A stretch of 64,000 bases of DNA from a virus. Location of the stretch: positions 46,458 to 110,457 of IMG/VR virus record IMGVR_UViG_3300033149_001257, one strand, 5' to 3'. This document shows, in pieces, positions 1 through 64,000 of the stretch. The notes beneath the pieces were generated by a model. It ran no database searches. It had not been told where the DNA came from and saw nothing but the letters and a program-made list of their open reading frames with translations. How positions within the stretch are numbered: position 1 is the first letter of the stretch; each line of letters begins with the position of its first letter. The translations under genes were made by a program, and so were the position numbers.

Positions 1-423
1 GCGAAAGTTTTTCCACATATGGATGTGATTTACAAGAAAAATGATGGCCTCTGGGTCGTTATCTGCAAGTTCTGAGAGCGCATATAAATCCTTGAGATGG
101 TATATCTCGTCAGCATCTATGAATAGGAGCAATTCCCCTTTCATCATTTCAAGGCATTTATCGCGCATTTGTATTTTGTCGTTCCAGAAACCGTCTTTCT
201 TGAATACGTGCACCTTGCTATGTTTTTTTTCAAGGTCAGTTATAATCTGAACCGTATTGTCTTTTGAGTGCCCACTACTGTTCGCCATATGAGAGGCGTT
301 CTTTACCGCGCCCTCAACTATATTAATGTCGGTTACGCATGAACACTTTAATGGAGCGTCCATCGCGTACTCTAAGTACTCTGCTTCATTCAGACAAATT
401 ACGCAGACGCTTATCGATGCCAT
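1..423 (-). CDS. Family 2 glycosyltransferase, partial (C-terminus outside window)
   Basis: The frame is open from an ATG at 423 to the window edge, 141 codons. The N-terminus has the family 2 glycosyltransferase opening SVCVICLNE (residues 5-13), and a DxD-type metal/nucleotide-sugar site FIDADE lies at residues 101-106. The family transfers a sugar from a nucleotide-diphosphate donor. The start overlaps the end of the upstream glycosyltransferase by 38 bases, suggesting coupled translation. It is the third glycosyltransferase in a row at the end of the late operon. The acceptor (virion protein, host polysaccharide or DNA) cannot be told from sequence. Confidence 0.85.
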   Translation of the reverse strand, partial: MASISVCVICLNEAEYLEYAMDAPLKCSCVTDINIVEGAVKNASHMANSSGHSKDNTVQIITDLEKKHSKVHVFKKDGFWNDKIQMRDKCLEMMKGELLLFIDADEIYHLKDLYALSELADNDPEAIIFLVNHIHMWKNFR

Positions 424-1828
424 TCGGAATTACCCTTTCTATTATTTTTCTCAAATTATCACAGTATGCCTGGAATGTCATAATACCCTCAATGTATTCT
501 TTACCCTGCTTACCACGTTGCGTTCTATACGTTTTATTAGTCAGTACCTTATTTAATTTTACCCCGAGGTCGTCAGCGCCTTTCTTGAAATCGGCATACT
601 CTAAAAAGTCTTTATATTCCTCCCTGAAAAATGGAGTATCGTAGCATATACATGGTTTTTCACAATATAGGGCCTCTGCTGGAAACATTCCAAATCCTTC
701 CATTGTTGACGGAAAAATTGCAGCCTTGGATCTTTTTATAATCCTAAACTTTTCAAGGTCGTCTACGTTCATGTGGAATTCCATGGAAATGTTTGTGCCC
801 TTAGCGAGGTCCTGATACATCTTTTTTCTGTCCTCACCAATTGGATTACAAATAAAATTAATCTTTGGGGGATTAGGGATGTTCCTTAAACACGTGATTA
901 CATGTTCGGGGTGTTTATGAGCAACCAGTCTTGATACGAAAACTATTTCATGCTGTTCTGTTTGTTCCGGTACGAGGTCTGCCACTTTATCGTTAATGAA
1001 TGGATATAGCGCAGATATGTTTTCGGGTTTGTATGTATTACCAAGCCACCGTCCTGTATAATCTTTACATAGTTCATTCAGGCTCAGTACGTGTGTTGCT
1101 ATTGATAGTGCTTTTTTGTATTTATCCCAGTACTCGTCAGTCGAGTCTGTTCCTTCGCGGAATAGTCTGGTATAGTTGGGGGATTCAAATATGAGTAGGG
1201 CCGAGGGAACATTCATGTTCTTCCCACTCATGGCGGCCTTTACTCCCCCCTCTCTTGGTATGCCAACGAATAAATCAAACATATTTTCTGGCATATCAAA
1301 ATCAAGGTAGAGGTTATTCATTATTCTTATTCTGTCATGGTGTGGATAATTCTTAAAGTCCATGGCAAAAGTGGGCTTAATGTTGGTACATACGGTTACA
1401 TCAAATCCTATGTTAGCTAAGGCATATATCATTCCCCACGCATAATACCTGCCACCACTATAATGAGTAGCTATGTTCTCCATAAAGAACGCCACCTGTG
1501 GTCTTTTAGACATCGGGCCCTTTATGGCGAATGGTAGCATCTCTGCCGGTAAGTGGTGTTTTACTACCTCAAATATTCCAGGGGATACGTTTATTTTTTC
1601 ATATACCACGTTCCTGCCTATTTCTACCCCTATCACACTATCGTCTATCTTTTTAATCCTTCCATGCGCAACCCATGATTGTACGCTGGGATCACATAAG
1701 TCAATACCTTTAAGTATAAGTATTTCCCCCACCTCTGCGGCCTGACCTTTGAATAATAGTTGCTTTTTGTCAATGCCTACGTTCAGGTATTTACCCGATA
1801 CTAACGAGTGCCTTTTGTAGTGAGCCAT
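386..1828 (-). CDS. GT4-like glycosyltransferase with extra N-terminal domain
   Basis: 480 residues. The last ~190 residues are a GT-B C-terminal nucleotide-sugar domain: a strand-loop around residue 292 (HEIVFVSRLV) and the donor-binding E-x7-E type motif EGFGMFPAE near residue 377. A Rossmann-like N-domain begins near residue 109 (RPQVAFFMENIATH). The first ~100 residues, rich in basic and beta-type segments, are unlike the normal GT4 start and may be an acceptor- or virion-binding extension. It overlaps both neighbours by 28-38 bases, so the three transferases form one translational unit. Confidence 0.85.
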   Translation of the reverse strand: MAHYKRHSLVSGKYLNVGIDKKQLLFKGQAAEVGEILILKGIDLCDPSVQSWVAHGRIKKIDDSVIGVEIGRNVVYEKINVSPGIFEVVKHHLPAEMLPFAIKGPMSKRPQVAFFMENIATHYSGGRYYAWGMIYALANIGFDVTVCTNIKPTFAMDFKNYPHHDRIRIMNNLYLDFDMPENMFDLFVGIPREGGVKAAMSGKNMNVPSALLIFESPNYTRLFREGTDSTDEYWDKYKKALSIATHVLSLNELCKDYTGRWLGNTYKPENISALYPFINDKVADLVPEQTEQHEIVFVSRLVAHKHPEHVITCLRNIPNPPKINFICNPIGEDRKKMYQDLAKGTNISMEFHMNVDDLEKFRIIKRSKAAIFPSTMEGFGMFPAEALYCEKPCICYDTPFFREEYKDFLEYADFKKGADDLGVKLNKVLTNKTYRTQRGKQGKEYIEGIMTFQAYCDNLRKIIERVIPNGIDKRLRNLSE

Positions 1829-2910
1829 ATTTTATCTAACCTCTCAAGGTATTTTTTACTTACCAATTCTATGTCAAACTTGTTTTTTATTGTAGTTCTT
1901 GCCCTCTTCCCTTTTCTTTCAAGCATTTCTCTATCAGATACTATGTTCTGCAGCGCATATATTAAGGAACCCATCTGCGGATTCTGGAATTTAAGTCCTT
2001 TATAGTGAGTGCTCATAGACCCATACTGTGGGTATTTCGTTGTGAGTTCTCCACATTCTATGATATATCCATTCTCTTTGTTACAGAAATCTGCCATGGC
2101 CGAACGCTCAGGAACTATGATGGGTTTCCCACACGACATACATTCAGCAGCCGGTAGATTAAATCCATCTCCAAGTGATGGGAATAGCCCTATATCACAG
2201 TCTGTATAAACCCCGGGGAGTGAGTTTTCCTCAAACCTTACGGTAGTGAATACGATATTAGGCAACTCTTTATCTCCGAGTTTATTTCTGGCCCCATTTA
2301 TCATATCAACGATATTCTTTTTATCGGTATAGTATGTCGCAAGCATAAGAGTAGCCTGGTGTTTATCAAACGCTCTCAGGAAAGCATTTATGGCTAAGTG
2401 GAACCCCTTGCGAGAGCACCAACGCCCAAGCATTAATATCCTAAGTCCTTCGGGATTCATAAAATTCATGGGTTTATGTGTGGGATTGAACGTCCCGGTA
2501 TCTATACCAAGTGGCATTACGTATATTTTGTCCTCGGGATATATGCGGCTAAACACTTCTTTGTTAATTTCGGAGGGTACCCATAGTTCATCAAAAGCAT
2601 TGAGTTTATCGGTGAAACTCTCCGGTAATTGCATGGCCTCAAACATAGTATATGCTATATTATATCTTGAATTGTCTGGTATTTCCAGTAGGAACGGTGG
2701 GCCTATGCCAATAAAAATAGGCCTCTCAACTGTATTCTTGAGAAGCCTATGTATCGTATCTCTTTTTTCTATTTTCTCGTCTGTATTCTCTGCATTTGTT
2801 GATACTATTTTCACATTAGCTTTAAGGCTATCAAGCCCTGTCGCTATGTTCCGTAGTGCCGTTGCGAAACCTGTAAACCCCCATGCTTGTCCGCGTATCT
2901 CAATATCCAT
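1801..2910 (-). CDS. GT4-like glycosyltransferase
   Basis: 369 residues, ordinary length for GT-B family 4. Residues near 151 (LRILMLGRWCSRKG) mark the start of the C-terminal donor domain. GDGFNLPAAE near 245 is the conserved E-x7-E donor site, followed by CGKPIIVP. The N-terminal half carries a Gly-rich acceptor-side loop (WGFTGFATAL). It follows the holin-like gene after 18 bases and overlaps the next glycosyltransferase by 28. Probably a cytosolic sugar transferase acting with its two neighbours; substrate unknown. Confidence 0.85.
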   Translation of the reverse strand: MDIEIRGQAWGFTGFATALRNIATGLDSLKANVKIVSTNAENTDEKIEKRDTIHRLLKNTVERPIFIGIGPPFLLEIPDNSRYNIAYTMFEAMQLPESFTDKLNAFDELWVPSEINKEVFSRIYPEDKIYVMPLGIDTGTFNPTHKPMNFMNPEGLRILMLGRWCSRKGFHLAINAFLRAFDKHQATLMLATYYTDKKNIVDMINGARNKLGDKELPNIVFTTVRFEENSLPGVYTDCDIGLFPSLGDGFNLPAAECMSCGKPIIVPERSAMADFCNKENGYIIECGELTTKYPQYGSMSTHYKGLKFQNPQMGSLIYALQNIVSDREMLERKGKRARTTIKNKFDIELVSKKYLERLDKIWLTTKGTR

Positions 2911-2928
2911 GCCGAATGCCTTTCAGTC

Positions 2929-3207
2929 TTATTTTATGGTATTCTTTATTTGCTGAATACCATCTTTTATTGCATTATGCACAACTTCATATAGACCGGA
3001 TGCTATTGCCGCTGACCATAATCCAAGAATTATGGCTGAGTACACATTGTCTACCATGCCCTGTAGGTGGAAAAATAATCCAACTCCCACTCCCGAACCA
3101 AAAGATACTATAATCTTCCATGTCTTATTAAGTCCCGGAACTATACCCTTTATCATTTCTACGATAAGGTTGATACTTGCTACCATTTTAATTATAGTTG
3201 CTTCCAT
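2929..3207 (-). CDS. Small membrane protein, holin-like
   Basis: 92 residues with an AAGGAGG ribosome binding site 5 bases before the ATG. Hydrophobic segments lie roughly at residues 9-25, 32-48 and 57-74, separated by short polar turns, and the C-terminal end is charged. Size, topology and position in the lysis region downstream of the M15 endolysin fit a class I-type holin that permeabilises the inner membrane. No family-specific motif is recognised, so the call rests on topology and context. Confidence 0.6.
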   Translation of the reverse strand: MEATIIKMVASINLIVEMIKGIVPGLNKTWKIIVSFGSGVGVGLFFHLQGMVDNVYSAIILGLWSAAIASGLYEVVHNAIKDGIQQIKNTIK

Positions 3208-3255
3208 GTTAATCCTCCTTACAAACTTTTACCTTCTGAGTCTATTTTCATTATT

Positions 3256-3627
3256 TTATATGTCAAGTAAAACGCCTATGGAAATTCCCGCGCGCCATAC
3301 TTTTCCAATAAAATCACGCGCACAAAATACGCCCATTTTAACCTTGTCGTCCATGGCCCACTTCCAGTTAAGTTTGTTTGAAAGTTCTCTGAGGTCTAAA
3401 TTTATTGAAATGAGATAGGAGATTGAAGACATTTCGGTTATTAGTCCGGCATCTAAAGATACAACCTTATTGAAGTTTACTACCGATATGGTACCGCCCA
3501 CCAAAAGCGTATCCGTGCACGCATCATAAAATGTTGATGCAGTCAAATCTCCACTTTCCGCAAATGCTATTCCTCCCCATCCACCCAAAACCAAAACCAG
3601 CGCCATTACCAAAAACAATTTCTTCAT
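3256..3627 (-). CDS. Small exported protein of the lysis region
   Basis: The frame is open further upstream (to 3819) but the plausible start is the ATG at 3627, or a GTG at 3633, directly after AAAGGAGG. The product of 123 residues begins with a signal peptide: MKK, a hydrophobic core of about 15 residues, and an AFA cleavage site. There is no lipobox cysteine. The mature part (about 100 residues) has alternating hydrophobic strands and two cysteines, which could form a small barrel or periplasmic domain. An outer-membrane role in lysis is possible but unproven. Confidence 0.6.
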   Translation of the reverse strand: MKKLFLVMALVLVLGGWGGIAFAESGDLTASTFYDACTDTLLVGGTISVVNFNKVVSLDAGLITEMSSISYLISINLDLRELSNKLNWKWAMDDKVKMGVFCARDFIGKVWRAGISIGVLLDI

Positions 3628-3736
3628 CTTCACCCTTGCCTCCTTTACCTTCTTTTTGTACTTCTTTTTCATCTTTCTAATTGTAACACATAAGCCGATA
3701 GAAATCAAGCATTTCCTGATATTTGTTGGGATTTTT

Positions 3737-3994
3737 TTACTTCCCCAGTGCAGAGATATTAATTCTATCAACGCTTTTCTGGACTTCTTTAATCCTTTTT
3801 TGGTTGTCTTTTTCCACATAAAATGCCGCTTCCATATAGCCCATCGTCCCTCGATGATATGAGTTAGATAGTTCTATTTTAATTTCGTTACAGAATATCC
3901 TGTGCTCAAATTTATTTAGATTCGTGGATATTAAAAGCCATGCTATTATAGCTACCAATATCACGATGAGATAATCTTTTATTTTACTTGGCAA
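3737..3994 (-). CDS. N-terminally anchored membrane protein, possible inner-membrane spanin
   Basis: 85 residues. One transmembrane helix (residues 7-23, hydrophobic with flanking charges) is followed by a hydrophilic, lysine-rich domain predicted to lie in the periplasm. The start overlaps the endolysin stop by 11 bases. Topology and place right after the endolysin resemble an i-spanin, which links to an outer-membrane partner in Gram-negative hosts. No o-spanin lipobox is seen nearby, so the assignment stays tentative. Confidence 0.5.
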   Translation of the reverse strand: MPSKIKDYLIVILVAIIAWLLISTNLNKFEHRIFCNEIKIELSNSYHRGTMGYMEAAFYVEKDNQKRIKEVQKSVDRINISALGK

Positions 3995-4391
3995 TTAAAC
4001 CCTCCCACTGAAAATGAGATGGGTCACGCTTGTATAGTCTATCTCCCCAGGATAGCCACTCTCCGCCCCAGCCTATCTTATACCCATACCACATCTTTGC
4101 AACAAATGGTATCATGTACCCTAATACATAGGCCTCTTTCTCGTATTTTTTGTATTTCCAGGACCAATCCGGAACTCTCAATACAAAATCTATGGCCTCG
4201 CCTTTAAGGTGCTTACTTTTTAACGTCCTGCCGTATCCAAGCATTACGATTTCTTTCTGTCGCTCTAATGTCCGGCGCGTTTCAAATATACCAAAAGGTA
4301 GGCCATATGCTTTTATTACCACATTGCCTATCCTCGCCACGTTCTGCATCTCCGGCGTTAAACTACTTGTGCTGTTGATTCTTTTTGACAT
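3984..4391 (-). CDS. Endolysin, M15-type L,D/D,D-peptidase
   Basis: 135 residues, the length of single-domain phage M15 (VanY/T5 endolysin-like) peptidases. Zinc ligands and motif are visible: SKHLKGEAIDF gives H61 and D68, and DPSHFQW gives H126. ETRRTLERQ near residue 37 matches the conserved substrate-side motif. It would cleave peptide cross-bridges or stem peptides of peptidoglycan. There is no signal peptide, so it needs a holin for access. It overlaps the small genes on either side. Confidence 0.9.
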   Translation of the reverse strand: MSKRINSTSSLTPEMQNVARIGNVVIKAYGLPFGIFETRRTLERQKEIVMLGYGRTLKSKHLKGEAIDFVLRVPDWSWKYKKYEKEAYVLGYMIPFVAKMWYGYKIGWGGEWLSWGDRLYKRDPSHFQWEGLIAK

Positions 4392-4518
4392 CTCGCCACG
4401 TCCTTTTCAGTTTATTTAGTTGGTCCCGGGATGCGTCAACAAACATCTCCAGGTTCTCTTGCGTTATTTCCAAGTCCTTCAAAAAGTGGTTCATCGCTTT
4501 AATCTGTTCTCTCGTCAT
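4363..4518 (-). CDS. Small helical protein before the endolysin
   Basis: 51 codons from the second of two closely spaced ATGs, since the GAGGTG box is 7-8 bases before it. The protein is strongly charged and helical (EQIKAMNHFLKDLEITQENL), with no membrane segment. The 3' end overlaps the endolysin start by 29 bases, so the two would be translationally coupled. Function unknown. Confidence 0.5.
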   Translation of the reverse strand: MTREQIKAMNHFLKDLEITQENLEMFVDASRDQLNKLKRTWRDVKKNQQHK

Positions 4519-4606
4519 CGGCATCCACCTCTTTTTTTCTAATCCTCACCTTTTTTAGAATTGCCAATACCGCGGTTATTAAAAACTTAATTAAAGTCTT
4601 ACTCAT
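4499..4606 (-). CDS. Short membrane-active-type peptide
   Basis: 35 codons. The ATG overlaps the stop of the previous gene as TAATG, the usual coupling in this genome. Residues 3-18 (TLIKFLITAVLAILKK) form an amphipathic or hydrophobic helix and the rest is basic then acidic. Its position directly upstream of the lysis genes would suit a lysis accessory peptide, but nothing proves translation. Confidence 0.4.
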   Translation of the reverse strand: MSKTLIKFLITAVLAILKKVRIRKKEVDADDERTD

Positions 4607-4911
4607 TACTGTATAAACAGTTGAAAATTAACTGCCACCTCGTTTGACCTTATGTATACCTTCGTTACGTCATCACAGGGGTCAGAGAAATCCTGTCCAC
4701 CATATAGCCTGCCCGCTACTGTAGTGCCTGCGTTAATTGACCATTCAAGCCAGAGAGCGGAATCTGATTCGGCATTCACAAATACCAGCGATTTGGCATC
4801 AAAGTCAATGTTTATTTCTATCCACGTTGTTCCATCTCCCACTGTTCTATGCGCCGTGTTTCTTTGGTCCGTATACATTCTGTTTTTCGTTCCTTTGGTC
4901 ACGTGCTCCAT
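4606..4911 (-). CDS. Small virion-associated protein, unknown
   Basis: 101 residues with an AAGGAGG box. It is rich in beta-type segments (WIEINIDFDAKSLVFVN, SALWLEWSINAGTTVAG) and resembles small jelly-roll or trimerisation domains found after tail fibres. It lies between the signal-peptide fibre gene and the lysis genes. No family is recognised; a minor tail or fibre-tip protein is the best guess from context. Confidence 0.55.
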   Translation of the reverse strand: MEHVTKGTKNRMYTDQRNTAHRTVGDGTTWIEINIDFDAKSLVFVNAESDSALWLEWSINAGTTVAGRLYGGQDFSDPCDDVTKVYIRSNEVAVNFQLFIQ

Positions 4912-4973
4912 TTTTACTTCCTCCTTTTTATAGAATTACTCTAAAAACTATCCGTCTTTAGCCACCATCAGTG

Positions 4974-6581
4974 TTAAGGTTTTGTGGCCGTTATCACCCC
5001 ACCGATTACTTCTATTTTCCATGGTTGCGTGGGATGGGTTACGTCATAAACAATTACTGATTTACTGTCATTGTAATCCCCCACGGTAAGGTCAACAAAT
5101 ATCTTCTTACCATTCGGCGTTCCTGTTGACACCTTTGTTCCCCCCGCATATTCTCTTGTTGTATCCTCATCTGCGGTATACTCTGTTTCAAAATATGTAT
5201 CATTATCATCGTCTGATATTCTACTTCCACCACCACCACCACTACCTCCACCTCCGGCGGCGGATGGTAAAACACCTCTGAGATTTTGATATTCAGCTAC
5301 TGGATTTGTTGTATGTTCAAAATCCTGTTTAACCAATGCGCCAGCAACTACCTTATAAATCACCCTGCATATTAATACCGAACCCGATTTTAAGTCGGAC
5401 GGAATAGTATACACCGCCTGATTCTTCTCGTCATTTTCTGCATCTGATAAACTTATGTATTTTGTTTCTCCTGTCGGTGCGTTCATGTACAATATAGACT
5501 TACTCTCATTGGCAAGAGCGGCGAATATTACTATGTTAATATACTTGTTATTAGAAAATGCGTCGCCATTGGCATATTTGGCTATGTCTATTGAGTAATG
5601 GTTGCTGTATGGTGTGTCAGGGTCGTTTACCCATGTTATTGTGCTACCTGCCACCACCGCGTCCGTGGTGAAATCACTTTTACCAATATATCCTTTTACT
5701 ACTGATACGGCAACCAATCTTTCGCCTGTACCTGAAAACGTCGGACTTCCACCACTTGAATATTGACCGCCTGTAATATAAAGCCTTTGTGTCAATCCAT
5801 GTATTGATTCATAGGTAGCTGTTATCCCACTCCACACCTGGGATACTGTTGCCGAAGTAGTAAATACTTCGTATATCTGTGCCTCACCAACTTCTGCGTG
5901 TTCTATACCTGCGTCGTCAGGGTCGGTTTCGGAAGCAACTACCACCGCATTGGAAGTAGCATATACATAATATCTTTTAGGTACTGTCGCTGTACCACCC
6001 GTGAGAGTTACGGTTCCGCTTGATATTGTTACAAAAGATTGGTTTATGTTGGCATTGAATGAACCGCAATCGTCATCAGCACAATAATGAAAACTCGCTA
6101 CTCCGCCCGTGACGGCAATCCATACAGAAGTCTTTTCAAGCAGTACATCATCTGTGATGTTGGCCATGTGTCCAATCAGGGCATTGTTTACATGGGTTTG
6201 ATTTGAAATGTTAGGATTTACCGGGTTCGTGTATGCAACATCTCCCGTATCCAGATTATCCAATCTTCCTTTTAGTGTTGCCGATGATTCTTCCAATACG
6301 GCAATATTCCCAGCATTGGTAGCTGTAGAAACCTCCAGTATTGCTATTTTGGCAGCATTCGTTGTAGCCGACGATGCCGTTGCATCAAAACTAGAATAAT
6401 CTTCCTTGGATATAAAACCGTCCTGCGTTGCAGAAGCCTCCGGTATGCTTATCTGGGTACCACTTATATCTACAGGAGCTACCCCCTTATAAGACCTACC
6501 AAACTTTCCACCACCCACTCCCTCTGATAATGATACCGAAAACACCATTATCCCCAAAACACAAATTAATACTCTTTTCAT
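4974..6581 (-). CDS. Fibre-like protein with an N-terminal signal peptide
   Basis: 535 residues, ribosome binding site AAAAAGGAGGAG. The first 20 residues (MKR then a hydrophobic core LICVLGIMVFSVSLS) form a typical signal peptide. The rest is fibre-like: an Ala/Thr/Ser-rich heptad region around residues 55-115 with repeats of the type KIAILEVSTATNAGNIAVLE, then beta-rich domains and a Gly-rich linker near residue 445 (GGGGSGGGGG). The position among tail genes suggests a receptor-binding or fibre protein, yet a signal peptide is not expected on a virion component assembled in the cytoplasm. It may be a secreted decoy or a borrowed envelope protein. Confidence 0.7.
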   Translation of the reverse strand: MKRVLICVLGIMVFSVSLSEGVGGGKFGRSYKGVAPVDISGTQISIPEASATQDGFISKEDYSSFDATASSATTNAAKIAILEVSTATNAGNIAVLEESSATLKGRLDNLDTGDVAYTNPVNPNISNQTHVNNALIGHMANITDDVLLEKTSVWIAVTGGVASFHYCADDDCGSFNANINQSFVTISSGTVTLTGGTATVPKRYYVYATSNAVVVASETDPDDAGIEHAEVGEAQIYEVFTTSATVSQVWSGITATYESIHGLTQRLYITGGQYSSGGSPTFSGTGERLVAVSVVKGYIGKSDFTTDAVVAGSTITWVNDPDTPYSNHYSIDIAKYANGDAFSNNKYINIVIFAALANESKSILYMNAPTGETKYISLSDAENDEKNQAVYTIPSDLKSGSVLICRVIYKVVAGALVKQDFEHTTNPVAEYQNLRGVLPSAAGGGGSGGGGGSRISDDDNDTYFETEYTADEDTTREYAGGTKVSTGTPNGKKIFVDLTVGDYNDSKSVIVYDVTHPTQPWKIEVIGGVITATKP

Positions 6582-6611
6582 CTTTACTCCTCCTTTTTTA
6601 ATTTTATCTCC

Positions 6612-7277
6612 TCATTCGTGTAATATCTTTATTGGCGGTCCGTCTACCCATGTTGGGTTTCCACCGAATGTTCCGTGATGTTCATTTCCAGAATAATCCG
6701 TTACGTCAACTCCACCCGGCGCAAGATTGTCTGCACCATTATCCATTCTTGAATAATTCAAAACATTTGCATCTGGTATTAAACTTCGGTGCATCATATT
6801 ATATACTTCACCTTGAGCTAGTTCTTTATCCCATAAAGAAAACTCTGCCATTTTGCCATAATAATTATTTCCTGCAAATCCTCTGATTCTGCCAATAGTT
6901 AAATAATCATTACTTGCGTTATTGAATGTTATTGCACCAGAAACAGCAGATACCCCATTCACATATATTATCGTATTCCCCGTTCCGTTGTTATGTGTCC
7001 AAACTACCCAATGCCAAGTGCTAAAATCATAAATATATCCCGTGTTTAGTGAGCCGGGATTCCCCAATATAGCAAATCTTATGTTTGCTCCATTGTCTCC
7101 CGTTATAACCACTGGTCTATAATTTGCCGCTCCCGTAGTAGAGCCGATATGAACGGGATATTCTTCCCCTGATCCACTATCATCTTGCCACATCCAACAA
7201 GCAATAGAAAAGTCGGTGAAAGAAAACGCATTTGTATATGATATATAATCTCCTGAACCGTCAAAAGATACTGCCAT
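6612..7277 (-). CDS. LamG/concanavalin-like adhesin domain protein
   Basis: 221 residues, almost entirely one LamG-type jelly-roll: the opening AVSFDGSGDYISY, central TWHWVVWTHNNGTGNTIIYVNG and closing GKMAEFSLWDKELAQGEV are characteristic. Such domains bind glycans or proteins and often serve as phage receptor-binding or capsid-decorating modules. It lies between two fibre genes with its own AAGGAG box. It may sit at the fibre tip or decorate the tail; which glycan it binds is not visible. Confidence 0.8.
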   Translation of the reverse strand: MAVSFDGSGDYISYTNAFSFTDFSIACWMWQDDSGSGEEYPVHIGSTTGAANYRPVVITGDNGANIRFAILGNPGSLNTGYIYDFSTWHWVVWTHNNGTGNTIIYVNGVSAVSGAITFNNASNDYLTIGRIRGFAGNNYYGKMAEFSLWDKELAQGEVYNMMHRSLIPDANVLNYSRMDNGADNLAPGGVDVTDYSGNEHHGTFGGNPTWVDGPPIKILHE

Positions 7278-7304
7278 TATTTTACTCCTTCTTTATCAAT
7301 TTAT

Positions 7305-7535
7305 TTATTTTACCGATTCCAACTCTGTATTAAGTGTCACTATGCCAGCTTCTATTTGTGATATTTTCGCATCGTGTTGTTGATTAATAATGATTACTGC
7401 ATCATCATAATCTTTTTGTGCCTGTTGCATAGCACTTGCCTTTTTAACCAATAAATCATTTCGCTGATTCTCTGTAAACTTTAATTCTGCCATCTTGTCT
7501 TTGATTGTTTCCTTCTGAATACTCGTGATTTCCAT
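7305..7535 (-). CDS. Small coiled-coil tail protein
   Basis: 76 residues, nearly all charged helix with heptad-like spacing (KETIKDKMAELKFTENQRND), no cysteine and no membrane segment. It sits directly downstream of the large fibre gene with an AGGAGG box. It could be a fibre chaperone or trimerisation peptide. No family recognised. Confidence 0.55.
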   Translation of the reverse strand: MEITSIQKETIKDKMAELKFTENQRNDLLVKKASAMQQAQKDYDDAVIIINQQHDAKISQIEAGIVTLNTELESVK

Positions 7536-10451
7536 TTAATCCTCCTCTATTTTTATATATAAAACTTCGCAAAACTTATCACCAACATCGTAATCCGAAT
7601 CGCTTATATCAACCCATGCGTAAAACTTCATCATTTCTCCTGCTGTTGGTAAATTTGAAGTCCATGCTATCGTATCTACCAATAAATCTCTTGCTGCTGC
7701 TGTGGGATTTATGTCTACCGCGCCTATGGACGTATACCCCCCACCCGGGTCCCATGGCTCATCATGCGCTATTGAAATTCTTTCTATGTGAAAATCTGCC
7801 TTATGCGCAGCATTGGTATCCTCACTTAGGGAATATATCGTTATGGTTAAATTACCCCCACTGTAAAATGCAGGCATAGCAACCTGCCAATATGCTTTAT
7901 AATCTGTACCCACCCCACCGTCTGCAAGAAACTTTGTCACATAATCGGGTCCACAGTTTGTTCTTGAAACTTTTTCTATAAGCGCGAAATCGCTATTCGG
8001 TAATACTGCTGCCCCTGGATTCATAAATAAGGCAACTTTCCCACCACCCATGTTATCGTCCACATATTTCTTAATGCTTTGCTGGGTAGCTAAAGCGGTG
8101 GGGCTATCTGAACCCATGGCATCTTCATCGAGAACTGTTGTTACTCTCGCATTAGCGCTTCCCATTTGAATACCCGAAGCGTTTATGTTTAACCTGTCGT
8201 TTCCGTTTTCTCCGATGGTTATTAATTCAGCAGCATTTGTGGTGTCTATTTTAATGAAATTCCCATCACCAGTTTTTATCTCTAAAGCACTGGCGACATT
8301 ATCAGTCATGTCTATGTCCATGGTGGTTCCGTCAGCGCTTATGGAATCAAGCGCAACATCTCCTACGTTTGTAATGTTGTTGTCGCCAAAACTTTGATTC
8401 CCACCAAATGCCCGGGTACCGTCAGCCTTAATATACACGGTATGTAAATCAGATGCTATGTCAGGATGATTATGAACATGGTCTTTACGGCAAAACTCCG
8501 TCGCACTTCCTTCCGCATTGGCTTCCGCTATATTTGAGGGTACTCCAACGTCTATGCCGTGCGCATGGTCGGCACGCGCAAGATAATCAGATGTTCCCTC
8601 TGACGCTACCACGTCAACCGAGGTTATGTCAAGAGGCGATGCGCATATAATCGGGTCGCCACCTGTCTGCGGTGCGTGGGCTGTGGCATGGTCTTTTGGT
8701 GGTTGGTCGTCTGCTAATTCACCGCTAAGACCAGCAACGCTAATTTCATCTCCACCCCCATTTTCGTGAGATGCTGCATGGGCCGCCGGTGCTGCTCCAT
8801 CCACATAGGCCTTGACGGCCTTTTCTGTCGGCAATGCTGTATCGGAATTACCTGCTAATGTTCCGTCAATAGAAAACTCGTCTATCCTCGCGTTAGCTCC
8901 ACTGACCTGGATTCCGGAAGCATTAATATTCAACTCATCACTTCCATTAACCCCTATGGTTACTTTTTCGGAAGCGTTGGTGCTGTCTATTTTCAGGAAG
9001 TTACCATCAGATGTTTTTATTTCTAAAGCGTTGGCCCTGTTATCGTTGACATTAAAATCAACATCTATGGCCGCTCCATTTGGGCTAACGGATACGAGTT
9101 CTATATCGTTTACCTTGGTAATATTATTATCATCATGTGATATTGTCCCATTGAATTCCGTGCTTCCATTCCGTAGCATTACTAATCCGGAATATGGATG
9201 CACGTGGTCATCCCTTGATGCCTTTACCCCAACACCTGGTGAAGCCGCCGCTGCATCGGAAACAGGGTTGTTATCACTTACCTCTGCTCCTGACCCAGAT
9301 AGTGCCGTCCATGCACCATCTGTATAGCATACATATATTCTATTAGTGTCCGTGGTTAAAACAATCATGCTTTCTGTGGGAGTAATTACTAGCCGTTCAG
9401 CGTTTGTCATTTTCCTTAAATTACCAATCCCATTAGAAACATAGGAAGAATTTAAGCAATCCACCTTAAAGTGGTTATTGTAAACAAAATAGTTCTGTTT
9501 ATTGGTTTCTGTGGAATTCGTCATTATGTGTGTTTTACCCTCATAATACCTACTTCCAGTATTAGGTAGGGTCACATACACATATCCGTTATAATAGCAC
9601 CACGCATAGTCTTTATTGGCCAATTCTGTCCTACCGAGGCTCAACAGGTTAATTACGGTGTTTGAGGGCATTATATACCAACAGGAGGCCTCTTTACCTG
9701 ATATGGGCCTTGTTAGTGTGGTTATCTTAATATAATAATAATCCGCATCATATCCGGCATTATCACCAACTCCACTTTTTGCCCAATCAGAAGGAGATGT
9801 GAATGTTATTTGACCATTCGACTTGAAATTCAGGGTGTTGTCTGCAAGGTCATCGGCCGTGGCGGTTAATTGTGTCCATGCGCTACCATTCCAGTACTCA
9901 ACCTTCAGCGTATAAGCAGACCCGAATCCACTGAAATTGAAGTCTACCCCATTAAATGTCGTGCCTAGCCCAACATATAAAGCATCTCCCGTGGCTAGCA
10001 TTAAATCAAATGCCGTACCACCCTGAGTGCCGGCCTCTATGGTATCGTCTATATAAGCAGCGCCATCCCATAAAAGTACAGAACTGAAAGAACCGTATGT
10101 TTCCCCGGATGCCTGACCTTTCTTTTCAAGGTCTTTCTCGTTCATATATAATTCGTTGATAGTATCATAAGCATAATGGAGCGATGTTACCGGATATTTC
10201 CAGATACTATAATTTGTTAGAGTTTGCAGGACCTGCCATAACCCATAATTCGTTGTGGCGTGTCCTATATCAATATCTCTAAGCCATTTCTCGGGTAATC
10301 CGGAATCGCTTATGATGGCATCGCATTGGTTCTTATTAAACTTCGCATTTACCCTGGTTCCACGCAATGTTTCAAAGTTATCGTTCACCCCCGTGGTAAA
10401 CTCTGCGTCGGGTATCTGGTCGTTTAATCTTTTCAGTTTTATGTCCGACAT
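7536..10451 (-). CDS. Large tail fibre with duplicated module
   Basis: 971 residues. The N-terminal ~350 residues are beta-rich and include the segment NGSAWTQLTA, typical of sandwich folds on virion proteins. Next comes a HDDPHP-type junction (HVHPYS near residue 420). Two copies of an ~80-residue fibre module follow, each with ALEIKT, GNF(L/I)KID and LNINASGIQ, separated by a linker with repeated histidine motifs (AAHAASHENGGGDE, KDHATAHAP). The C-terminal ~130 residues look like a globular tip. It shares the motif DEFSIDGTLAGNSDTALPT with the 805-residue protein encoded at 11088-13505. Confidence 0.8.
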   Translation of the reverse strand: MSDIKLKRLNDQIPDAEFTTGVNDNFETLRGTRVNAKFNKNQCDAIISDSGLPEKWLRDIDIGHATTNYGLWQVLQTLTNYSIWKYPVTSLHYAYDTINELYMNEKDLEKKGQASGETYGSFSSVLLWDGAAYIDDTIEAGTQGGTAFDLMLATGDALYVGLGTTFNGVDFNFSGFGSAYTLKVEYWNGSAWTQLTATADDLADNTLNFKSNGQITFTSPSDWAKSGVGDNAGYDADYYYIKITTLTRPISGKEASCWYIMPSNTVINLLSLGRTELANKDYAWCYYNGYVYVTLPNTGSRYYEGKTHIMTNSTETNKQNYFVYNNHFKVDCLNSSYVSNGIGNLRKMTNAERLVITPTESMIVLTTDTNRIYVCYTDGAWTALSGSGAEVSDNNPVSDAAAASPGVGVKASRDDHVHPYSGLVMLRNGSTEFNGTISHDDNNITKVNDIELVSVSPNGAAIDVDFNVNDNRANALEIKTSDGNFLKIDSTNASEKVTIGVNGSDELNINASGIQVSGANARIDEFSIDGTLAGNSDTALPTEKAVKAYVDGAAPAAHAASHENGGGDEISVAGLSGELADDQPPKDHATAHAPQTGGDPIICASPLDITSVDVVASEGTSDYLARADHAHGIDVGVPSNIAEANAEGSATEFCRKDHVHNHPDIASDLHTVYIKADGTRAFGGNQSFGDNNITNVGDVALDSISADGTTMDIDMTDNVASALEIKTGDGNFIKIDTTNAAELITIGENGNDRLNINASGIQMGSANARVTTVLDEDAMGSDSPTALATQQSIKKYVDDNMGGGKVALFMNPGAAVLPNSDFALIEKVSRTNCGPDYVTKFLADGGVGTDYKAYWQVAMPAFYSGGNLTITIYSLSEDTNAAHKADFHIERISIAHDEPWDPGGGYTSIGAVDINPTAAARDLLVDTIAWTSNLPTAGEMMKFYAWVDISDSDYDVGDKFCEVLYIKIEED
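8145..8387 (-). repeat. Fibre module copy B (within the 971-residue fibre)
   Basis: The translated segment from NNITNVGD to GSANARV is the second copy of an internal fibre repeat. It matches copy A at 8884-9140 in the blocks ALEIKT, GNFIKID and LNINASGIQ, with scattered substitutions. Intragenic duplication is likely; the DNA has diverged more than the protein. Confidence 0.75.
8884..9140 (-). repeat. Fibre module copy A (within the 971-residue fibre)
   Basis: First copy of the ~80-residue repeat, from NNITKVND to SGANARI, aligned to 8145-8387. Copy A is five residues longer, through an insertion in the middle. Confidence 0.75.
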
Positions 10452-10461
10452 TTAAGCCCTC

Positions 10462-10815
10462 CTATCCTCCGAATATTGTTTTTGCTATACCTGTCCTTAC
10501 AAGAATTACCGCCGTTCCTACCATGAGAGTTATCGCCAAAATTACCAATCGTCTATTTATTCCTATGTCTTTATCGTGTCCCACGGACTTGGCAACGAGC
10601 CCGCCATCTGGATTGCCATTACCGTCCAGTGTTTTTTTGTTACTTAATACTGTTCTCCAATACTTGTCTGCAACTTTATCATGGTTGACCTTGAACTCAT
10701 CAAAAGAGTTTTGCTGTTGTATTTTATATTCCTCAAAAGCCTTGTTCTGATGTTTATTTTCTCTCAGAATCAAATCCTTTAGTTCGGTAAAGGAATCTCT
10801 TATGTCCTGTTCCAT
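10462..10815 (-). CDS. Coiled coil with C-terminal membrane helix (XhlA-like topology)
   Basis: 117 residues. Residues 1-50 are a charged helix (EQDIRDSFTELKDLILRENK and on), and residues ~90-108 (LVILAITLMVGTAVILV) form a single membrane span close to the C-terminus. This is the layout of phage haemolysin XhlA-type proteins, which accompany holins, but no diagnostic motif is seen. It lies between two fibre genes rather than in the lysis block, so a structural or injection role is also possible. Confidence 0.55.
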   Translation of the reverse strand: MEQDIRDSFTELKDLILRENKHQNKAFEEYKIQQQNSFDEFKVNHDKVADKYWRTVLSNKKTLDGNGNPDGGLVAKSVGHDKDIGINRRLVILAITLMVGTAVILVRTGIAKTIFGG

Positions 10816-10827
10816 GTGATATCCTTT

Positions 10828-11061
10828 CTATATTGGCTTTTTCGGTTCTTCTTTTTTGGGCGCATCTTTCTTTTCTTCTTTCTTTTCTTTTAGTACTATC
10901 ACGACATTTTCTTTATCTCCGTCTTTGTGTACCTTAATCTCTACTCCGCCTTCAATACCCTTCTTTGCAAATGCCGTGAACTCATACGACTCAATCGGTA
11001 ATTCCGGCTGGAACATTACAAATGCTACTCCGTTTGCATCTTTGCTAAATGTCGTTTTCAT
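10828..11061 (-). CDS. Small acidic/basic-tailed protein, unknown
   Basis: 77 residues with an AAAAGGAG box. A short beta-rich core (residues 10-50) is followed by a Lys/Glu-rich tail ending KKEEPKKPI. No cysteine and no membrane segment. Its position between the fibre genes suggests a small tail-associated protein; function not recognised. Confidence 0.5.
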   Translation of the reverse strand: MKTTFSKDANGVAFVMFQPELPIESYEFTAFAKKGIEGGVEIKVHKDGDKENVVIVLKEKKEEKKDAPKKEEPKKPI

Positions 11062-11087
11062 TGCCGTTTTCTCCTTTTCCTTTTATT

Positions 11088-13505
11088 TTAACTTCCTGTC
11101 GTGTATGCGTAAATATAATACGTAGTTCCTCCAATGTCCACGGCAATTTGTTTTGAAAGGGTGCCTGCCGATGATACCGCATCGTCTACCGCCTTTATTA
11201 ATGGCTCGTCTACCGAGAAACTGCTCATGTCTATTCCCCCGGGATTGCCTGCTCCGTCATTGATTGAGGTTATTTCTATAGCATAAACATCATCCGCATG
11301 TCTACTTCGTTGGTTTATTTCCAATATCATCACATTGTTCGTCATCGTGCCAGCCACCTGTGCTCCCGCTGATGTTATTTTCAACACAGAGCCACTTGAA
11401 TTGAGTGTCCCCCCTGCCCCGGTCTGTGATTCTGACCTTGTTATTTCAACCAGGTCGTAATTGAATGTTGTGGTTCCTGAAGTTCTTGTCTCAAGAGATA
11501 GCGTTCGAAATACATTTTTACTGCCCACCGTGTCCCCCAATGAAGAACCAAGCCTGGTTATCTGGGAGTTAAATACCTTTCCGCTTGTTATACTGGTAGA
11601 CTGACACAACATATTCATGATTGTCCCATCCACTAAACCATCCGCTGATATATCAATTACCTTACCAGACGTAACCGCACCTGCATTTATGTCAACAACT
11701 ATCCCCGATGTTGTTGCAGCATCAATATTTATTACGTCAGCAGTTGTGGCATCCGAATCTATGTTTAATGATATAGCATCCGTATCCTGGTCAATAGTTA
11801 CCGTACTATCAAAAAATGAAAGTCCATCGACTTCAAGTTTACCGGAAACCATTAAATCATCTTCTGCGGCAAGTCCGTGTCCGGTGGTGCCGGCATCGCC
11901 TATCCTTAAATATGCGCCCACCCCGAATATTGAAGGTATGTTTGCTGCGGTTTCAAACTTGAAATAATCATCTGCATCACTGTTCGGGAGTAAATGAATT
12001 GCTCCATTGCTTGTTATGTGATTACCACCAAGTGCAATGTTACCTACCATGGTAGATGTGCCGTCAAGTTTTAGAAATGCTCCACCAGCCACCGCGCCAT
12101 CAATATATGTTTTTACGGCTTTTTCTGTAGGCAACGCAGTATCGCTATTTCCACCCAATGTTCCGTCGATTGAGAACTCGTCTATTGTCGCACCCAGATT
12201 AAGCGTGATACTCGGGGATGCTGAAATGGTTTTGTTGGTCAATGTCTGTGTTGGTGAAGTGCCCACCACATCTACCCACGTGGTACCATCGTTGGATAAT
12301 TGTAGCTTATCGGTACCCTCATTCCACCTTAATCCGGGGTCCTCGTCAGTTCCGGGACCGGTGGCGCTTGTTCCTGATATTTTCAGCATGGGATAATTGG
12401 GATTACCACCAGTGAATGGGGTAGCAAAGTAAAAATAGGTTCCTGATACATTGTGGGGTATTATGGGTATTGACCTTTGGGCTATGATACCATTTAATCC
12501 CCTGACACCACTCAGCCTGAGTAGGGCGTTCATCTGGTTGGTACCATCTATTTTCAAATAATCCTCTAAGTCGCCCACGTTGGCCACGAGTTCTCCCCGA
12601 ACAAGAAGATTATTAAACTCCGCATCTCCATTATCCTGTATCTGAAAACCCGACACCCCGGAAAGATAATTAAAGGATTCAAGTGTTGTGGGGGTTACTC
12701 TTATGTTGCCTATGCGCGCATCGTCCTCAGTAAACCTCGCCGTTTCTGTTCCATCCTCGTCAAAGAAGAATATTCCATGCTGATTAAACCTTGCTGCCAC
12801 TGCGCCCGTAACGTATTTAATAAGTATTTCTTTTGAATTCAACTCAAGTGATTCCTGCGATGATACTATTTTTAACTGTTCCGTGAGTGTTAATGTTCCC
12901 TGTAAATTATCAGCAAGCATATTCTCAACAATGTTACGAATAGCATTTATGGTGTCATCATCTACCACGTATCTATTATTGAAAAGTAAATCCCGAGAAT
13001 CTACGATATGCCCATTGAGTCCTTCGTGGTCCTGGTCCTGCTGAATAGCCACTGTATCATCCGAGGGAATAATTATCTTGGCAATGGTTACTTTATTAGA
13101 AAATATCGCATCGTCAAGCGTGATTAATCCATTGTATAGATTAATGAATATCTCGCCAGCCTTGCCTAATGGAACCTCTAATTTCCTTTCTTCTTCGTCT
13201 ATTTTATGTAGTATCCCATCGGCTATCCCAAGATGCTCGGTATCGAACTTTCTTCTTATATATATGTATTCGGAAGCCGGGTCGTCTGCCTCTACATAAA
13301 GACCGGAAAGGACTTTATTCCCCCCTATTTTAGCCACTAAATCAGATAGCCATTTCATGCCACGGTTATCACTGGACTGAGATACGGAACTGGCGCTAAC
13401 ACCTCTCGGCAAAGAAGAACTACCTTTAGTTTCGGCGCTCTTATCCGTACCCTGTAATCGGGTAATTTGCTGATGTAATGTTTCAAATGTCTTTTTTCCT
13501 ACCAT
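11088..13505 (-). CDS. Tail fibre / minor tail protein
   Basis: 805 residues. The N-terminal ~100 residues, with SDNRGMKWLSDLVAKIGG, probably attach to the hub encoded just upstream, whose stop it overlaps as TAATG. The middle carries the widespread fibre motif TLTNKTISASPS and DEFSIDGTLGGNSDTALPT (also in the 971-residue fibre). The C-terminal 300 residues are Thr/Ser/Asp-rich repeats such as TTADVINIDAATTSGIVVDI, a pattern of beta-helix or triple-stranded shafts. It probably forms the shaft of a side or central fibre. Confidence 0.75.
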   Translation of the reverse strand: MVGKKTFETLHQQITRLQGTDKSAETKGSSSLPRGVSASSVSQSSDNRGMKWLSDLVAKIGGNKVLSGLYVEADDPASEYIYIRRKFDTEHLGIADGILHKIDEEERKLEVPLGKAGEIFINLYNGLITLDDAIFSNKVTIAKIIIPSDDTVAIQQDQDHEGLNGHIVDSRDLLFNNRYVVDDDTINAIRNIVENMLADNLQGTLTLTEQLKIVSSQESLELNSKEILIKYVTGAVAARFNQHGIFFFDEDGTETARFTEDDARIGNIRVTPTTLESFNYLSGVSGFQIQDNGDAEFNNLLVRGELVANVGDLEDYLKIDGTNQMNALLRLSGVRGLNGIIAQRSIPIIPHNVSGTYFYFATPFTGGNPNYPMLKISGTSATGPGTDEDPGLRWNEGTDKLQLSNDGTTWVDVVGTSPTQTLTNKTISASPSITLNLGATIDEFSIDGTLGGNSDTALPTEKAVKTYIDGAVAGGAFLKLDGTSTMVGNIALGGNHITSNGAIHLLPNSDADDYFKFETAANIPSIFGVGAYLRIGDAGTTGHGLAAEDDLMVSGKLEVDGLSFFDSTVTIDQDTDAISLNIDSDATTADVINIDAATTSGIVVDINAGAVTSGKVIDISADGLVDGTIMNMLCQSTSITSGKVFNSQITRLGSSLGDTVGSKNVFRTLSLETRTSGTTTFNYDLVEITRSESQTGAGGTLNSSGSVLKITSAGAQVAGTMTNNVMILEINQRSRHADDVYAIEITSINDGAGNPGGIDMSSFSVDEPLIKAVDDAVSSAGTLSKQIAVDIGGTTYYIYAYTTGS

Positions 13506-16500
13506 TATCCTGGATACCTCGCTAACATAAATGTTGGCTGACTTTTCTTCGCAGACATTTTCTCAAGAAAATAGTTCTGGTTAATATTGTTTACTGTATC
13601 AATTACTCTTAGCGTCATGCCCATTATTATATGCGGCGCAAGCATAGACGTTATTCTCACCTTACTCTTGTTTTTCTGGAACTCATAGAGCATTAATTTA
13701 CCACGCCTGTCAATTATCGGTTGAGTAGATAATTCTATATGTACGTCCCTGTCCTTATAAACCTTATCTCCATATATGGGTAATAGTCCGGCATCGTCAA
13801 ATAAAGAACTGGCTGTTTCAAGCTCCTGCGATACCCTGACATCTATGGCATGATTATTGTCGGCGGTGTCGGTAGTACTTACAAACGTAGTGGGAGTTTT
13901 GCTCGTATACACAAACGCCTCAGCACCATCAATATATATCGTTCCGGTATCAGAAAATGCCGAGGTATCATCTACATTTATCGTTGAATCGCCTGCTGTT
14001 ACTCCCACCGAAACCTGCGTTGTCGGTATCAGTGTAGCATCGGTTTCGAGTACCGTGTTGCCATATATCGCAAGCTCTGCCAGGCAAACAGCATAGAATG
14101 TTTCTCCTGCATGTTCAATCGCTCCCAACTCTTCAAGAATTATCTTTACATATCTCGCTTGAAAAAACTCGCCTAAAATATCTTCTTCAAATGATACTTT
14201 CTCCCCACCCTTCATAATAAAATCTCTCGCATCCGAAGATATGGAACTGTAGCTCGTGCCATCTATGGAATATTCCAAACTGTATCTATTCTCTATGTCA
14301 AGCTTGTTTTTAATATCATTGGTATACGGATAATAAAAACCTTGAAGTAAATCAATGGCTCTTATATCCCGAAGTGAGCCCAGGTCTATAATTAAAAACT
14401 GTGTACCCGATAATGTCTTGTTCTTAAACTTTACCTGTAATTGTGTGTTGCTTAATCCATCTATCATTAGTGGCGCGCTTGTTGAGGGCTTAATTATATT
14501 GTTTGATGCGTAAGATAAATCCATTGACACTAATCCATTTCTGGTATTCTCAAATATACGAACTTCTTTATAATAAGCGTTTCCTGTATACCAATAAACA
14601 CTAAGACCTACAGGGTGCCTATTGATTGCTTTTATTCTTGACAATATCCTTATTTTTTTTATATATTTAGGAGCACCACTTTCATTAGGATACCATGTGG
14701 TGGTATACAAATCTGTTTCCCCTGCGGGAAATTCTATGTGGGATGCTACCCAGTGGGTACCTGTCCACCAACTGCCCATATAATTCCACGTATCGTCAAC
14801 GTCTTGATACATAACCGCATAATCTCCCCCATATAATCTTATGTCATCATTCATAATGGCACCCACGTCTAATTCAACTTTTGAAATATACCGTGTTCCG
14901 CCTAAGTCAAAGTTAATATTCTTTGAATATAGCACATCTTTTACTCTTAATCTTTCCGAAGCATATACTCCTATGTGGGTGAAATATGTACTGGTATTCC
15001 CATCTATCATGTGGCCGGTAATTCCGGATGACCTACCACCTGGGGCTCCTATTGTTATGGTGGTATCCTCTGCTATGTTCGGAGTGGTAAACGCAGCATC
15101 TGGATCGCTTGGGAAATGAGTCGAATCTTTTTCTATCCTTACCGTGGCATTCGCACAATCTATAAGCACGTCATCTGCACTTATTGATTTATAAAAATCG
15201 GCATATGATGTTTGATTTAGTTTTGTATAATTCGTAGAAGAAGGCGCATACCAGATACCATTAGAATAATCCACGTTAGCGTTACCGGCAGCTATTGTGA
15301 AAAGACGTTCTCCGTCTGTTGTGTATATAATAATAGGATACTCTCTGGATATTTTATATCCAAACCTTACCTCATAATGAGATTGCGATAAATATGATGG
15401 TATTTCCGATGGGTCGGAATTAGAAAAATCATCCACGCTTGTCACTCCCGGAGCAAATAATGTTAGAGCTCCATTTCCCGTGGGTGAAATCACTTGAGAT
15501 TGAAATTGTACATCATTGTCGGATATTGGTACACCATTAAATCTCACGTTTGGTATTGTAGGATAAGATAGTATTGCGGGTGAAAAATAAACCCCATTGG
15601 CATCCGCAAGATAAAGTTTATAGTTGGCGTATGTTATATCATCGCCTGTCCATTGGAGTGGCTGATTCTCTGCCGTGGCGCTATATGTTCCTATGTCAAC
15701 AAAAGATACCACTCTGTTTCCATCCTCATCAACCGCCTGCATATAATTTGTGGGATTCTCGTTCTGTCCATACATTTTTACCCTTGTGTATATCTCCCCA
15801 TCTGATATATAGTCCAAGGAAATCTGTCCCGGTACGGTATAATCAGCATTTACTTTCTGGGTAAGATAAGACCCCCAGACCTTCTGCGAACCAGCCGTAC
15901 GAAAAATATAATTAGGCGCAAGCAGACTCCTGATTTCATTTATAGCATCAAACCGGTTATTAATCTTACTCGCAGAAAACTCTATCACCGGTATTTGTAT
16001 TCCGGTGGCCTGTATGGTGCAAAATGTGTAATCCACATCACAGGTTACGGTAGCCCCTGTGCCCCCCGTGGGGGGAGTGGTCAATATAATCTTACCATAC
16101 CTTTTATCAAACCTGTTAAACTGCGCCGCAAGTATACCCGGGATAGTAAAATTGCCATGCACAAGGTCGGTACTCACGTTGTTATAAGTTAAATACCATA
16201 CCTGCCCAACTGGATATGCTTGATATACGGTAGCTTTATCATTATGGGCCGCCGCAATAGAAGATAATTCTCCACGTGTACATCCAGTAAGCGTGGTGGC
16301 TGTTTTCCCGGTATATTCAATAAACTCATTATCTATTTTAATATACCCCGTATCGTCAAAATCAGCAGTATCTTCCTTCGTGGTTATGGTGTCAATAGCA
16401 TCCGTCACTGAACCCTTGAGATGTACTTTCACGTCAATTGTTTCGGGATTAAAATTCGGTACCATGGTATCAATAATAACCCCATCTTCCGTGTTCTTCG

Positions 16501-17314
16501 TGGTGGTTAAGTTACCAGCCACGGTATATGGGATATTTCCATAATGGTCCTCTTTTGTCATTATTTCCTGTATCACATCCTCAGCATAATTAATAGTAGA
16601 TGTGGGATAATACCAATATGGTTCTACAACTAAATCAAAATCTTCCCGTACATTTATGGGCGCATTTAATATTATCTGACCATATTCATAATCAATCGTA
16701 ATATCCTGTATTTTCTCGCCAGCCACAGCACTTCCCCTGAAAATTACTTTTATATTCAACGGCGGTTTCTGCGCTATATTTGTGTGTGGTAAATTAAATA
16801 TTACTGCCAATTTATGGTCAGCATTTTCTGTATCATCTGACATGTAATGCGGCGTAATGTACTCAACCCCAGTAAGCGCGGTATTCGTTGTAGCATATGT
16901 TACCTCGGTTTTGGGTGATTCATATTTCTTGTCAATATCAACCCACTGCAACTTAATCATGGCATCTGATACGTTCAATACAAGCGTTGCCGCACCCTGA
17001 TTAATCACCGGATTTATTTCCTGTATCGTTCCATAGAACTTATTAAATAATTCGGGGGTCCCATAAACGTCTATCCCCTCAAATATCTCAACCAATTCCC
17101 CTTTGGATATAGGATTAGTTCCACCTGCCGAATATTTACCATCGGTGTTTTTTATTATTACCCTTAATGTCGCGGTACCATACTTATCATCAAAAGAGTA
17201 ATCCCAATCGATAGCATCGGTATTTGTAGCGCTGGCTATATCGCAACGGAACTCTCTTGGAGCCTCGCCGCGGGTTAATATAGCTTGCGCATCTGATGAT
17301 AATTGTTTAGGCAT
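13505..17314 (-). CDS. Large tail hub / adhesin protein with F5/8-type domains
   Basis: 1269 residues. The first ~170 residues are a hub-like domain (DWDYSFDDKYGTATLRVIIKN) as in baseplate hub proteins of siphophages. Two discoidin (F5/8 type C)-like lectin domains follow in the second half: one begins near GHMIDGNTSTYFTHIGVYAS with FDLGGTRYISKVEL, the other near LMIDGLSNTQLQVKF with IDLGSLRDIRAIDLL. The C-terminus returns to a hub-like strand set (APHIIMGMTLRVIDTVNNI). It is probably the central tip that binds carbohydrate receptors. It follows a small tail protein by 2 bases. Confidence 0.75.
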   Translation of the reverse strand: MPKQLSSDAQAILTRGEAPREFRCDIASATNTDAIDWDYSFDDKYGTATLRVIIKNTDGKYSAGGTNPISKGELVEIFEGIDVYGTPELFNKFYGTIQEINPVINQGAATLVLNVSDAMIKLQWVDIDKKYESPKTEVTYATTNTALTGVEYITPHYMSDDTENADHKLAVIFNLPHTNIAQKPPLNIKVIFRGSAVAGEKIQDITIDYEYGQIILNAPINVREDFDLVVEPYWYYPTSTINYAEDVIQEIMTKEDHYGNIPYTVAGNLTTTKNTEDGVIIDTMVPNFNPETIDVKVHLKGSVTDAIDTITTKEDTADFDDTGYIKIDNEFIEYTGKTATTLTGCTRGELSSIAAAHNDKATVYQAYPVGQVWYLTYNNVSTDLVHGNFTIPGILAAQFNRFDKRYGKIILTTPPTGGTGATVTCDVDYTFCTIQATGIQIPVIEFSASKINNRFDAINEIRSLLAPNYIFRTAGSQKVWGSYLTQKVNADYTVPGQISLDYISDGEIYTRVKMYGQNENPTNYMQAVDEDGNRVVSFVDIGTYSATAENQPLQWTGDDITYANYKLYLADANGVYFSPAILSYPTIPNVRFNGVPISDNDVQFQSQVISPTGNGALTLFAPGVTSVDDFSNSDPSEIPSYLSQSHYEVRFGYKISREYPIIIYTTDGERLFTIAAGNANVDYSNGIWYAPSSTNYTKLNQTSYADFYKSISADDVLIDCANATVRIEKDSTHFPSDPDAAFTTPNIAEDTTITIGAPGGRSSGITGHMIDGNTSTYFTHIGVYASERLRVKDVLYSKNINFDLGGTRYISKVELDVGAIMNDDIRLYGGDYAVMYQDVDDTWNYMGSWWTGTHWVASHIEFPAGETDLYTTTWYPNESGAPKYIKKIRILSRIKAINRHPVGLSVYWYTGNAYYKEVRIFENTRNGLVSMDLSYASNNIIKPSTSAPLMIDGLSNTQLQVKFKNKTLSGTQFLIIDLGSLRDIRAIDLLQGFYYPYTNDIKNKLDIENRYSLEYSIDGTSYSSISSDARDFIMKGGEKVSFEEDILGEFFQARYVKIILEELGAIEHAGETFYAVCLAELAIYGNTVLETDATLIPTTQVSVGVTAGDSTINVDDTSAFSDTGTIYIDGAEAFVYTSKTPTTFVSTTDTADNNHAIDVRVSQELETASSLFDDAGLLPIYGDKVYKDRDVHIELSTQPIIDRRGKLMLYEFQKNKSKVRITSMLAPHIIMGMTLRVIDTVNNINQNYFLEKMSAKKSQPTFMLARYPG

Positions 17315-17316
17315 TG

Positions 17317-17712
17317 TTAAATATCCTTTAGTACCTTCAGACTCATTTTTATCTGGTACTTCTGTGTTGAACCAGATAATTTATCTAACTTATTGAGGGA
17401 CCGTATTTCACCCTGGATTATCTCTCCGTTTGTCTTGGTTATTTCAAGCCTGGTGTTATTGTCGGCATATGTTTCCAATCTACTCCATAGGGTAAGAGTA
17501 GAATCTTTTGTGAGAAATACAAAATTTGTAATCTCGTGGATTTTCTTCTCCGGGGGCGAATCCTGTCCTTCCGATCCATCGTACAGCACCACATCTTTCG
17601 TCAATGAAACAATGTTTTCCTCTATGGGAACCACTCCGGGAGCCGGTATTGTGTGCTCGTTTACCCACACTCCACTTTCGTATTTTCTCACTGCCCACCT
17701 TATATCAGCCAT
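17317..17712 (-). CDS. Small tail protein between tape measure and hub
   Basis: 131 residues, beta-rich with several conserved-looking polar strands (EITNFVFLTKDSTLTLWSRL). It occupies the slot usually held by the distal tail protein between tape measure and hub, but it is shorter than a full Dit and no signature motif was recognised. AGGAG box upstream. Confidence 0.55.
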   Translation of the reverse strand: MADIRWAVRKYESGVWVNEHTIPAPGVVPIEENIVSLTKDVVLYDGSEGQDSPPEKKIHEITNFVFLTKDSTLTLWSRLETYADNNTRLEITKTNGEIIQGEIRSLNKLDKLSGSTQKYQIKMSLKVLKDI

Positions 17713-17721
17713 TTATATCTC

Positions 17722-20700
17722 CTATATCGGTTGAATACCTCTTAATGAATTCTCTGCAAAATAGTACGATTCTGGCATGGCATATGGATCCCCACTCTTT
17801 GCCATGGCGCTCGTATCCCTACTTATACTTTCAAGTAACTTATTGGTATAATCAATCTTCGGGGCTATTTCATGCCACCCCTTGGTTATCTCATCCTGTT
17901 TATTTTCTTTTTCGGGTGTCATTGCTATCCCGGCTATCATACCCAATACTCCGCCTATTGCTCCACCCGCAGGACCAAATACTCCACCCATCATAGAACC
18001 CACCCCGAAACCGGATGCTGCCTCTCTTGAAATCAATCCACCGGCTATTACTCCACCTACCCGGAAAGCATTGAGCATTTTATCCGCAGCTGATATTCCA
18101 CCAACCTCCATACTGGTCGTCATGGCATTCCCATCGGTTATTGACGATGATATACCAGCAGATGTCGCTATTCCGGCAGCTGAAATAGCCGTCATGCCAG
18201 GAGCTACCTTGGGAATAGATGTTTTTTTACCCATACCACCTGTCCTGCCAACCGTGCTAGCCCCCATTGAAGAAAATATCCCATAGTTGGCTTCCATCAT
18301 ATCAAGGAACCTATTTGTCATTCTCTTTAATACCACATCCCCCATGTTATTCATTAATCCCCTGATGTTATCCAGGGCATCTTCCCACGATTCCGTATGG
18401 TGAAGTATGGTCATCATGTAATCAGCCGCTATGCTCTTATACTGCTTACCAAGTTCGGCCGCCTGTTCCATCTGTTGTAATTGAACACCGTTTATAAGTC
18501 CATGTAATTTAAGTATGGTTTCAAGGTCACTTGTGACTTCAAGATACTTGTTTTCGCGATCATCCAACCCATCATTAAGGTCTACGGAAAAGTCTTTTTC
18601 AAATCCGAGCTTGGCAAGCATCTCGTCTTGACTTTTTAATGCTTTTTCTGATAAATTGCCACGATTGTCCTCAATGTTTTCAAGTATGGTCTGCGCTGCT
18701 ATTTGATTAGCAAGCCACGTGTCTGCCATTGATAATTTCGCTTTTTCAAGTTCAAAATCCTGTTGCTTGTCCCTGAGTTTTCTGCGTAAATTCTCGGTGA
18801 TCTCTGTTTCTATTGTTTCTTCCTCGTCTTTATCGTCAACTGTTTTTTTACCCACCCCTGCATTTTTCTTATTTATTTCCAACTGCTTTTCTTTTTCGGT
18901 GGTTATTTCTTTTTCTCCATTTAGATGTGCAAGCATATAATCATACGATTCTTGAAAATCTGCCCCCTCTTCTCTCCTTTTTTTCCAAGCATACCGCGTA
19001 GATAAGGTTTCCTTCATTGCGGTGGACATCACATCCCCTATGGCACCCCCCATAGATACTAAGACTTTTGCAGGCAATCCCATGGCCTTACTAAGCAATG
19101 AATACCTGTTCTGTGATTCTATTAGAGAATCTATAAGTTCTTTCATTGGTCCTTTTGTGTCTTCTAATGATTCTATGAAGTCTGTCTGTATGGCATTCCC
19201 GAGAATTTTAAATGATGCCGCCAATGTGTTCTCTACTTTATCGGCCGTATTCTCTGCAAAATCCTTAAATGTTTCATCGCTTGTTTTTACCGTGGCTTCC
19301 CATTTTTTGAAATCGTTAAGTATTGCCCCAACCGCTCTACCACCCCTTAATCCAAATATGTCCATAAGCCTACGCAAATCGTCTACGGAAAGAGCCGCCC
19401 CCTCAAATCTCCAGCTCAACTGTTCCATCATGTCATTAAGGTCCAACGGAGCTGCAGGGTCAAATATTAACCCAAACTCGGTTTTTAACTTACCAGATTT
19501 TTTGGCTATCATCAAAAATGTTGACATCAGCGACGTACCTGCTCGAGTGTTCCCGCACCATACCGGCTTGCCGTTTCTTCTGACGTAAAGCAATTCGTTT
19601 GGCACGGAAACGCAATGTTGTCTACCATTATAATCTATTTCTTTATGTTGATGGGATAATAACATTGGTTCGTTTTTGAATGTATTTATTCCTATGTTAT
19701 ACATATCTTTATTATCATTATTGTGTTTTAAAATGTATTTTTTGCAATCTCCACTCAACCCAATTTTTAATAATAATTCTATAAAATCATCTTTAAGTTT
19801 TTTTGAACTTGTGTGATATCTGAATCCACACTCAATCCTTTTGTCTTTACTGCCATCCCCCATCATTAATGAATTATATATAATTTTTAATTGACGTGAC
19901 GATAGTTGTAATATTTCTCTGGGTATAAATTTATCTCTTGCATGTCCAAATTGTTTCAAGTAAGACCACAATTGCTTAGAAGTTATGACTATCTTTTTAT
20001 GTTTTGGATATGCTTGTACATTGAATGGTAGTTTTGACATAATGGTTGTCATTTTATTAAATGTTTTACCATACTTTTGTGTAACTACAACATCATAATT
20101 ACCATTATATCCTTTGGTTGCGTGTCCTTCTGCAATCCATATGCCTAAAAATGCTAACCAATGATCCATCTTGATTTTTATATTATTTACTGTTCGTGTT
20201 TTATTTTCTACGGATGGTAAATGAAAATATTTAGTTTCCCTACCGTTCCATTTTGAATTTTTCTTAAGTATTCTATTTTTTTGATACATATTTTCAGCAA
20301 TTTCTATTTGATAATCTTTTTTTATTCTCTTGTCGGATTTAACATACATTCTATGGTTAGGGGTAACCAATAAATTGACTTTCTTATTAGAAAATAATAT
20401 CATTTTCCCTTTGTAGGGTGCATCAACATATTCATAGGGTTTCTGGTATTCAAGTTCTTTTGTTTCTGGATTTAGAGTGGCTACCTTTTCAGTCTTATTT
20501 AGGTCCTTGAAATATTTCCATCCCTGGTTTGTTAGTATTTCTGTTTCATCATCATAGCATCCCTTAAGCAATCCAGAATTTAGGAATCCTATGGTTCCTA
20601 TGAGTGTTTTAATGTCAACATTCATTATTGCACCAGCGGAACCAACTAACCTCATGGCTGATTCTATTTCGGAGAGCTCCACCTGTTGATTACTATACGT

Positions 20701-21465
20701 AAATGTTAGGAGGTCGGCTATGTATTGAAACTTTTCTTGAGCCGTGTTTGCATTCTCAATATTCTTTCCGAAAACATTATACATCCCGGCCACGAGTTTA
20801 CCGGTTTCGTTTATGTCGCCGTATGTACCTACCGTCATGTCCATTACATGCTTATGTCCAGCCATTATCTCCGTCGTGGAAAGGCCAGCCGTGCCAAGAA
20901 AATAAAGTGCTTTTGCTGAATCCATAAGCGATGCGCGAGATGTCTTGCCATAATCAAGCACCTGCCCTTTAAGCATTTTCATGGTGCCACTAAAATCATC
21001 TCCAAACCCCCTGGCTACAGTACTTACGCGCCCCATTATATCGTCAAGTTCTACGAATCCCTTTACGAGATTTGTAATCATCCTTACTGTCCCAAACATT
21101 ACTCCACCAATTAATGCCCATGATGCAAATTTAGATACCACGTCTCCCAAAGACTGACTTATACCAAGAAACCCCCATTTTATCTTTTTCTGGGAACTTA
21201 TGAGTTTACCTGTGGAGTTATTATATTTTCTAATGGTTCCATCGTGCTTTCGGTATGATTTTGTAAGTATACCCTGCGCGTTTGTTTCTTCTTTTATGAG
21301 CTTACCACGTCTTCCCATTACCCTTTCTTGGGCCCGCGTGGATTGCGTTACCTTCTTTGTGGCAGTATCCAGCTTATTAAGTTTGTTAGATGCCTGCATT
21401 ATCTTATCAAACTTTTTAGTGTCTATGGTAACTTCAATATTAATTCTGTCAGTGAATAGAGCCAT
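17722..21465 (-). CDS. Tail tape measure protein interrupted by an intein
   Basis: 1247 codons. The flanking parts are a TP901-type tape measure: an N-terminal coiled coil, residues ~100-160 with hydrophobic segments (WALIGGVMFGTVRMITNL), and the conserved helical block that in the family reads like LNSGLKGTRAGTSL. That block is split here: GFLNSGLLKG ends at residue 302 and TRAGTSLMSTFL resumes at 640, with a 337-residue intein between. After splicing the protein would be 910 residues. The C-terminal part has Gly/Ala-rich membrane-like segments (GVIAGGLISREAASGFGVG) expected for a tape measure that helps DNA cross the membrane. Confidence 0.9.
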   Translation of the reverse strand: MALFTDRINIEVTIDTKKFDKIMQASNKLNKLDTATKKVTQSTRAQERVMGRRGKLIKEETNAQGILTKSYRKHDGTIRKYNNSTGKLISSQKKIKWGFLGISQSLGDVVSKFASWALIGGVMFGTVRMITNLVKGFVELDDIMGRVSTVARGFGDDFSGTMKMLKGQVLDYGKTSRASLMDSAKALYFLGTAGLSTTEIMAGHKHVMDMTVGTYGDINETGKLVAGMYNVFGKNIENANTAQEKFQYIADLLTFTYSNQQVELSEIESAMRLVGSAGAIMNVDIKTLIGTIGFLNSGLLKGCYDDETEILTNQGWKYFKDLNKTEKVATLNPETKELEYQKPYEYVDAPYKGKMILFSNKKVNLLVTPNHRMYVKSDKRIKKDYQIEIAENMYQKNRILKKNSKWNGRETKYFHLPSVENKTRTVNNIKIKMDHWLAFLGIWIAEGHATKGYNGNYDVVVTQKYGKTFNKMTTIMSKLPFNVQAYPKHKKIVITSKQLWSYLKQFGHARDKFIPREILQLSSRQLKIIYNSLMMGDGSKDKRIECGFRYHTSSKKLKDDFIELLLKIGLSGDCKKYILKHNNDNKDMYNIGINTFKNEPMLLSHQHKEIDYNGRQHCVSVPNELLYVRRNGKPVWCGNTRAGTSLMSTFLMIAKKSGKLKTEFGLIFDPAAPLDLNDMMEQLSWRFEGAALSVDDLRRLMDIFGLRGGRAVGAILNDFKKWEATVKTSDETFKDFAENTADKVENTLAASFKILGNAIQTDFIESLEDTKGPMKELIDSLIESQNRYSLLSKAMGLPAKVLVSMGGAIGDVMSTAMKETLSTRYAWKKRREEGADFQESYDYMLAHLNGEKEITTEKEKQLEINKKNAGVGKKTVDDKDEEETIETEITENLRRKLRDKQQDFELEKAKLSMADTWLANQIAAQTILENIEDNRGNLSEKALKSQDEMLAKLGFEKDFSVDLNDGLDDRENKYLEVTSDLETILKLHGLINGVQLQQMEQAAELGKQYKSIAADYMMTILHHTESWEDALDNIRGLMNNMGDVVLKRMTNRFLDMMEANYGIFSSMGASTVGRTGGMGKKTSIPKVAPGMTAISAAGIATSAGISSSITDGNAMTTSMEVGGISAADKMLNAFRVGGVIAGGLISREAASGFGVGSMMGGVFGPAGGAIGGVLGMIAGIAMTPEKENKQDEITKGWHEIAPKIDYTNKLLESISRDTSAMAKSGDPYAMPESYYFAENSLRGIQPI
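19549..20559 (-). other. Intein with LAGLIDADG-type homing endonuclease region, in tape measure gene
   Basis: 337 in-frame residues (303-639 of the precursor) with the hallmarks of a protein-splicing element. Block A starts with Cys (CYDDETEILTNQGWKYFKDL), block B is NLLVTPNHRMYV, and the two endonuclease motifs are LGIWIAEGH and NSLMMGDGS. The C-terminal block is VPNELLYVRRNGKPVWCGN, ending in Asn, and the next extein residue is Thr, a valid +1 nucleophile. The penultimate residue is Gly rather than the usual His. The insertion point lies inside the most conserved tape-measure block. Local codons are more A/T-rich than the flanking gene, consistent with acquisition. Confidence 0.9.
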
Positions 21466-21467
21466 TT

Positions 21468-21947
21468 TTAGACCTCGGTATAGTGATTATACTCTAAAGT
21501 TATTGTATGTAAATTCTGGAAAAAACTATCATCTCCTGGCATTATTTCTACTCCTGCGGATATATCAAACTTCTTTATTCCGTCTGTTCCAAATGCGGAC
21601 CTGTATGTATTGGCAAACTTATTTAATTCCAATGAAATCAAATCTCTCTTCTTTTCTCCACCAGAACCTCTTGTCGTTGTTACTATTATGTTATAGCTCA
21701 GAGTGTATCGTATACCCTTCTGTTCGTTACCTGCCCCATTCTTACCCTGTGTCCTCTGTCCACCAATAGCATCGGGTAATTGGTCAATCACAAAGAATCT
21801 TATCACCGGTTTCGTGAGAGTCGTGGGTATTTTCTTTCTGCGATAGATTATATTACAATCAATCGACCCTGTAAAATATACCCTCATGCGCGCGGCAATG
21901 TTGGTCTTTATGCTATTATAGAAATTGTCATTATTAACTACTGACAT
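21468..21947 (-). CDS. Tail terminator / minor tail-like protein
   Basis: 159 residues, start overlapping the upstream stop as TAATG. Alternating strands and a helix (YTLSYNIIVTTTRGSGGEKKRD) match the size of tail-completion or terminator proteins that lie between the HK97 gp10-like protein and the major tail genes. Here it sits between gp10-like and tape measure. The assignment is by size and order only. Confidence 0.5.
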   Translation of the reverse strand: MSVVNNDNFYNSIKTNIAARMRVYFTGSIDCNIIYRRKKIPTTLTKPVIRFFVIDQLPDAIGGQRTQGKNGAGNEQKGIRYTLSYNIIVTTTRGSGGEKKRDLISLELNKFANTYRSAFGTDGIKKFDISAGVEIMPGDDSFFQNLHTITLEYNHYTEV

Positions 21948-22426
21948 TATCCTCTCCTCATTGTTCGTCTTATTGCTGATTTTACTGTGTTATTATATTC
22001 TGATGGAATCACGCTTCCAAAATATATCTTCCATAATGGCAACCAGTTTCGTGCGCCCACTATTTGCCCTACCGAACCTGTTCCTGCAAGAACATCTTTA
22101 CTGTACGTATTATGAACATCATAATAGCGACTATCCCCGGAACCTCTTTGCCCTGGTGTCATTGATGGGTCGCAGAATATTATCATGTTTGTGTTCCCCA
22201 CATGCACGGCCGTTGCCTTGGCACTGTTCAGGAGTTTATATGTCCTGGTATACGCATATGGTTTATATGTATCATAAACAACCTGCTTAACTATTTCTTT
22301 GGCCTTCGTGGTGAATCTCTTTTCATTTGCCTTAAAATACACCTTACCGCCTGTCCTTACAGATGCAGGTAGGTTCTTTAGGTTGCGCTTTATTCGTTTT
22401 AATCCATGTACCTTAATCTTAATCAT
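21947..22426 (-). CDS. HK97 gp10-like head-tail protein
   Basis: 159 residues. The N-terminal helix-rich start (IKVHGLKRIKRNLKNLPASV), then VYFKANEKRFTTKAKEIVKQ, and a C-terminal strand-helix (GSVIPSEYNNTVKSAIRRTMRR) follow the HK97 gp10-like pattern. These proteins act at the head-tail interface or tail completion. It lies between the 168-residue protein and the terminator-like gene, a normal order. Confidence 0.65.
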   Translation of the reverse strand: MIKIKVHGLKRIKRNLKNLPASVRTGGKVYFKANEKRFTTKAKEIVKQVVYDTYKPYAYTRTYKLLNSAKATAVHVGNTNMIIFCDPSMTPGQRGSGDSRYYDVHNTYSKDVLAGTGSVGQIVGARNWLPLWKIYFGSVIPSEYNNTVKSAIRRTMRRG

Positions 22427-22427
22427 A

Positions 22428-22934
22428 TCACCACGTTATCCCATCTTCGGTACCATCTGCTCCGGTATCGCTTACCGGTTCAGCAACCGCTTTTTCTTTT
22501 CTCTTGCAGGGAATAGCCTGGCTCATCTGGCTTATCCCCAGTGGAACAGTCGTTTGTTCTGCAATGGCCGGATCGGTATTTATCGGGTACCATTTAATAT
22601 CTCTGTATGTGAAATACCATCTTTTTTCATGGGCATCCAAAAGCGCTCCTATATCAGTACTCCTATTAATAAAGAATATGCAATCACCTACCGTTACCGC
22701 ACCTGTATTGATGAGAAGTTTATCATACATGGTCACTATTTTAAGAATAGCTTTTAATGATGCGCTACCCCATGTTCCAACCCCACCATCATAAGCCCCT
22801 TCATCGGGCTCCCATGTGCCCGTATGGCTTGCCAGATAATGCAGCGTTATTTCCGTTGCTTCAGGAGAATCCAGAAGAACAGCAAAATCTGTTTTCATCC
22901 TGGCTATCCCGCGATTGTTTATGAAACCTTTCAT
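22428..22934 (-). CDS. Head-tail connector-like protein, unknown family
   Basis: 168 residues with AGGAGG box, 2 bases before the gp10-like gene. The mixed alpha/beta sequence contains IFFINRSTDIGALLDAHEKRW and KWYPINTDPAIAEQTTVP, as in small stopper proteins that measure about 110-170 residues. No cysteine cluster. The call rests on position. Confidence 0.45.
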   Translation of the reverse strand: MKGFINNRGIARMKTDFAVLLDSPEATEITLHYLASHTGTWEPDEGAYDGGVGTWGSASLKAILKIVTMYDKLLINTGAVTVGDCIFFINRSTDIGALLDAHEKRWYFTYRDIKWYPINTDPAIAEQTTVPLGISQMSQAIPCKRKEKAVAEPVSDTGADGTEDGITW

Positions 22935-22943
22935 TCGTCCTCC

Positions 22944-23243
22944 TCAATGCTTGGGGTACTTACTTTTCTTCTTTCCTTTGCCATCGACCTGTTTCCTTGC
23001 GCTCGCTATCTTATCATCAGATTTCGCAAGATAATATCTCTCTATCGCAGACTTTACTTCAAGAAACGCCACCATTTCAGCCTTATCTTCCCTACTTAAT
23101 CTATCAAACTCCGATGGGGTCTTTCCCCATTCCATTGCGGTGTTGAGTTCCTGATAGCGAAAGTTGATTTTTATTCCGTCTTTATCTTCCTTAACATTTA
23201 ATAAGAAATCTTTTAATTTCTTATCCGCTATCAGGTTGTTACG
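22944..23243 (-). CDS. Tail assembly chaperone, -1 frame extension (gpT-like domain)
   Basis: This frame has no good start of its own: the first ATG is at 23135, and the codons before it are open back through the preceding gene's 3' end. Reading after a -1 slip at 23243-23249 adds 99 residues to the upstream protein. The extension holds the motif MEWGKTPSEFDRLSREDKAE followed by a helix MVAFLEVKSAIERYY, the usual look of C-terminal T-domains of tail assembly chaperones. The fused product would be about 309 residues. It recruits the major tail protein to the tape measure during tail assembly. Confidence 0.75.
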   Translation of the reverse strand, partial: RNNLIADKKLKDFLLNVKEDKDGIKINFRYQELNTAMEWGKTPSEFDRLSREDKAEMVAFLEVKSAIERYYLAKSDDKIASARKQVDGKGKKKSKYPKH

Positions 23244-23872
23244 AAAGGGTTTACTAGCCCCCCGTATCCTGTTAATTCAAAGATAATGTAATTGTAAAGC
23301 CTTTCAACATCGCCCGCCGGTATCTTTTTGCCTAAATTGGTCCATCTCTCTTGCCAGTCCTTACCTGGTATCTTTATCTGCGGCATACTCTTTTCAAGCA
23401 CGAGCAATTTTTCTTTTCTGGTCATTAATGTCTTTTTCTTGATATATTCAGGGTCGTTAATATCATCCTCATATTGAACGAGACCCCTACCGTCAACCAA
23501 AACCTTGTTGGTTATGGGGTTTCTCTTCTCTTTTTTAGGAACCTTTACGTCACACTGCCTATTTATATCCTCTGTCATTTCGTGCGATAGTGGTCTGCAT
23601 TCAAATACCACCCCACCACCACCCGACCTCAAGAATGTGGTTTTGTATACTTCCTCTTTATTCCAATCATCAAAGCTGTTTATTGTCCTTAATTCTTTCT
23701 TGCCGCTGGTCTTCCCTTCTGGAATACCAAGTTCAGCCTTAATCTCCGCAGTGAGTTCTTCTTTGAACTCATCTTTTACCATTTCAACCACTTCTCCAAC
23801 AACCTGTTTTGCGGTTTCTTCTTTTACTCCGGAATCCGTAAGCAGTTTTTCTACAACTTCTCTTTTTGCCAT
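23231..23872 (-). CDS. Tail assembly chaperone, 0-frame product (gpG-like)
   Basis: 213 residues. A helical N-terminus rich in Glu/Lys (VVEKLLTDSGVKEETAKQ) is followed by a more compact domain. It ends at TGA 23231-23233, five codons after a canonical slippery heptamer. It lies between the major tail gene region and the tape measure, the place of gpG-type chaperones that are made in excess over the frameshifted form. AAAGGAGG box upstream. Confidence 0.75.
   Translation of the reverse strand: MAKREVVEKLLTDSGVKEETAKQVVGEVVEMVKDEFKEELTAEIKAELGIPEGKTSGKKELRTINSFDDWNKEEVYKTTFLRSGGGGVVFECRPLSHEMTEDINRQCDVKVPKKEKRNPITNKVLVDGRGLVQYEDDINDPEYIKKKTLMTRKEKLLVLEKSMPQIKIPGKDWQERWTNLGKKIPAGDVERLYNYIIFELTGYGGLVNPFVTT
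23243..23249 (-). promoter_or_regulatory. -1 ribosomal frameshift slippery site CCCTTTC
   Basis: On the minus strand the heptamer C-CCT-TTC is in the right phase: the 0-frame codons are AAC CCT TTC and a -1 slip gives CCC TTT, matching tRNA re-pairing rules. It lies 9 bases before the TGA stop and switches into the open gpT-like frame. A six-G run at 23258-23263 in the same overlap is a second, less canonical slip point. Confidence 0.75.
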
Positions 23873-23887
23873 TTTTTACTTCCTCCT

Positions 23888-24310
23888 TTAGCTAATTTTG
23901 CCCGGCTTGAATCTTGCTGTTACTCTGACCGTATCGTTATCTCTGAATAATACCTGCCACATCGTGTTCTTGCAATCCTCAAGGGTATATATATCTTCCT
24001 GCGCGGTTGTTAAATTCTCAAATGTTACCACTATCTCATACTTCTTTGTTCTATCGGTAGCATTAAATTCCAGGTCCTTGCTATAATAGAAATTCCCCAT
24101 ACTGAAATCGTAGGATTGCGTTTCGTCTTGAATGTCTATGTCATCTGTGCCGTACTGGTATTCTTCTGTGGTGGTAAGTGATTTGAGTAGTGATACGTCC
24201 TGGGTGTACTTACATGTGAAGAGTAGGGTAGTAGAGGATCCATAATCGCCCACTACTACCTCATATATAGAAACACTGGCTTCATTGGCTGTGAAGACTT
24301 CTTCTGTCAT
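23888..24310 (-). CDS. Minor tail protein, unknown
   Basis: 140 residues, GGAGG box. Beta-rich with acidic and aromatic strands (YEVVVGDYGSSTTLLFTC, KKYEIVVTFENLTTAQED). It lies between the major-tail candidate and the chaperone genes and could be a second tube or tail-tip component. No family recognised. Confidence 0.5.
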   Translation of the reverse strand: MTEEVFTANEASVSIYEVVVGDYGSSTTLLFTCKYTQDVSLLKSLTTTEEYQYGTDDIDIQDETQSYDFSMGNFYYSKDLEFNATDRTKKYEIVVTFENLTTAQEDIYTLEDCKNTMWQVLFRDNDTVRVTARFKPGKIS

Positions 24311-24383
24311 GATATGCCTCCGCTATGGATTTTTTATGCGCCGTGCCTAACCGTATGCCGTATGCCGTTTCCGAAAGCCTAGT

Positions 24384-25130
24384 TTACGCTATACACATCA
24401 GCGTGTTGTACATCCCTGTACCTGATACTGCTCCATCGGAGTTATCAGAGAAATCTACAGGAGCTGATTGTATACGTGTTTTATTGAAATAATATGTTTC
24501 TGTGGCAGTTGACCCGCCATCGTCTTTAATCTCAACCTTTAAGAGTATGTTTCTATCCCTTACCCACGTGAGTCCTGCAGTAAAGGCCTGGTACAGTTTA
24601 TTGATATTAATTGAGGTTTCACCACGTGCCCTTTTCCAATGATCCGCAACTTCATACTTGTTGGCTATTGCCCTGGATGTGGTTCCTTCATCATATGTAA
24701 ATCCAGTATCATATCCTATGGTTCCACCAAGCGCATTGTCCCAGTATGAAGCAGGTGGAATAGAAATAAGTTCTACCTTCTCTCCGGCCGCTCCACCAGT
24801 GAATGTCACGGAAGTTACATCAGTATATGTTTCAATGGCAGCATATGAATCGGTAATCACAACACCTGACCCTTCCTGGCTTCTCGCATCCAGTGTGACT
24901 GTTCCTGACGTTCCTGTTCCGGTTACTGTTAATACCACGGCCGCAGAACCTACTGCGTTTTCTTTCACCCTGGCATATATCGGAGTTCCACCAGCAAATA
25001 TAGCAGTATCTGCCGTATATGTTCCAGCTCCTGAACCGGTGATTACTAACTCGCCCACCACAATCCAGTCCGTAAAGCTATACGACAGCTCCACTTCCAA
25101 TTGGTTTTTTACTGTTAATGTTCTTGCCAT
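24384..25130 (-). CDS. Major tail tube protein (candidate)
   Basis: 248 residues, strong GGGAGGG box. Beta-sandwich-like Gly/Thr-rich strands (GELVITGSGAGTYTADTAIF, VLTVTGTGTSGTVTLDARS) and a terminal tube-like half (KVEIKDDGGSTATETYYFNK). It is the largest gene between the head-tail connectors and the chaperone pair, the standard place of the major tail protein. Confidence 0.65.
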   Translation of the reverse strand: MARTLTVKNQLEVELSYSFTDWIVVGELVITGSGAGTYTADTAIFAGGTPIYARVKENAVGSAAVVLTVTGTGTSGTVTLDARSQEGSGVVITDSYAAIETYTDVTSVTFTGGAAGEKVELISIPPASYWDNALGGTIGYDTGFTYDEGTTSRAIANKYEVADHWKRARGETSININKLYQAFTAGLTWVRDRNILLKVEIKDDGGSTATETYYFNKTRIQSAPVDFSDNSDGAVSGTGMYNTLMCIA

Positions 25131-25416
25131 CGTTACCCTCCCTCTTGAATTTTTTAATCAAATCCTTGCGGATTATTATATCTCCATCGTCTATGGCGTT
25201 CATAATTTTAGTATAATTTCCTACCGCTTGCCGGCTGGGGCCTATAATCCTTTTATTCTTTATTTCCTTCTGGCCCTTGGCAAGACTATCGTCACCTAAA
25301 ACCATATCTATCATATCCATCCCATCGCATACTTTACGTAGACAATATAAGAAATATGCTTTCAGTTCCTTGGTTTCAACCTCATCAGCTTGTATAAAAT
25401 CTTTAGGCGTTCGCAT
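25078..25416 (-). CDS. Helical protein before the tail gene, unknown
   Basis: 112 residues. The N-terminal 60 residues are a conserved-looking helix with cysteines (ELKAYFLYCLRKVCDGMDMI), followed by a basic tail. It overlaps the upstream connector by 14 bases and the tail gene by 53. The long overlap makes the last part unusual, but GAGGAG is well placed for its start. Function unknown. Confidence 0.5.
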   Translation of the reverse strand: MRTPKDFIQADEVETKELKAYFLYCLRKVCDGMDMIDMVLGDDSLAKGQKEIKNKRIIGPSRQAVGNYTKIMNAIDDGDIIIRKDLIKKFKREGNDGKNINSKKPIGSGAVV

Positions 25417-25855
25417 CGATTATCTCCTCAACTCTATCGGCCATAGTTAAGTACTGGTCAACCGAACCGTCAGATGTTATGGGAACATTTCCACCGGCGG
25501 CAAGTTTCTGCAGAGCATCCTCTATGGCTGTAAGTAAATCTTCCTTAGTGGTATCTCCGCTCCGGTCAATACTTAGCACCACCGTTCTGTAGCTAAATGT
25601 CGGCTCAGGAGCCAATATCATCTTGGCTGCTTTTAATGATAATTCTTTCGTCTTATCATTATCCGCCGTAATGTCCGGCGTTATCTCGGTCACACCGGAC
25701 ACTTTACTGTATCCTGAAACACTATCAAAGAGCAATACTTGCGTTATCGAGGCATCCAATATGTTGTTAGAATAATCATATACACCGTCCGTGCCCCAAT
25801 CTCCTAACCATGTGCGTATGTAGTCATACACTGTGCTGTAAGCAATATCCGCCAT
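25403..25855 (-). CDS. Head-tail connector/adaptor candidate
   Basis: 150 residues, AAGGAG box. Helical segments at both ends (YDYIRTWLGDWGTDG and KEDLLTAIEDALQKLAAGG) with a short beta middle. It lies two genes after the major capsid gene, where gp6-like adaptors are found, but no clear family motif was seen. Confidence 0.5.
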   Translation of the reverse strand: MADIAYSTVYDYIRTWLGDWGTDGVYDYSNNILDASITQVLLFDSVSGYSKVSGVTEITPDITADNDKTKELSLKAAKMILAPEPTFSYRTVVLSIDRSGDTTKEDLLTAIEDALQKLAAGGNVPITSDGSVDQYLTMADRVEEIIDANA

Positions 25856-25867
25856 GGCTCTATCTCC

Positions 25868-26113
25868 TTACATTATTTTAATGCTACCGGTTTCAATGGT
25901 GGCTTTCTTGAAAATCTTTATCGCTCCTTTTGAAACCAGGTGGTCTACTTCTTTTTTGTACTTACTGGCAACCTCTACCACACCGTCCTCTATTGAGATA
26001 ATCTTGCTGCCTATTGAAACGATGTGGCCATCATCTGCCTTCGCCTTTTTTTTAACCTGAATGAAAAATGTCTCATCCACGTTTGTAGCGTTCTTCTCGG
26101 TTTCCGGTGCCAT
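25868..26113 (-). CDS. Small protein downstream of the major capsid gene
   Basis: 81 residues. The C-terminal half has beta/charged pattern DGVVEVASKYKKEVDHLVSK with GAIKIFKK, a pattern seen in small head-completion proteins. AAAGGAGG box. It begins right after the transposon remnant at 26161-26255. Confidence 0.5.
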   Translation of the reverse strand: MAPETEKNATNVDETFFIQVKKKAKADDGHIVSIGSKIISIEDGVVEVASKYKKEVDHLVSKGAIKIFKKATIETGSIKIM

Positions 26114-26160
26114 TTGCTTATCCTCCTTTTATTTTACCAACATCAACATCTACGAGTTAG

Positions 26161-26255
26161 TATTGGCACTCTCCATGTGGGGATTCTCAGGACTAAGCCT
26201 GAAGGCTCTGCCCGAGCCCTGTGTGCTTATTGCCACATTACGAATTAGTGATAAC
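26161..26255 (-). mobile_element. IS200/IS605-type right-end remnant (decayed tnpB 3' end)
   Basis: The stretch TTGGCACTCTCC ... GGATTCTC ... CTGAAGGCTCTGCCCGAGCCC matches, in order, the right end of the intact element at 30952 and the other remnant at 29971. Read on the minus strand it retains NVAI from the tnpB C-terminus but then is out of frame. The end of the major capsid gene runs into it. Confidence 0.6.
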
Positions 26256-27305
26256 CCGTATTGTGTTTTTCCTATAAGGGGCCGGTATCAGAAGATGTAA
26301 ACATTTCGTTATCTGCACGGCTTCCTTGTGGTCAGAACCATCAAATACCTTCATCATTATCTCGTTGAAGTGCATTGTTTTATCCTGACTCGGTTTCTTC
26401 GAATATTTACCAACCGGCTGATCTGAGAAACAATACATCCTGTTTACTTCCAGGGTATTGTCAACTATCCAGGTCACGTTGTATCCAAAGAGGTTGTTTA
26501 CAACACCATTCTGCATAATAAGCTGCTGCGTTGCTAAAGGAACCTCGCTGTTGTATCCACCCGGTGAACCGGCGGCATTATATACAGGCACCCAATCCCA
26601 TATCTCAGGAAGTGTCGTAGGTGACAGATATATTTTGTTGATCTTTATACCAAGCCTCAATGAAAGCGCAAACAGAGACTTCATGGTATTTATGGTTATC
26701 CCACCCTGCGCAGAAGCGTCAATCGAGTTGGTTGTCGGGAAAGAAACCACGTCGGAATCCGTATTGAATGTTCCTGTCGGGAACGTACCATATATGGACT
26801 TAATGAGTGTCCATATGTCCTGGTTTATCTTACTGGCAACATTCTTCGATGCCCTCTTGTTGACCCTATCGGAAACCTTGAGCCGACCAGTTACGGCACT
26901 CGCTGTAGGATAATCAATGAGGTCGGATGATACATAATATGGCTTATATGCCGTCACGCCATCTTCGTTAGTAAACGAATCTTTCGGCGCGCCACCGAGC
27001 TGAGATATTTCCTTAACCTCGTATTTCTGATTCTTCTCGGTATAGACTTCCGGCCACTGGTCATCCTTCAAAGTCTCCGTCTCAAATAACTGTGATGCCA
27101 GAATATCAGCATCGATGTCAACATTTATTCTCGTCTGCCTACCAGCAGCAAACTCTATGGCCGCTGCCGGACTTGAGGCTGATGCCATGAGCATCTTTTC
27201 CCTCTCACTGTCGGGCTTCCTTGCGGCATCCAGCGCCTTATCTTCGGCTTCGATTCTCGCCCTGTTGGCGGGTAACATTAAATCCAGTTTCTCTCTCGCA
27301 ATCAT
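26238..27305 (-). CDS. Major capsid protein, HK97-fold
   Basis: 355 residues, AAGGAGG box. The N-terminal helical arm (REKLDLMLPANRARIEAEDK), central domain with EVPLATQQLIMQ, and the late block VNNLFGYNVTWIVDN fit an HK97-type major capsid protein. The position after the protease and decoration genes agrees. The final ~17 residues (IPAPYRKNTIRVITNS) run into the transposon remnant at 26161-26255 and may not be original. Confidence 0.75.
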   Translation of the reverse strand: MIAREKLDLMLPANRARIEAEDKALDAARKPDSEREKMLMASASSPAAAIEFAAGRQTRINVDIDADILASQLFETETLKDDQWPEVYTEKNQKYEVKEISQLGGAPKDSFTNEDGVTAYKPYYVSSDLIDYPTASAVTGRLKVSDRVNKRASKNVASKINQDIWTLIKSIYGTFPTGTFNTDSDVVSFPTTNSIDASAQGGITINTMKSLFALSLRLGIKINKIYLSPTTLPEIWDWVPVYNAAGSPGGYNSEVPLATQQLIMQNGVVNNLFGYNVTWIVDNTLEVNRMYCFSDQPVGKYSKKPSQDKTMHFNEIMMKVFDGSDHKEAVQITKCLHLLIPAPYRKNTIRVITNS

Positions 27306-27380
27306 TTTACATTCCTCCTTCTTTCAAGATTTTTTTCTTTCTTTTTTTACGCAATTACTGTATATCTATTTCAACTTCGT

Positions 27381-27842
27381 TTACGAATACACTTCTATAT
27401 GATACTCTCCTGACGTACCATCCCACAATCCTACAAGCCTACCCTTGATGTCATATGTGCCCTGGGACACACGCCATAATCCATTATATACTTCAAGGTC
27501 AGCATCGTGCGCTGTGCTATCAGAAATCGCGCCTACTGCACCATACGCAGCAACCAGGCTGGTTACTATGTATCCACCACCACTGGCTACGGTTACGGGG
27601 CTACCTATCACAACGTCCGTATTGGGAACATTGTTCAGCATCTCAATATGGGAAATCCCTGTAGCTGTTACGTTCTGAATCAGGGGCCCAATAAACTTAC
27701 TCGTTGCAAGTTCAAGCGTGCCAGGCGCACTCGCGCTGACCTGTGTGCCTGAAGCAACATCAACGAAATATCCCCTTGTCATTGCTACGCTAGTAAGAAA
27801 CCATCCCGTCTTTTCTCTGAAACCTTTCACGATTTTGAACAT
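27381..27842 (-). CDS. Capsid decoration-like protein
   Basis: 153 residues, AAAGGAGG box. A beta-rich sequence with repeated Val/Thr/Gly strands (GYFVDVASGTQVSASAPG, GGGYIVTSLVAAYGA) and no helix-rich parts. It lies directly upstream of the major capsid gene in transcription order, where head decoration or cement proteins are often placed. Confidence 0.55.
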   Translation of the reverse strand: MFKIVKGFREKTGWFLTSVAMTRGYFVDVASGTQVSASAPGTLELATSKFIGPLIQNVTATGISHIEMLNNVPNTDVVIGSPVTVASGGGYIVTSLVAAYGAVGAISDSTAHDADLEVYNGLWRVSQGTYDIKGRLVGLWDGTSGEYHIEVYS

Positions 27843-27904
27843 TTTGAAATCCTCCTTTTAGAGATTTTTATTTTTACTTAATGTCCGTTCTTGTTCTTAA
27901 CTAC

Positions 27905-29974
27905 TTAAAACGCACCTTCTACATTAGAAACAATGCCTGTTGAAGCAACTGCCTGGACTGAGGGTTTGAGTGTTTCTTTGCCCTTAGTATCGGTCGTGCT
28001 TGCTGTTGCTTTGGTGGCCGTGGCTTTCAGATCCTCTTTCCATGCCACAAACTCTTTTTCGCCAACTTCGTCAAAACCAAACCTGCCCATCTGCTCTTTC
28101 TTATACTCAGAAAGCTCAATACCGGAATCCTTTATATCTTTATCACGAGCTGCTACTTTCGTGGCTATCTCAGCCTGTTCAGTCCTGTCAGTTTCAACCG
28201 CTGCCTTAATTCCCACCTTGACGGCTTCGGCAATCTCGGTCTTGACTGTTTCGGCATCTTTGTAATCTTTAAACTTATCAGTCATTTCAGTTTCTTTCTC
28301 AGAAACCGCGCTTCCAGCAACTTCCTGCATTGCCGATACTATCGCAGTGGCTGCCAGCGTTACCTGGTCCCCTGTCAAATCAAACGTCTTAAACAAACTT
28401 GCTACACTTTCCGGCATCTTCAGTGTCGTTAAGTCCATGTCATTTCCTCCTTTTACTAAATTTTTTATTTCATTTATGTGCGAAACCATTTGCCCCATCG
28501 TCATGCTACCCGTGTCTATGCTCATTTCGTTAAGCCTTATATCTTTCATGCTTTTCTTTGCCGATACTTCCAATGTCCTCGATGCTGTACTCCTGAGCTC
28601 TTTCTTGCTGATTGATTTAGTCTTTGGCTCTATGTGGTCAGCCATGATTAAAGCGCTCCTTAAATGAGCCAAATCAATATGCCCTGCCCCATCTTTATAG
28701 GGAAGGTGCCTGGAATCCTTATCCTTGGATGCTCCACTTATATAGTCAGGCTCTATCGCTGCAAACGAGCTATCCGGTAGAGCGTCAATAAACGTCTTTG
28801 TCCATTTTTCAACAGTGTCTGTTTTTACAAACTCACTCGCTAATGAAAAATATCTCGGTGATTCAAACCCACCATCCTTTTCCTCTATTACTGAATATGA
28901 CGAATATACCCTTATCCCATCATCGTCATTACTGTCCATGTATGCACAAAAATCAAAAGTGTCAAACTTTACTTCCTTATCATTTATTTCTATTCTCGTA
29001 CCACCGGCAGTTTTATCAGTCTCTATCAGTATTCTTGTTTTCTTCATAGTGTCTCCTCCTGTAGATTTTTGTCCAGGGCCCGGTCTGTCGGCCCTTCTCA
29101 TCTGTCCCCCACAACTGCTGCATGTCTGGTCTTTGCAGTGACTCGTAGATGTCGCCTTTTTCCCACATTCAATACATTCACATTCGTATTTGGTAGCTCC
29201 TGATTCTACTTTATCTTCAACCTTCTTGCCATCCTTGTTCGTAAGAGAACCGTCGCTGGCTACGGCGAGATTTAAGGGCTCAAAACCATTTGCGTTGCGA
29301 TCAGCTGGTGAGAGCGTCAATGCCGCCCCAACAAAGACTACGTTGCCATTCTCGCCACCAAGTGCAAATTCCATTGGTTTATCTTTGTATGGTAGGCACC
29401 GGTCCTCAGAAAGACATTCCTTCATGTCGTCGGTGGCATCTTCATAGTTGATAAAATTGCCACCGAGGAAGAAAGCCGAGTCAGAATAAGAAAAAAGGCA
29501 CTCCATCGATGATTTATACTCGGCCAGCCCTGCATCGTACAACTCAAGAATGTCCCTCACCTTCTTTATTCTCTTGTATAGTACGCCATACATGGTTACG
29601 GGGACCGCCTCTGCCGGAACAGCCACATCTCCCGCATCTCCCATGCTAACATCAATTATATGCCCAAGTATGTCATTGTCGTCTTTTTTGGGATTGTTGG
29701 CATTATCCTCAATCCTGTGCTCAAGATTTACCATGTTATGCGGCACCGTATTAATTGAGTTGGACAACACCTTATATGAAAAACATCTGTTTTTTGAATT
29801 TGAAATAGGAAGAGAGTTGCATAAGATGAGCTTGAAAAACTGTAAAGATGAATTCGGCGTGAGCTTAACTCCCGATGCCAACGAAATCGGTTCTTTTATA
29901 AATGATACTTTGGCATCTCCAAGCGCAAATCTTTTTTTGTTTTCCAATTTTTTTTCTCCATAAAAAAAAGACAT
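27905..29974 (-). CDS. Prohead protease fused to zinc ribbon and scaffold-like domains
   Basis: 690 residues from the ATG at 29974 (an in-frame GTG lies at 29980; AAGGAG fits the ATG). The N-terminal ~180 residues resemble phage maturation proteases: MVNLEHRI with its histidine, ILGHIIDV, and YKSSMECLFS. A zinc ribbon follows near residue 270 (CECIECGKK ... CSSCGGQ). The middle contains HLPYKDGAGHIDLAHLRSAL, a block frequent in phage capsid maturation proteins. The C-terminal ~190 residues are helical, charged and scaffold-like. It would cleave and assemble the procapsid. The start codon and its binding site lie in a transposon remnant. Confidence 0.7.
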   Translation of the reverse strand: MSFFYGEKKLENKKRFALGDAKVSFIKEPISLASGVKLTPNSSLQFFKLILCNSLPISNSKNRCFSYKVLSNSINTVPHNMVNLEHRIEDNANNPKKDDNDILGHIIDVSMGDAGDVAVPAEAVPVTMYGVLYKRIKKVRDILELYDAGLAEYKSSMECLFSYSDSAFFLGGNFINYEDATDDMKECLSEDRCLPYKDKPMEFALGGENGNVVFVGAALTLSPADRNANGFEPLNLAVASDGSLTNKDGKKVEDKVESGATKYECECIECGKKATSTSHCKDQTCSSCGGQMRRADRPGPGQKSTGGDTMKKTRILIETDKTAGGTRIEINDKEVKFDTFDFCAYMDSNDDDGIRVYSSYSVIEEKDGGFESPRYFSLASEFVKTDTVEKWTKTFIDALPDSSFAAIEPDYISGASKDKDSRHLPYKDGAGHIDLAHLRSALIMADHIEPKTKSISKKELRSTASRTLEVSAKKSMKDIRLNEMSIDTGSMTMGQMVSHINEIKNLVKGGNDMDLTTLKMPESVASLFKTFDLTGDQVTLAATAIVSAMQEVAGSAVSEKETEMTDKFKDYKDAETVKTEIAEAVKVGIKAAVETDRTEQAEIATKVAARDKDIKDSGIELSEYKKEQMGRFGFDEVGEKEFVAWKEDLKATATKATASTTDTKGKETLKPSVQAVASTGIVSNVEGAF

Positions 29975-30090
29975 TGACACTCTCCTTTAAGGAGATTCTC
30001 AGGTTGAGGATACGGAATCCTGAAGGCTCTGCCCGAGCCTTAAAATGTTTATCGCCACATTATGGTCACAACCTAATTCAAAACCATAAA
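29971..30090 (-). mobile_element. IS200/IS605-type right-end remnant with tnpB C-terminal codons
   Basis: TTGACACTCTCC, a TTTA-loop hairpin, GGAGATTCTC and then CTGAAGGCTCTGCCCGAGCC parallel the right end of the intact element at 30952. The minus strand still reads GFELGCDHNVAINILRLGQS, aligned with the intact GLEIGRDHNAAMNILMAGQA, keeping the catalytic Asp-His-Asn. It stops at the CTCC hairpin, which now supplies the protease's ribosome binding site. Confidence 0.75.
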
Positions 30091-30095
30091 GTCAA

Positions 30096-30147
30096 TAAAA
30101 AAATGGCAATACACATTATCAGTTAATTTTGATAATACATATTGCCA
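30096..30147 (-). terminator. Intrinsic terminator
   Basis: On the minus strand, arms TGGCAATATGTATTATCA and TGATAATGTGTATTGCCA pair over 18 bases (three as G-U) around a short AT loop, followed by seven T residues. It stands between the promoter at 30212-30240 and the protease gene. Confidence 0.75.
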
Positions 30148-30205
30148 CTTCAAGTACATTGATGAGGGGGTTGCCCTCGGGCTTTTTCTGGTACTTCGCT
30201 GTCTG
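30096..30205 (-). ncRNA. Candidate small RNA or attenuated leader
   Basis: A strong minus-strand promoter at 30212-30240 fires into ~110 bases with no gene and then a terminator hairpin at 30104-30147 with a T run. The transcript has another stem, AAGTAC with GTACTT, and a GCCC-GA-GGGC hairpin. It may be an independent RNA or an attenuator for the protease/capsid genes that lie just beyond. Confidence 0.5.
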
Positions 30206-30211
30206 AGGGTA

Positions 30212-30240
30212 ATTATATCAGATATTTATTGTTTTGTCAA
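30212..30240 (-). promoter_or_regulatory. Sigma70-type promoter facing the head genes
   Basis: Minus strand: TTGACA (30235-30240), a 17-base spacer, TATAAT (30212-30217). Both boxes are perfect consensus. It lies downstream of the inserted IS element and could restore transcription of the head genes behind it. Confidence 0.75.
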
Positions 30241-30446
30241 GCATTTTGGAGAATTAGGTGGAAGTTATTTTTCGGATATTTTTTGAATTTCGCTTATTCT
30301 CGTCGCTGTTTGCTGTTTATGTTTTTAGTATTTTCAATTATGATTTCACTTAATCATTGAATCTGGCTTGTTTGTTTTATTGAAAATCCGCCCATTCATC
30401 CCCGCGGTTAAAATCGGAGGTTTTCTGGGATGTTTCTATAATAGTT
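30241..30446. other. Non-coding gap
   Basis: Nothing recognisable beyond short AT-rich sequence. No ORF with a ribosome binding site was seen on either strand. Confidence 0.4.
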
Positions 30447-30695
30447 CTATTGTTTTTTCCTGAAACTTGTGGTAAGGTTTTTAGAAACATCCCGGACATC
30501 ATCATGGTTGGGGAAATTTTTATTTTTTATTTTTTTTAAAAACTCTGACGCTTTCATTACTTCCCGGGGTCCATTAAAATATCTTATGAGTAACGGAAAA
30601 TCTCCGCTTTCTTTCAATATCTTTTTAATACCCGTGACCCCGGTAAAAAAATCGCTGTCTAATGAATTTGATTTCTTTTTTCTATTATCTTTCAT
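30447..30695 (-). CDS. Small basic protein, unknown
   Basis: 82 residues, GAGGAG box 6 bases before the start. It is Lys-rich with segments FFTGVTGIKKILKESGDFP and a basic C-terminus, and may bind nucleic acid. It lies isolated between the IS element and the small RNA region, so it may be cargo or a displaced gene. No family recognised. Confidence 0.5.
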   Translation of the reverse strand: MKDNRKKKSNSLDSDFFTGVTGIKKILKESGDFPLLIRYFNGPREVMKASEFLKKIKNKNFPNHDDVRDVSKNLTTSFRKKQ

Positions 30696-30950
30696 TTTTG
30701 GCTCCTCTCTGATTTTAATTACTCCGATTTCTAAATTTGGCCCTTAACTGCCCTGTGTTGAGCTTTGGGGGTTCCTGGCGTGTTCTCCAGTCCTCATTCT
30801 CCTTTCATTGAAGATTTGCCCGCGTTCTGCCCTGTCCTACCTGTTCTGTGTCGTTCCCTACGGGCGGTCTTGCCTTTGCCCTATGTATAATGAGTAGAAA
30901 CCCAGAACAGAGAGAGCAAGCAAGAACACTTAAACAGCTAAAACAATATT
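30696..30950. other. Non-coding gap beside the IS element
   Basis: 255 bases with C/T-rich plus strand and no supported gene. A CAGAACAG word recurs at 30823-30940 on either strand without a clear structure. Confidence 0.35.
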
Positions 30951-30951
30951 T

Positions 30952-31075
30952 GACACTCTCCGTGGCTAAAGCCGGGAGATTCTCGGGACTTCTATGAAGC
31001 CTTCCGAATGGCCTGCCCAGCCATTAAAATATTCATTGCTGCGTTGTGGTCACGACCTATCTCCAAACCACACCT
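30952..31075 (-). ncRNA. Right end and likely 3' part of the TnpB guide (omega) RNA
   Basis: In this family the guide RNA overlaps the tnpB 3' end and the right end. The sequence holds the stem CTCC...GGC-TAAA-GCC...GGGAG (30957-30980) right at the element edge and continues into the tnpB C-terminal codons. The guide would be read from flanking DNA, here about 30930-30951. Exact 5' end unknown. Confidence 0.5.
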
Positions 31076-32083
31076 ACACTTATGCACACGAACTGACAAT
31101 TCTTTTTTGACTATCTTTCCACACTTTGAGCACATCTGGGATGTGTTTTTGGCAGGAACCTCAATGACTTCTTTTCCAACTTCTTCCGCTTTGAAACGAA
31201 GTATATTGAAGAAATTAAACCAAGCAACATCCCTCATAGACCGATTGAGCTTTCTGAATGTTTTCCAACTGTGAAGTTTTTCTATACAGATTATGTCGTT
31301 CTCTTTAACCAACTTATTAGCAACTTTAAAATGAAAATCTCGTCTTTGGTTGGCAATCTTTTCGTGAACCTTAGCGACAAGCAACTTTGCCTTTTTTCTT
31401 CTACTGGAACCTCTCTTTTTACGAGAAAGCGCTTGTTGGCGCTCAGTCAGAACACTATCGGCCTCATTAAGAAATCGGGGATTATCTATGGAATTACCAT
31501 TAGAGTCGGTCAGAAAAGATTCACAGCCCACGTCAATACCGATAGTCTTGCCAGTTTTGGACAACGGTTTACCAGGAACATCTTTACAGGAAAAACAAGC
31601 AAACCATTTCCCGGCTGGGGTTTTGCGGATAGTTACGGTTTTAATTGCGCCCTCGGTAGGCCGAGAAAGTTTCATCTTGAACTTACCAATTTTATTAATA
31701 GTAAAGCACCTTCCGTTAAGTTTCCATCCACATTGTTTAAGTGTGAAAGAATCGTATCTTCCCATCCCCTTGAATCTCGGGAACCCAGCCTTTTCCCCGG
31801 ACTTAACTCTACGGAAAAAAGATTGGTATGATTTATTGAGACGCTCAGTCACGTCCTGGAGTGATTCACTTGGCACTTTTTTAAATTCGGGAAAACCTTT
31901 TTTCAGGTCGGAAAGCTGATTCGCTTGGTCATACCCGGAAATAAATTTCCCGTGACATTTCCAAGCATTTATTCTCTGCTCAAGGCAGAGATTATAAAGT
32001 ATTCTGCAAAGATTAAGAACTTCTTCGGTTTTGGTGAGAGTTTCTCGATTGGCATATATTCTATATTTAAAAGTCTTTTTCAT
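30992..32083 (-). CDS. tnpB: TnpB, RNA-guided nuclease of IS200/IS605 family
   Basis: 363 residues, normal for TnpB. RuvC residues are intact: D184 in GIDVG, E268 in ICIEKL, D345 in GRDHNAA. A four-Cys zinc motif lies between (C318, C321, C336, C338: MCSKCG and CRCG). TnpB is a guide-RNA-directed DNA nuclease that helps the element persist by cutting donor sites after excision. It overlaps tnpA by 4 bases and carries its likely guide RNA at its 3' end. Confidence 0.95.
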   Translation of the reverse strand: MKKTFKYRIYANRETLTKTEEVLNLCRILYNLCLEQRINAWKCHGKFISGYDQANQLSDLKKGFPEFKKVPSESLQDVTERLNKSYQSFFRRVKSGEKAGFPRFKGMGRYDSFTLKQCGWKLNGRCFTINKIGKFKMKLSRPTEGAIKTVTIRKTPAGKWFACFSCKDVPGKPLSKTGKTIGIDVGCESFLTDSNGNSIDNPRFLNEADSVLTERQQALSRKKRGSSRRKKAKLLVAKVHEKIANQRRDFHFKVANKLVKENDIICIEKLHSWKTFRKLNRSMRDVAWFNFFNILRFKAEEVGKEVIEVPAKNTSQMCSKCGKIVKKELSVRVHKCRCGLEIGRDHNAAMNILMAGQAIRKAS

Positions 32084-32469
32084 TTTTTTGATTGCTCCTC
32101 TATATATTTTTTCACAACCTTACTTGATATATTTCCGGCAGTACATACAAAATATGAATGAGTCCATAGAGAGGGAATTTTTAGCAGGTGTGGAAATTCT
32201 CTACGAAGATAATTTGATGTTCTTCCCTTGAATGCTTTTATTATTTTATGGATAGATATTGTGGGGTATGCTGAAACAAAAACATGGAGATGATCTGGTT
32301 GAATCTCAAAAGCAATTATGTCTATACTTTTTTCTTTAGCAACTTCTCGCATGATTACGCGAAGTCTATTTTTTACTTTTCCTATCAGAACTTTTTTTCT
32401 TCTCTTCGGGCACCATATCAGGTGGTAGTTTATGAGATATATTTGATTGCGTGAATGTTTATATTTCAT
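32080..32469 (-). CDS. tnpA: TnpA, Y1 HUH transposase of IS200/IS605 family
   Basis: 129 residues. The HUH motif DHLHV gives H60 and H62, and Y122 (KKYIEEQ) is the expected catalytic tyrosine. It catalyses single-strand 'peel and paste' transposition with the end hairpins. The start lies 2 bases inside the left-end hairpin at 32471-32498. Confidence 0.95.
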   Translation of the reverse strand: MKYKHSRNQIYLINYHLIWCPKRRKKVLIGKVKNRLRVIMREVAKEKSIDIIAFEIQPDHLHVFVSAYPTISIHKIIKAFKGRTSNYLRREFPHLLKIPSLWTHSYFVCTAGNISSKVVKKYIEEQSKK

Positions 32470-32470
32470 C

Positions 32471-32498
32471 TTGTTGATAGTATAGCATATATCAACAA
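32471..32498 (-). repeat. Left-end hairpin of the IS element
   Basis: Perfect 9-base arms TTGTTGATA and TATCAACAA around a 10-base loop. The position next to tnpA and the TTGAC just outside fit a TnpA recognition hairpin. Confidence 0.75.
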
Positions 32499-32515
32499 TC
32501 TTGTCAAGGAAAAAA

Positions 32516-34315
32516 TTACTTTTTCTTTTTCGTCCACTTCTTTGTCTTGGGGTCCTGTTTGTAGGTTTCCTTTACTACCGACCACGCCTTCCTGGCAGCA
32601 ACAGCATCTTTGTCGCCTGCCTTCTTTCTTTCCTTATAGACCTTTTCCCATATAGAAACTCCCCCTTTGGGTAGCGATCCCAGGACTGCAACTTCGAGTG
32701 CAAACTCCTCTATGTCATCTGCATATGGGTCCAAATAAAGATGTACGGCATCCTTTGCTGTTGAGGGCCTTGGTTTATTGTCTAGGTCGCCATCTTTTGT
32801 TCTTGGCCTGCCATTCTCATCCATGTTATCGTTTTTCTTATCACCTGCAAGCATCGTGAGTGCCAAGAACGACTGCCCCTGGCTTTTCTCGAAGATGGGT
32901 GTGTAATCCATTGGGTTTTCCTGTTCTTTCTTTTTTCTGGCTAAAATATTAGATGAGTGCCTACCCGTCTCTTCCAGTACCGTGCCGGCATCCATTATGC
33001 CTTGTGAATATAAAACCTTGAGCTCTTCTATCAATACTCTTGGTTCTTTAAGCGCCTGCTCATCAAATCGTACCTTGGGTATGCTTGTTTCTTTTATGAA
33101 GGATTTCCCTGCCCTTCCGTCGGCAGCTATCACATAAACTTCTTCCCACATCCTTGATATTATCCTACGGAGTTTCTTTATGTATGCGATTAAATCCTTC
33201 ATTTTTATATACATCATGCTGTAATTTCCACCTGTTCCAGAAATAAGACTAGACCCTAAATGCGACCATGCCGTTATCCTTTCTAACAGCGCAGAATATT
33301 TCTCCGGTGCCCATACTTTGGGGTCCGGGAAAACATATTTCATTTCCCAGTAATGTTGGGTAAATATCCTTAAAGCCTTTGATACGTTACGGAAGTTGCT
33401 CTTCATTGCCTTTAAATCAGCATCGTTTACCATGTAGGCCTTACTGCCTGCTTTCTGGCCAGATTTAATGGACTCTCCTCCTTTTACATGCAAAACCACG
33501 TTTTTAGTGTAAAAGGCCACCTGTGAATCACCGTCTATGAGCATTTCCAGGATAGATATATCGTAGAATATAGACTGCATCCGCGGGGGGATAAGCCTGT
33601 CGTTTAGCCCCTTTTCGTTCTTCAGTATCACATATTCCCCATCAGCCTCGCTCATTAGCGCATACTGGCGTGTTTCGTCAGCCCCGTTGCCATTGGCTGC
33701 CTCGTAAAATTTCTTTGCTGTAGCATCCTCGCCTATAAGCGATTCTATTGCTGTTCTTGCGTTTTCATCGGAATTAGAAACAGTGAAAACCTTTGCCATC
33801 TCGGCATCTGGTTTCACATACACCAACTTCTTGCCCCACAATGGAACCACCTTACACAACTCGGGGTCAAGCATTACGATGTAATCTATTTTCTTTGTTT
33901 GCGTATCCTTTTTTACCAGGATAAGGGCATTTGACTTCGTTACCATGTTTTCCCATGTAGTGAGCATCCTACTGTCAATGTCGTGTTCTTTACCGAAATC
34001 ATCGAAAAACTTACCGGCAACCTTTTCGTCAGGAGTTGAGTTATGGTATCCTGCCATTCCAAAGTTTACCGTGGTATCAACTATCGCCTGGATATAAGCA
34101 TTTTCATCCCGATACTTTTGAGCCCTACTGAATTTATCTGTAAGGTCCACAGGGATAGCGTTCTGCCTCATATTCTTTAATACCCCAGTATTGGCATAGT
34201 TATCAAGTGACATTGCCACCAATTCCCCATTGCCGTCCATGGTCCATCCTACCATTGGGGCCATCTCCTTTTTACCTGTAGATTTATTTGTTTTACCTGG
34301 TTTTCTTTTGGCCAT
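32516..34315 (-). CDS. Portal protein
   Basis: 599 residues. It sits between large terminase and head genes, and its sequence runs like a portal: a stem-side region (NAYIQAIVDTTVNFGMAGY), clip-like and wing segments, and a late LLERITAWSHLGSSLISG block. The C-terminus is Lys-rich and ends in a basic tail. As a dodecamer it forms the DNA entry vertex and docks the terminase. It is followed by the IS element within 13 bases of its stop. Confidence 0.75.
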   Translation of the reverse strand: MAKRKPGKTNKSTGKKEMAPMVGWTMDGNGELVAMSLDNYANTGVLKNMRQNAIPVDLTDKFSRAQKYRDENAYIQAIVDTTVNFGMAGYHNSTPDEKVAGKFFDDFGKEHDIDSRMLTTWENMVTKSNALILVKKDTQTKKIDYIVMLDPELCKVVPLWGKKLVYVKPDAEMAKVFTVSNSDENARTAIESLIGEDATAKKFYEAANGNGADETRQYALMSEADGEYVILKNEKGLNDRLIPPRMQSIFYDISILEMLIDGDSQVAFYTKNVVLHVKGGESIKSGQKAGSKAYMVNDADLKAMKSNFRNVSKALRIFTQHYWEMKYVFPDPKVWAPEKYSALLERITAWSHLGSSLISGTGGNYSMMYIKMKDLIAYIKKLRRIISRMWEEVYVIAADGRAGKSFIKETSIPKVRFDEQALKEPRVLIEELKVLYSQGIMDAGTVLEETGRHSSNILARKKKEQENPMDYTPIFEKSQGQSFLALTMLAGDKKNDNMDENGRPRTKDGDLDNKPRPSTAKDAVHLYLDPYADDIEEFALEVAVLGSLPKGGVSIWEKVYKERKKAGDKDAVAARKAWSVVKETYKQDPKTKKWTKKKK

Positions 34316-34369
34316 TGGTTCCTCCTTTTTAGATTAATCCTATGTGTTTTTTAATATGAACTGCCACGT

Positions 34370-34576
34370 TTAATCTTTGCCCATCTTGAGGATTTGTATT
34401 ATTATATCACTCAACCCTGCGCCTATCCACGCAAGAACCTCGTCAGTTTCGTCGGCAACGTAGTATCTTATGTCACCCACTATTTTTTCAGAAACTTCTT
34501 GCCCTTTTTCTTCCGCCTCTTTTTGAAAATCATTAATCAGTTTTTTAATCTTGTCAGATTCTTCTTTTGTGAACAT
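34370..34576 (-). CDS. Small helical protein between terminase and portal
   Basis: 68 residues from ATG 34576, which has AAGGAGG with 5 bases spacing; an earlier in-frame ATG lacks this. An acidic amphipathic helix (EESDKIKKLINDFQKEAEEK) is followed by a hydrophobic C-terminal segment (LAWIGAGLSDIIIQILKM) that could touch the membrane. Starts 11 bases inside the terminase 3' end. Confidence 0.5.
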   Translation of the reverse strand: MFTKEESDKIKKLINDFQKEAEEKGQEVSEKIVGDIRYYVADETDEVLAWIGAGLSDIIIQILKMGKD

Positions 34577-34586
34577 TAAATCCTCC

Positions 34587-36374
34587 TTAAAATATAGTAT
34601 CTGCGATTCCACCGCTCATTACATCATCACCATCATCAGCGCCACCGTCGTCTGTTACCATGCAGGTCTTTTTAATTTCGCTGTCTACTTCGTCTTTAGC
34701 CAACAAGGTTTCATATACATCTATGGCAAATAAAGCATAAACAAAGCTCATGAAAGCATCGGTCTTGCCGTGTTGTTTAATATACTTGAATACCCCATTT
34801 TTAGTCTTCATTGGTAATCCACTTGCGTCCTTGGCTCTGCCTATATTGCCGGACTCCGCCTTTATGTCTTTAATCACGGACATTACCGCGGACTTGCCTG
34901 TTATGTCATATGCTCGTAAAGGAACAGACTGTCCATTCACTATTGTGAATTCTTCGTATTCTGATGGCAGCTTTATTCTCTCTTTTTCCATTCTTGCCTT
35001 GGCTATTGTGTGGATTTTGTCTACCAGGACATCATCCCCGAGCATTTTACCATAGGCCCTTTTTACTGTTTCGTTCCGGCTAACCCACAATAAGCAGTGG
35101 TGCCCCTCTTTATCCTCGTCATCCACTCTCAGCATGGGCGTTACTTCCTTTTCTATACCATTTACTGTTATTTTCTCAAGTTCAAGGCGCTCTGCTACCC
35201 AGTGTCCACCGCCCCCTGGGTCCATGGCGAGATATATGAAATTAAATGCCTTATCTGCCGTATGTATAATATCTGCCATTTCGTCCTCAGATATACCCCT
35301 CACCTTTATGGCATGTACCACGCAATCCTCTTTTGAGTTGGTTTTGTGGTATTTTATGACTGTTAATGTGAAGAAATCGCCTTTATTGTCATATCCTTTT
35401 GCTACATCGCATCCCCCGAAATACCTGTCTTTTTTGCTGCCTTTCAGCTCTATCTTTAAATATGGTACAAATAGTGGGAAAAACAGGGTTGATGGATATA
35501 CCTCGCTACCGCCCTCTACCCATTTGCCAAGCCATTCCATATCAAAAGAATCTTTGTCCATTATCTCTTTATCCATGGCTAATTGCGTTTGGTCTATTGT
35601 CCATAGGAATTCTTTTGAAACATGAGTATAATTTCTATTAAAATGGACTACAGACAACTCTCCCTTTTTTTCTTCCCTGTCAAACCATTCCACGCGCTTA
35701 TATGCGGCATTTAACTTGTAATTTGCCGAGGATTCATATATAATCTGGTTATCATAGACCATGTCCCCTGTTTTCTCAAACATAGGGCTCTTAACCTCTG
35801 TTACTATAGGGCCTATTACGTCCGTGAGTATCTTCTGGTCCGGGAAGAATGTCCATTCGTTCACTATGGCACCATTCCATCTCTGACTACGGAGCCGGAG
35901 GCCCTTCCCCCGGAGAATATATGGGGGTATCACGACGAATTCAGAGTTATTTGTGTACTTAATTGAGTGAATATCCGGACCATGGAACGGTTTAGCCTCA
36001 CTATTTGACGTTTTTCCCCTTATTTCTGCCTGATATACGGGGCATTTCTCAAACCACCTATCAACATATTTTACGAATATATCCTTAGCGCCACCGAATG
36101 TGTGTGAAATAAAGCCCCATTTCTGATTATCTATCAATATACACTTCATGTGTGCAATTAAGTAGTAAATAAAGGTTTTTGCGTTATCTCTACCGGAATC
36201 GTCCAGGACAAAGTGGGTTTTCCATGCGGCCTCAAATCGTTCTTTCTGATGCGGAGCGAATCCCTTCCCATACAGGGGGTCAAATATCGTCTGTGCGGCA
36301 TATATTGGGTCCTGTAGCATTTGCAGCTTAACCTCTGCCGTTAATATTGGCTTTGTGTTATTTCCACGAATCAT
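34587..36374 (-). CDS. terL: Terminase large subunit
   Basis: 595 residues from ATG 36374, the start with an AAAGGAC box; a start at 36410 has none. The N-terminal ATPase half holds the fold (SHTFGGAKDIFVKYVDRWF) and an Asp-rich nuclease half follows: GGCDVAKGYDNKGDFF and YLAMDPGGGG are typical of the RNase H-like domain metal sites. It cuts and packages DNA through the portal. A classical Walker A P-loop is not obvious and the motor motif may be atypical (DSGRDNAKTF near residue 58). Confidence 0.85.
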   Translation of the reverse strand: MIRGNNTKPILTAEVKLQMLQDPIYAAQTIFDPLYGKGFAPHQKERFEAAWKTHFVLDDSGRDNAKTFIYYLIAHMKCILIDNQKWGFISHTFGGAKDIFVKYVDRWFEKCPVYQAEIRGKTSNSEAKPFHGPDIHSIKYTNNSEFVVIPPYILRGKGLRLRSQRWNGAIVNEWTFFPDQKILTDVIGPIVTEVKSPMFEKTGDMVYDNQIIYESSANYKLNAAYKRVEWFDREEKKGELSVVHFNRNYTHVSKEFLWTIDQTQLAMDKEIMDKDSFDMEWLGKWVEGGSEVYPSTLFFPLFVPYLKIELKGSKKDRYFGGCDVAKGYDNKGDFFTLTVIKYHKTNSKEDCVVHAIKVRGISEDEMADIIHTADKAFNFIYLAMDPGGGGHWVAERLELEKITVNGIEKEVTPMLRVDDEDKEGHHCLLWVSRNETVKRAYGKMLGDDVLVDKIHTIAKARMEKERIKLPSEYEEFTIVNGQSVPLRAYDITGKSAVMSVIKDIKAESGNIGRAKDASGLPMKTKNGVFKYIKQHGKTDAFMSFVYALFAIDVYETLLAKDEVDSEIKKTCMVTDDGGADDGDDVMSGGIADTIF

Positions 36375-37077
36375 ATTTATTGTCCTTTTTGTATTTATTT
36401 GATATGTCATCGAGTTGCTTTTTGCGTGCCGCCTCTTCTCTATCCCTCAGAGACCCCTCACCCCCTAATTTTCCACCCTTCTTACCTATCAATCCCATGT
36501 CAATTTTTATCTGCCGTCTCTCTCTTTCGGCCTCCTTGATTAGAGAATTCCACCCCTTCGCCTGTTCCACATTGGACGCATTGTTCATCTTTCGGGTCAT
36601 TCTCCACACTATCAAATCCTTGTCTATTATTGACCGAATTGCCTCTCTGTGAAGAAAATTGCCCATGTCAACCCCCGGCATTTTACTATAATCTGATATT
36701 TTTTCCAGAACTATTGCCATTTCGTGGGGATTATATTCATAACCACTAAATAATTCAGAACGAACCGGCTTCATGCACGCATCCATCTGCGCCTTAAATG
36801 TTTCAGCATCCTCACTTACTTTTATATTGGACCTGATTAATATGACATTGTTGATAAATGCCAACGGCCCCTTGGATACTTGCATACCATACTGCCATTC
36901 ATCGTCCCCTGTCCATGTTCCGGCAGCCTTCCCCTCCTCTTTCTTTTTTATCCACTTCTCACGATTGTTAATCATGTATTCTTTGGCTCGTTTCACATCC
37001 TCGTCGGTACATGGTATCATACAGATGTCATGCTCATATAAGCGCTTACGTTTGGATATTTCTTTTTCCTCATCCAT
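36358..37077 (-). CDS. terS: Terminase small subunit candidate
   Basis: 239 residues, overlapping terL by 17 bases. A highly charged helical protein (residues 1-60 and 165-239) with a central domain, e.g. PGVDMGNFLHREAIRSI. It lies directly upstream of terL in the usual place of the DNA-recognition subunit. No clear helix-turn-helix signature could be confirmed by eye. Confidence 0.6.
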   Translation of the reverse strand: MDEEKEISKRKRLYEHDICMIPCTDEDVKRAKEYMINNREKWIKKKEEGKAAGTWTGDDEWQYGMQVSKGPLAFINNVILIRSNIKVSEDAETFKAQMDACMKPVRSELFSGYEYNPHEMAIVLEKISDYSKMPGVDMGNFLHREAIRSIIDKDLIVWRMTRKMNNASNVEQAKGWNSLIKEAERERRQIKIDMGLIGKKGGKLGGEGSLRDREEAARKKQLDDISNKYKKDNKYDSWK

Positions 37078-37258
37078 TTGCCTTCTCCTTGAAAATGATT
37101 TCTCCCGCGAACTTAATTGATTTGATTTTGCCCTTGGCTATTTGAGTTGTAATCACTATATATGGGAACAATTCCCTAATGAGATTTTCTACCTTTTTCT
37201 TCTCATCTTCGGTTTTTCCCATGGTATCTTCCAGTATTTCAGGTTTAATCGCTTCCAT
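37070..37258 (-). CDS. First gene of the late operon, small and charged
   Basis: 62 residues, overlapping the terS candidate by 8 bases. Lys/Glu-rich with a short helix (KTEDEKKKVENLIRELF). It is the first ORF after the late promoter at 37302-37330. Could be a regulatory or packaging accessory peptide; function unknown. Confidence 0.5.
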   Translation of the reverse strand: MEAIKPEILEDTMGKTEDEKKKVENLIRELFPYIVITTQIAKGKIKSIKFAGEIIFKEKANG

Positions 37259-37301
37259 TTATATCACGCTTACCTTTTTTTAACTAATATTTACACCTCA
37301 T

Positions 37302-37330
37302 ATTTTACCATAACCTCAAACAAAAGTCAA
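37302..37330 (-). promoter_or_regulatory. Late promoter (minus strand)
   Basis: TTGACT (37325-37330), 17-base spacer, TAAAAT (37302-37307), with TGG just before the -10 (extended -10). It stands 43 bases upstream of the first late gene and back to back with the right-arm promoter at 37423. Confidence 0.75.
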
Positions 37331-37422
37331 CAATTTTGGAATATTTCTCCCCTCTTTTTTTTCAGGCCAATTTAATATTATTTGCCAAATATTAAAATAC
37401 CGACGAGGATTGAATTATTTAC

Positions 37423-37451
37423 TTGACAAGATATTATGGATATGGTATACT
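37423..37451 (+). promoter_or_regulatory. Right-arm (early) promoter
   Basis: TTGACA (37423-37428), 17-base spacer, TATACT (37446-37451), TGG extended -10. Drives the whole right-arm operon. Diverges from the late promoter ~93 bases away. Confidence 0.8.
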
Positions 37452-37478
37452 CCTTTTGAAACGAAAGGAATGTGTGAA

Positions 37479-37628
37479 ATGGGAATAAGGCATCGGAGAA
37501 ATCATTTAATTAATTTTTGTTTTATGTGGGGTGTGGACACTTCCCTCGGTACTAAGGCTTTGCCTGAACCCGGCTCCGATGAGTCTGCACCCCGCTTTTT
37601 ATGGGGTAAGAAAGAGAGGATTGTATAA
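37479..37628 (+). CDS. Leader peptide, 49 residues
   Basis: First ORF of the right arm: ATG 37479, AAAGGA 9 bases before. Its TAA stop overlaps the ATG of the next gene (TAATG), which argues for real translation. The sequence is basic at the start and Pro/Gly-rich in the middle (GTKALPEPGSDESAP). It runs through the leader structures at 37491-37593, so its translation could control them. Otherwise unknown. Confidence 0.5.
   Translation: MGIRHRRNHLINFCFMWGVDTSLGTKALPEPGSDESAPRFLWGKKERIV
37491..37600 (+). promoter_or_regulatory. Structured early leader, candidate attenuator
   Basis: Two stems cross: CATCGGAG (37491-37498) pairs with CTCCGATG (37574-37581), and GGGGTG (37528-37533) pairs with CACCCC (37588-37593). 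The second is followed by GC and five T, resembling a weak terminator. The stems are nested as a pseudoknot, so forming one may affect the other. Confidence 0.45.
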
Positions 37629-37903
37629 TGAGAATTGAGTGGTCACTGAATGGGGAATCCTATGTTTCCGAGGGAACCATGGATGAGTGTATGAAAATGA
37701 TTAGTCGGTTCACTTTGAAGATTTGTGAAGAGTGTGATGCATCTTCTGCCATAGATGATTTGAATGAAATTAAGGTAAACTTCAAAGCCTTCTGTCGTGG
37801 TGATATTGATGGCATTGAATTTGCAGATGCAATTTCAGATATATTTGAAAGAATTGAAAGGTGCACCAAGTGTAAGCATACGACGAAGGGAGGGATTGTA
37901 TAA
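37628..37903 (+). CDS. Small early protein, 'EGTM' paralog family member 1
   Basis: 91 residues. Begins MRIEWSLNGESYVSEGTMDECMKMI, an N-terminal pattern shared with the products at 37903 and 45622. The C-terminus has a CxxC (RCTKCKHTTKGG). Probably a small globular regulatory protein made early. Overlaps its neighbours at both ends (TAATG). Confidence 0.55.
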   Translation: MRIEWSLNGESYVSEGTMDECMKMISRFTLKICEECDASSAIDDLNEIKVNFKAFCRGDIDGIEFADAISDIFERIERCTKCKHTTKGGIV

Positions 37904-38166
37904 TGAAAATTGAATTATCCCGGGATGGAATATTGTTCGCTATTGAGGGAAATAAAGCAGAGTGTATGGAAATGCTCAATGTCGCCATGGAGGATATATT
38001 CAAGGATAAAGGTGTCCTATCTTCCAAGGCGGATAAGTTTAATAAAATAAAAAGGGCTGCTATACTTCACCACTTTGGATTAACCTCACGGTCCAAACTT
38101 ATGGATGTTGTTGAGGGGGTGATGTTCCCATCGGACTCTGTGTGGGTTGGTGGTGAGGAACATTAG
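37903..38166 (+). CDS. Small early protein, 'EGTM' paralog family member 2
   Basis: 87 residues; starts MKIELSRDGILFAIEGNKAECMEM, matching the other two family members in spacing of E, G and C. Basic second half (KFNKIKRAAILHHFG). Stop-start overlap with the preceding paralog suggests a tandem duplication. Function unknown. Confidence 0.55.
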   Translation: MKIELSRDGILFAIEGNKAECMEMLNVAMEDIFKDKGVLSSKADKFNKIKRAAILHHFGLTSRSKLMDVVEGVMFPSDSVWVGGEEH

Positions 38167-38168
38167 GC

Positions 38169-38264
38169 ATGTGGCACAAGAGGGGCGGTAGAGTTAATCG
38201 TGTTTCTCCGGACGGCTCGCTAATTAGTATATCCAGCGCTCTAACGAAGAAACTCCTGCCCTAA
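38169..38264 (+). CDS. Small basic peptide
   Basis: 31 codons, with a GAGGA box ~9 bases before the ATG. Sequence MWHKRGGRVNRVSPDGSL then a hydrophobic-basic tail. Short but well spaced between two confident genes. Unknown. Confidence 0.4.
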   Translation: MWHKRGGRVNRVSPDGSLISISSALTKKLLP

Positions 38265-38282
38265 AAAAAGGAGAATGGCAAT

Positions 38283-38657
38283 ATGAAAAAGAAAAGAAAG
38301 CTGAATCGTAAAACTTATTATTTCTATGATGAACCTATCGGGGTCGCACTATGTTTCGGGGCTTTTAAGTATATCTTGACATGGTTTCTTTCCCGACATC
38401 CAAAGAAGTTGGTGAAGTGCGTGGACATTCCAATGAGTTTTATTTTTGCTTGGTTAGAAAGAACCCATGATGATGCTGTCGCTAAAGACTTGAATGGGAA
38501 ATGTGAGGGCTTGAAAGGGTGTAACCCCTCGCGTGAGGCAAGAAGGCTCTTGGAGCATTATATAAATAAGTTGGACTTATTAGAAAAGCTGAAAATGGAG
38601 CATGAGAAACTGGTGTACTCACAGCAAAGGTTGTGTAATATGGAAAAATTTGATTAG
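38283..38657 (+). CDS. Basic early protein, unknown
   Basis: 124 residues, AAAGGAG box. A basic start, one possible membrane-near segment (GVALCFGAFKYILTWFLS) and a basic charged C-terminal helix ending QQRLCNMEKFD. No motif recognised; could bind membrane or nucleic acid. Confidence 0.5.
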   Translation: MKKKRKLNRKTYYFYDEPIGVALCFGAFKYILTWFLSRHPKKLVKCVDIPMSFIFAWLERTHDDAVAKDLNGKCEGLKGCNPSREARRLLEHYINKLDLLEKLKMEHEKLVYSQQRLCNMEKFD

Positions 38658-38684
38658 GCAAGTAATTAAAAGGAGGATACGGCA

Positions 38685-38792
38685 ATGGCAGACAAAGTTA
38701 AGGTTCCAGAAAACTGGGATAAAATATGGAGAGATACTTACCTCTCTCAGGTTGCAGATAAAAAGAGGTTGGCTATAGCAAGTAATAAATAG
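38685..38792 (+). CDS. Very small early protein
   Basis: 35 codons with AGGAGG 8 bases before the start: MADKVKVPENWDKIWRDTYL, then a basic end. Typical of tiny phage host-modulating proteins. Confidence 0.45.
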   Translation: MADKVKVPENWDKIWRDTYLSQVADKKRLAIASNK

Positions 38793-38803
38793 GGGATATG
38801 GAA

Positions 38804-39118
38804 ATGACAAAAAAACAATGCACTAAATGTAAGGAGTGGAAAGAAGTAAATACCGATAATTTTTATAAGGATAAGTCCATGAAGGATGGATTTCGAGGGC
38901 AGTGTAAGAAGTGTAATATGGCATATGCGATGGTCTACCGTAAAGAAAATAAAGAGAAGATTGCGGCGGCATGTAAGAAATGGCAAGAAAAAAATAAAGA
39001 TAGGTGTATTGAGTGTGGAAAACTCATCAGTCCAACAGCTATGAGATGTAAACCCCGCCTTGGTATACTCACTAGCGACAAATGTAAAGAAAAGAAAGAT
39101 GCGCGTTGGTATGAATAG
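38804..39118 (+). CDS. Zinc-binding HNH-like small protein
   Basis: 104 residues from ATG 38804 (AGGGGA 7 bases before). Cys pairs CTKCKEWK (near 6), CKKCNMAY (near 35) and CIECGKL form two zinc clusters of the type in phage HNH-like and recombination proteins, but the HNH His-Asn-His set is not complete. It may be a DNA-binding or degenerate nuclease domain. Confidence 0.55.
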   Translation: MTKKQCTKCKEWKEVNTDNFYKDKSMKDGFRGQCKKCNMAYAMVYRKENKEKIAAACKKWQEKNKDRCIECGKLISPTAMRCKPRLGILTSDKCKEKKDARWYE

Positions 39119-39189
39119 AATAAAAGATGGTGAGGTGGCTAGAAAAAAAGAAGGAATTAACAAAAATATAAAATAAAAAGGAGATAAAA

Positions 39190-40293
39190 ATGAATCTGAA
39201 AATTGACAAACAGTTGTATGATTTGGTCCCACTTTTGACCGATGAGGAATATGCTGGTTTGGAGCAGAACTGTATCAAGAATGGCATAAGAGATTCTATT
39301 GTTATTTGGAAAGAAACAAAAGAGCCTGTTTATACGGTTATTGATGGCCATAATCGATATAAAATTGCTCAAAAGAATAAGTTGAAGTATGATACGGTTA
39401 TGGTTAATTTTGAATCAAAAGATGAGGCCAAGATATGGATTATTAATAATTGCTTAGATAGGCGCAATTTGAATGATGCTCAAAGAATTATGTTGGCTTT
39501 GAAAATGGATGATATTATAAAAGCAAAAGCAAAAACACAGCAAATTAGAAAACCCAAATCTGTTCCGACAATGTTGTCGGAACAAAAGCCAATAGAAACA
39601 AGGAGGGAAGTTGCAAAGATTGCTGGCACTGGACGGCTTGCGGTTGATAAAATGAGAACTATTTTGGATAAGGGTACTCCGGAGCAGAAAGAAAAAGTAT
39701 TGAGTGGGAAAAGCACAATTAGCGCAGTATCTCGCGACATAAAGAGGGTTGAAAAAAAAGAAGAAATTAAGCGTATCCCGCCATCAAAGCTCGAGGGTAA
39801 GTATAATGTTCTACTGGCAGATCCACCATGGCAATATGATATTACAAATACTGCCATTAGGGGTAATGCTGATGACCAATACCCCACAATGGATATAGAA
39901 AAAATAAAAGAGTTGCCTATTGAAAACATTACCCTTGATAATGCTGTCTTGTTTTTATGGACGACGTCCTCAATGATAAGAAAAGCATTTGATGTAATTG
40001 AGGCGTGGGGATTTGAGTTTAAGACTTCCATGGTGTGGGTTAAGGACCGTATAGGAACAGGTTTTTATGTGCGAAGTAAGCATGAGATATTATTAATAGG
40101 TGTTAAGGGAAGTTTTACCCCAATGACCACAAAGTTACCAGATAGCGCAATAATGGCAAAAAAGGAAAAGCATAGTAAAAAACCCGAAATATTTTATGAT
40201 ATAATAGAAAAAATGTATGCTGGACAAAAATACATAGAGTTGTTTGCCAGGAATGAGAGAGATGGTTGGGATTCGTGGGGAGAGGAAATATAA
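39190..40293 (+). CDS. ParB-like / MT-A70 adenine methyltransferase fusion
   Basis: 367 residues, AAAGGAG box. Residues ~1-110 are a ParB/sulfiredoxin-type domain (VIDGHNRYKIA at 50-60, LDRRNLNDAQR). Residues 205-360 are an MT-A70 domain with the catalytic DPPW at 211-214, GYWSSALP-like region replaced by ADDQYPTMDIEKI, and the C-terminal KPEIFYDIIEKM. It methylates N6 of adenine in DNA or RNA. The ParB-like half may guide it to specific sites. Its stop is directly followed by the ATG of a nuclease-like gene. Confidence 0.85.
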   Translation: MNLKIDKQLYDLVPLLTDEEYAGLEQNCIKNGIRDSIVIWKETKEPVYTVIDGHNRYKIAQKNKLKYDTVMVNFESKDEAKIWIINNCLDRRNLNDAQRIMLALKMDDIIKAKAKTQQIRKPKSVPTMLSEQKPIETRREVAKIAGTGRLAVDKMRTILDKGTPEQKEKVLSGKSTISAVSRDIKRVEKKEEIKRIPPSKLEGKYNVLLADPPWQYDITNTAIRGNADDQYPTMDIEKIKELPIENITLDNAVLFLWTTSSMIRKAFDVIEAWGFEFKTSMVWVKDRIGTGFYVRSKHEILLIGVKGSFTPMTTKLPDSAIMAKKEKHSKKPEIFYDIIEKMYAGQKYIELFARNERDGWDSWGEEI

Positions 40294-40800
40294 ATGTCAT
40301 TTAGTGAAGATTTAGATTTGGAATATAAATTTTATGATAAATATTTCAGAAAATACCTGAGCGATAAGGGGTATGGTGAAATATATATCTGGTGGGATGA
40401 TAAAAATATAATTCATCAAGAATTGCAGAAAAAAAAAGATATTGATGTTGTGATAGAAAATAGAGCTGAGAAAAAAAATATTTCATTGTCATTGAAAGTT
40501 GTGCGACATATTTATGAACAAATATTCTTTGAGACGGTAAGTAATATCGGCAAGAAAACCCCGGGGTGGGGATATTATTCACAAGCAGATTGGATTGTTT
40601 ATGCCATGGGTGATTATAGAAATGGATTTCCTTCGCATTTTAAAATTCATAAATTCAAAAAAGACGATGTTTTGAAATTGAATATTAATAATTATCCAAT
40701 TGGTTATGGTAAAACTTATGATAGTGCCGGTAATTTGCTTTATAGAACCGAGGGTAGACTTATACCGCTAAGTGATTTTGATAATGAATTGATAAAATAA
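40294..40800 (+). CDS. Candidate PD-(D/E)XK nuclease beside the MT-A70 gene
   Basis: 168 residues, ATG immediately after the methyltransferase stop (TAA ATG). A nuclease-type core is suggested by ELQKKKDIDVVI (D51) and the following strand ISLSLKV with K68, though the canonical Glu of ExK is replaced. A later block SQADWIVYAMGD resembles small restriction-like phage proteins. The tight pairing with a methylase suggests a restriction-modification or anti-host function, but catalysis is not certain. Confidence 0.5.
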   Translation: MSFSEDLDLEYKFYDKYFRKYLSDKGYGEIYIWWDDKNIIHQELQKKKDIDVVIENRAEKKNISLSLKVVRHIYEQIFFETVSNIGKKTPGWGYYSQADWIVYAMGDYRNGFPSHFKIHKFKKDDVLKLNINNYPIGYGKTYDSAGNLLYRTEGRLIPLSDFDNELIK

Positions 40801-40813
40801 AAGGAGAATTATA

Positions 40814-41236
40814 ATGTGGAGATACATTAAAATATTGCTTGAACTGGAACTTGCGCGTCTTACCGGCGTGGTTTATGGAAAAGAGGAAAAGGAGAGGATT
40901 GTCGGTATGTTAAAGGGTGCTATAAAAGAGTGTATCGCCAAAGATGATGAACTGGGAACATTATTGGATAGGGTTGATAAAATTGATTGTGGGGAATGTG
41001 ATAATAAAATAATAACCGGGGACTGTGGGCATATGGTATATGCCAATACGAAACCCGTTTCTATTGCAGATTATGATGAGCCTGGTAATCGTTGCGTTTC
41101 ACGTAAGATGCTGTGTCCCGATTGTTGTTTGGTAGAGGATAGGGCAGGTATGGTGTTGGAAGGTAAGGTAGCAGAAACCAATTGGATTAAATTTGGTGTT
41201 CCTTGTGGTATGCCTGATGACGAACCTGACCTTTGA
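40814..41236 (+). CDS. Cysteine-rich early protein
   Basis: 140 residues, AAAAGGAG box. First half helical; then clusters CGECDNKIITGDCGH and CPDCCLV point to a bound zinc. Contains DEPGNRC before the second cluster. No family recognised. Confidence 0.5.
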   Translation: MWRYIKILLELELARLTGVVYGKEEKERIVGMLKGAIKECIAKDDELGTLLDRVDKIDCGECDNKIITGDCGHMVYANTKPVSIADYDEPGNRCVSRKMLCPDCCLVEDRAGMVLEGKVAETNWIKFGVPCGMPDDEPDL

Positions 41237-41269
41237 CGAATGGTATGAAATATTAGAAAAGAGGGGTAT

Positions 41270-41413
41270 GTGAAAAAGAAAAATAAAGAAAAGAAGAGTG
41301 TTAAGAAAAAAGCCGGTAAGGGATATTATTCAGAAACATATTCCATAGGAGTACCTGTGTTGAGAAAATACCCTCGTGGTATATCAAACAAAACTAAAAA
41401 AGGGAGGAGTTGA
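41270..41413 (+). CDS. Small lysine-rich protein (GTG start)
   Basis: 47 codons from GTG 41270 with GAGGGG 4-5 bases before. Very basic (KKKNKEKKSVKKKAGKG), TGA directly followed by the next ATG. Possibly nucleic acid binding. Confidence 0.45.
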   Translation: MKKKNKEKKSVKKKAGKGYYSETYSIGVPVLRKYPRGISNKTKKGRS

Positions 41414-41872
41414 ATGTTAAAATTAACGAGTAATAAGCAGGTGAAGAGGTTGGTTGAGAATGGAGGTGGAGTGTTGAGGGTTGATGGTGATATTATGATT
41501 TGCGTTGATGACCTTATTGTTCCGGGTGATATTGAATGTGTGAATATTTACAGTTGGGAATCTAGGAAAAGTATCAGCGCAGAAAATATTACAGCGCGGG
41601 AGATTGTGGTGGGTAATATTACAGCAGGCGACATTGATGCCACGGACATTGTGGCGCTGAGTATTCTTGCGAGAAGTATTGACGCGATAGGGATTATCGC
41701 AACCGATATTAGATCGGGTGATATTCGTTATAGGGGTGGATGTTTTGTCACTGGTAATATTAAATGTGGGTCAATTACTGGTCGCACAAAAAAATGTAGA
41801 CATTTCTGTGTGAAAGGTAAAGTTAAAATAACCAGAAATTGGTATGTGTTGGGAATGGGAGGAACTAAATGA
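41414..41872 (+). CDS. Beta-helix repeat protein
   Basis: 152 residues. Central ~70 residues repeat a short strand-turn unit: ISAENITAREIVVGNITAGD, then DATDIVALSILARSIDAIGI and on. Such right-handed beta-helix or bactofilin-like stacks are common in polymer and phage proteins, and may act as a scaffold or DNA mimic. The C-terminus is basic. Overlaps the next gene as ATGA. Confidence 0.55.
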   Translation: MLKLTSNKQVKRLVENGGGVLRVDGDIMICVDDLIVPGDIECVNIYSWESRKSISAENITAREIVVGNITAGDIDATDIVALSILARSIDAIGIIATDIRSGDIRYRGGCFVTGNIKCGSITGRTKKCRHFCVKGKVKITRNWYVLGMGGTK

Positions 41873-42156
41873 GTTATGAGGGATACTCACAATACTGGTG
41901 CAAGAATGGTCATTATTGGGAGCACGACTGCATGGAAAGAGATGATGTGTGTAATCACTGTGGAGAAAAAGCAGTATTTGAGAATTCAGTAGACCAAACG
42001 AATGGTTCCTGCGACGAGAATGGCAAAAGAATTGATGGGCATATAGACCCGGTATTAGACAAGGAAGTCGCAGAAGTTTGCGATAAGTGTGGGTACAAAA
42101 AAATACTGGAACGAAGGTATCTTATCCCGAGAAAAAGGAGAAATCTAAATGAGTAA
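41869..42156 (+). CDS. Zinc ribbon protein, paralog of the 53958 product
   Basis: 95 residues. Starts YSQYWCKNGHYWEHDC with CNHCGEK soon after, and ends CDKCGYKKILERRYLIPRK: three Cys-pair knuckles, likely zinc binding. The gene at 53958 encodes the same layout (QHWCKNGHYWECDC ... CNKCGHKK), so the pair are paralogs. Perhaps a small DNA/RNA-binding adaptor. Confidence 0.6.
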   Translation: MSYEGYSQYWCKNGHYWEHDCMERDDVCNHCGEKAVFENSVDQTNGSCDENGKRIDGHIDPVLDKEVAEVCDKCGYKKILERRYLIPRKRRNLNE

Positions 42157-42412
42157 TAAGTTAATCGCTGAGGGTTTTGGGATTATGAGGACGGTGTTAC
42201 GCGGTGGCCTTAAAAAAGAGAGGAAAATCCTGCTGTTGGCAAAGTTGGAAAAGGTAATAGATGAATTAGAGAACGAACCAGAAAACATTGAATTGGAGGT
42301 AAAATCTAAAGTGGATGCCGTAGGAAAGGTTGTTGTTGGTAGCAAGAGAATCGAGAAAAGAAACGGACGTATTATTTCTCACGATAAGGGCGGTTCAGAA
42401 ATCATTGGTTGA
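42149..42412 (+). CDS. Small basic protein, unknown
   Basis: 87 residues, AAGGAG box, overlaps the previous gene by 8 bases. Basic helical N-terminal half and a short C-terminal strand; no motif. Lies immediately before the initiator gene. Confidence 0.5.
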   Translation: MSNKLIAEGFGIMRTVLRGGLKKERKILLLAKLEKVIDELENEPENIELEVKSKVDAVGKVVVGSKRIEKRNGRIISHDKGGSEIIG

Positions 42413-42431
42413 AAAATAAAAGGAGATTATT

Positions 42432-43460
42432 ATGCCAGATGCTAAAATATCGTTGGACCCTGGGATTTTTACTGAGGAAGTGTTTAGAGAGGCATCTTCT
42501 GAGAAGTTAGAGCCGTCGTGTGTTGTATGCTTCTATCTTTATTCTGCCGGGAATTCAGATTCAACAGGAGTCTTCGAACCTAAGATTTCCACCCTCACAT
42601 ATAACGCATTACCGGGTAAGGTATCTCAAGATGGTATGAAAATATATAAATATTTATTAGACAATAATAAGTATCTGGAGTTCATAGCATCAAATGGTAA
42701 AAGATATACCTACATCCCAGCATATCTTAAAATAAACACTCTTAATCACCCGAGGAAACCTATTTTACCATTCCCCCCTAAAGATTGGCTATTGGATGCC
42801 CATTACGCCATCGCAAAGAAGTGGGGAATCGACCTGGATAAAATGAAAACCAGAAAACCTCAGAAAGAACTGACAATTTTTGATGATGATAATATGGGGA
42901 ATGGCGCAGAAGGGAATGGGAAAAAAGATACTCCTGTTGCGGAAAAAGCTGTGGAAAATAAAGACACTGTTGTGCCTGAAAAAAAGGAAAGCGTGCCAGA
43001 AAAGCCTGATGAAAAGAAAGAAAGTCCGTCGGTAAAAGAAGAAAAGAATCCCATGGATAATACGAATGAAATAATTGATGCGATAGTGTCATTGTGGAAT
43101 AAAACAAATCTAAAACATGTCACTAAGATTACCGATACAAGAAAATCTAAAATAAAAACAAGGTTGAAAGAAAAAGAATTTATTGATGGGTGGGAAACTG
43201 CAATCTTGAAAATGTCGGAATCCAATCTGTGCCTCGAGGCCGGATGGGCCACAATGGACTTCCTTATTGATAATTCTAATAATTACATTAAGGTTTTGGA
43301 AGGTAAATACGATAATCCGGGGGTCCGTAAGGTTGAATTGAGTGCCAATAAAAGACCTGACATAAAAGACTATGGTAATTTATCTGACCCTCGTATGCGC
43401 GTTAAGGCGTATCAGGAGGATATGAAGAAGTGGGTTGAAAAGTATGGAGATAAAAAGTGA
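42432..43460 (+). CDS. Replication initiator / helicase-loader-like protein (O-like)
   Basis: 342 residues, AAAAGGAG box. The N-terminal ~130 residues are a winged-helix-like block (SQDGMKIYKYLLDNNKYLEF); a Pro/Glu/Lys linker follows (residues 160-210). The C-terminal ~90 residues match the conserved block of phage replisome organiser proteins: IVSLWNKTNLKHVTKITDTR, KIKTRLKEKEFIDGWE, FLIDNSNNYIKVLEGKY. It sits directly before an iteron array (43469-43534) and the dnaB gene, the classic O-ori-P layout. Confidence 0.8.
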   Translation: MPDAKISLDPGIFTEEVFREASSEKLEPSCVVCFYLYSAGNSDSTGVFEPKISTLTYNALPGKVSQDGMKIYKYLLDNNKYLEFIASNGKRYTYIPAYLKINTLNHPRKPILPFPPKDWLLDAHYAIAKKWGIDLDKMKTRKPQKELTIFDDDNMGNGAEGNGKKDTPVAEKAVENKDTVVPEKKESVPEKPDEKKESPSVKEEKNPMDNTNEIIDAIVSLWNKTNLKHVTKITDTRKSKIKTRLKEKEFIDGWETAILKMSESNLCLEAGWATMDFLIDNSNNYIKVLEGKYDNPGVRKVELSANKRPDIKDYGNLSDPRMRVKAYQEDMKKWVEKYGDKK

Positions 43461-43468
43461 TGAATTAC

Positions 43469-43534
43469 GGTAAGTCTACGGTTATACTACGTGAAGGCTA
43501 CCGTGGTGATACGGTAAACTACTCGCAGTCTACA
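43469..43534 (+). repeat. 11-bp iteron array A (candidate replication origin)
   Basis: Six units of about 11 bases, each ending in TAC and mostly CTAC: TAC begins at 43477, 43488, 43499, 43510, 43520, 43531, i.e. steps of 11, 11, 11, 10, 11. The third step, GTGAAGGCTAC, is identical in the second array at 63228. The array lies directly 3' of the initiator gene and before dnaB. Confidence 0.75.
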
Positions 43535-43560
43535 CGAAGGTCGCGTTGTAGTAAGTAGAA

Positions 43561-43640
43561 TATCTAGAGTAGAATTATTATAATAGGCTGTTATAGATAG
43601 TATTAGTATTAGTATAAAAGAGTTATAGTATGTCAAGAAA
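43561..43640 (+). other. AT-rich segment (candidate unwinding element)
   Basis: Almost only A and T with short AGTATT direct repeats, between the iterons and dnaB. Such a segment next to iterons is where melting would start. Confidence 0.55.
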
Positions 43641-43660
43641 ATCGCAGAAAGGACTTGGAA

Positions 43661-45004
43661 ATGGACGATTTCACAAAGGTACCCCCACAGAATGCTGAAG
43701 CCGAAAGGTCGTTGCTTGGTGCAATGATGATAGAAGGCGATGCGATATCTACTGCTTTGGACATTGTTACTAAAGACGATTTTTATGATAATAATAATGG
43801 CGTGATATTTACTGCTATTAAAAATCTTCATCTTAAAAATGCTCCGGTTGATATGGTTACAGTTTCTGACCTCTTAAAGAAAGAAGGTACATTCGATAGT
43901 GTAGGGGGTGCCACTTACCTTGTGGATACCATAGACACCGTATCTACTGCTGTGAATATAGATTACTACTGTAAAATAGTTAAAGAGAAGTCTATACTCA
44001 GGAACAATATAAAACTGGCGAGTAATATTATCCAGCAGTGTTATTCCGGGTTAGATCACCAAGAAATATTCAATGGCGTGCAAAAGGAATATGAATCAAT
44101 ATTTAGTATAGACGAAAAAACGGAACATAACTTAGTTATGGCTACGAGCGATGATTTTCTTCGTGAATACCAGGATGTTCTTGATAAACGACACGAGATG
44201 TTTAAAGACGGCCCTGAGTTTCCATCGGGATTCCGGGATTTAGATAAACTGTTGCAGGTTGGATTTCTTAGAGGCCAAATCGCCACTATTGGAGCGCGGC
44301 CGAGTGTTGGGAAGACGGCTTTGTGTATAAATCTCATATCTAATTTTCTGAAAAAAAAGAAAAGGACATTGATATTTACTACGGAGATGACCCGACATAA
44401 TGTTTTTGATAGGGTGCTTTCTATGAATTATGGAGTTAATGGGTACGACCTCCTTATGGGAAGGGTGGATAAAAAAGTATCAGATGCTATAAACTCTTTT
44501 AGGGAAGATTTTTTTGAGAGAGAGTTCTTTATCTGCGACATACCTGAACCCACGTCCAGGGACATTGAGGACATAATTGTTAAAGTTAAACCCGATGTGT
44601 TTATATTTGACTATTTCAATAGGGCCATTACTGCGAATATGGATAAACGCGCCATTGAATTGGAGATGATAATAAACAAAATGCAGACACTGGCGCTACG
44701 GTATAATTGTGCCGGCATAGTAGCCGCCCAGCTTAATAGAGAGTATGAGAAAAGTAAGTCGGCGGAACCTCTAATGTCACACCTTAAAGACACCGGTGGA
44801 TTAGAGCAGGTATCATCGCTGATTATATGTTTAGCCAGGCTTGCTCCTGAAACAAGTGACGAGGCAGATGAGATGTTTGCTAAGGGTACGGAAAAAATAA
44901 AACTATGGATACTTAAAAACAGGTTTGGTGAAATAGGAACGGTGGAGTTAAATTTCAATGGCAGTAGGTTAAGGTTTGAGGATTTACCAGAAAAACACTT
45001 TTAA
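43661..45004 (+). CDS. dnaB: Replicative helicase DnaB
   Basis: 447 residues from ATG 43661 (AAAGGA with 7 bases spacing; a TTG 6 bases earlier is also in frame). N-domain with NAEAERSLLGAMM; Walker A GARPSVGKTAL near residue 210; Walker B region DVFIFDYF; late motif HLKDTGGLEQVSSLI. It unwinds DNA at the phage origin and works with the O-like initiator upstream. Confidence 0.9.
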   Translation: MDDFTKVPPQNAEAERSLLGAMMIEGDAISTALDIVTKDDFYDNNNGVIFTAIKNLHLKNAPVDMVTVSDLLKKEGTFDSVGGATYLVDTIDTVSTAVNIDYYCKIVKEKSILRNNIKLASNIIQQCYSGLDHQEIFNGVQKEYESIFSIDEKTEHNLVMATSDDFLREYQDVLDKRHEMFKDGPEFPSGFRDLDKLLQVGFLRGQIATIGARPSVGKTALCINLISNFLKKKKRTLIFTTEMTRHNVFDRVLSMNYGVNGYDLLMGRVDKKVSDAINSFREDFFEREFFICDIPEPTSRDIEDIIVKVKPDVFIFDYFNRAITANMDKRAIELEMIINKMQTLALRYNCAGIVAAQLNREYEKSKSAEPLMSHLKDTGGLEQVSSLIICLARLAPETSDEADEMFAKGTEKIKLWILKNRFGEIGTVELNFNGSRLRFEDLPEKHF

Positions 45005-45014
45005 GGGAGGATTT

Positions 45015-45587
45015 ATGAAAAAAGAGTATGGCTATGGCGAAAAGTATTTTGAGGGCAAGAGAAGGTACTACAGTGTCAGGAAGATGGGGTTGAGGATTAA
45101 GGTCATCCGCGTAAAGAAGTCAATTTATGAAATGCTCAAAATGGATAAATTGTATATCCAGATGAATTGGGCGGTGAATGAGTATTTCAATGTGACTCAC
45201 CTGGAACAGATAAGAAGGCAGAAATGTATGGACGTGGAAAAGATGAATGGGCCAGCGCAGTCGGGAGTTGAGGTTGTTGTGAAGGTGGGAATGTGGGAGA
45301 GAATTAAAAAGTTTTTCAAAAAAATCTTTAAAGGGGGAATTGAAATGAAAAATCAGAAAGGATTTTCATTAATTGAGCTTATGTTGGTGGTGGTCATTCT
45401 GGGGTCTATAGCGTTCCTTGCTATTGGGGCATGGACAGATAGAACATTGGAATTCTGGTTGTCTTTTTTTAAGGGGGAGGCCGTAAGTGTTCCATTTATT
45501 CTAAGTGGAATATTAAGTGTTGTTCTTAATGTCATCGCAGTTGTAATAAATATTATATCTGAAATAGCCAGAATATTTATTGCATAA
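45015..45587 (+). CDS. Early protein fused to a type IV prepilin-like domain
   Basis: 190 residues from ATG 45015 (AAGGGAGG). The N-terminal ~110 residues are basic and unrecognised (KKEYGYGEKYFEGKRRYYSV). The last 80 residues carry a perfect prepilin signal (KG-FSLIE with Gly -1, Phe +1, Glu +5) and a hydrophobic helix, then a second membrane segment (FILSGILSVVLNVIAVVIN). An internal ATG at 45345 has its own AGGGGG box and could produce the pilin-like part alone. Confidence 0.6.
   Translation: MKKEYGYGEKYFEGKRRYYSVRKMGLRIKVIRVKKSIYEMLKMDKLYIQMNWAVNEYFNVTHLEQIRRQKCMDVEKMNGPAQSGVEVVVKVGMWERIKKFFKKIFKGGIEMKNQKGFSLIELMLVVVILGSIAFLAIGAWTDRTLEFWLSFFKGEAVSVPFILSGILSVVLNVIAVVINIISEIARIFIA
45345..45587 (+). 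CDS. Pilin-like protein from internal start
   Basis: 80 residues from ATG 45345 with AAAGGGGGAATTGAA before it. Prepilin peptidase signal MKNQKG|FSLIEL followed by a ~20-residue hydrophobic helix as in type IV pilins and pseudopilins. No disulfide-bonded head domain is seen; after residue 45 there is a second membrane stretch. Could insert into or jam host pilus machinery. Confidence 0.5.
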   Translation: MKNQKGFSLIELMLVVVILGSIAFLAIGAWTDRTLEFWLSFFKGEAVSVPFILSGILSVVLNVIAVVINIISEIARIFIA

Positions 45588-45621
45588 TATTGGAAATAAA
45601 ATAAATAAAAGGAGGATTTAA

Positions 45622-45864
45622 ATGAGAGTTGAATGGGCGTTTGACGATTCTTCTCATGCTGTTGAGGGAACCATGAATGAATGTGTGGAGATGGGTAATA
45701 TTATTATGCCGGGATATTTTGGTGGTGATAATAATGGGGATGCCATGGGTGAGATAGAAAAATCTTTCAATGAGTATGCGGATGGCAAGATTGGCGATAC
45801 TGATTTCATAAGTAAGGTTGTGGCGGTATTAAAAAATAAAAATAAAAAGGAGGTAGCGAAATGA
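45622..45864 (+). CDS. Small early protein, 'EGTM' paralog family member 3
   Basis: 80 residues with AAGGAGG box. N-terminus MRVEWAFDDSSHAVEGTMNECVEM parallels those at 37628 and 37903. The C-terminal half has IGDTDFISKVVAVLK like the first member. Overlaps the next gene as ATGA. Function unknown. Confidence 0.55.
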   Translation: MRVEWAFDDSSHAVEGTMNECVEMGNIIMPGYFGGDNNGDAMGEIEKSFNEYADGKIGDTDFISKVVAVLKNKNKKEVAK

Positions 45865-46328
45865 GGTTAGACAATGGTACGTTTGGAGTTGATTTGATTT
45901 GTGTAAGAAAGTTGGACAAGCGGACAGGTAATGTAGTGAATTGTGTTTTGAACATGGCAAACATTTCGGACTATTCTGGGGTTCCAGACAATGACCGGCA
46001 GATGACGGTTGTTTATGGAGCAGGCCAGAGTTCGGTTACGATTACGTTAATGGAGAGTATCTACGAGTTTATCAAGTTGGTCTGTATGCCTGCCGATGAT
46101 AATGTGGATGTCGTAAAAGAGCCAGTAGAAGATGTGGTGGAAAAGAAGACGGATGTGCCCAAGAAAAGCAAGGCCGATTCTGGTGGTGGACCCTCCACCC
46201 CAGCGTCTGACGAAAAAAATATCAGTACTCAAACGCCAAAAAAAACAACACCCGGGAATGGTAGTGCCGGCACGGGTGGCCCTATTACCACATCACAAAA
46301 TTCCCCGGAGGGAGAAAAGAATGTTTAG
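45861..46328 (+). CDS. Beta domain with long Pro/Thr/Lys-rich tail
   Basis: 155 residues. Residues 1-75 form a compact beta-rich domain (VDLICVRKLDKRTGNVVNCV, MTVVYGAGQSSVTITL). Residues ~85-155 are low-complexity, rich in Pro, Thr, Ser, Gly and Lys. Secreted-looking composition but no signal peptide. Perhaps an inhibitor with a disordered tail; unknown. Confidence 0.5.
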   Translation: MRLDNGTFGVDLICVRKLDKRTGNVVNCVLNMANISDYSGVPDNDRQMTVVYGAGQSSVTITLMESIYEFIKLVCMPADDNVDVVKEPVEDVVEKKTDVPKKSKADSGGGPSTPASDEKNISTQTPKKTTPGNGSAGTGGPITTSQNSPEGEKNV

Positions 46329-46515
46329 AGCTGACTATGTATATTCTACTAAGTGTGATGGTGATAAATGTAGGGTGGTTCTCAATAAAGTATTTTTTGA
46401 TATAGCCACAATGGTAGAGCATCTGAAAAAAAGAGGATGGTCAGTAAATACAATGGTGGGGAAATGCTTTTGCCCCGAATGTAGTAAAAAGGAGAATAAG
46501 AATGGAAAACGATAA
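46321..46515 (+). CDS. Small cysteine-containing protein
   Basis: 64 residues from ATG 46321 with GGAGGGAG. Cys pairs KCDGDKC and CFCPEC suggest a zinc site (ending KKENKNGKR, basic). Overlaps both neighbours. Confidence 0.5.
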   Translation: MFRADYVYSTKCDGDKCRVVLNKVFFDIATMVEHLKKRGWSVNTMVGKCFCPECSKKENKNGKR

Positions 46516-46753
46516 TAAGATTATTAATATGGGAACGAATAGTGATGGTGAAAAGAAAAACGACAAAAAAAAGGAAACAGTTCCACCAATTTTTTGTCCA
46601 GAGTTATCAACCACAATGCTTGTTCCTGCCGGAGCGTCATTATCACCCAATGCTCCGGAGGTTGCTGTTAAAACATTTTACATAAAATGTATTAAAGAAA
46701 AATGTAAGCACTATAAGAAAGAAACTGACGGTTGTAAATTGGAACACTCTTGA
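46502..46753 (+). CDS. Small protein with C-terminal zinc-type cysteines
   Basis: 83 residues. The N-terminal third is polar, the middle resembles PPIFCPELSTTMLVPAGAS, and the end has CIKEKCKHYKKETDGCKLE. Last gene before the antisense RNA candidate; its stop is at the RNA's terminator. Confidence 0.5.
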   Translation: MENDNKIINMGTNSDGEKKNDKKKETVPPIFCPELSTTMLVPAGASLSPNAPEVAVKTFYIKCIKEKCKHYKKETDGCKLEHS

Positions 46754-46808
46754 AAAAGAAAGGACCCTACTTCGCAAGAATAATAATAAGGGGAGGCGCG
46801 AAGTAGGG
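46753..46808 (-). terminator. Intrinsic terminator of the antisense RNA
   Basis: The 11-base perfect stem described for the RNA, followed on the minus strand by GTCCTTTCTTTTTC. On the plus strand no T run follows, so it terminates mainly the minus transcript. Confidence 0.6.
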
Positions 46809-46845
46809 CTTATATGAAGAACTACGTTGGTCGGGAATACCAACA
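46753..46845 (-). ncRNA. Candidate antisense-oriented small RNA with anti-Shine-Dalgarno loop
   Basis: Minus-strand promoter (46851-46879), then a hairpin GTTGG...CCAAC, then an 11-bp perfect stem CCCTACTTCGC/GCGAAGTAGGG (46765-46775 with 46798-46808) and a T-rich run. The 22-base loop of the long stem reads GCCUCCCCUUAUU and on in RNA, complementary to ribosome binding sites of the AAUAAAAGGAGG type found before many genes of this operon. About 90 nt, no ORF. Confidence 0.6.
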
Positions 46846-46850
46846 AGACG

Positions 46851-46879
46851 AGTATACCATACGAGGTATAGTTTGTCAA
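46851..46879 (-). promoter_or_regulatory. Minus-strand promoter inside the plus-strand operon
   Basis: TTGACA (46874-46879), 17-base spacer, TATACT (46851-46856), with TGG immediately before the -10. Both boxes are identical to those of the main right-arm promoter at 37423. Confidence 0.75.
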
Positions 46880-46907
46880 GGAATATTTTTTCAAGAAAGG
46901 ATTTGGA

Positions 46908-47120
46908 ATGAAAAAGAAACCAGAGGAAAAGAAAGCAGAGATGTTGGTGTTCCACATTGAAGATTATGGGTTGACGATTACCTACGACCCCGTGGCATGG
47001 TTGGAGTATGACTTGAAAAGATTTATTCTCAAGAAACTTGAGGAAGGTTTATCTCCCGAGAAGTGTTTTGAACCCGAGATTAAAAAGGGTATGTTGAAAA
47101 TCAAAAGGAGGAAAGCATAA
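46908..47120 (+). CDS. Small protein before the phosphoesterase
   Basis: 70 residues, AAAGGA box, stop overlapping the next ATG (TAATG). Mixed strands (VFHIEDYGLTITYDPVAWLE) and a basic C-terminus KIKRRKA. Unknown. Confidence 0.5.
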   Translation: MKKKPEEKKAEMLVFHIEDYGLTITYDPVAWLEYDLKRFILKKLEEGLSPEKCFEPEIKKGMLKIKRRKA

Positions 47121-48202
47121 TGTCAATACCTGCAAAATTATGGACCAGAGATGATGTCATAAAATTAAAGGAACTTAGGGCGAAGAATATGCCATGGAGG
47201 GATATTGCTTCTATCATGTGTAGGTCAGAGAAATCTGTAACATGGAGATGGTATAAACTCATTAGGAACGGTGATGCAAAAGAAACGGAGCCGGAAGAAG
47301 TTTCAGTTCCTGATAATTATGGAGTCCCCGAGAGTAAACTAAAGGGGTTGCAGGATATTGAAGAAATTAAAAAGTGGTACAAGGAAAGAGTGGACAGTAT
47401 AAGGAAGAAGTGTAAGTTTGAATCTGATTTTGAGTTTAATCTTTCCAAGACACATCCATATATCATAGTGAAAATTCCAGACATGGATTTCAATAAAATA
47501 AAAATAGTTCCTATCGGTGATTTTCATTATGGGGTTGCCCAATGTAGCGTAGACAAACTTAAAGAATGGATTGATTGGATAAGAAGAACCCCCAACGCTT
47601 TTGTTGTGCTCATGGGTGATACTACTGAAAATTCTACCAGATATTCTATAGGGAGTGGTGTCTACGAACAGATACTAAGACCCCGGCAACAGAAGGTTGA
47701 TATGATGGAAATACTTGCTCCCATAAGACATAAGATTATTGCTATGGTTGAGGGGAATCATGGGAGAAGGAGTGTGAAAGAGGTAGATTATTCACCGGAA
47801 CAAGAAATTGCCAATACCCTGGAAATACCATTTTTCAGATATACGGCATACATTGATATTGTTTGGGGTGGACACCTGTTTGAAATATTCGCTACCCATG
47901 GAGTTACCGGTGCTGTTACCGAGGGTGGTAAAATAAACGCGATAGCAAAGCCAACTATGTTTACTCGCGCAGATATATTTCTACAGGGACATACTCACGA
48001 CAAGTTTGCAAAATCTAAACTTGAGCTTATTCGTGACAGGAAAAGTTTGGAGATTAAAAGACGTAAGTATTATCTTGTAAACACTGGTTCGTTTATGAAC
48101 TACTGGGATTCATACGCAGAAGGAAAACTGTATGCTCCAGTACCAATAGGCACGGTGAATGTAGAACTGTATAAAGACGGCGATTATCATTGTACATCTT
48201 AA
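47120..48202 (+). CDS. Calcineurin-like metallophosphoesterase with N-terminal HTH
   Basis: 360 residues. N-terminal ~45 residues look like a helix-turn-helix (MPWRDIASIMCRSEKSVTWR). The phosphoesterase core has all metal motifs: GDFHYG (D134, H136), GDTTEN (D167), GNHGRR (N213, H214), ATHG (H260) and GHTHDK (H291, H293). Hydrolyses phosphodiesters, perhaps nucleic acid ends as SbcD does, or cyclic nucleotides. Several phages carry such enzymes; the DNA-binding head suggests a nucleic acid substrate here. Confidence 0.85.
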   Translation: MSIPAKLWTRDDVIKLKELRAKNMPWRDIASIMCRSEKSVTWRWYKLIRNGDAKETEPEEVSVPDNYGVPESKLKGLQDIEEIKKWYKERVDSIRKKCKFESDFEFNLSKTHPYIIVKIPDMDFNKIKIVPIGDFHYGVAQCSVDKLKEWIDWIRRTPNAFVVLMGDTTENSTRYSIGSGVYEQILRPRQQKVDMMEILAPIRHKIIAMVEGNHGRRSVKEVDYSPEQEIANTLEIPFFRYTAYIDIVWGGHLFEIFATHGVTGAVTEGGKINAIAKPTMFTRADIFLQGHTHDKFAKSKLELIRDRKSLEIKRRKYYLVNTGSFMNYWDSYAEGKLYAPVPIGTVNVELYKDGDYHCTS

Positions 48203-48220
48203 AAAAGAAAGGAGTATCTG

Positions 48221-49318
48221 ATGCCGAAAGCAAAAGAGTTAATTTTTGACGGAGAACTTTTAAGAGAAATAGCCCCAATCCCAGGTATTAGTGGAGACGA
48301 GGGGCCCATAAGAGAAAGGGTTATGAAAGAATTTAAGAAGTGTGAAAATGTGGACAATGTTAAAGTGGATGGTATGGGCAACGTCATGGCATACATCAAT
48401 GTGGGAAAAGATAAGGACACTATTCTCATAAGCGCGCACATGGATACCCCGGGCATGAGGGTAACTAAGATACACGATGGTACTATTGATGGATCTCAGG
48501 AAGGGTCGCTTATATTTCAAGATATAGGGCTCGCCCGGGACCAACTGGGCAGCACTAGGGTAAGAATACATACGGCAAAAGGGGATGTCCCTGGTATTAT
48601 ATGTACCCATGGAGTTCACATAAGAGAGGAGGATGAGGAAGAATATAATTTATATAAAATGGTAATAGACCCTGGCACAGATAGCTATAATGAAGTTAGG
48701 AGAATGGGAGTTGATATAGGCGATGGAGTATCATATGATAGCGCGATAGAACCCATTGGGGCAAGTAGATTATCTGGAGCATTTCTTGACAATAGAATAG
48801 GAGTTACCAATATAATAACTCTTGCTCAAAAATTAAATAAAAAGAAATTGAATGTTAATGTGGTTCTTGCTTGTACCGTACACGAAGAGAGTGATTTAAG
48901 CGGAATAAAATGTTTAGTAAACAATGTTAATCCCGCGGCCGTCATTGTTATGGATACGACTACGGCAATGCAGCACGACGTTGATACTGATATGTCGCTT
49001 GCTAAACTCAACGGCGGAACCACGCTGGAGATGGGAACTTATGTTAATAAAAAATTGCTTGCATTATCAATAGCAACGGCTAAAAAGTATGGCATAAAAC
49101 ACCAGAGAGAGGTTTTTGTAGACATCTATGAAACTGGCTGTACTGAATCATATGCTGCTAGGTGGTATGGTTCTGGAGTACCGGCTATCACCCTATCTTA
49201 TCCGGTAAGGTATCTGCATAGTTCAGTTGAAACCGTAGATATGAGAGATGTTTCTGATACGCTGACATTGGTTAAGTACATGCTCTATAATATCAAATCA
49301 GGGGAGAAATATATCTAA
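48221..49318 (+). CDS. M42-family metallopeptidase (glutamyl-aminopeptidase type)
   Basis: 365 residues, AAAGGAG box. The M42 core is complete: HMD (H73, D75), LDNRIG (D190), general base/ligand pair HEES (E222, E223), VMDTTT (D245) and YLHSSVE (H333). GIRAR-type spacing and the total length match TET/YpdE-like aminopeptidases, which assemble as hollow dodecamers and degrade peptides. Very unusual in a phage. It sits between a metallophosphoesterase and a nucleotide-pool gene, with a TAATG overlap downstream. Probably peptide recycling, or protease of a host defence. Confidence 0.85.
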   Translation: MPKAKELIFDGELLREIAPIPGISGDEGPIRERVMKEFKKCENVDNVKVDGMGNVMAYINVGKDKDTILISAHMDTPGMRVTKIHDGTIDGSQEGSLIFQDIGLARDQLGSTRVRIHTAKGDVPGIICTHGVHIREEDEEEYNLYKMVIDPGTDSYNEVRRMGVDIGDGVSYDSAIEPIGASRLSGAFLDNRIGVTNIITLAQKLNKKKLNVNVVLACTVHEESDLSGIKCLVNNVNPAAVIVMDTTTAMQHDVDTDMSLAKLNGGTTLEMGTYVNKKLLALSIATAKKYGIKHQREVFVDIYETGCTESYAARWYGSGVPAITLSYPVRYLHSSVETVDMRDVSDTLTLVKYMLYNIKSGEKYI

Positions 49319-50061
49319 TGGCTGATATTGTTGGTTGGATAGCAAATATATTTTTTGTTGTAGGGGTTATATTGATAGCCAGAAAGAAAGCGATGGGATT
49401 TCATTTTAATATAATTGGAAACATTGGCTATCTTTCGCAAGGGGTAATACTAAAAACAAATAGCCTGACAATACTTTCTTTTGTATTGATATTGACCAAC
49501 ATCTATGGAATATGGAAATGGAGGAAATGCGATGAAAAAACAGAGTTTAAAGTCGGCGACCCGGTTGTTCTTCTAAAAACTCAGGGACAATTTAGCGAGG
49601 GTGAGCATGGTGTAGTTAAAAAGGTTTGTACGCATACGTGTGGTGTTAGTTTTGGAAAGGGTGATAGCAATTTCGCATATATTCTTATTGGAGCTTTGAA
49701 ATTATATTCATCGCCAAAAGAACCAACAAAGACAATGGAAAAATTAAACGATAAAAAAATTAAGCACTTTGATAATGGCAAGCCACGCGTTGATTTAATC
49801 CCAGGGAATGTTTTAATATCAGTGGGGAAGGTTATGGGGTTCGGTGCAAAGAGATATGGTGATAATAATTGGAAAAAGGGAACCACGTGGAAAACTTACT
49901 ATGCCAGCACCCTCAGACACCTATACGCGTGGGAAGGTGGCGAGGATATTGACCCTGATAGCAATTTGCCACATTTATCTCATGCGATTTGTGATATAAT
50001 TTACATGTTATGGTATTTCTTAAAAGGTGTGGGCGCGGACAATAGGGGAGACGTTGATTAG
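49318..50061 (+). CDS. Membrane region fused to dATP/dGTP-diphosphohydrolase-type domain
   Basis: 247 residues. Residues 1-65 contain two to three membrane helices (IANIFFVVGVILIARK, ILSFVLILTNIYGIWKW). Residues ~75-105 form a KOW-like domain (FKVGDPVVLLKTQGQFSEGEH). Residues ~140-240 match the DUF5664 type: GKPRVDLIPGNVLISVGKVM, TLRHLYAWEGGEDIDPDSNL, HLSHAICDIIYMLWY. This family is annotated as dATP/dGTP diphosphohydrolase. No internal start with a box was found, so it seems a real fusion. Confidence 0.75.
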   Translation: MADIVGWIANIFFVVGVILIARKKAMGFHFNIIGNIGYLSQGVILKTNSLTILSFVLILTNIYGIWKWRKCDEKTEFKVGDPVVLLKTQGQFSEGEHGVVKKVCTHTCGVSFGKGDSNFAYILIGALKLYSSPKEPTKTMEKLNDKKIKHFDNGKPRVDLIPGNVLISVGKVMGFGAKRYGDNNWKKGTTWKTYYASTLRHLYAWEGGEDIDPDSNLPHLSHAICDIIYMLWYFLKGVGADNRGDVD

Positions 50062-50090
50062 CCATGTTAACTTAAAATGGGAGGTTAACT

Positions 50091-50702
50091 ATGAGATTTG
50101 GATTTGATGTTGATGGTATATTTGGAAATTTTCGCACTCCATTTATAAAACTTGTTAATGATTATTTCAACAAAAACTATCCGCCGGGAGAGGGTACTCA
50201 CTGGAACCTCTACGAGCAATACGAGGACTTCACTCCGGGAATGCAGGCAGAGATATTTGAGTGCATTAAAGGACTTAAAAACTTCTGGGTAGACACGGTT
50301 GAGCCATTTAATATGGAAGATTTGAAATTGGTTAAAAAGTTATTATGGAATGGCGACAATGTTTATTTCATTACCAACCGGTATCCCAACCCAGATGAGG
50401 ATAGCACGCTTTCTCAGTGTAGAAACTGGTTGTTAAAATACAACATATTCCCCACCGGAATAATACTCACGAAGAATAAGGCCGAGGCATGTAATCTTCT
50501 GCAGATAGACTACTTCATAGATGACCATATTCAGAATGTCAAAGACATTACCAATAATTGCCCAACCACTGTCTGTTATATAATAGACAAAAAACATAAT
50601 CAGGATTACAAAACAATATATCGCGCAAAGACTATAAAAGAATTCATAGAAAGAGCCAAGAGTGGATATTTCAACGGAGAGGAGGGGTTTAGTGGAGATT
50701 AA
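50091..50702 (+). CDS. HAD-family 5'-nucleotidase
   Basis: 203 residues, GGGAGG box. HAD motifs: FDVDG (motif I), FITNR (II), TKNKAEAC with Lys (III), DYFIDDHIQN (IV). Similar to deoxyribonucleotidase NT5C-type. It dephosphorylates (deoxy)nucleotides and together with its upstream neighbour would reshape the nucleotide pool. Confidence 0.85.
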   Translation: MRFGFDVDGIFGNFRTPFIKLVNDYFNKNYPPGEGTHWNLYEQYEDFTPGMQAEIFECIKGLKNFWVDTVEPFNMEDLKLVKKLLWNGDNVYFITNRYPNPDEDSTLSQCRNWLLKYNIFPTGIILTKNKAEACNLLQIDYFIDDHIQNVKDITNNCPTTVCYIIDKKHNQDYKTIYRAKTIKEFIERAKSGYFNGEEGFSGD

Positions 50703-50994
50703 AGAATTTATCAACACCTGTATTGAAAACGGGTATGCCTGGAAGAAAGAGAAATGTGAGGATGTGGATGGATTTATGATTGGTTCAGAGAAGTACGATA
50801 CCGTTGCTCATTTTATCCCGGAAGCTATTCAGAAAAACGAGTGGCCTGCACTCCATAAGCAGATTGTGCAGGGAAAGAATATTCATCACTTAACGAGGAT
50901 AGTGGGGTATTTTTCCAGGGTGGAGAATTGGAATAAGAGTAAGTTGGGGGAACTCAAAGACCGGCACAGGGGGGATTACAAGGTAGGTAAATAA
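50692..50994 (+). CDS. NrdD-like C-terminal domain protein
   Basis: 100 residues from GTG 50692, GAGGAGGGG before it. The end LTRIVGYFSRVENWNKSKLG closely resembles the C-terminal region of anaerobic ribonucleotide reductase, where many phages have stand-alone proteins of this type. The usual glycyl-radical motif (RVCGY-type) is replaced by RIVGY. May be a regulator or a partner of a host reductase. Confidence 0.7.
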   Translation: MEIKEFINTCIENGYAWKKEKCEDVDGFMIGSEKYDTVAHFIPEAIQKNEWPALHKQIVQGKNIHHLTRIVGYFSRVENWNKSKLGELKDRHRGDYKVGK

Positions 50995-51008
50995 GGAGGA
51001 TTATTACA

Positions 51009-51095
51009 ATGGCAAAGAAATCGGGTCCTAAAAGTCAGTTGAGAAAAAGAAGAAAGAAGTGTAAGGGTAAGGCGAGGAACGTAAGAAAACATTAG
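51009..51095 (+). CDS. Tiny basic protein
   Basis: 28 codons with GGAGGATTATTACA before ATG 51009: MAKKSGPKSQLRKRRKKCKG then basic to the end. Possibly nucleic acid binding; small but well placed. Confidence 0.5.
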   Translation: MAKKSGPKSQLRKRRKKCKGKARNVRKH

Positions 51096-51105
51096 GGAGG
51101 ATAGA

Positions 51106-51876
51106 ATGAGTGATGAGTTAAAAGAAAGACTTGTTAAGTATGTGGACTTTGTAAAACCAACGTATATAGAAAACTGGCCGATAGAATTATACAATATGTC
51201 TATAGCCCAGGTTGACATCCCAGTTCCAGACGACATTGTAGATTGTATATTGAGCGAGAAAATACCAGCCAGGTTAATCCCTGAAATACAAAAAGCCCTT
51301 GATGTGTTTCCAATGGGAGCATTTATTAGGCTCGGCAGCAGGAGCCCGAAAGACAGCTGGACAGTTCACGATAAGGGCATGAAAACATTAAGCGCAAAAG
51401 ATGCCGTAGAATCTCTCGGTTCAAGCATGAGAGTGTTTGATGATTTATTCCTGGCAAAAAACGCAGGATATAAACCGCACTTATTTGTTCGTAAGTGGAT
51501 TGATATACCAAAGTGGGCAGAGTTTAGATGTTTCATGCACAAAAGACAGCTCAGGGGAATATCTCAATATTATTGTATTGAGGGGGAATACTTTCCTGAA
51601 ATAGAAAATAATAAAGAATCTATACAATGGGCAATCACCAAGTTTTTTAAGAATAGCTTTAAAGAAGCATCGCATATGGATTCGGTTGTATTTGATGTTT
51701 TTATTAATGTAAAAAAGCATGGCAATGAATCTGAATGGGAAGTAAAACTGCTTGAAATAAATCCATTCTTTGCCGATACTTTCCCTGGGTTGTTTAAGTG
51801 GGAAGATGGTGGAGATTTTGATGGTTCGTTTAGGATGAATAAAAAAAAGAAGGAGGATGAAGACGATGGGAAATGA
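51106..51876 (+). CDS. D123/Cdc123-like ATP-grasp protein
   Basis: 256 residues, GGGAGG box. D123 landmarks: FIRLGSRSPKDSW near residue 73, VRKWIDIPKWAEFRCFMHKR near 128, VVFDVFIN, VKLLEINPFF near 219 and TFPGLFKW. In eukaryotes Cdc123 helps assemble translation factor eIF2; bacterial and phage homologues are probably ATP-dependent ligases or protein modifiers. It is followed by a KTSC-domain protein. Confidence 0.8.
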   Translation: MSDELKERLVKYVDFVKPTYIENWPIELYNMSIAQVDIPVPDDIVDCILSEKIPARLIPEIQKALDVFPMGAFIRLGSRSPKDSWTVHDKGMKTLSAKDAVESLGSSMRVFDDLFLAKNAGYKPHLFVRKWIDIPKWAEFRCFMHKRQLRGISQYYCIEGEYFPEIENNKESIQWAITKFFKNSFKEASHMDSVVFDVFINVKKHGNESEWEVKLLEINPFFADTFPGLFKWEDGGDFDGSFRMNKKKKEDEDDGK

Positions 51877-52198
51877 ATTGTATTGCGAGCATTTGACTGA
51901 ATATGGATGCTGTAGATTAAAGATAGAGGGTTCTTCCGAGGTATGTAGGGTATACAAAACACCGGAGCTCTGCGATATGTTAAAAGAAATCCCAATGGTT
52001 AAGGTTGTGTCCTCAAACATATCCGCAGTGGGATGGAAAAAGAATGCTTTACGTATAATGTTTAATAAGGGTACGAAGTATGAATATTTTGGGGTGCCCA
52101 GGGCATTGGCCATGAAACTCATAAAATCACCATCGATTGGAAGTTTCTTCTATAAAAACATTGCAAAGAAATTTGAGTTTAAGCAGAAGGAGGATTGA
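51866..52198 (+). CDS. KTSC domain protein
   Basis: 110 residues from ATG 51866 (AAGGAGG 9 bases before). N-terminal Cys cluster (CEHLTEYGCCRLK ... CRVYKTPELC) may bind metal. The C-terminal ~65 residues match KTSC: VVSSNISAVGWKKNALRIMF, KGTKYEYFGVPRALAMKLI, SIGSFFYKNI. KTSC domains are often found with Lys-tRNA synthetases and phage proteins; function unknown. Overlaps D123 by 11 bases. Confidence 0.75.
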   Translation: MGNELYCEHLTEYGCCRLKIEGSSEVCRVYKTPELCDMLKEIPMVKVVSSNISAVGWKKNALRIMFNKGTKYEYFGVPRALAMKLIKSPSIGSFFYKNIAKKFEFKQKED

Positions 52199-52199
52199 T

Positions 52200-52382
52200 A
52201 TGACTTTGTGCGGATGCGAGCCGGGGTCCGGAGATAGAATAGAGGCCGGGCAGAAAATGGAAACTAAAAACACTAAAAGTAAATGTTGTGGAGCGCCCAC
52301 CATAATTCATGGTGACGTAACCAAGTATTATGTTTGCACCATCTGTGACCTGCCATGTGATATTTTACTTGACAAGAAGTAA
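52200..52382 (+). CDS. Small zinc-binding protein
   Basis: 60 residues from ATG 52200, AAGGAGG box. CGCEPG at the start, then KCCGAPTIIHGDVTKYYVC and CTICDLPCD: several Cys pairs for zinc. The end overlaps the promoter at 52369. Confidence 0.55.
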   Translation: MTLCGCEPGSGDRIEAGQKMETKNTKSKCCGAPTIIHGDVTKYYVCTICDLPCDILLDKK

Positions 52383-52397
52383 TGGAAATGCTATAAT
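52369..52397 (+). promoter_or_regulatory. Internal promoter of the right arm
   Basis: TTGACA (52369-52374), 17-base spacer, TATAAT (52392-52397), with TGC just before the -10. Spacer partly matches that of the promoter at 37423. It overlaps the end of the previous gene and feeds the genes from 52495 on. Confidence 0.75.
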
Positions 52398-52430
52398 AAG
52401 CGTGGGAATAAACAATGGAGTAAGGGTATG

Positions 52431-52446
52431 CACTTATCAATAAGTG
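52431..52446 (+). promoter_or_regulatory. Palindrome in leader (possible operator)
   Basis: CACTTAT-CA-ATAAGTG, perfect 7-base arms, about 27 bases after the likely transcription start of the promoter at 52369. Could be a repressor site or a small hairpin. Confidence 0.45.
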
Positions 52447-52494
52447 TATACAAAAAGTACGCAAACGACTACAATCGGCATACGGAGAATCGGG

Positions 52495-52839
52495 ATGAAC
52501 GAAAAAAACATATGGGCTGAAAAACAAAATAAACCAACTCTTATAGTGAGGGATATTCTTAAAATTACTACTGATATATCCAAGAATCAGATATACGAAA
52601 TCCTGTTACGTCGGGGAGTGTTTAAATGGTTCTCTGTCCGGCGCGAACTAATAAGACTAAAGATGTCATGGAAGAAAGAAATCAGCGCATTGAACCACAG
52701 AAAGAGCGATTATGAAAAAGGGTATGCTAAAGCCATGGATAAATGTAGGGGAGAAGTTCGGGCGCTCTGTCATAGCGAAAGGTGGGTAGCCCCAGACAAT
52801 GACGAGAAAGCGATTGAATATTTAAGGGAGAAAAGATGA
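52495..52839 (+). CDS. Basic helical protein, first after the internal promoter
   Basis: 114 residues from ATG 52495 (GGAG 7 bases before). A possible HTH at LIVRDILKITTDISKNQIYE; then RRGVFKWFSVRRELIRLKMS and a charged coiled part. Might be a regulator of this part of the operon. Overlaps the next gene as ATGA. Confidence 0.5.
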   Translation: MNEKNIWAEKQNKPTLIVRDILKITTDISKNQIYEILLRRGVFKWFSVRRELIRLKMSWKKEISALNHRKSDYEKGYAKAMDKCRGEVRALCHSERWVAPDNDEKAIEYLREKR

Positions 52840-53087
52840 AAACAGAGTACGAGCATATCCACTTTGTAGAATCAGAGCAGAAACCAAAAACAAAAGTATG
52901 GGACATGATTAATAATTTGAAGGGGGAATATCTGGGGCGTATAGAGTGGAGTCCTGGCTGGCGACAATATGTGGCCGTCCCGGAATTTGAAATCATGCTG
53001 AGCGCAAGTTGTCTTTGGTCTATAGAAGATTTCCTTAAACAGGTAAATGACGAGCACAAAAAAAATAACTCACCGCAGTCCGGTTGA
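52836..53087 (+). CDS. Conserved small phage protein, unknown
   Basis: 83 residues. YEHIHFVESEQKPKTKVWDM followed by GRIEWSPGWRQYVAVPE and DFLKQVN: a layout (HIHFVE, PKTKVW, W..WRQY, PE) seen in many phage hypothetical proteins. Function unknown. Confidence 0.6.
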   Translation: MKTEYEHIHFVESEQKPKTKVWDMINNLKGEYLGRIEWSPGWRQYVAVPEFEIMLSASCLWSIEDFLKQVNDEHKKNNSPQSG

Positions 53088-53106
53088 GGGGAGAGAGGAT
53101 GGGAAA

Positions 53107-53316
53107 ATGAAGCCAATTAAGGTAAAGATTGACACTGAAATTAGATTACACAGGGTATGGGGGGCGGTACTATTTGCAATACTCATATCACTTAATGTGG
53201 CATGGGGGATATATTTAGAAACCGACATCGTATTTATTATAGCGGCAGGTGTTGTATGGTGTCTTATTTGGGGTTTCCTTCTGGGATATGCGACAGGATT
53301 AATAAGTGATAAGTAG
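53107..53316 (+). CDS. Two-helix membrane protein
   Basis: 69 residues from ATG 53107, AGGA box. Helices VLFAILISLNVAWGIYL and IIAAGVVWCLIWGFLLGYA separated by a short polar turn. Holin-like topology but located in the early region; may be a superinfection or membrane protein. Confidence 0.5.
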   Translation: MKPIKVKIDTEIRLHRVWGAVLFAILISLNVAWGIYLETDIVFIIAAGVVWCLIWGFLLGYATGLISDK

Positions 53317-53342
53317 TGAGAGGATTCAAGAGGGGGGGGAGT

Positions 53343-53603
53343 ATGGCTTCAGATAAAGAATTAATTGTTTTATGCGCATTAAGATACGCACTGGGTAGAA
53401 GGACATATGTTGTAAGTACGGTAGCTGAGTATATCGCTAAAATAAAGAATCCAAGCGATTGGTTAATTGACCAAGTTATCACCGAAATAGACAGGCAGGA
53501 AAAAGATAAATTCGGAAATCTTAATCCATTGGGAGACGATTGCGATGTCGTGGTATGGAATAGTCTCCGGGATAAAATGAAAGAAAAGAAGGAGAAAGTA
53601 TGA
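53343..53603 (+). CDS. Conserved small phage protein
   Basis: 86 residues, GGGGGGAG box. Helical (VLCALRYALGRRTYVVSTVAEY), with conserved-looking WLIDQVITEIDRQ and DDCDVVVWNSLRDKM. Unknown, but this pattern recurs in phage early genes. Confidence 0.55.
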   Translation: MASDKELIVLCALRYALGRRTYVVSTVAEYIAKIKNPSDWLIDQVITEIDRQEKDKFGNLNPLGDDCDVVVWNSLRDKMKEKKEKV

Positions 53604-53788
53604 AAACAGATATATGCCCGGTATGTAATGGCACCGGTCAGGTACCGTTCGGTTTCTATATGCCAGAAGGGTTCCACTTTACAGGCGGTTGGCCAGAAAC
53701 CTGCAAGAGCTGTGCTGGCAGGGGATATGTTTATGTTCCCGAAGAAGATGAATATGGGGTGTTTGGGTTGCTTGGTGCTGATTCATAA
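53600..53788 (+). CDS. DnaJ-type zinc-finger peptide
   Basis: 62 residues. Two CxxCxGxG-type knuckles: CPVCNGTGQ near residue 6 and CKSCAGRG near 35, the DnaJ zinc centre. May act as a small chaperone-like or RNA-binding unit. Overlaps upstream as ATGA. Confidence 0.7.
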   Translation: MKTDICPVCNGTGQVPFGFYMPEGFHFTGGWPETCKSCAGRGYVYVPEEDEYGVFGLLGADS

Positions 53789-53813
53789 TAAAGCCTGAAA
53801 AAAGGGAGAGAGT

Positions 53814-53945
53814 ATGATTTTCTTATGGGCCTGGTTCTTATTTTGTAGTTTTACGTTCACCGCGCTAATCATAGAAGTCACGGATAATATATTAAACCAC
53901 TTGGATGAATTAGCCAAGCACGAAAGAGATGTGAGTGAGGTATAG
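53814..53945 (+). CDS. Single-span membrane peptide
   Basis: 43 codons, GGGAGAG box. MIFLWAWFLFCSFTFTALII is a hydrophobic N-terminus followed by an acidic tail. Toxin- or inhibitor-like; translation unproven. Confidence 0.45.
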   Translation: MIFLWAWFLFCSFTFTALIIEVTDNILNHLDELAKHERDVSEV

Positions 53946-53957
53946 TAAGGAGTTAAG

Positions 53958-54251
53958 GTGGGCGATTATGATAATATACAGCACTGGTGTAAAAATGGTC
54001 ATTACTGGGAATGCGACTGCGCGGGAGAAGCCGGAGTGTGCCAGTTCTGTGGAGAAGAACCAGTATTCAGTAATTCTATAAACCTGAAAAATGAGCGCAT
54101 AAAAGAAGTATTGGTTAGAAAGGTGGAGAAGGTCTGTAATAAGTGTGGGCATAAGAAACCAGTTGGGCATATATACGTTATCCCCAAAAGAAAAGGGGAA
54201 GAATCCCATAGAGAGGCCCACTCTAAAAAAGAACAGTTAGACCTATTGTAA
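53958..54251 (+). CDS. Zinc ribbon protein, paralog of the 41869 product
   Basis: 97 residues from GTG 53958. IQHWCKNGHYWECDC, CQFCGEEP and CNKCGHKK repeat the three-knuckle plan of the 41869 product; the second half differs (no insert). Ends KKEQLDLL, like the next gene's end. Function unknown. Confidence 0.6.
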   Translation: MGDYDNIQHWCKNGHYWECDCAGEAGVCQFCGEEPVFSNSINLKNERIKEVLVRKVEKVCNKCGHKKPVGHIYVIPKRKGEESHREAHSKKEQLDLL

Positions 54252-54261
54252 AGGAGTTATT

Positions 54262-55686
54262 GTGGAAAAATATATTAATAAAATAAATCTGGGAGATAGT
54301 CTGGAGTTACTGCCAAGCCTGCCGGAGAATTCCGTAGATGCTATTATCACGGACCCCCCTTACGAATTAGGATTTATGGGGCGCGCATGGGACAAGACCG
54401 GAATAGCCAATAATGTGGATTTATGGAAAGAAGTATTGAGGGTATTGAAACCAGGGGGGCATCTTTTGTCTTTTGGGGGCGATAGAACATCTCATAGGAT
54501 GGTTTGTGCAATAGAAGATGCTGGATTCCAAATTCGTACTTCTGTCGCATGGCTATTTGGATCTGGATTTCCTAAAAATCTTAATGTTGGTAAAAAAGTT
54601 GATGAAATCCAAGGAAATAAAAGAGATGTTGTTGGAAAAAAAGAATTATGGGGTCACAATGCTGGTTCAGGTGCAGGTAGTTTTTCTAAGAATAAATATG
54701 AGGGACAGACGGGCATAAGAAGAAGTGAGCCCATGACTGTGGGTAATTCTAAATGGGAGGGGTGGGGCACGGCATTGAAACCTGGATTTGAAATAATCTG
54801 TCTTGCCAGAAAACCCCTGAGCGAAAAAACAGTGGCTACCAATGTCTTGAAGTGGGGTACCGGGGCCCTTAATATAGACAAGTCTAGGATAAAAGGTCCG
54901 GAGCCACACCACAATTATGGTAGAACCAGTGGCGAAAAATCATTTGTTGGTAAAGGAGATGTGAGTGTTACACCAGAGGAAGGGCGCTGGCCTTCTAATG
55001 TAATTATGGAGTGTACTTGTAAGCATCCTATTCCGGGAGGCAAATCAGAAGTAATCCCCCCTGAAGAATCCAAAGGCGGTATATTCTCACCATCCCAGGG
55101 TAAACCTGCGGGCCCTACATATAAAGATAAACCTATGGTTCATACGGACCCAAATTGCCCCTGTTATCAGCTGGATAAGCAGTCCGGTACCCTAAAAAGC
55201 GGCGATGGATGTATCCGGCAGCGGGAAGGATATTTCGGTGAGCATGGAGGACTGGGTAAAAAGGGTGATGTCCAAACTACATATGGTGATGAGGGCGGCG
55301 CATCTCGGTTTTTCTATTGTGCTAAAACTTCAAAATGGGAACGTAATGTTGGATGTGAGGATATAAATCCTGTCAAGCGCGACGAAAGTAGAAAGGAAGG
55401 TAATCCGGGGGGAGATAATCCACGTAATAGGGGAGTTCATAAAGTTAATAACCACCATCCGACAGTAAAACCTATAGCTCTCATGGAGTACCTTGTGAAT
55501 TTAATCACGCCGCTAGGTGGTATTGTGTTGGATCCATTCGCTGGCTCCGGGACCACGCTTATAGCCTGCGAAAGAAACGCGTTCCAATATATAGGGATTG
55601 AAAAAGAGGAGGAGTACCATAAGATTGCAACAGCTCGTTTAGAATATTGGCGACAGTTCAAGAATAAACAATTGGATTTATTGTAA
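54262..55686 (+). CDS. DPPY-type DNA methyltransferase (N6A or N4C)
   Basis: 474 residues from GTG 54262 with AAGGAG. DPPY at residues 31-34 near the N-terminus and the SAM site DPFAGSGTT at 424-430 near the C-terminus, the beta-class order. The middle is a large, Gly-rich target-recognition region. Transfers a methyl group from SAM to adenine N6 or cytosine N4. Repeated Cys/His (CTCKHP, HTDPNCPCY) could bind a metal. Followed by the radical-SAM-like gene. Confidence 0.9.
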   Translation: MEKYINKINLGDSLELLPSLPENSVDAIITDPPYELGFMGRAWDKTGIANNVDLWKEVLRVLKPGGHLLSFGGDRTSHRMVCAIEDAGFQIRTSVAWLFGSGFPKNLNVGKKVDEIQGNKRDVVGKKELWGHNAGSGAGSFSKNKYEGQTGIRRSEPMTVGNSKWEGWGTALKPGFEIICLARKPLSEKTVATNVLKWGTGALNIDKSRIKGPEPHHNYGRTSGEKSFVGKGDVSVTPEEGRWPSNVIMECTCKHPIPGGKSEVIPPEESKGGIFSPSQGKPAGPTYKDKPMVHTDPNCPCYQLDKQSGTLKSGDGCIRQREGYFGEHGGLGKKGDVQTTYGDEGGASRFFYCAKTSKWERNVGCEDINPVKRDESRKEGNPGGDNPRNRGVHKVNNHHPTVKPIALMEYLVNLITPLGGIVLDPFAGSGTTLIACERNAFQYIGIEKEEEYHKIATARLEYWRQFKNKQLDLL

Positions 55687-55698
55687 GGGAGGTATGAA

Positions 55699-56427
55699 AT
55701 GAAATTAGATCAGAACCCGAAACTTTTTGGCTCAAAAATTATTGATGCGATCCCGCAGACAGGACATTGCCCCAATCGCTGTACCGGGTGTTTCTATAAT
55801 AACGGATTTTACCGAACCCTTGATAAACCACAGGTCCCTACGGTAGAAGAAGTGGGCGATAGATTAGTCAGGGTAAACAGTGGGCACGATAGTAATATAC
55901 AGAAAGGGTTGGTATTGGAAACTACCGAGAAGTACAAGAAGAAGTTTTATAATACGTCTATTGCGAATTATGATTTTCCTGCGCCAGTTGTTTACACAGC
56001 CAACGGTAGACGTGACGATGAATGGATTGAAAGTAGAAAGTGGAATAAGGTGGAAGCCGTAGAATTCTTAAAAAATGTCATGGCGGTAAGGTTTAGGGTT
56101 AATACTTGGAATCTTAAAGAATGTGATGGGTGCGTAGATTATTATAATCAAATGGATATTCCGGTGCTCCTGACGTTTATGAGGTATCCCCTATACGAAC
56201 AGGTTAGGGAAATTGAAAATTACGAATTCCATAAACATATCATAAACTCATACTACTGCATTAAAGAAGAAGCGTTTAGTAAGATAGTTGCCCGGTATGC
56301 AGATAATAAGCTAGTCCAGGTATGTGGAAAGACGTACGGAAATAGTTACTGTAAGAATTGCATGAACTGCGTGGAGAATTATGAGCGCGCAATGGCCAAA
56401 AAAAAAGAGGGGGGCGAAAATGTGTAA
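55699..56427 (+). CDS. Radical-SAM-like protein with second Cys cluster
   Basis: 242 residues, GGGAGG box. CPNRCTGC (C24, C28, C31) is a CxxxCxxC site for a 4Fe-4S cluster as in radical SAM enzymes; an additional cluster near the C-terminus (VCGKTYGNSYCKNCMNCVE) may hold a second. The rest shows strand/helix alternation (FRVNTWNLKECDGCVDYYNQ) fitting a partial barrel. Phage radical SAM enzymes can modify bases or proteins; the placement next to a methyltransferase suggests DNA chemistry, unproven. Confidence 0.7.
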   Translation: MKLDQNPKLFGSKIIDAIPQTGHCPNRCTGCFYNNGFYRTLDKPQVPTVEEVGDRLVRVNSGHDSNIQKGLVLETTEKYKKKFYNTSIANYDFPAPVVYTANGRRDDEWIESRKWNKVEAVEFLKNVMAVRFRVNTWNLKECDGCVDYYNQMDIPVLLTFMRYPLYEQVREIENYEFHKHIINSYYCIKEEAFSKIVARYADNKLVQVCGKTYGNSYCKNCMNCVENYERAMAKKKEGGENV

Positions 56428-56695
56428 ATGGGGAAACACGGTAATAGTACAAAGTGATATTCTTAAAAGCAAAAAAAGGCCAGATGGGAAAATAGCAGTT
56501 GATAGTTGTATTGCTCCACTCGTACAATGCTTAAACGATACTGGAATAAGAACGATAGCGAGTTGTTGCGGACATGGACATCAACCGAGTAGTATAATAC
56601 TTGACGAAGATAGAGAAATAAGAATAATGACTTTTAGCCAAGCAAGGAAGGTTGATAAACTCTTTCCTGGCATAGATGGAATAAAAAGAAATTAA
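56420..56695 (+). CDS. Conserved small phage protein with SCCGHG motif
   Basis: 91 residues from ATG 56420, GGGGGG box. MCKWGNTV start, VDSCIAPLVQCLNDTGIRT and ASCCGHGHQPSSI are typical for a family found in many phage genomes. Cys/His arrangement suggests metal. Overlaps upstream gene by 8 bases. Confidence 0.65.
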   Translation: MCKWGNTVIVQSDILKSKKRPDGKIAVDSCIAPLVQCLNDTGIRTIASCCGHGHQPSSIILDEDREIRIMTFSQARKVDKLFPGIDGIKRN

Positions 56696-56746
56696 AAATA
56701 AGTAGAGGGTATAAAAATGAATAAGAATAAGAGAAGGGGAGCTTAA

Positions 56747-56950
56747 ATGAAAAAAATAACCCTAGAAAGAGCATGTAATGTAATTGAGGGTATATGTTTA
56801 ATTAACGAGGGGAATAAAGACCTGGATAAAATATACAGGATAGTTCACTTGGTAAGCAATTGCAAGAATAAGCATCCCGAATGGCGGAAAGATTTTTTAA
56901 AGATGGAGAAGTTTTTAATAAAAGAAAAAATAGTGGGAGAAATAAAATGA
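56747..56950 (+). CDS. Small helical protein
   Basis: 67 residues, AGGGGAG box. Charged helix-rich (LERACNVIEGICLINEGNKD), ends by ATGA overlap with the next gene. Unknown. Confidence 0.45.
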   Translation: MKKITLERACNVIEGICLINEGNKDLDKIYRIVHLVSNCKNKHPEWRKDFLKMEKFLIKEKIVGEIK

Positions 56951-57129
56951 AACTTGTAGATAGGTTAATGAAGTTAAAAAAGAGAGAGCTCTGTGAATTA
57001 TATGCCAAGTTGTTGAGGGAGGGCAGTACGGTCTGTCTGGGTAATTACCATGGATTTGATGTTGTACTGAAAAAGATATGCAGGTCAAAGTGCCATGTGT
57101 ATGGGTTGTGTAGGAAAATAAAGAAATAG
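56947..57129 (+). CDS. Small basic protein
   Basis: 60 residues from ATG 56947 (ATGA). Lys/Arg-rich first part (MKLKKRELCELYAKLLREGS) and three later Cys (CRSKCHVYGLC). Unknown. Confidence 0.45.
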   Translation: MKLVDRLMKLKKRELCELYAKLLREGSTVCLGNYHGFDVVLKKICRSKCHVYGLCRKIKK

Positions 57130-57140
57130 GAGGATGGGGA

Positions 57141-57518
57141 ATGAAATTATTAAAAGTGGTTGAGTTATACAAGGATGGGGATGCGGACCAGCCGGTTGAT
57201 TGTGTTTGTTTCCACCCCTGCGCAATAAAGAGATTGAAGAATGGTGAGGATGTGGATCCCCTATACTGCGCAGTAGAATTTGAGGATAAGGAGCAGGAGC
57301 TTATAGACATATGCGAGAAAATGAAATGCGACGTTTCTATAAGTAGATTCCAACTTGTTCAATTAGATGATGGAAAAGAAATACCTGCTGGGTATGAGTG
57401 GGCTATTGAGATAAAGAATTACGACGAAAAAAATAGTATTAATATTTACTGTAATGGCAAAATTAAACCCGAGGTAATAGAAGAAGCCATGTCTAAATTA
57501 GAGAAGGAGGGGAAATGA
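57141..57518 (+). CDS. Early protein, unknown
   Basis: 125 residues, AGGAGG box. Acidic; Cys in VDCVCFHPCA, then strands KEIPAGYEWAIEIKNYD. Overlaps the next gene as ATGA. No family. Confidence 0.5.
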   Translation: MKLLKVVELYKDGDADQPVDCVCFHPCAIKRLKNGEDVDPLYCAVEFEDKEQELIDICEKMKCDVSISRFQLVQLDDGKEIPAGYEWAIEIKNYDEKNSINIYCNGKIKPEVIEEAMSKLEKEGK

Positions 57519-57778
57519 GAATTAAGCCAGAAAGAATATTAGACGTAAAGTGCGACAGATGTGGCAAGATGTTAAGTGGTGAGGATTGGAAAAAGACATG
57601 GTTAAACTATTTCGTGTCATTTGGTTTTAATGCGTTAATTAAAAAAGAAGCATATTATACTGACCTGTGCCTTGAGTGTGGTAAGGAACTTGAGAAGCGA
57701 GTGAAAAAACTCGTAGAATCAATTATGGAGTTTGCTCCCAGCGATGATTCTGGTAATGTTCATAAGGAGGCGGAATGA
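57515..57778 (+). CDS. Zinc-ribbon-like protein
   Basis: 87 residues. CDRCGK near the start and CLECGK near 55, two CxxCG knuckles, followed by a helical KRVKKLVESIMEF tail. Overlaps as ATGA with the next gene. Confidence 0.6.
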   Translation: MRIKPERILDVKCDRCGKMLSGEDWKKTWLNYFVSFGFNALIKKEAYYTDLCLECGKELEKRVKKLVESIMEFAPSDDSGNVHKEAE

Positions 57779-58053
57779 AAAAATCAGAGAGTGGTAAATT
57801 AGACCAGCTCGCATCAAGCCTCAGGGGTATAATAGCGTTTGCCTCTGTACCGGTTGCAAGGTGTTTATGTGGCAACTATAATATGGGGCAGGCTGGAACA
57901 GATAGAGACAAGATGAGGAAAAACCTAGTATTGAATTTGGCCGCCATGGGCTGGGAAGTAAAACCAGGTGGTGAAATGTTTAGGGTGAGATGTCCGGAGT
58001 GTATGGAAAAAGGGATAAATAAAATAGTTGTTATGAAAATGAAGGAAAGGTGA
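57775..58053 (+). CDS. Small protein with Cys pairs
   Basis: 92 residues. CLCGNYN in the middle and RCPEC near the end suggest a metal site. Helical start (KLDQLASSLRGIIAFASVPV). Unknown. Confidence 0.5.
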   Translation: MKKSESGKLDQLASSLRGIIAFASVPVARCLCGNYNMGQAGTDRDKMRKNLVLNLAAMGWEVKPGGEMFRVRCPECMEKGINKIVVMKMKER

Positions 58054-58054
58054 A

Positions 58055-58681
58055 ATGAAAATAGTGAAAGAAGTTGATATGGATATTATAGCAAAGGGCT
58101 ACCTACGACACGAAATGGATTGTATTATTGTCCGTAGCGAAGTACCTAGATTTGCATATAATGACCACATGGATTATATGGGATTAACGAAATCCGGAAG
58201 CGTAATTGCCCTTGAGTGCAAAGTTAAACCCGACAGTAAATTAATAGAGCAGGTGGCAAGAAACAATGGTTTGTCAAATAGAAGTATCGGGCTTGTGCCA
58301 TGTAGTATGACAGAAAAATATAAAGAAAAAGCCGAGGCCGCAGGGGTCGATATTGTGGGTATCGGACAAAATGAATTTGATTATGCTTCGGGTGGCTCGG
58401 GTGGTATTTATAATTATCATGCGTTGTTTTATATTCTTGCACTGAAATATGCCAAATGGGAGAATTATACCACAGTAGGAGGCATACAGAATGGGAAAAG
58501 AATATCATATTATGAAATGTTTGACCAAACAATAGATGGGATATGTAAGGAAATAGGGTTTCTCCCCGAAAGCATATCAATGCTGTTATCTGCTATGTCA
58601 AGATATAGTAATCTGAATGCTATGAAAAAAATAAAATCAGTGTTATCTAAATACAAGATGTTAAAAAAGAAAGGGGAGTGA
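58055..58681 (+). CDS. PD-(D/E)XK nuclease-like protein
   Basis: 208 residues, AAAGG box overlapping the previous stop. MDYMGLTKSGSVIALECKV gives D40, E54, K56, the D-x13-ExK core of restriction-type nucleases; HEMDCIIVRSEVP before it is the usual preceding strand. C-terminal ~100 residues helical, may bind DNA. Possible resolvase, homing or defence nuclease. Confidence 0.7.
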   Translation: MKIVKEVDMDIIAKGYLRHEMDCIIVRSEVPRFAYNDHMDYMGLTKSGSVIALECKVKPDSKLIEQVARNNGLSNRSIGLVPCSMTEKYKEKAEAAGVDIVGIGQNEFDYASGGSGGIYNYHALFYILALKYAKWENYTTVGGIQNGKRISYYEMFDQTIDGICKEIGFLPESISMLLSAMSRYSNLNAMKKIKSVLSKYKMLKKKGE

Positions 58682-58682
58682 G

Positions 58683-58844
58683 ATGAATGAACTAATAGTA
58701 TATATTAAGAATAAACTCAACTGTAGAAAGTTTGCTAAGTTCCTAAGATTAATAGATAGTCTTAGCCATGAAGAAGCGGTAGAGTATAGAGACGTTATGA
58801 CTTCATATATTGAAATGGAAGAAAAACAAAGGGAGGAGTGCTAA
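58683..58844 (+). CDS. Small helical protein
   Basis: 53 codons, GGGGAG box. MNELIVYIKNKLNCRKFAKF then an acidic helix. TAA directly precedes the exonuclease start. Unknown. Confidence 0.5.
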   Translation: MNELIVYIKNKLNCRKFAKFLRLIDSLSHEEAVEYRDVMTSYIEMEEKQREEC

Positions 58845-59618
58845 ATGGAAGATGGGAAAAAAACAACGTATGTGTTGGGGGTGGATTTTGAAACCACGGG
58901 TCTAATTGAAACCGAGGATGTGGTTACTGAGATTGGCGCGGTACTATGGGATTGGGAAGCCGAGATGCCAGTGTTGATAATGAGTGAACTTCTTAAACTA
59001 CCGGAGGGTAAAAAAATCAGTCCGGAAGTGGTTGAGCTTACCGGTATCACAGAGAAGTTGACTGCTGAATTCGGGAGTGACCCCACGGCCGCTTTTGAGA
59101 GGCTCAATAAGATGGGTGAAAAAGCTGACCATGTAATGGCCCATAATGCAGAGTTTGATAAAAAGTTTTACGATGCCTCAGTAGAAAAACTGGGAATAAA
59201 AGCCGTACTCTCTGGAAATATTTGGCTTGATAGTCTGGCAGATGTGGAATACCCAAAGAATATATCAACCAGAAAACTCACACACCTGGCATCTGAACAT
59301 GGCTTTCTGAATCCGTTTGCGCATAGAGCGGTCTTTGATGTGCTCACGATGTTTAATGTTGTAAAGAATTACGATATTAAAGATATTGTCACCTGCGCTT
59401 GCGAAGAAAAGTATGAATTAAAAGCAAGTGTATCATTTGACGATAAGCAGAAAGCAAAAGATAAGGGATTCCATTGGGTCCCCGTAGATAGGATATGGGT
59501 AAAGACTGTAGGCGAATCAAAAATAAAGGAAGAAGTCGCCGGTTGTGATTTTCAGGTTTATAGTAGGAAGAAGGGGAAAGAAAAGGATTGGAGATGGGAG
59601 AAAAACGATGAACGATAA
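58845..59618 (+). CDS. DnaQ-like 3'-5' exonuclease
   Basis: 257 residues, GGGAGG box. DEDDh motifs: DFETTGL (D14, E16), HNAEFDKKF near 102 and HRAVFDVL near 157. C-terminal ~70 residues form an additional domain (DKQKAKDKGFHWVPVDRIWV). Removes nucleotides from DNA or RNA ends; could proofread for a polymerase not in this window. Confidence 0.85.
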   Translation: MEDGKKTTYVLGVDFETTGLIETEDVVTEIGAVLWDWEAEMPVLIMSELLKLPEGKKISPEVVELTGITEKLTAEFGSDPTAAFERLNKMGEKADHVMAHNAEFDKKFYDASVEKLGIKAVLSGNIWLDSLADVEYPKNISTRKLTHLASEHGFLNPFAHRAVFDVLTMFNVVKNYDIKDIVTCACEEKYELKASVSFDDKQKAKDKGFHWVPVDRIWVKTVGESKIKEEVAGCDFQVYSRKKGKEKDWRWEKNDER

Positions 59619-60012
59619 AGAAAAGAAATGGATAATGGGTGGGAATACCGGTATATCCTCAAAAGTTATATTCAGTGTGATGACCGGAGCCCCCGTGGAA
59701 TTGGTGCTCCAGGGATGGACTCCGGATGTACCACATGACCCAAGCGACTTCGGCAGATGCTATAGGCTCCTGAAAGAATTCCCCGAATGGAGAAAGCGCC
59801 TTCGTGAGGTTTCAGATAAATACACGCCATGGACAGCATTCGTTATGAACTGGGGTAGGCTATCAGATATGTATGTAGAACTTTTTAATACCATCGGCGA
59901 AAACACGGGAACCGAGATGTACGATTTCATGCAGGACCTGGAAAGCGGTAAGTGGCTTAAAGATAATCCCGATAAATTGAGGGAGTGGGATAAAGCAAAT
60001 GATAATAAATAG
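59608..60012 (+). CDS. Conserved early protein, unknown
   Basis: 134 residues from ATG 59608, overlapping the exonuclease by 11 bases. KWIMGGNTGISSKVIFSVMT and then DPSDFGRCYRLLKEFPEWR, pieces that resemble a family in other phages. No catalytic motif. Confidence 0.5.
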   Translation: MNDKEKKWIMGGNTGISSKVIFSVMTGAPVELVLQGWTPDVPHDPSDFGRCYRLLKEFPEWRKRLREVSDKYTPWTAFVMNWGRLSDMYVELFNTIGENTGTEMYDFMQDLESGKWLKDNPDKLREWDKANDNK

Positions 60013-60567
60013 AGCATGGGCCATGCCCAATAAAAACACATTCAGTATAAAACCAATAAGAGATTTGATATTAAAATATACGCAGAAACCAGTGTTTTGG
60101 ATTGACCCATTCGCGGGGCACGGCGAGATGAAGAAACATTGTGTCAGCACAAACGATTTGAATGAGGATTGTGAAACAGATAATCATATGGAGGCATTGG
60201 AGTACCTGAAAACTTTTGAATCTGGTAGTGGGGGGGGGTGCTGTTTGACCCACCTTATTCAGCAAGGCAGATAAAAGAATGTTATGATTCAATAGGTAAG
60301 AAAGTTCACCAAGAAGATACTCAGAGTACTTTCTATACCAAAAAGAAGGAGGAAATATCAAGGATAGTTAAGCCGGGAGGTATTGTAATATCGTTTGGAT
60401 GGAACAGTATGGGTATGGGTAAAACGAGGGGTTTTGAAATTGTTGAAATATTACTGGTCCCGCATGGTGGAGTTCATTATGATACAATATGTGTTGTGGA
60501 TAAAAAAATAGAGGTAATGTCAATGGGGGATGGTGATATGGATATTCTAAAAGGAGTCGTGAAATGA
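59999..60567 (+). pseudogene. Small adenine-type DNA methyltransferase split in a G9 run
   Basis: Two frames join at 60230-60238. Frame 1 (59999 on) contains NRAWAMPNKNTFSIKPI and the SAM site DPFAGHG. Frame 2 contains FDPPYSARQIKECYD (DPPY) and KPGGIVISFGWNSMG. Either one extra G or a -1 slip joins them into ~189 residues, the length of this common phage family. So it is a frameshifted gene, a slippage-expressed gene, a phase-variable gene, or a sequencing error at the homopolymer. Confidence 0.7.
60230..60238 (+). repeat. G9 homopolymer at frame junction
   Basis: Nine G after AGT and before TGCTG. Ten G would restore the methyltransferase frame; ribosomal or RNA-polymerase slippage of -1 on GGG codons would as well. 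Confidence 0.7.
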
Positions 60568-60737
60568 GAGAGATGATTGATGTGGTTATGATAATCCTGT
60601 GTTCGGCCGGTGCTGTACTTACTCCATTTCTTACAGCCATGAGATTATATTTTTATTCATGTATTTCAGCCGTTGTTATGGTTATATCATGTTTATACAT
60701 ATTGTCACAATATCCCATAGTGGGGTTCACTCAATGA
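60564..60737 (+). CDS. Two-span membrane peptide
   Basis: 57 codons, AAAAGGAG box, ATGA overlaps at both ends. Two hydrophobic helices (VVMIILCSAGAVLTPFL and CISAVVMVISCLYIL). Unknown; membrane protein between two DNA genes. Confidence 0.55.
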   Translation: MREMIDVVMIILCSAGAVLTPFLTAMRLYFYSCISAVVMVISCLYILSQYPIVGFTQ

Positions 60738-61219
60738 AGGTATATGAAGAAGATGTCAGGCAGAGCCTTATAGCATATCTGAAAAGCCAGGGCCATACAG
60801 AAATCGGTACAGAAATACTTCTTGAAGATGATTACCGGTTCGTTGATGTAGTATATGTAGATGAAAAGAGGAGGTTTATCTGCATTGAAGTTAAACTCAC
60901 AGACTGGCGTAAGGTCATAGAACAGGCCCAGCGTTGCATTAAGTATACTCCCTTGGCATATATTGCCATGCCTACCCCGGAAAGCCCTAAAATCAAAGAT
61001 ACAATATCAACCGCCACACATCGCGCCGGGCTGGGCCTGTACTGGTACAATCCTGATGGATCATGGACCCTACAATACAATCCCAAAGAAAACACAGGGG
61101 AACCCAAGAAGGACATTAAGTATTTCAATCAGCAATTAAAGCGCTCTTTCTATAGACACATGCAAATAACATTCATGTCCCTTGTAATAAACCACGGAAC
61201 GGAGGATATCCCAATATGA
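60734..61219 (+). CDS. PD-(D/E)XK nuclease-like protein (VRR/restriction type)
   Basis: 161 residues from ATG 60734. RFVDVVYVDEKRRFICIEVKL gives D38, E52, K54: a clear nuclease core. QAQRCIKYTPLAYIAMP next resembles small restriction-type proteins. May cut DNA at host or competing-phage sequences, or process recombination intermediates. Overlaps the neighbours as ATGA. Confidence 0.75.
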   Translation: MKVYEEDVRQSLIAYLKSQGHTEIGTEILLEDDYRFVDVVYVDEKRRFICIEVKLTDWRKVIEQAQRCIKYTPLAYIAMPTPESPKIKDTISTATHRAGLGLYWYNPDGSWTLQYNPKENTGEPKKDIKYFNQQLKRSFYRHMQITFMSLVINHGTEDIPI

Positions 61220-61878
61220 AAATGAGAATATTAATAGCTTGTGAAGAAAGCCAGGCGGTATGTATAGAGTTTCGCAAGATGGGGCATGAGGCGTTTAGTT
61301 GTGATGTCCAGGATTGCAGTGGTGGGCACCCCGAATGGCATATAAAAGGTGATGTTCTTGATGTTATAGACAGACAGACAGGCAGATGGGGATTAATGAT
61401 TGCCTTCCCGCCATGTACTTATCTAACAGTCACGGGCAATAAATGGTTTAAGTCGGAGTTTAAGGATAGATTCCCAACAAGAGAGCAAGACAGAATAGAT
61501 GCTATAAACTTTTTCATGAAACTTGTCAATGCACCGATAAATAAAATATGCGTAGAAAATCCGGTTGGCATAATGAGTAGGGTATATAGAAAACCAGACC
61601 AGATAATACAGCCATACTATTTTGGTGATAAAGCACAAAAGACAACTTGCTTATGGCTTAAAAACTTACCCCTATTACAGCATTTATCGGAAGACGATTG
61701 GTTTGGTAAAAAAACTCATACAAAAAAGGGGGGAATGTATACATATAAGAATGGCAGAAAAGACCCCATGTGGCACGTGGAAACCATGAAACTGCCACCG
61801 CATGAAAGAACGAAAGCGAGAAGTAAGACATTTCCGGGGATAGCAAAAGCAATGGCCGAACAATGGAATAAAATATAG
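61216..61878 (+). CDS. C5-cytosine methyltransferase-like protein (short)
   Basis: 220 residues. Dcm-type pieces: RILIACEESQAVCIEFRKMG (SAM loop), catalytic Cys in FPPCTY (PPC at 65-67), VENPVG near 115 (ENV-like motif IV). Much shorter than full C5 methylases and lacks a target domain; widely found in phages under this name. Activity uncertain. Confidence 0.7.
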   Translation: MKMRILIACEESQAVCIEFRKMGHEAFSCDVQDCSGGHPEWHIKGDVLDVIDRQTGRWGLMIAFPPCTYLTVTGNKWFKSEFKDRFPTREQDRIDAINFFMKLVNAPINKICVENPVGIMSRVYRKPDQIIQPYYFGDKAQKTTCLWLKNLPLLQHLSEDDWFGKKTHTKKGGMYTYKNGRKDPMWHVETMKLPPHERTKARSKTFPGIAKAMAEQWNKI

Positions 61879-61886
61879 GAGAAAAT

Positions 61887-62060
61887 ATGAATCTGATATA
61901 CAGGATTATTAAATGGTATTACTGGACCCGGCACAGAAAGAGTTGCGCGTATTTCGGAGATTACGGCTGTATGCCATACCAATGCGGTGATGATTTCTGC
62001 CCAATGCTATGCAAGGCCTGTAAAAGAGCCACTCCAAAAAAGAAGAAACCGCGAAAATAA
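61887..62060 (+). CDS. Small cysteine-rich protein, last gene of the operon
   Basis: 57 codons, AGGAG box. Six Cys in 26 residues (CAYFGDYGCMPYQCGDDFC, then CKAC) and a basic end; zinc or disulfide bound. No clear terminator follows. Confidence 0.5.
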   Translation: MNLIYRIIKWYYWTRHRKSCAYFGDYGCMPYQCGDDFCPMLCKACKRATPKKKKPRK

Positions 62061-62340
62061 AACAGCAGCGCCTTTTCTAACTACCAATCAAATACTATTA
62101 TCTACTAATTCGGTATTAGTGTATACATAATGTCACTAAAAGTACATACCATTTGTGACACACATTCCGCTTTTTCCTCAACAATAATATAGCATTATCT
62201 CCATTTCATATCTCAGTAAACAACCCACCCCCACCACAGAATCAATTCCTTACTCAAAAAACCCCCTCACTCACGCATATTTCTCAACAAACAACCCGGG
62301 CCCCATACTCAGCAGTAGTACCCATAATGGGGACATCTGT
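62061..62340. other. Non-coding start of the right-end region
   Basis: No supported gene. A hairpin ACTAAT-TCGGT-ATTAGT at 62104-62122 may be a weak terminator for the operon, and TGTCAC/GTGACA half-sites sit at 62131-62160. Confidence 0.4.
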
Positions 62341-62375
62341 TTCCCTACATAATCATATACAATTATATGTACTGG

Positions 62376-62469
62376 ATTATATCTTAAAGGGTATAATATC
62401 TCAACCATAAGACAAGATTATACCTTATGTGATATAATGGCAATCATTTTATATCCTTTGGGGTATAAT
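62376..62469. promoter_or_regulatory. Three phased operator-like palindromes
   Basis: Sites at 62376-62397, 62417-62438 and 62448-62469, each ATTATA (TTTATA in the third) N10 TATAAT with spacers TCTTAAAGGG, CCTTATGTGA and TCCTTTGGGG. Centres are 41 and 31 bases apart, about 4 and 3 helical turns, so bound proteins would lie on one face. Probable repressor cluster. Confidence 0.5.
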
Positions 62470-62479
62470 ATAGGGCACA

Positions 62480-63214
62480 TTCCCCAGAACCACCCTACAA
62501 ATAAGACCATATGCTATGCTTGCAGTACAAACCCAGTAGGTGCCAAAACGTCACCAACTGAAGCCAGCCACACACCGGCCCCATATAAGAATAAAGGCCA
62601 TTCCCATATACACGGCCCCTAAAATCCAAGGGGACCCCAGGTACAGCGCCACACATCCAATCTCAAAAAAGGGTACCCCCCCCATCATGGATATATACAA
62701 TTTGTACCCACCCTGCCACACATCCGGTTATCGGCAATTAAACGCCACATCCTCAAAATACGAAACCCTATCGTTCACCAATCCCCAATGTTCACCATTT
62801 AATGAACATTCCACACACATGAACACCTATCATGCCACGCGTGCAATCGGTTCATTCCATACCCAATATGTCAAGCCACAATGGACAATCCCGCTCCAGA
62901 ATAAACCGCCACACACTCGGCCAGCCTCACATCCAGGGAACCACATAGAAATGGACCTTCACCAACTTCTGCCACATATCGGCAAATGTCCACACACCCA
63001 AAAAAGAGCCACATCCTCGCAGGCCCCGGCTCTCCATCCAACCTCACACCACCCACTCAAAAATCAGGCAACCCCAGAACCAAAACCCTGACCAAAACAC
63101 GAAAGAGGTCTTACCCTACAGACCGCCCTTCCCCAGCAAATACCCACCACTCATTCGTGAAACCCCAACCCCAACCCAACTCCAAAACTACCACCCCAAA
63201 ACCAACCACCGAAA
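62480..63214. other. C-rich non-coding segment with recurring GCCACA motif
   Basis: The plus strand is C/A-rich and G-poor. GCCACA or a close variant with following CATC/TATC occurs about nine times between 62570 and 63040. Long frames here are low-complexity and lack ribosome binding sites. Could be binding sites for a packaging or replication protein. Confidence 0.45.
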
Positions 63215-63227
63215 CATAACCGTAGGC

Positions 63228-63307
63228 TACGTGTGGGATACGTGAAGGCTACCGTAATGTCACCGTAGCTTACACGTAATCTACTCGTAGACCAACCGTA
63301 ACCATAC
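63228..63307 (+). repeat. 11-bp iteron array B
   Basis: TAC (once CAC) starts at 63228, 63239, 63250, 63261, 63271, 63282 and then degenerates: steps 11, 11, 11, 10, 11, the same as array A at 43477. The unit GTGAAGGCTAC is identical and at the same place in both arrays. Likely a second binding cluster for the initiator. Confidence 0.7.
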
Positions 63308-64000
63308 CGTACCCCTCCACCAAGTCCTCTATCAAGTCCAAAACCTAGTCCATTTTTTTATATTGAGGTCCTGCTGTTGACGTTAGCATTTTTTGTGCCA
63401 TGATGTAAAGTCCACCCCTGCTTAATATGTATATTCTATATAGCATTTACGTTGATGGTTTACTGTTGCGAAAATATACATATTAGCAAGAGGTAATAAA
63501 GGCGGTCTGTATGGAACAGGTCTGGGCGTGATTTTTATAACAGGATTTTTATTTTTTAATAAAATTATGAGATTGTAAACTCAATTTTATAATTCAATAT
63601 TTTTGTTTTTATGGTATAAAGTCAATTATTTATATTGGATTGTCTGTATTAGTTACTGGATTATAATTATTTGGAGTTATAATTGTTTGGATTTTCCTTT
63701 ATTGGTTGCCGGATATTGACTGGATTATGGTTTAATTCGGTGATTTTACTATTAGAATGTCAATAATCCCTACTTGTTTTGTTTGTTCTGTTCTGTTATG
63801 TATAGTATGATTATAAGTTACTTACTCCTTACAGTTTTTATTATTGGATGATGGGCGATCCTCTTCCTCTTTTTGGTTGGTTGGGGTGGGCTTGCCTGTT
63901 CAGTATAATAATCTATATCATGTATTGGTTGCATGGTTCAGGGCTTTATTGTATGCTTGCCTTTAATATTCAGGGCTTGCGAGCTTGCCGGATTGTTTCC
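63308..64000. other. AT/GT-rich end, no gene seen
   Basis: The plus strand becomes G/T-rich after about 63360. A near-exact direct repeat lies at 63661-63675 and 63677-63691 (TTATAATT(A/G)TTTGGA). No ORF of use; no convincing promoter. Confidence 0.4.

What the first reader, a model, noticed from the sequence alone, without database searches (positions are those of the whole stretch)
43469..43534. Matching 11-bp iteron arrays at 43.5 kb and 63.2 kb
Two clusters of TAC-ended 11-mers have the same step series (11, 11, 11, 10, 11) and share an identical unit, GTGAAGGCTAC, at the same place. One lies between an O-like initiator and dnaB beside an AT-rich segment, the layout of a phage origin. The other lies ~19.7 kb away in a non-coding end just before a base-composition switch. 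This suggests an origin plus a second site for the same protein, such as an alternative origin, looping partner or copy-control array.
Basis: seen in the sequence. Interest (0 to 1): 0.8.

Follow-up and report, generated by a model that had tools for sequence, protein, structure and literature searches.

The report
Twin phage replication-origin arrays, SPP1-like
This phage carries two matching sets of short DNA repeats, spaced one per turn of the helix, that look like two landing sites for its own replication-starting protein; the layout is already known from the Bacillus phage SPP1 and here turns up in an unrelated ~110-kb phage.

Summary
The 110,457-base record holds exactly two arrays of a quasi-palindromic core, TACSGTA, repeated every 11 bp. 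Array 1 (43466-43541) scores 10.0 and array 2 (~63218-63318) scores 11.3; the next best site scores 3.9 and randomised genomes reach at most 4.0. Array 1 lies between an O-like initiator gene and dnaB, beside one of the most AT-rich stretches of the record. Array 2 lies 19.7 kb away in a gene-poor stretch of ~1.9 kb, at the right end of the record's largest reversal of strand asymmetry.

In public phage contigs, ACSGT cores at 11-bp steps often lie inside replication-initiator genes. A close SPP1 relative has the same 11-bp step in its initiator gene, with shared words in a distant intergenic region. SPP1's initiator gp38 is reported to bind both of its origins (PMC6316719). One other phage, G028, also pairs an initiator-gene array with a distant one.

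Best reading: an oriL-like origin (array 1) plus a second initiator-binding origin or fork-control site (array 2), a new member of the SPP1 twin-origin kind. Binding, start sites and the role of array 2 are untested; array 2 could even be the main start site.

The parts
42432..43460 (+). O-like replication initiator, 342 residues, presumed binder of both arrays
   Evidence: PHROGs: phrog_10469 DnaD-like 2.9e-12, phrog_345 O-like 1.4e-10, phrog_16167 1.3e-7; no Pfam hit
43466..43541 (+). Array 1: seven TAC-initial units of ~11 bp, core TACSGTA
43552..43640 (+). AT-rich stretch with TAG/TAT repeats, candidate unwinding element
   Evidence: 79% AT over 80 bp from 43552, 99.7th percentile of the record; TAGTAT repeats read
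43655..45004 (+). DnaB-type replicative helicase (TTG start at 43655; ATG at 43661)
   Evidence: Pfam DnaB_C 1.4e-42 and DnaB 1.5e-32; phrog_19 1.9e-89
63218..63318 (-). Array 2: nine or so ~11-bp units, same core; six exact 11-bp TAC steps on the minus strand; + strand collinear reading also possible
61900..63352 (.). Segment left of array 2 with reversed strand asymmetry (C+A-rich on +); the record-wide keto skew falls from 60892 to 63352
63531..63610 (.). AT-rich stretch right of array 2 (88% AT over 80 bp, the top of the record)

Best explanation
Both arrays are binding platforms for the phage's own O-like initiator. Each ~7-bp quasi-palindromic core sits on the same face of the helix, one turn apart, so initiator molecules line up side by side. 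At array 1 this complex melts the adjacent AT-rich TAG/TAT-repeat DNA and recruits the DnaB encoded next door, starting theta replication (oriL-like). Array 2 is the distal oriR-like site: a second start site, or a protein-bound barrier that stalls a fork and helps the switch to late concatemer replication, as proposed for SPP1. Shown: the arrays, their uniqueness, gene order, AT-rich DNA, and the association of such arrays with initiator genes elsewhere. Inferred: binding, melting, helicase loading, direction, and the role of array 2.
For: Only two such arrays in 110 kb. Array 1 sits between an O-like initiator and dnaB beside a 99.7th-percentile AT-rich stretch. Four ACSGT cores at 11-bp steps hit 90 viral stretches; about two thirds lie inside an ORF, and of 55 such ORFs scanned 27 match one replication-initiation family, phrog_1408. 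The nearest fetched homologues of the window initiator, L007 and L013, were fetched for their arrays and carry them inside the gene. SPP1 relative 049ML003 has GACA at exact 11-bp steps in its organizer gene and shares 17 ten-base words with the 4468-4804 intergenic region. SPP1 gp38 is reported to bind two origins 12-13 kb apart. G028 has a comparable pair.
Against: No binding or replication data. No relative of this phage was found, so conservation of array 2 is untested. A protein homologue found without the array pattern, L278, shows no clear 11-bp array in its gene. Of 26 array-bearing records searched whole, only G028 has a distant second array, so a second site is not a usual part of this origin class. 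Array 2 has no AT-rich stretch as close as array 1 does, and no switch of strand asymmetry marks array 1.
Confidence: 0.65

Rival explanations
1. Array 2 is the main start of replication, and array 1 is a secondary or regulatory site (initiator autoregulation, or pairing of two initiator-bound arrays to limit firing).
For: The largest fall of cumulative keto skew in the record (546, next 208) ends at 63352, just right of array 2. At fourfold sites the + strand is keto-rich in both + genes (0.532) and - genes (0.537), as mostly one-way replication leaving array 2 rightwards would give. Array 2 has the better phasing.
Against: Gene order and the AT-rich stretch favour array 1. One-way replication from array 1 also gives a uniformly keto-rich + strand. 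The asymmetry is indirect, and a leftward transcript could cause the short reversal.
Confidence: 0.2
2. Array 2 binds the initiator but acts as an operator: bound protein controls transcription in the non-coding region or of nearby genes, with no replication role.
For: It lies in non-coding DNA; in G028 the second array lies directly upstream of a small ORF.
Against: No convincing gene starts right beside array 2; a sigma54-like site at 63400 is within chance expectation; nine units is long for an operator.
Confidence: 0.1
3. The arrays are partition (centromere) sites, like the 11-bp iterons of ParR/parC systems.
For: 11-bp iterons are known at plasmid centromeres (own knowledge); the MT-A70 methyltransferase at 39190-40293 matches a ParB-like phage family over part of its length.
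Against: No ParA-type ATPase (PF13614) in the record (ParM and TubZ were not searched). The neighbours of array 1 are the initiator and dnaB. Similar arrays elsewhere lie in initiator genes.
Confidence: 0.03
4. Array 2 is a non-functional copy of array 1 left by a duplication.
For: A 17-bp identity and a collinear step series suggest a common source.
Against: Array 2 has the better phasing of the two, with six uninterrupted 11-bp steps on one strand; a decaying relic should be the worse copy. It coincides with the strand-asymmetry switch.
Confidence: 0.05

Closest known systems
Bacillus phage SPP1 oriL and oriR with the replisome organizer gp38 (PMC6316719, PMC3485210)
   Same: Two distant arrays of short direct repeats with AT-rich DNA, one at the initiator gene beside a DnaB-type helicase, one intergenic; in a close SPP1 relative the organizer-gene repeats run at exact 11-bp steps. 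The relative's organizer and the window protein share a PHROG family, phrog_345 (1.2e-6 and 1.4e-10).
   Different: Core TACSGTA instead of GACA-type repeats. Array 1 lies just after the initiator gene, not inside it, and no helicase-loader gene lies between it and dnaB. The sites are 19.7 kb apart; array 2 is next to early genes, whereas SPP1 oriR interrupts the late region. Binding is measured in SPP1 only.
Phage lambda ori (O iterons inside gene O)
   Same: O-like initiator gene with adjacent iterons and AT-rich DNA.
   Different: Lambda has four 18-bp iterons 20-24 bp apart inside gene O; here ~11-bp units lie outside the gene and a second array exists.
11-bp phased arrays in phage initiator genes (L006-L095; G028 with a second array)
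   Same: Same core and step; mostly in or near initiator genes; G028 also has a distant second array.
   Different: Known here only from sequence; most have a single site.
DnaA-trio element of bacterial oriC
   Same: TAG/TAT triplet repeats beside the initiator sites of array 1.
   Different: A resemblance only; DnaA boxes were not looked for and the initiator is a phage protein.

Membership tests
SPP1-type twin phage origin (oriL/oriR) | Two distant arrays of the same direct repeat in one phage genome | tested here: met
   Exactly two arrays, 11.3 and 10.0 against 3.9 for the next
SPP1-type twin phage origin (oriL/oriR) | One array in or at the initiator gene, with a DnaB-family helicase gene close by | tested here: met
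   Array 1 between the O-like ORF and dnaB; just outside the initiator gene, not inside as in SPP1
SPP1-type twin phage origin (oriL/oriR) | AT-rich unwinding element beside each array | tested here: inconclusive
   Array 1: 79% AT directly to its right (99.7th percentile). Array 2: 72% from ~100 bp away, 88% from ~210 bp away
SPP1-type twin phage origin (oriL/oriR) | The phage initiator binds both arrays | not testable with these tools
   Needs footprinting
SPP1-type twin phage origin (oriL/oriR) | Theta replication from one site; switch to sigma replication linked to the other | not testable with these tools
   Strand asymmetry fits mostly one-way replication but does not name the start
Lambda-type ori | Iterons of ~18 bp inside gene O | tested here: not met
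   Units of ~11 bp, outside the ORF; lambda annotation
ParR/parC-type centromere | Partition ATPase or filament gene beside the array | tested here: not met
   No PF13614 match in the record; neighbours of array 1 are the initiator and dnaB. ParM and TubZ were not searched
DnaA-trio origin | DnaA boxes next to a triplet tract | not tested
   Only TAG/TAT repeats were seen

The most novel reading that the evidence does not exclude
Array 2, not the array beside the initiator gene, is the main origin: replication leaves it rightwards around the whole genome and only ~1.3-2.5 kb leftwards, perhaps opened or primed by a leftward G+U-rich transcript, while array 1 titrates initiator or pairs with array 2.
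Probability: 0.18. Interest if true: 0.65.

Novelty: new member of a known kind. Interest (0 to 1): 0.5.

Why it matters
Twin initiator sites are well documented in SPP1, where the second site is thought to trigger the switch from circle to concatemer replication. A second, unrelated phage with the same layout, plus a third candidate (G028), makes that idea testable by comparison. The searches also suggest that short palindromic cores phased at 10-11 bp mark many phage initiator genes, so origins might be annotated from sequence alone.

Tried and rejected
Relatives: exact-peptide scans found no relative of the initiator, DnaB or terminase in viral contigs or of the initiator in genome contigs. 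tblastn against phage records found nothing for the initiator, one weak match for the terminase and only generic DnaBs. Conservation of array 2 could not be tested. A profile of three initiators added one homologue, L278, without a clear array.

Control scans: raw counts do not separate array classes. ACSGT at 11 bp gave 90 stretches; AGSCT at 11 bp gave 58, several of them also in initiator-type genes; ACSGT at 12 bp gave more than 120, mostly coding repeats, with no initiator family matching more than 3 of 63 ORFs; ACSGT at 10 bp gave 28, with initiator families matching up to 6 of 15 ORFs. So 11 bp is common but not exclusive, and gene context is what discriminates. A 12-bp step is a weak control because it is a multiple of three.

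Selection: the 55 ORFs scanned leave out ten array-holding ORFs of at least 100 residues that I set aside by eye before seeing any annotation (L009, L025, L039, L056 twice, L058, L059, L074 twice, L076); counted against all 65 the share for phrog_1408 is at least 27/65. Some loci are near-identical (for example L010, L038, L040, L054, L082), so the counts are not independent.

Flank repeats: six-base repeats beside the arrays are only modestly enriched (best lag-6 match 0.54 against 0.45; at least 0.7 in 15% against 0% of controls), and in the window array 1 itself is not above 0.57.

A 16-base sigma54-like word occurs at 63400(-) and record 1210(+), but five such matches were seen where shuffles give 0-4, so it is not evidence. 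The single-sequence AlphaFold model of the initiator is unusable (mean pLDDT 38.7). No solved relative by sequence, no Rfam match. SPP1 itself was not held, so the relative 049ML003 was used.

Literature: seven searches aimed at earlier descriptions of such phage repeats or origins listed nothing that, by title and abstract, describes 11-bp phased arrays as a phage-wide feature; only the SPP1 papers and one staphylococcal phage paper were opened. The library lacks most subscription journals, including the 1994 and 1997 SPP1 origin papers, so absence here is weak evidence.

Full report
What was checked. The window is positions 46458-110457 of a 110,457-base virus record, so its right end is the record's end. 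The two arrays exist as described. Array 1 has seven TAC starts from 43466 to 43531 with steps 11,11,11,11,10,11. Array 2 has, on the minus strand, six TACs at exact 11-bp steps from 63311 to 63256, and eight phased CGTs on the + strand. A scan with the quasi-palindrome TACSGTA and a phase model scores them 10.0 and 11.3; the next best site scores 3.9 and 12 Markov genomes reach at most 4.0.

Because the unit is nearly its own reverse complement, the inverted alignment is slightly better (52 of 76 identical against 49 of 76; background best 36). Whether array 2 is a direct or an inverted copy is undecided.

Surroundings of array 1. It starts six bases after the last base of a 342-residue ORF that matches O-like and DnaD-like initiator families, and it lies before a DnaB-type helicase. 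The DNA directly to its right is 79% AT over 80 bp, the 99.7th percentile of the record, with TAGTAT repeats. This is the usual anatomy of a phage origin (established knowledge of lambda-type and SPP1-type origins).

Surroundings of array 2. The last ~1.9 kb of the record has one listed ORF of at least 80 residues, a + strand GTG-start ORF at 62540-63091, which was not examined further; the stretch is treated here as mostly non-coding. Left of the array the + strand is C+A-rich, right of it G+T-rich. The cumulative keto skew of the record falls by 546 between 60892 and 63352, against 208 for the next largest fall. At fourfold-degenerate sites the + strand is keto-rich both where genes are on + (0.532, bootstrap interval 0.511-0.552) and where they are on - (0.537, 0.519-0.555), which codon preference alone would not give; between the arrays the value is 0.515 and not distinguishable from 0.5. 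This fits mostly one-way replication with the + strand leading and a switch at array 2. It is indirect, and leftward transcription could cause the short reversal.

Family-wide evidence. Four ACSGT cores at 11-bp steps hit 90 stretches of viral contigs. In about two thirds the array lies inside an ORF, mostly of 250-350 residues. Of 55 such ORFs scanned, 27 match phrog_1408 and about as many match each of phrog_12556 and phrog_16167, all named replication initiation protein; the families overlap and the union was not computed. Ten further array-holding ORFs had been set aside by eye before annotation, so the share is at least 27 of 65, and some loci are near-duplicates. Controls show that the class is wider than ACSGT and wider than 11 bp, while the 12-bp pattern mostly finds coding repeats. 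The nearest fetched homologues of the window initiator are the array-bearing L007 and L013 (phmmer 1.5e-6 and 1.4e-5; families). This comparison was made among loci mostly fetched by the array pattern, so it is not a test free of selection; a homologue found by protein profile alone, L278, lacks a clear array.

Precedent. [quoted passage not shown] PMC3485210). In the SPP1 relative 049ML003 the repeats inside the organizer gene run at exact 11-bp steps (GACA ending at 35952), and the 4468-4804 intergenic region shares 17 ten-base words with that gene. I take that region to be oriR from its position and shared words; the record does not annotate it.

How common are twins. In 26 array-bearing records searched whole with up to two mismatches, only G028 shows a distant second array. 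Its first array is in an initiator gene; its second lies directly upstream of a small ORF 36 kb away on the contig and might be an operator. The other 25 show one site, or clusters close together, so the search does not throw up spurious second arrays.

Judgement. That array 1 is an origin bound by the neighbouring initiator is likely (about 0.85). That array 2 binds the same protein is likely (about 0.75). That it acts as an oriR-like second origin or fork barrier is plausible and unproven. The combined statement gets 0.65. The finding is a new member of a known kind, with an open question about which array starts replication.

Noticed in passing
62572-63015, minus strand: TGTGGC occurs eight times within ~450 bases on the minus strand, often as GATGTGTGGC, against 24 on that strand in the whole record.
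   Followed up: partly
62375-62469: Three 23-base repeats of the type GATTATATCTTAAAGGGTATAAT, also forming inverted repeats, in the non-coding stretch left of array 2.
   Followed up: no
63114-63130 and 63498-63514: A 17-base inverted repeat (88%) flanks array 2 on both sides; chance not assessed.
   Followed up: no
63157-63205, minus strand: G-rich tract GTTGGGTTGGGGTTGGGG next to array 2 that could form a four-stranded structure (read).
   Followed up: no
30992-32083: TnpB/OrfB-type IS605 transposase gene amid the late genes.
   Followed up: no
L003:7351-8472 and L004:14840-15751: The phage encodes its own DNA polymerase sliding clamp (DNA_pol3_beta domains) and a tyrosine integrase.
   Followed up: no
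39190-40293: MT-A70 methyltransferase whose N-terminal part matches a ParB-like phage family.
   Followed up: no
44976-45587: ORF with a pilin-type N-terminal methylation motif in its middle, right after dnaB; possibly two genes.
   Followed up: no
L098, L099, L132, L141, L149: AGSCT arrays at 11-bp steps outside called ORFs, flanked on both sides by ATTACT-type repeats: a second core type of what looks like the same origin class.
   Followed up: partly
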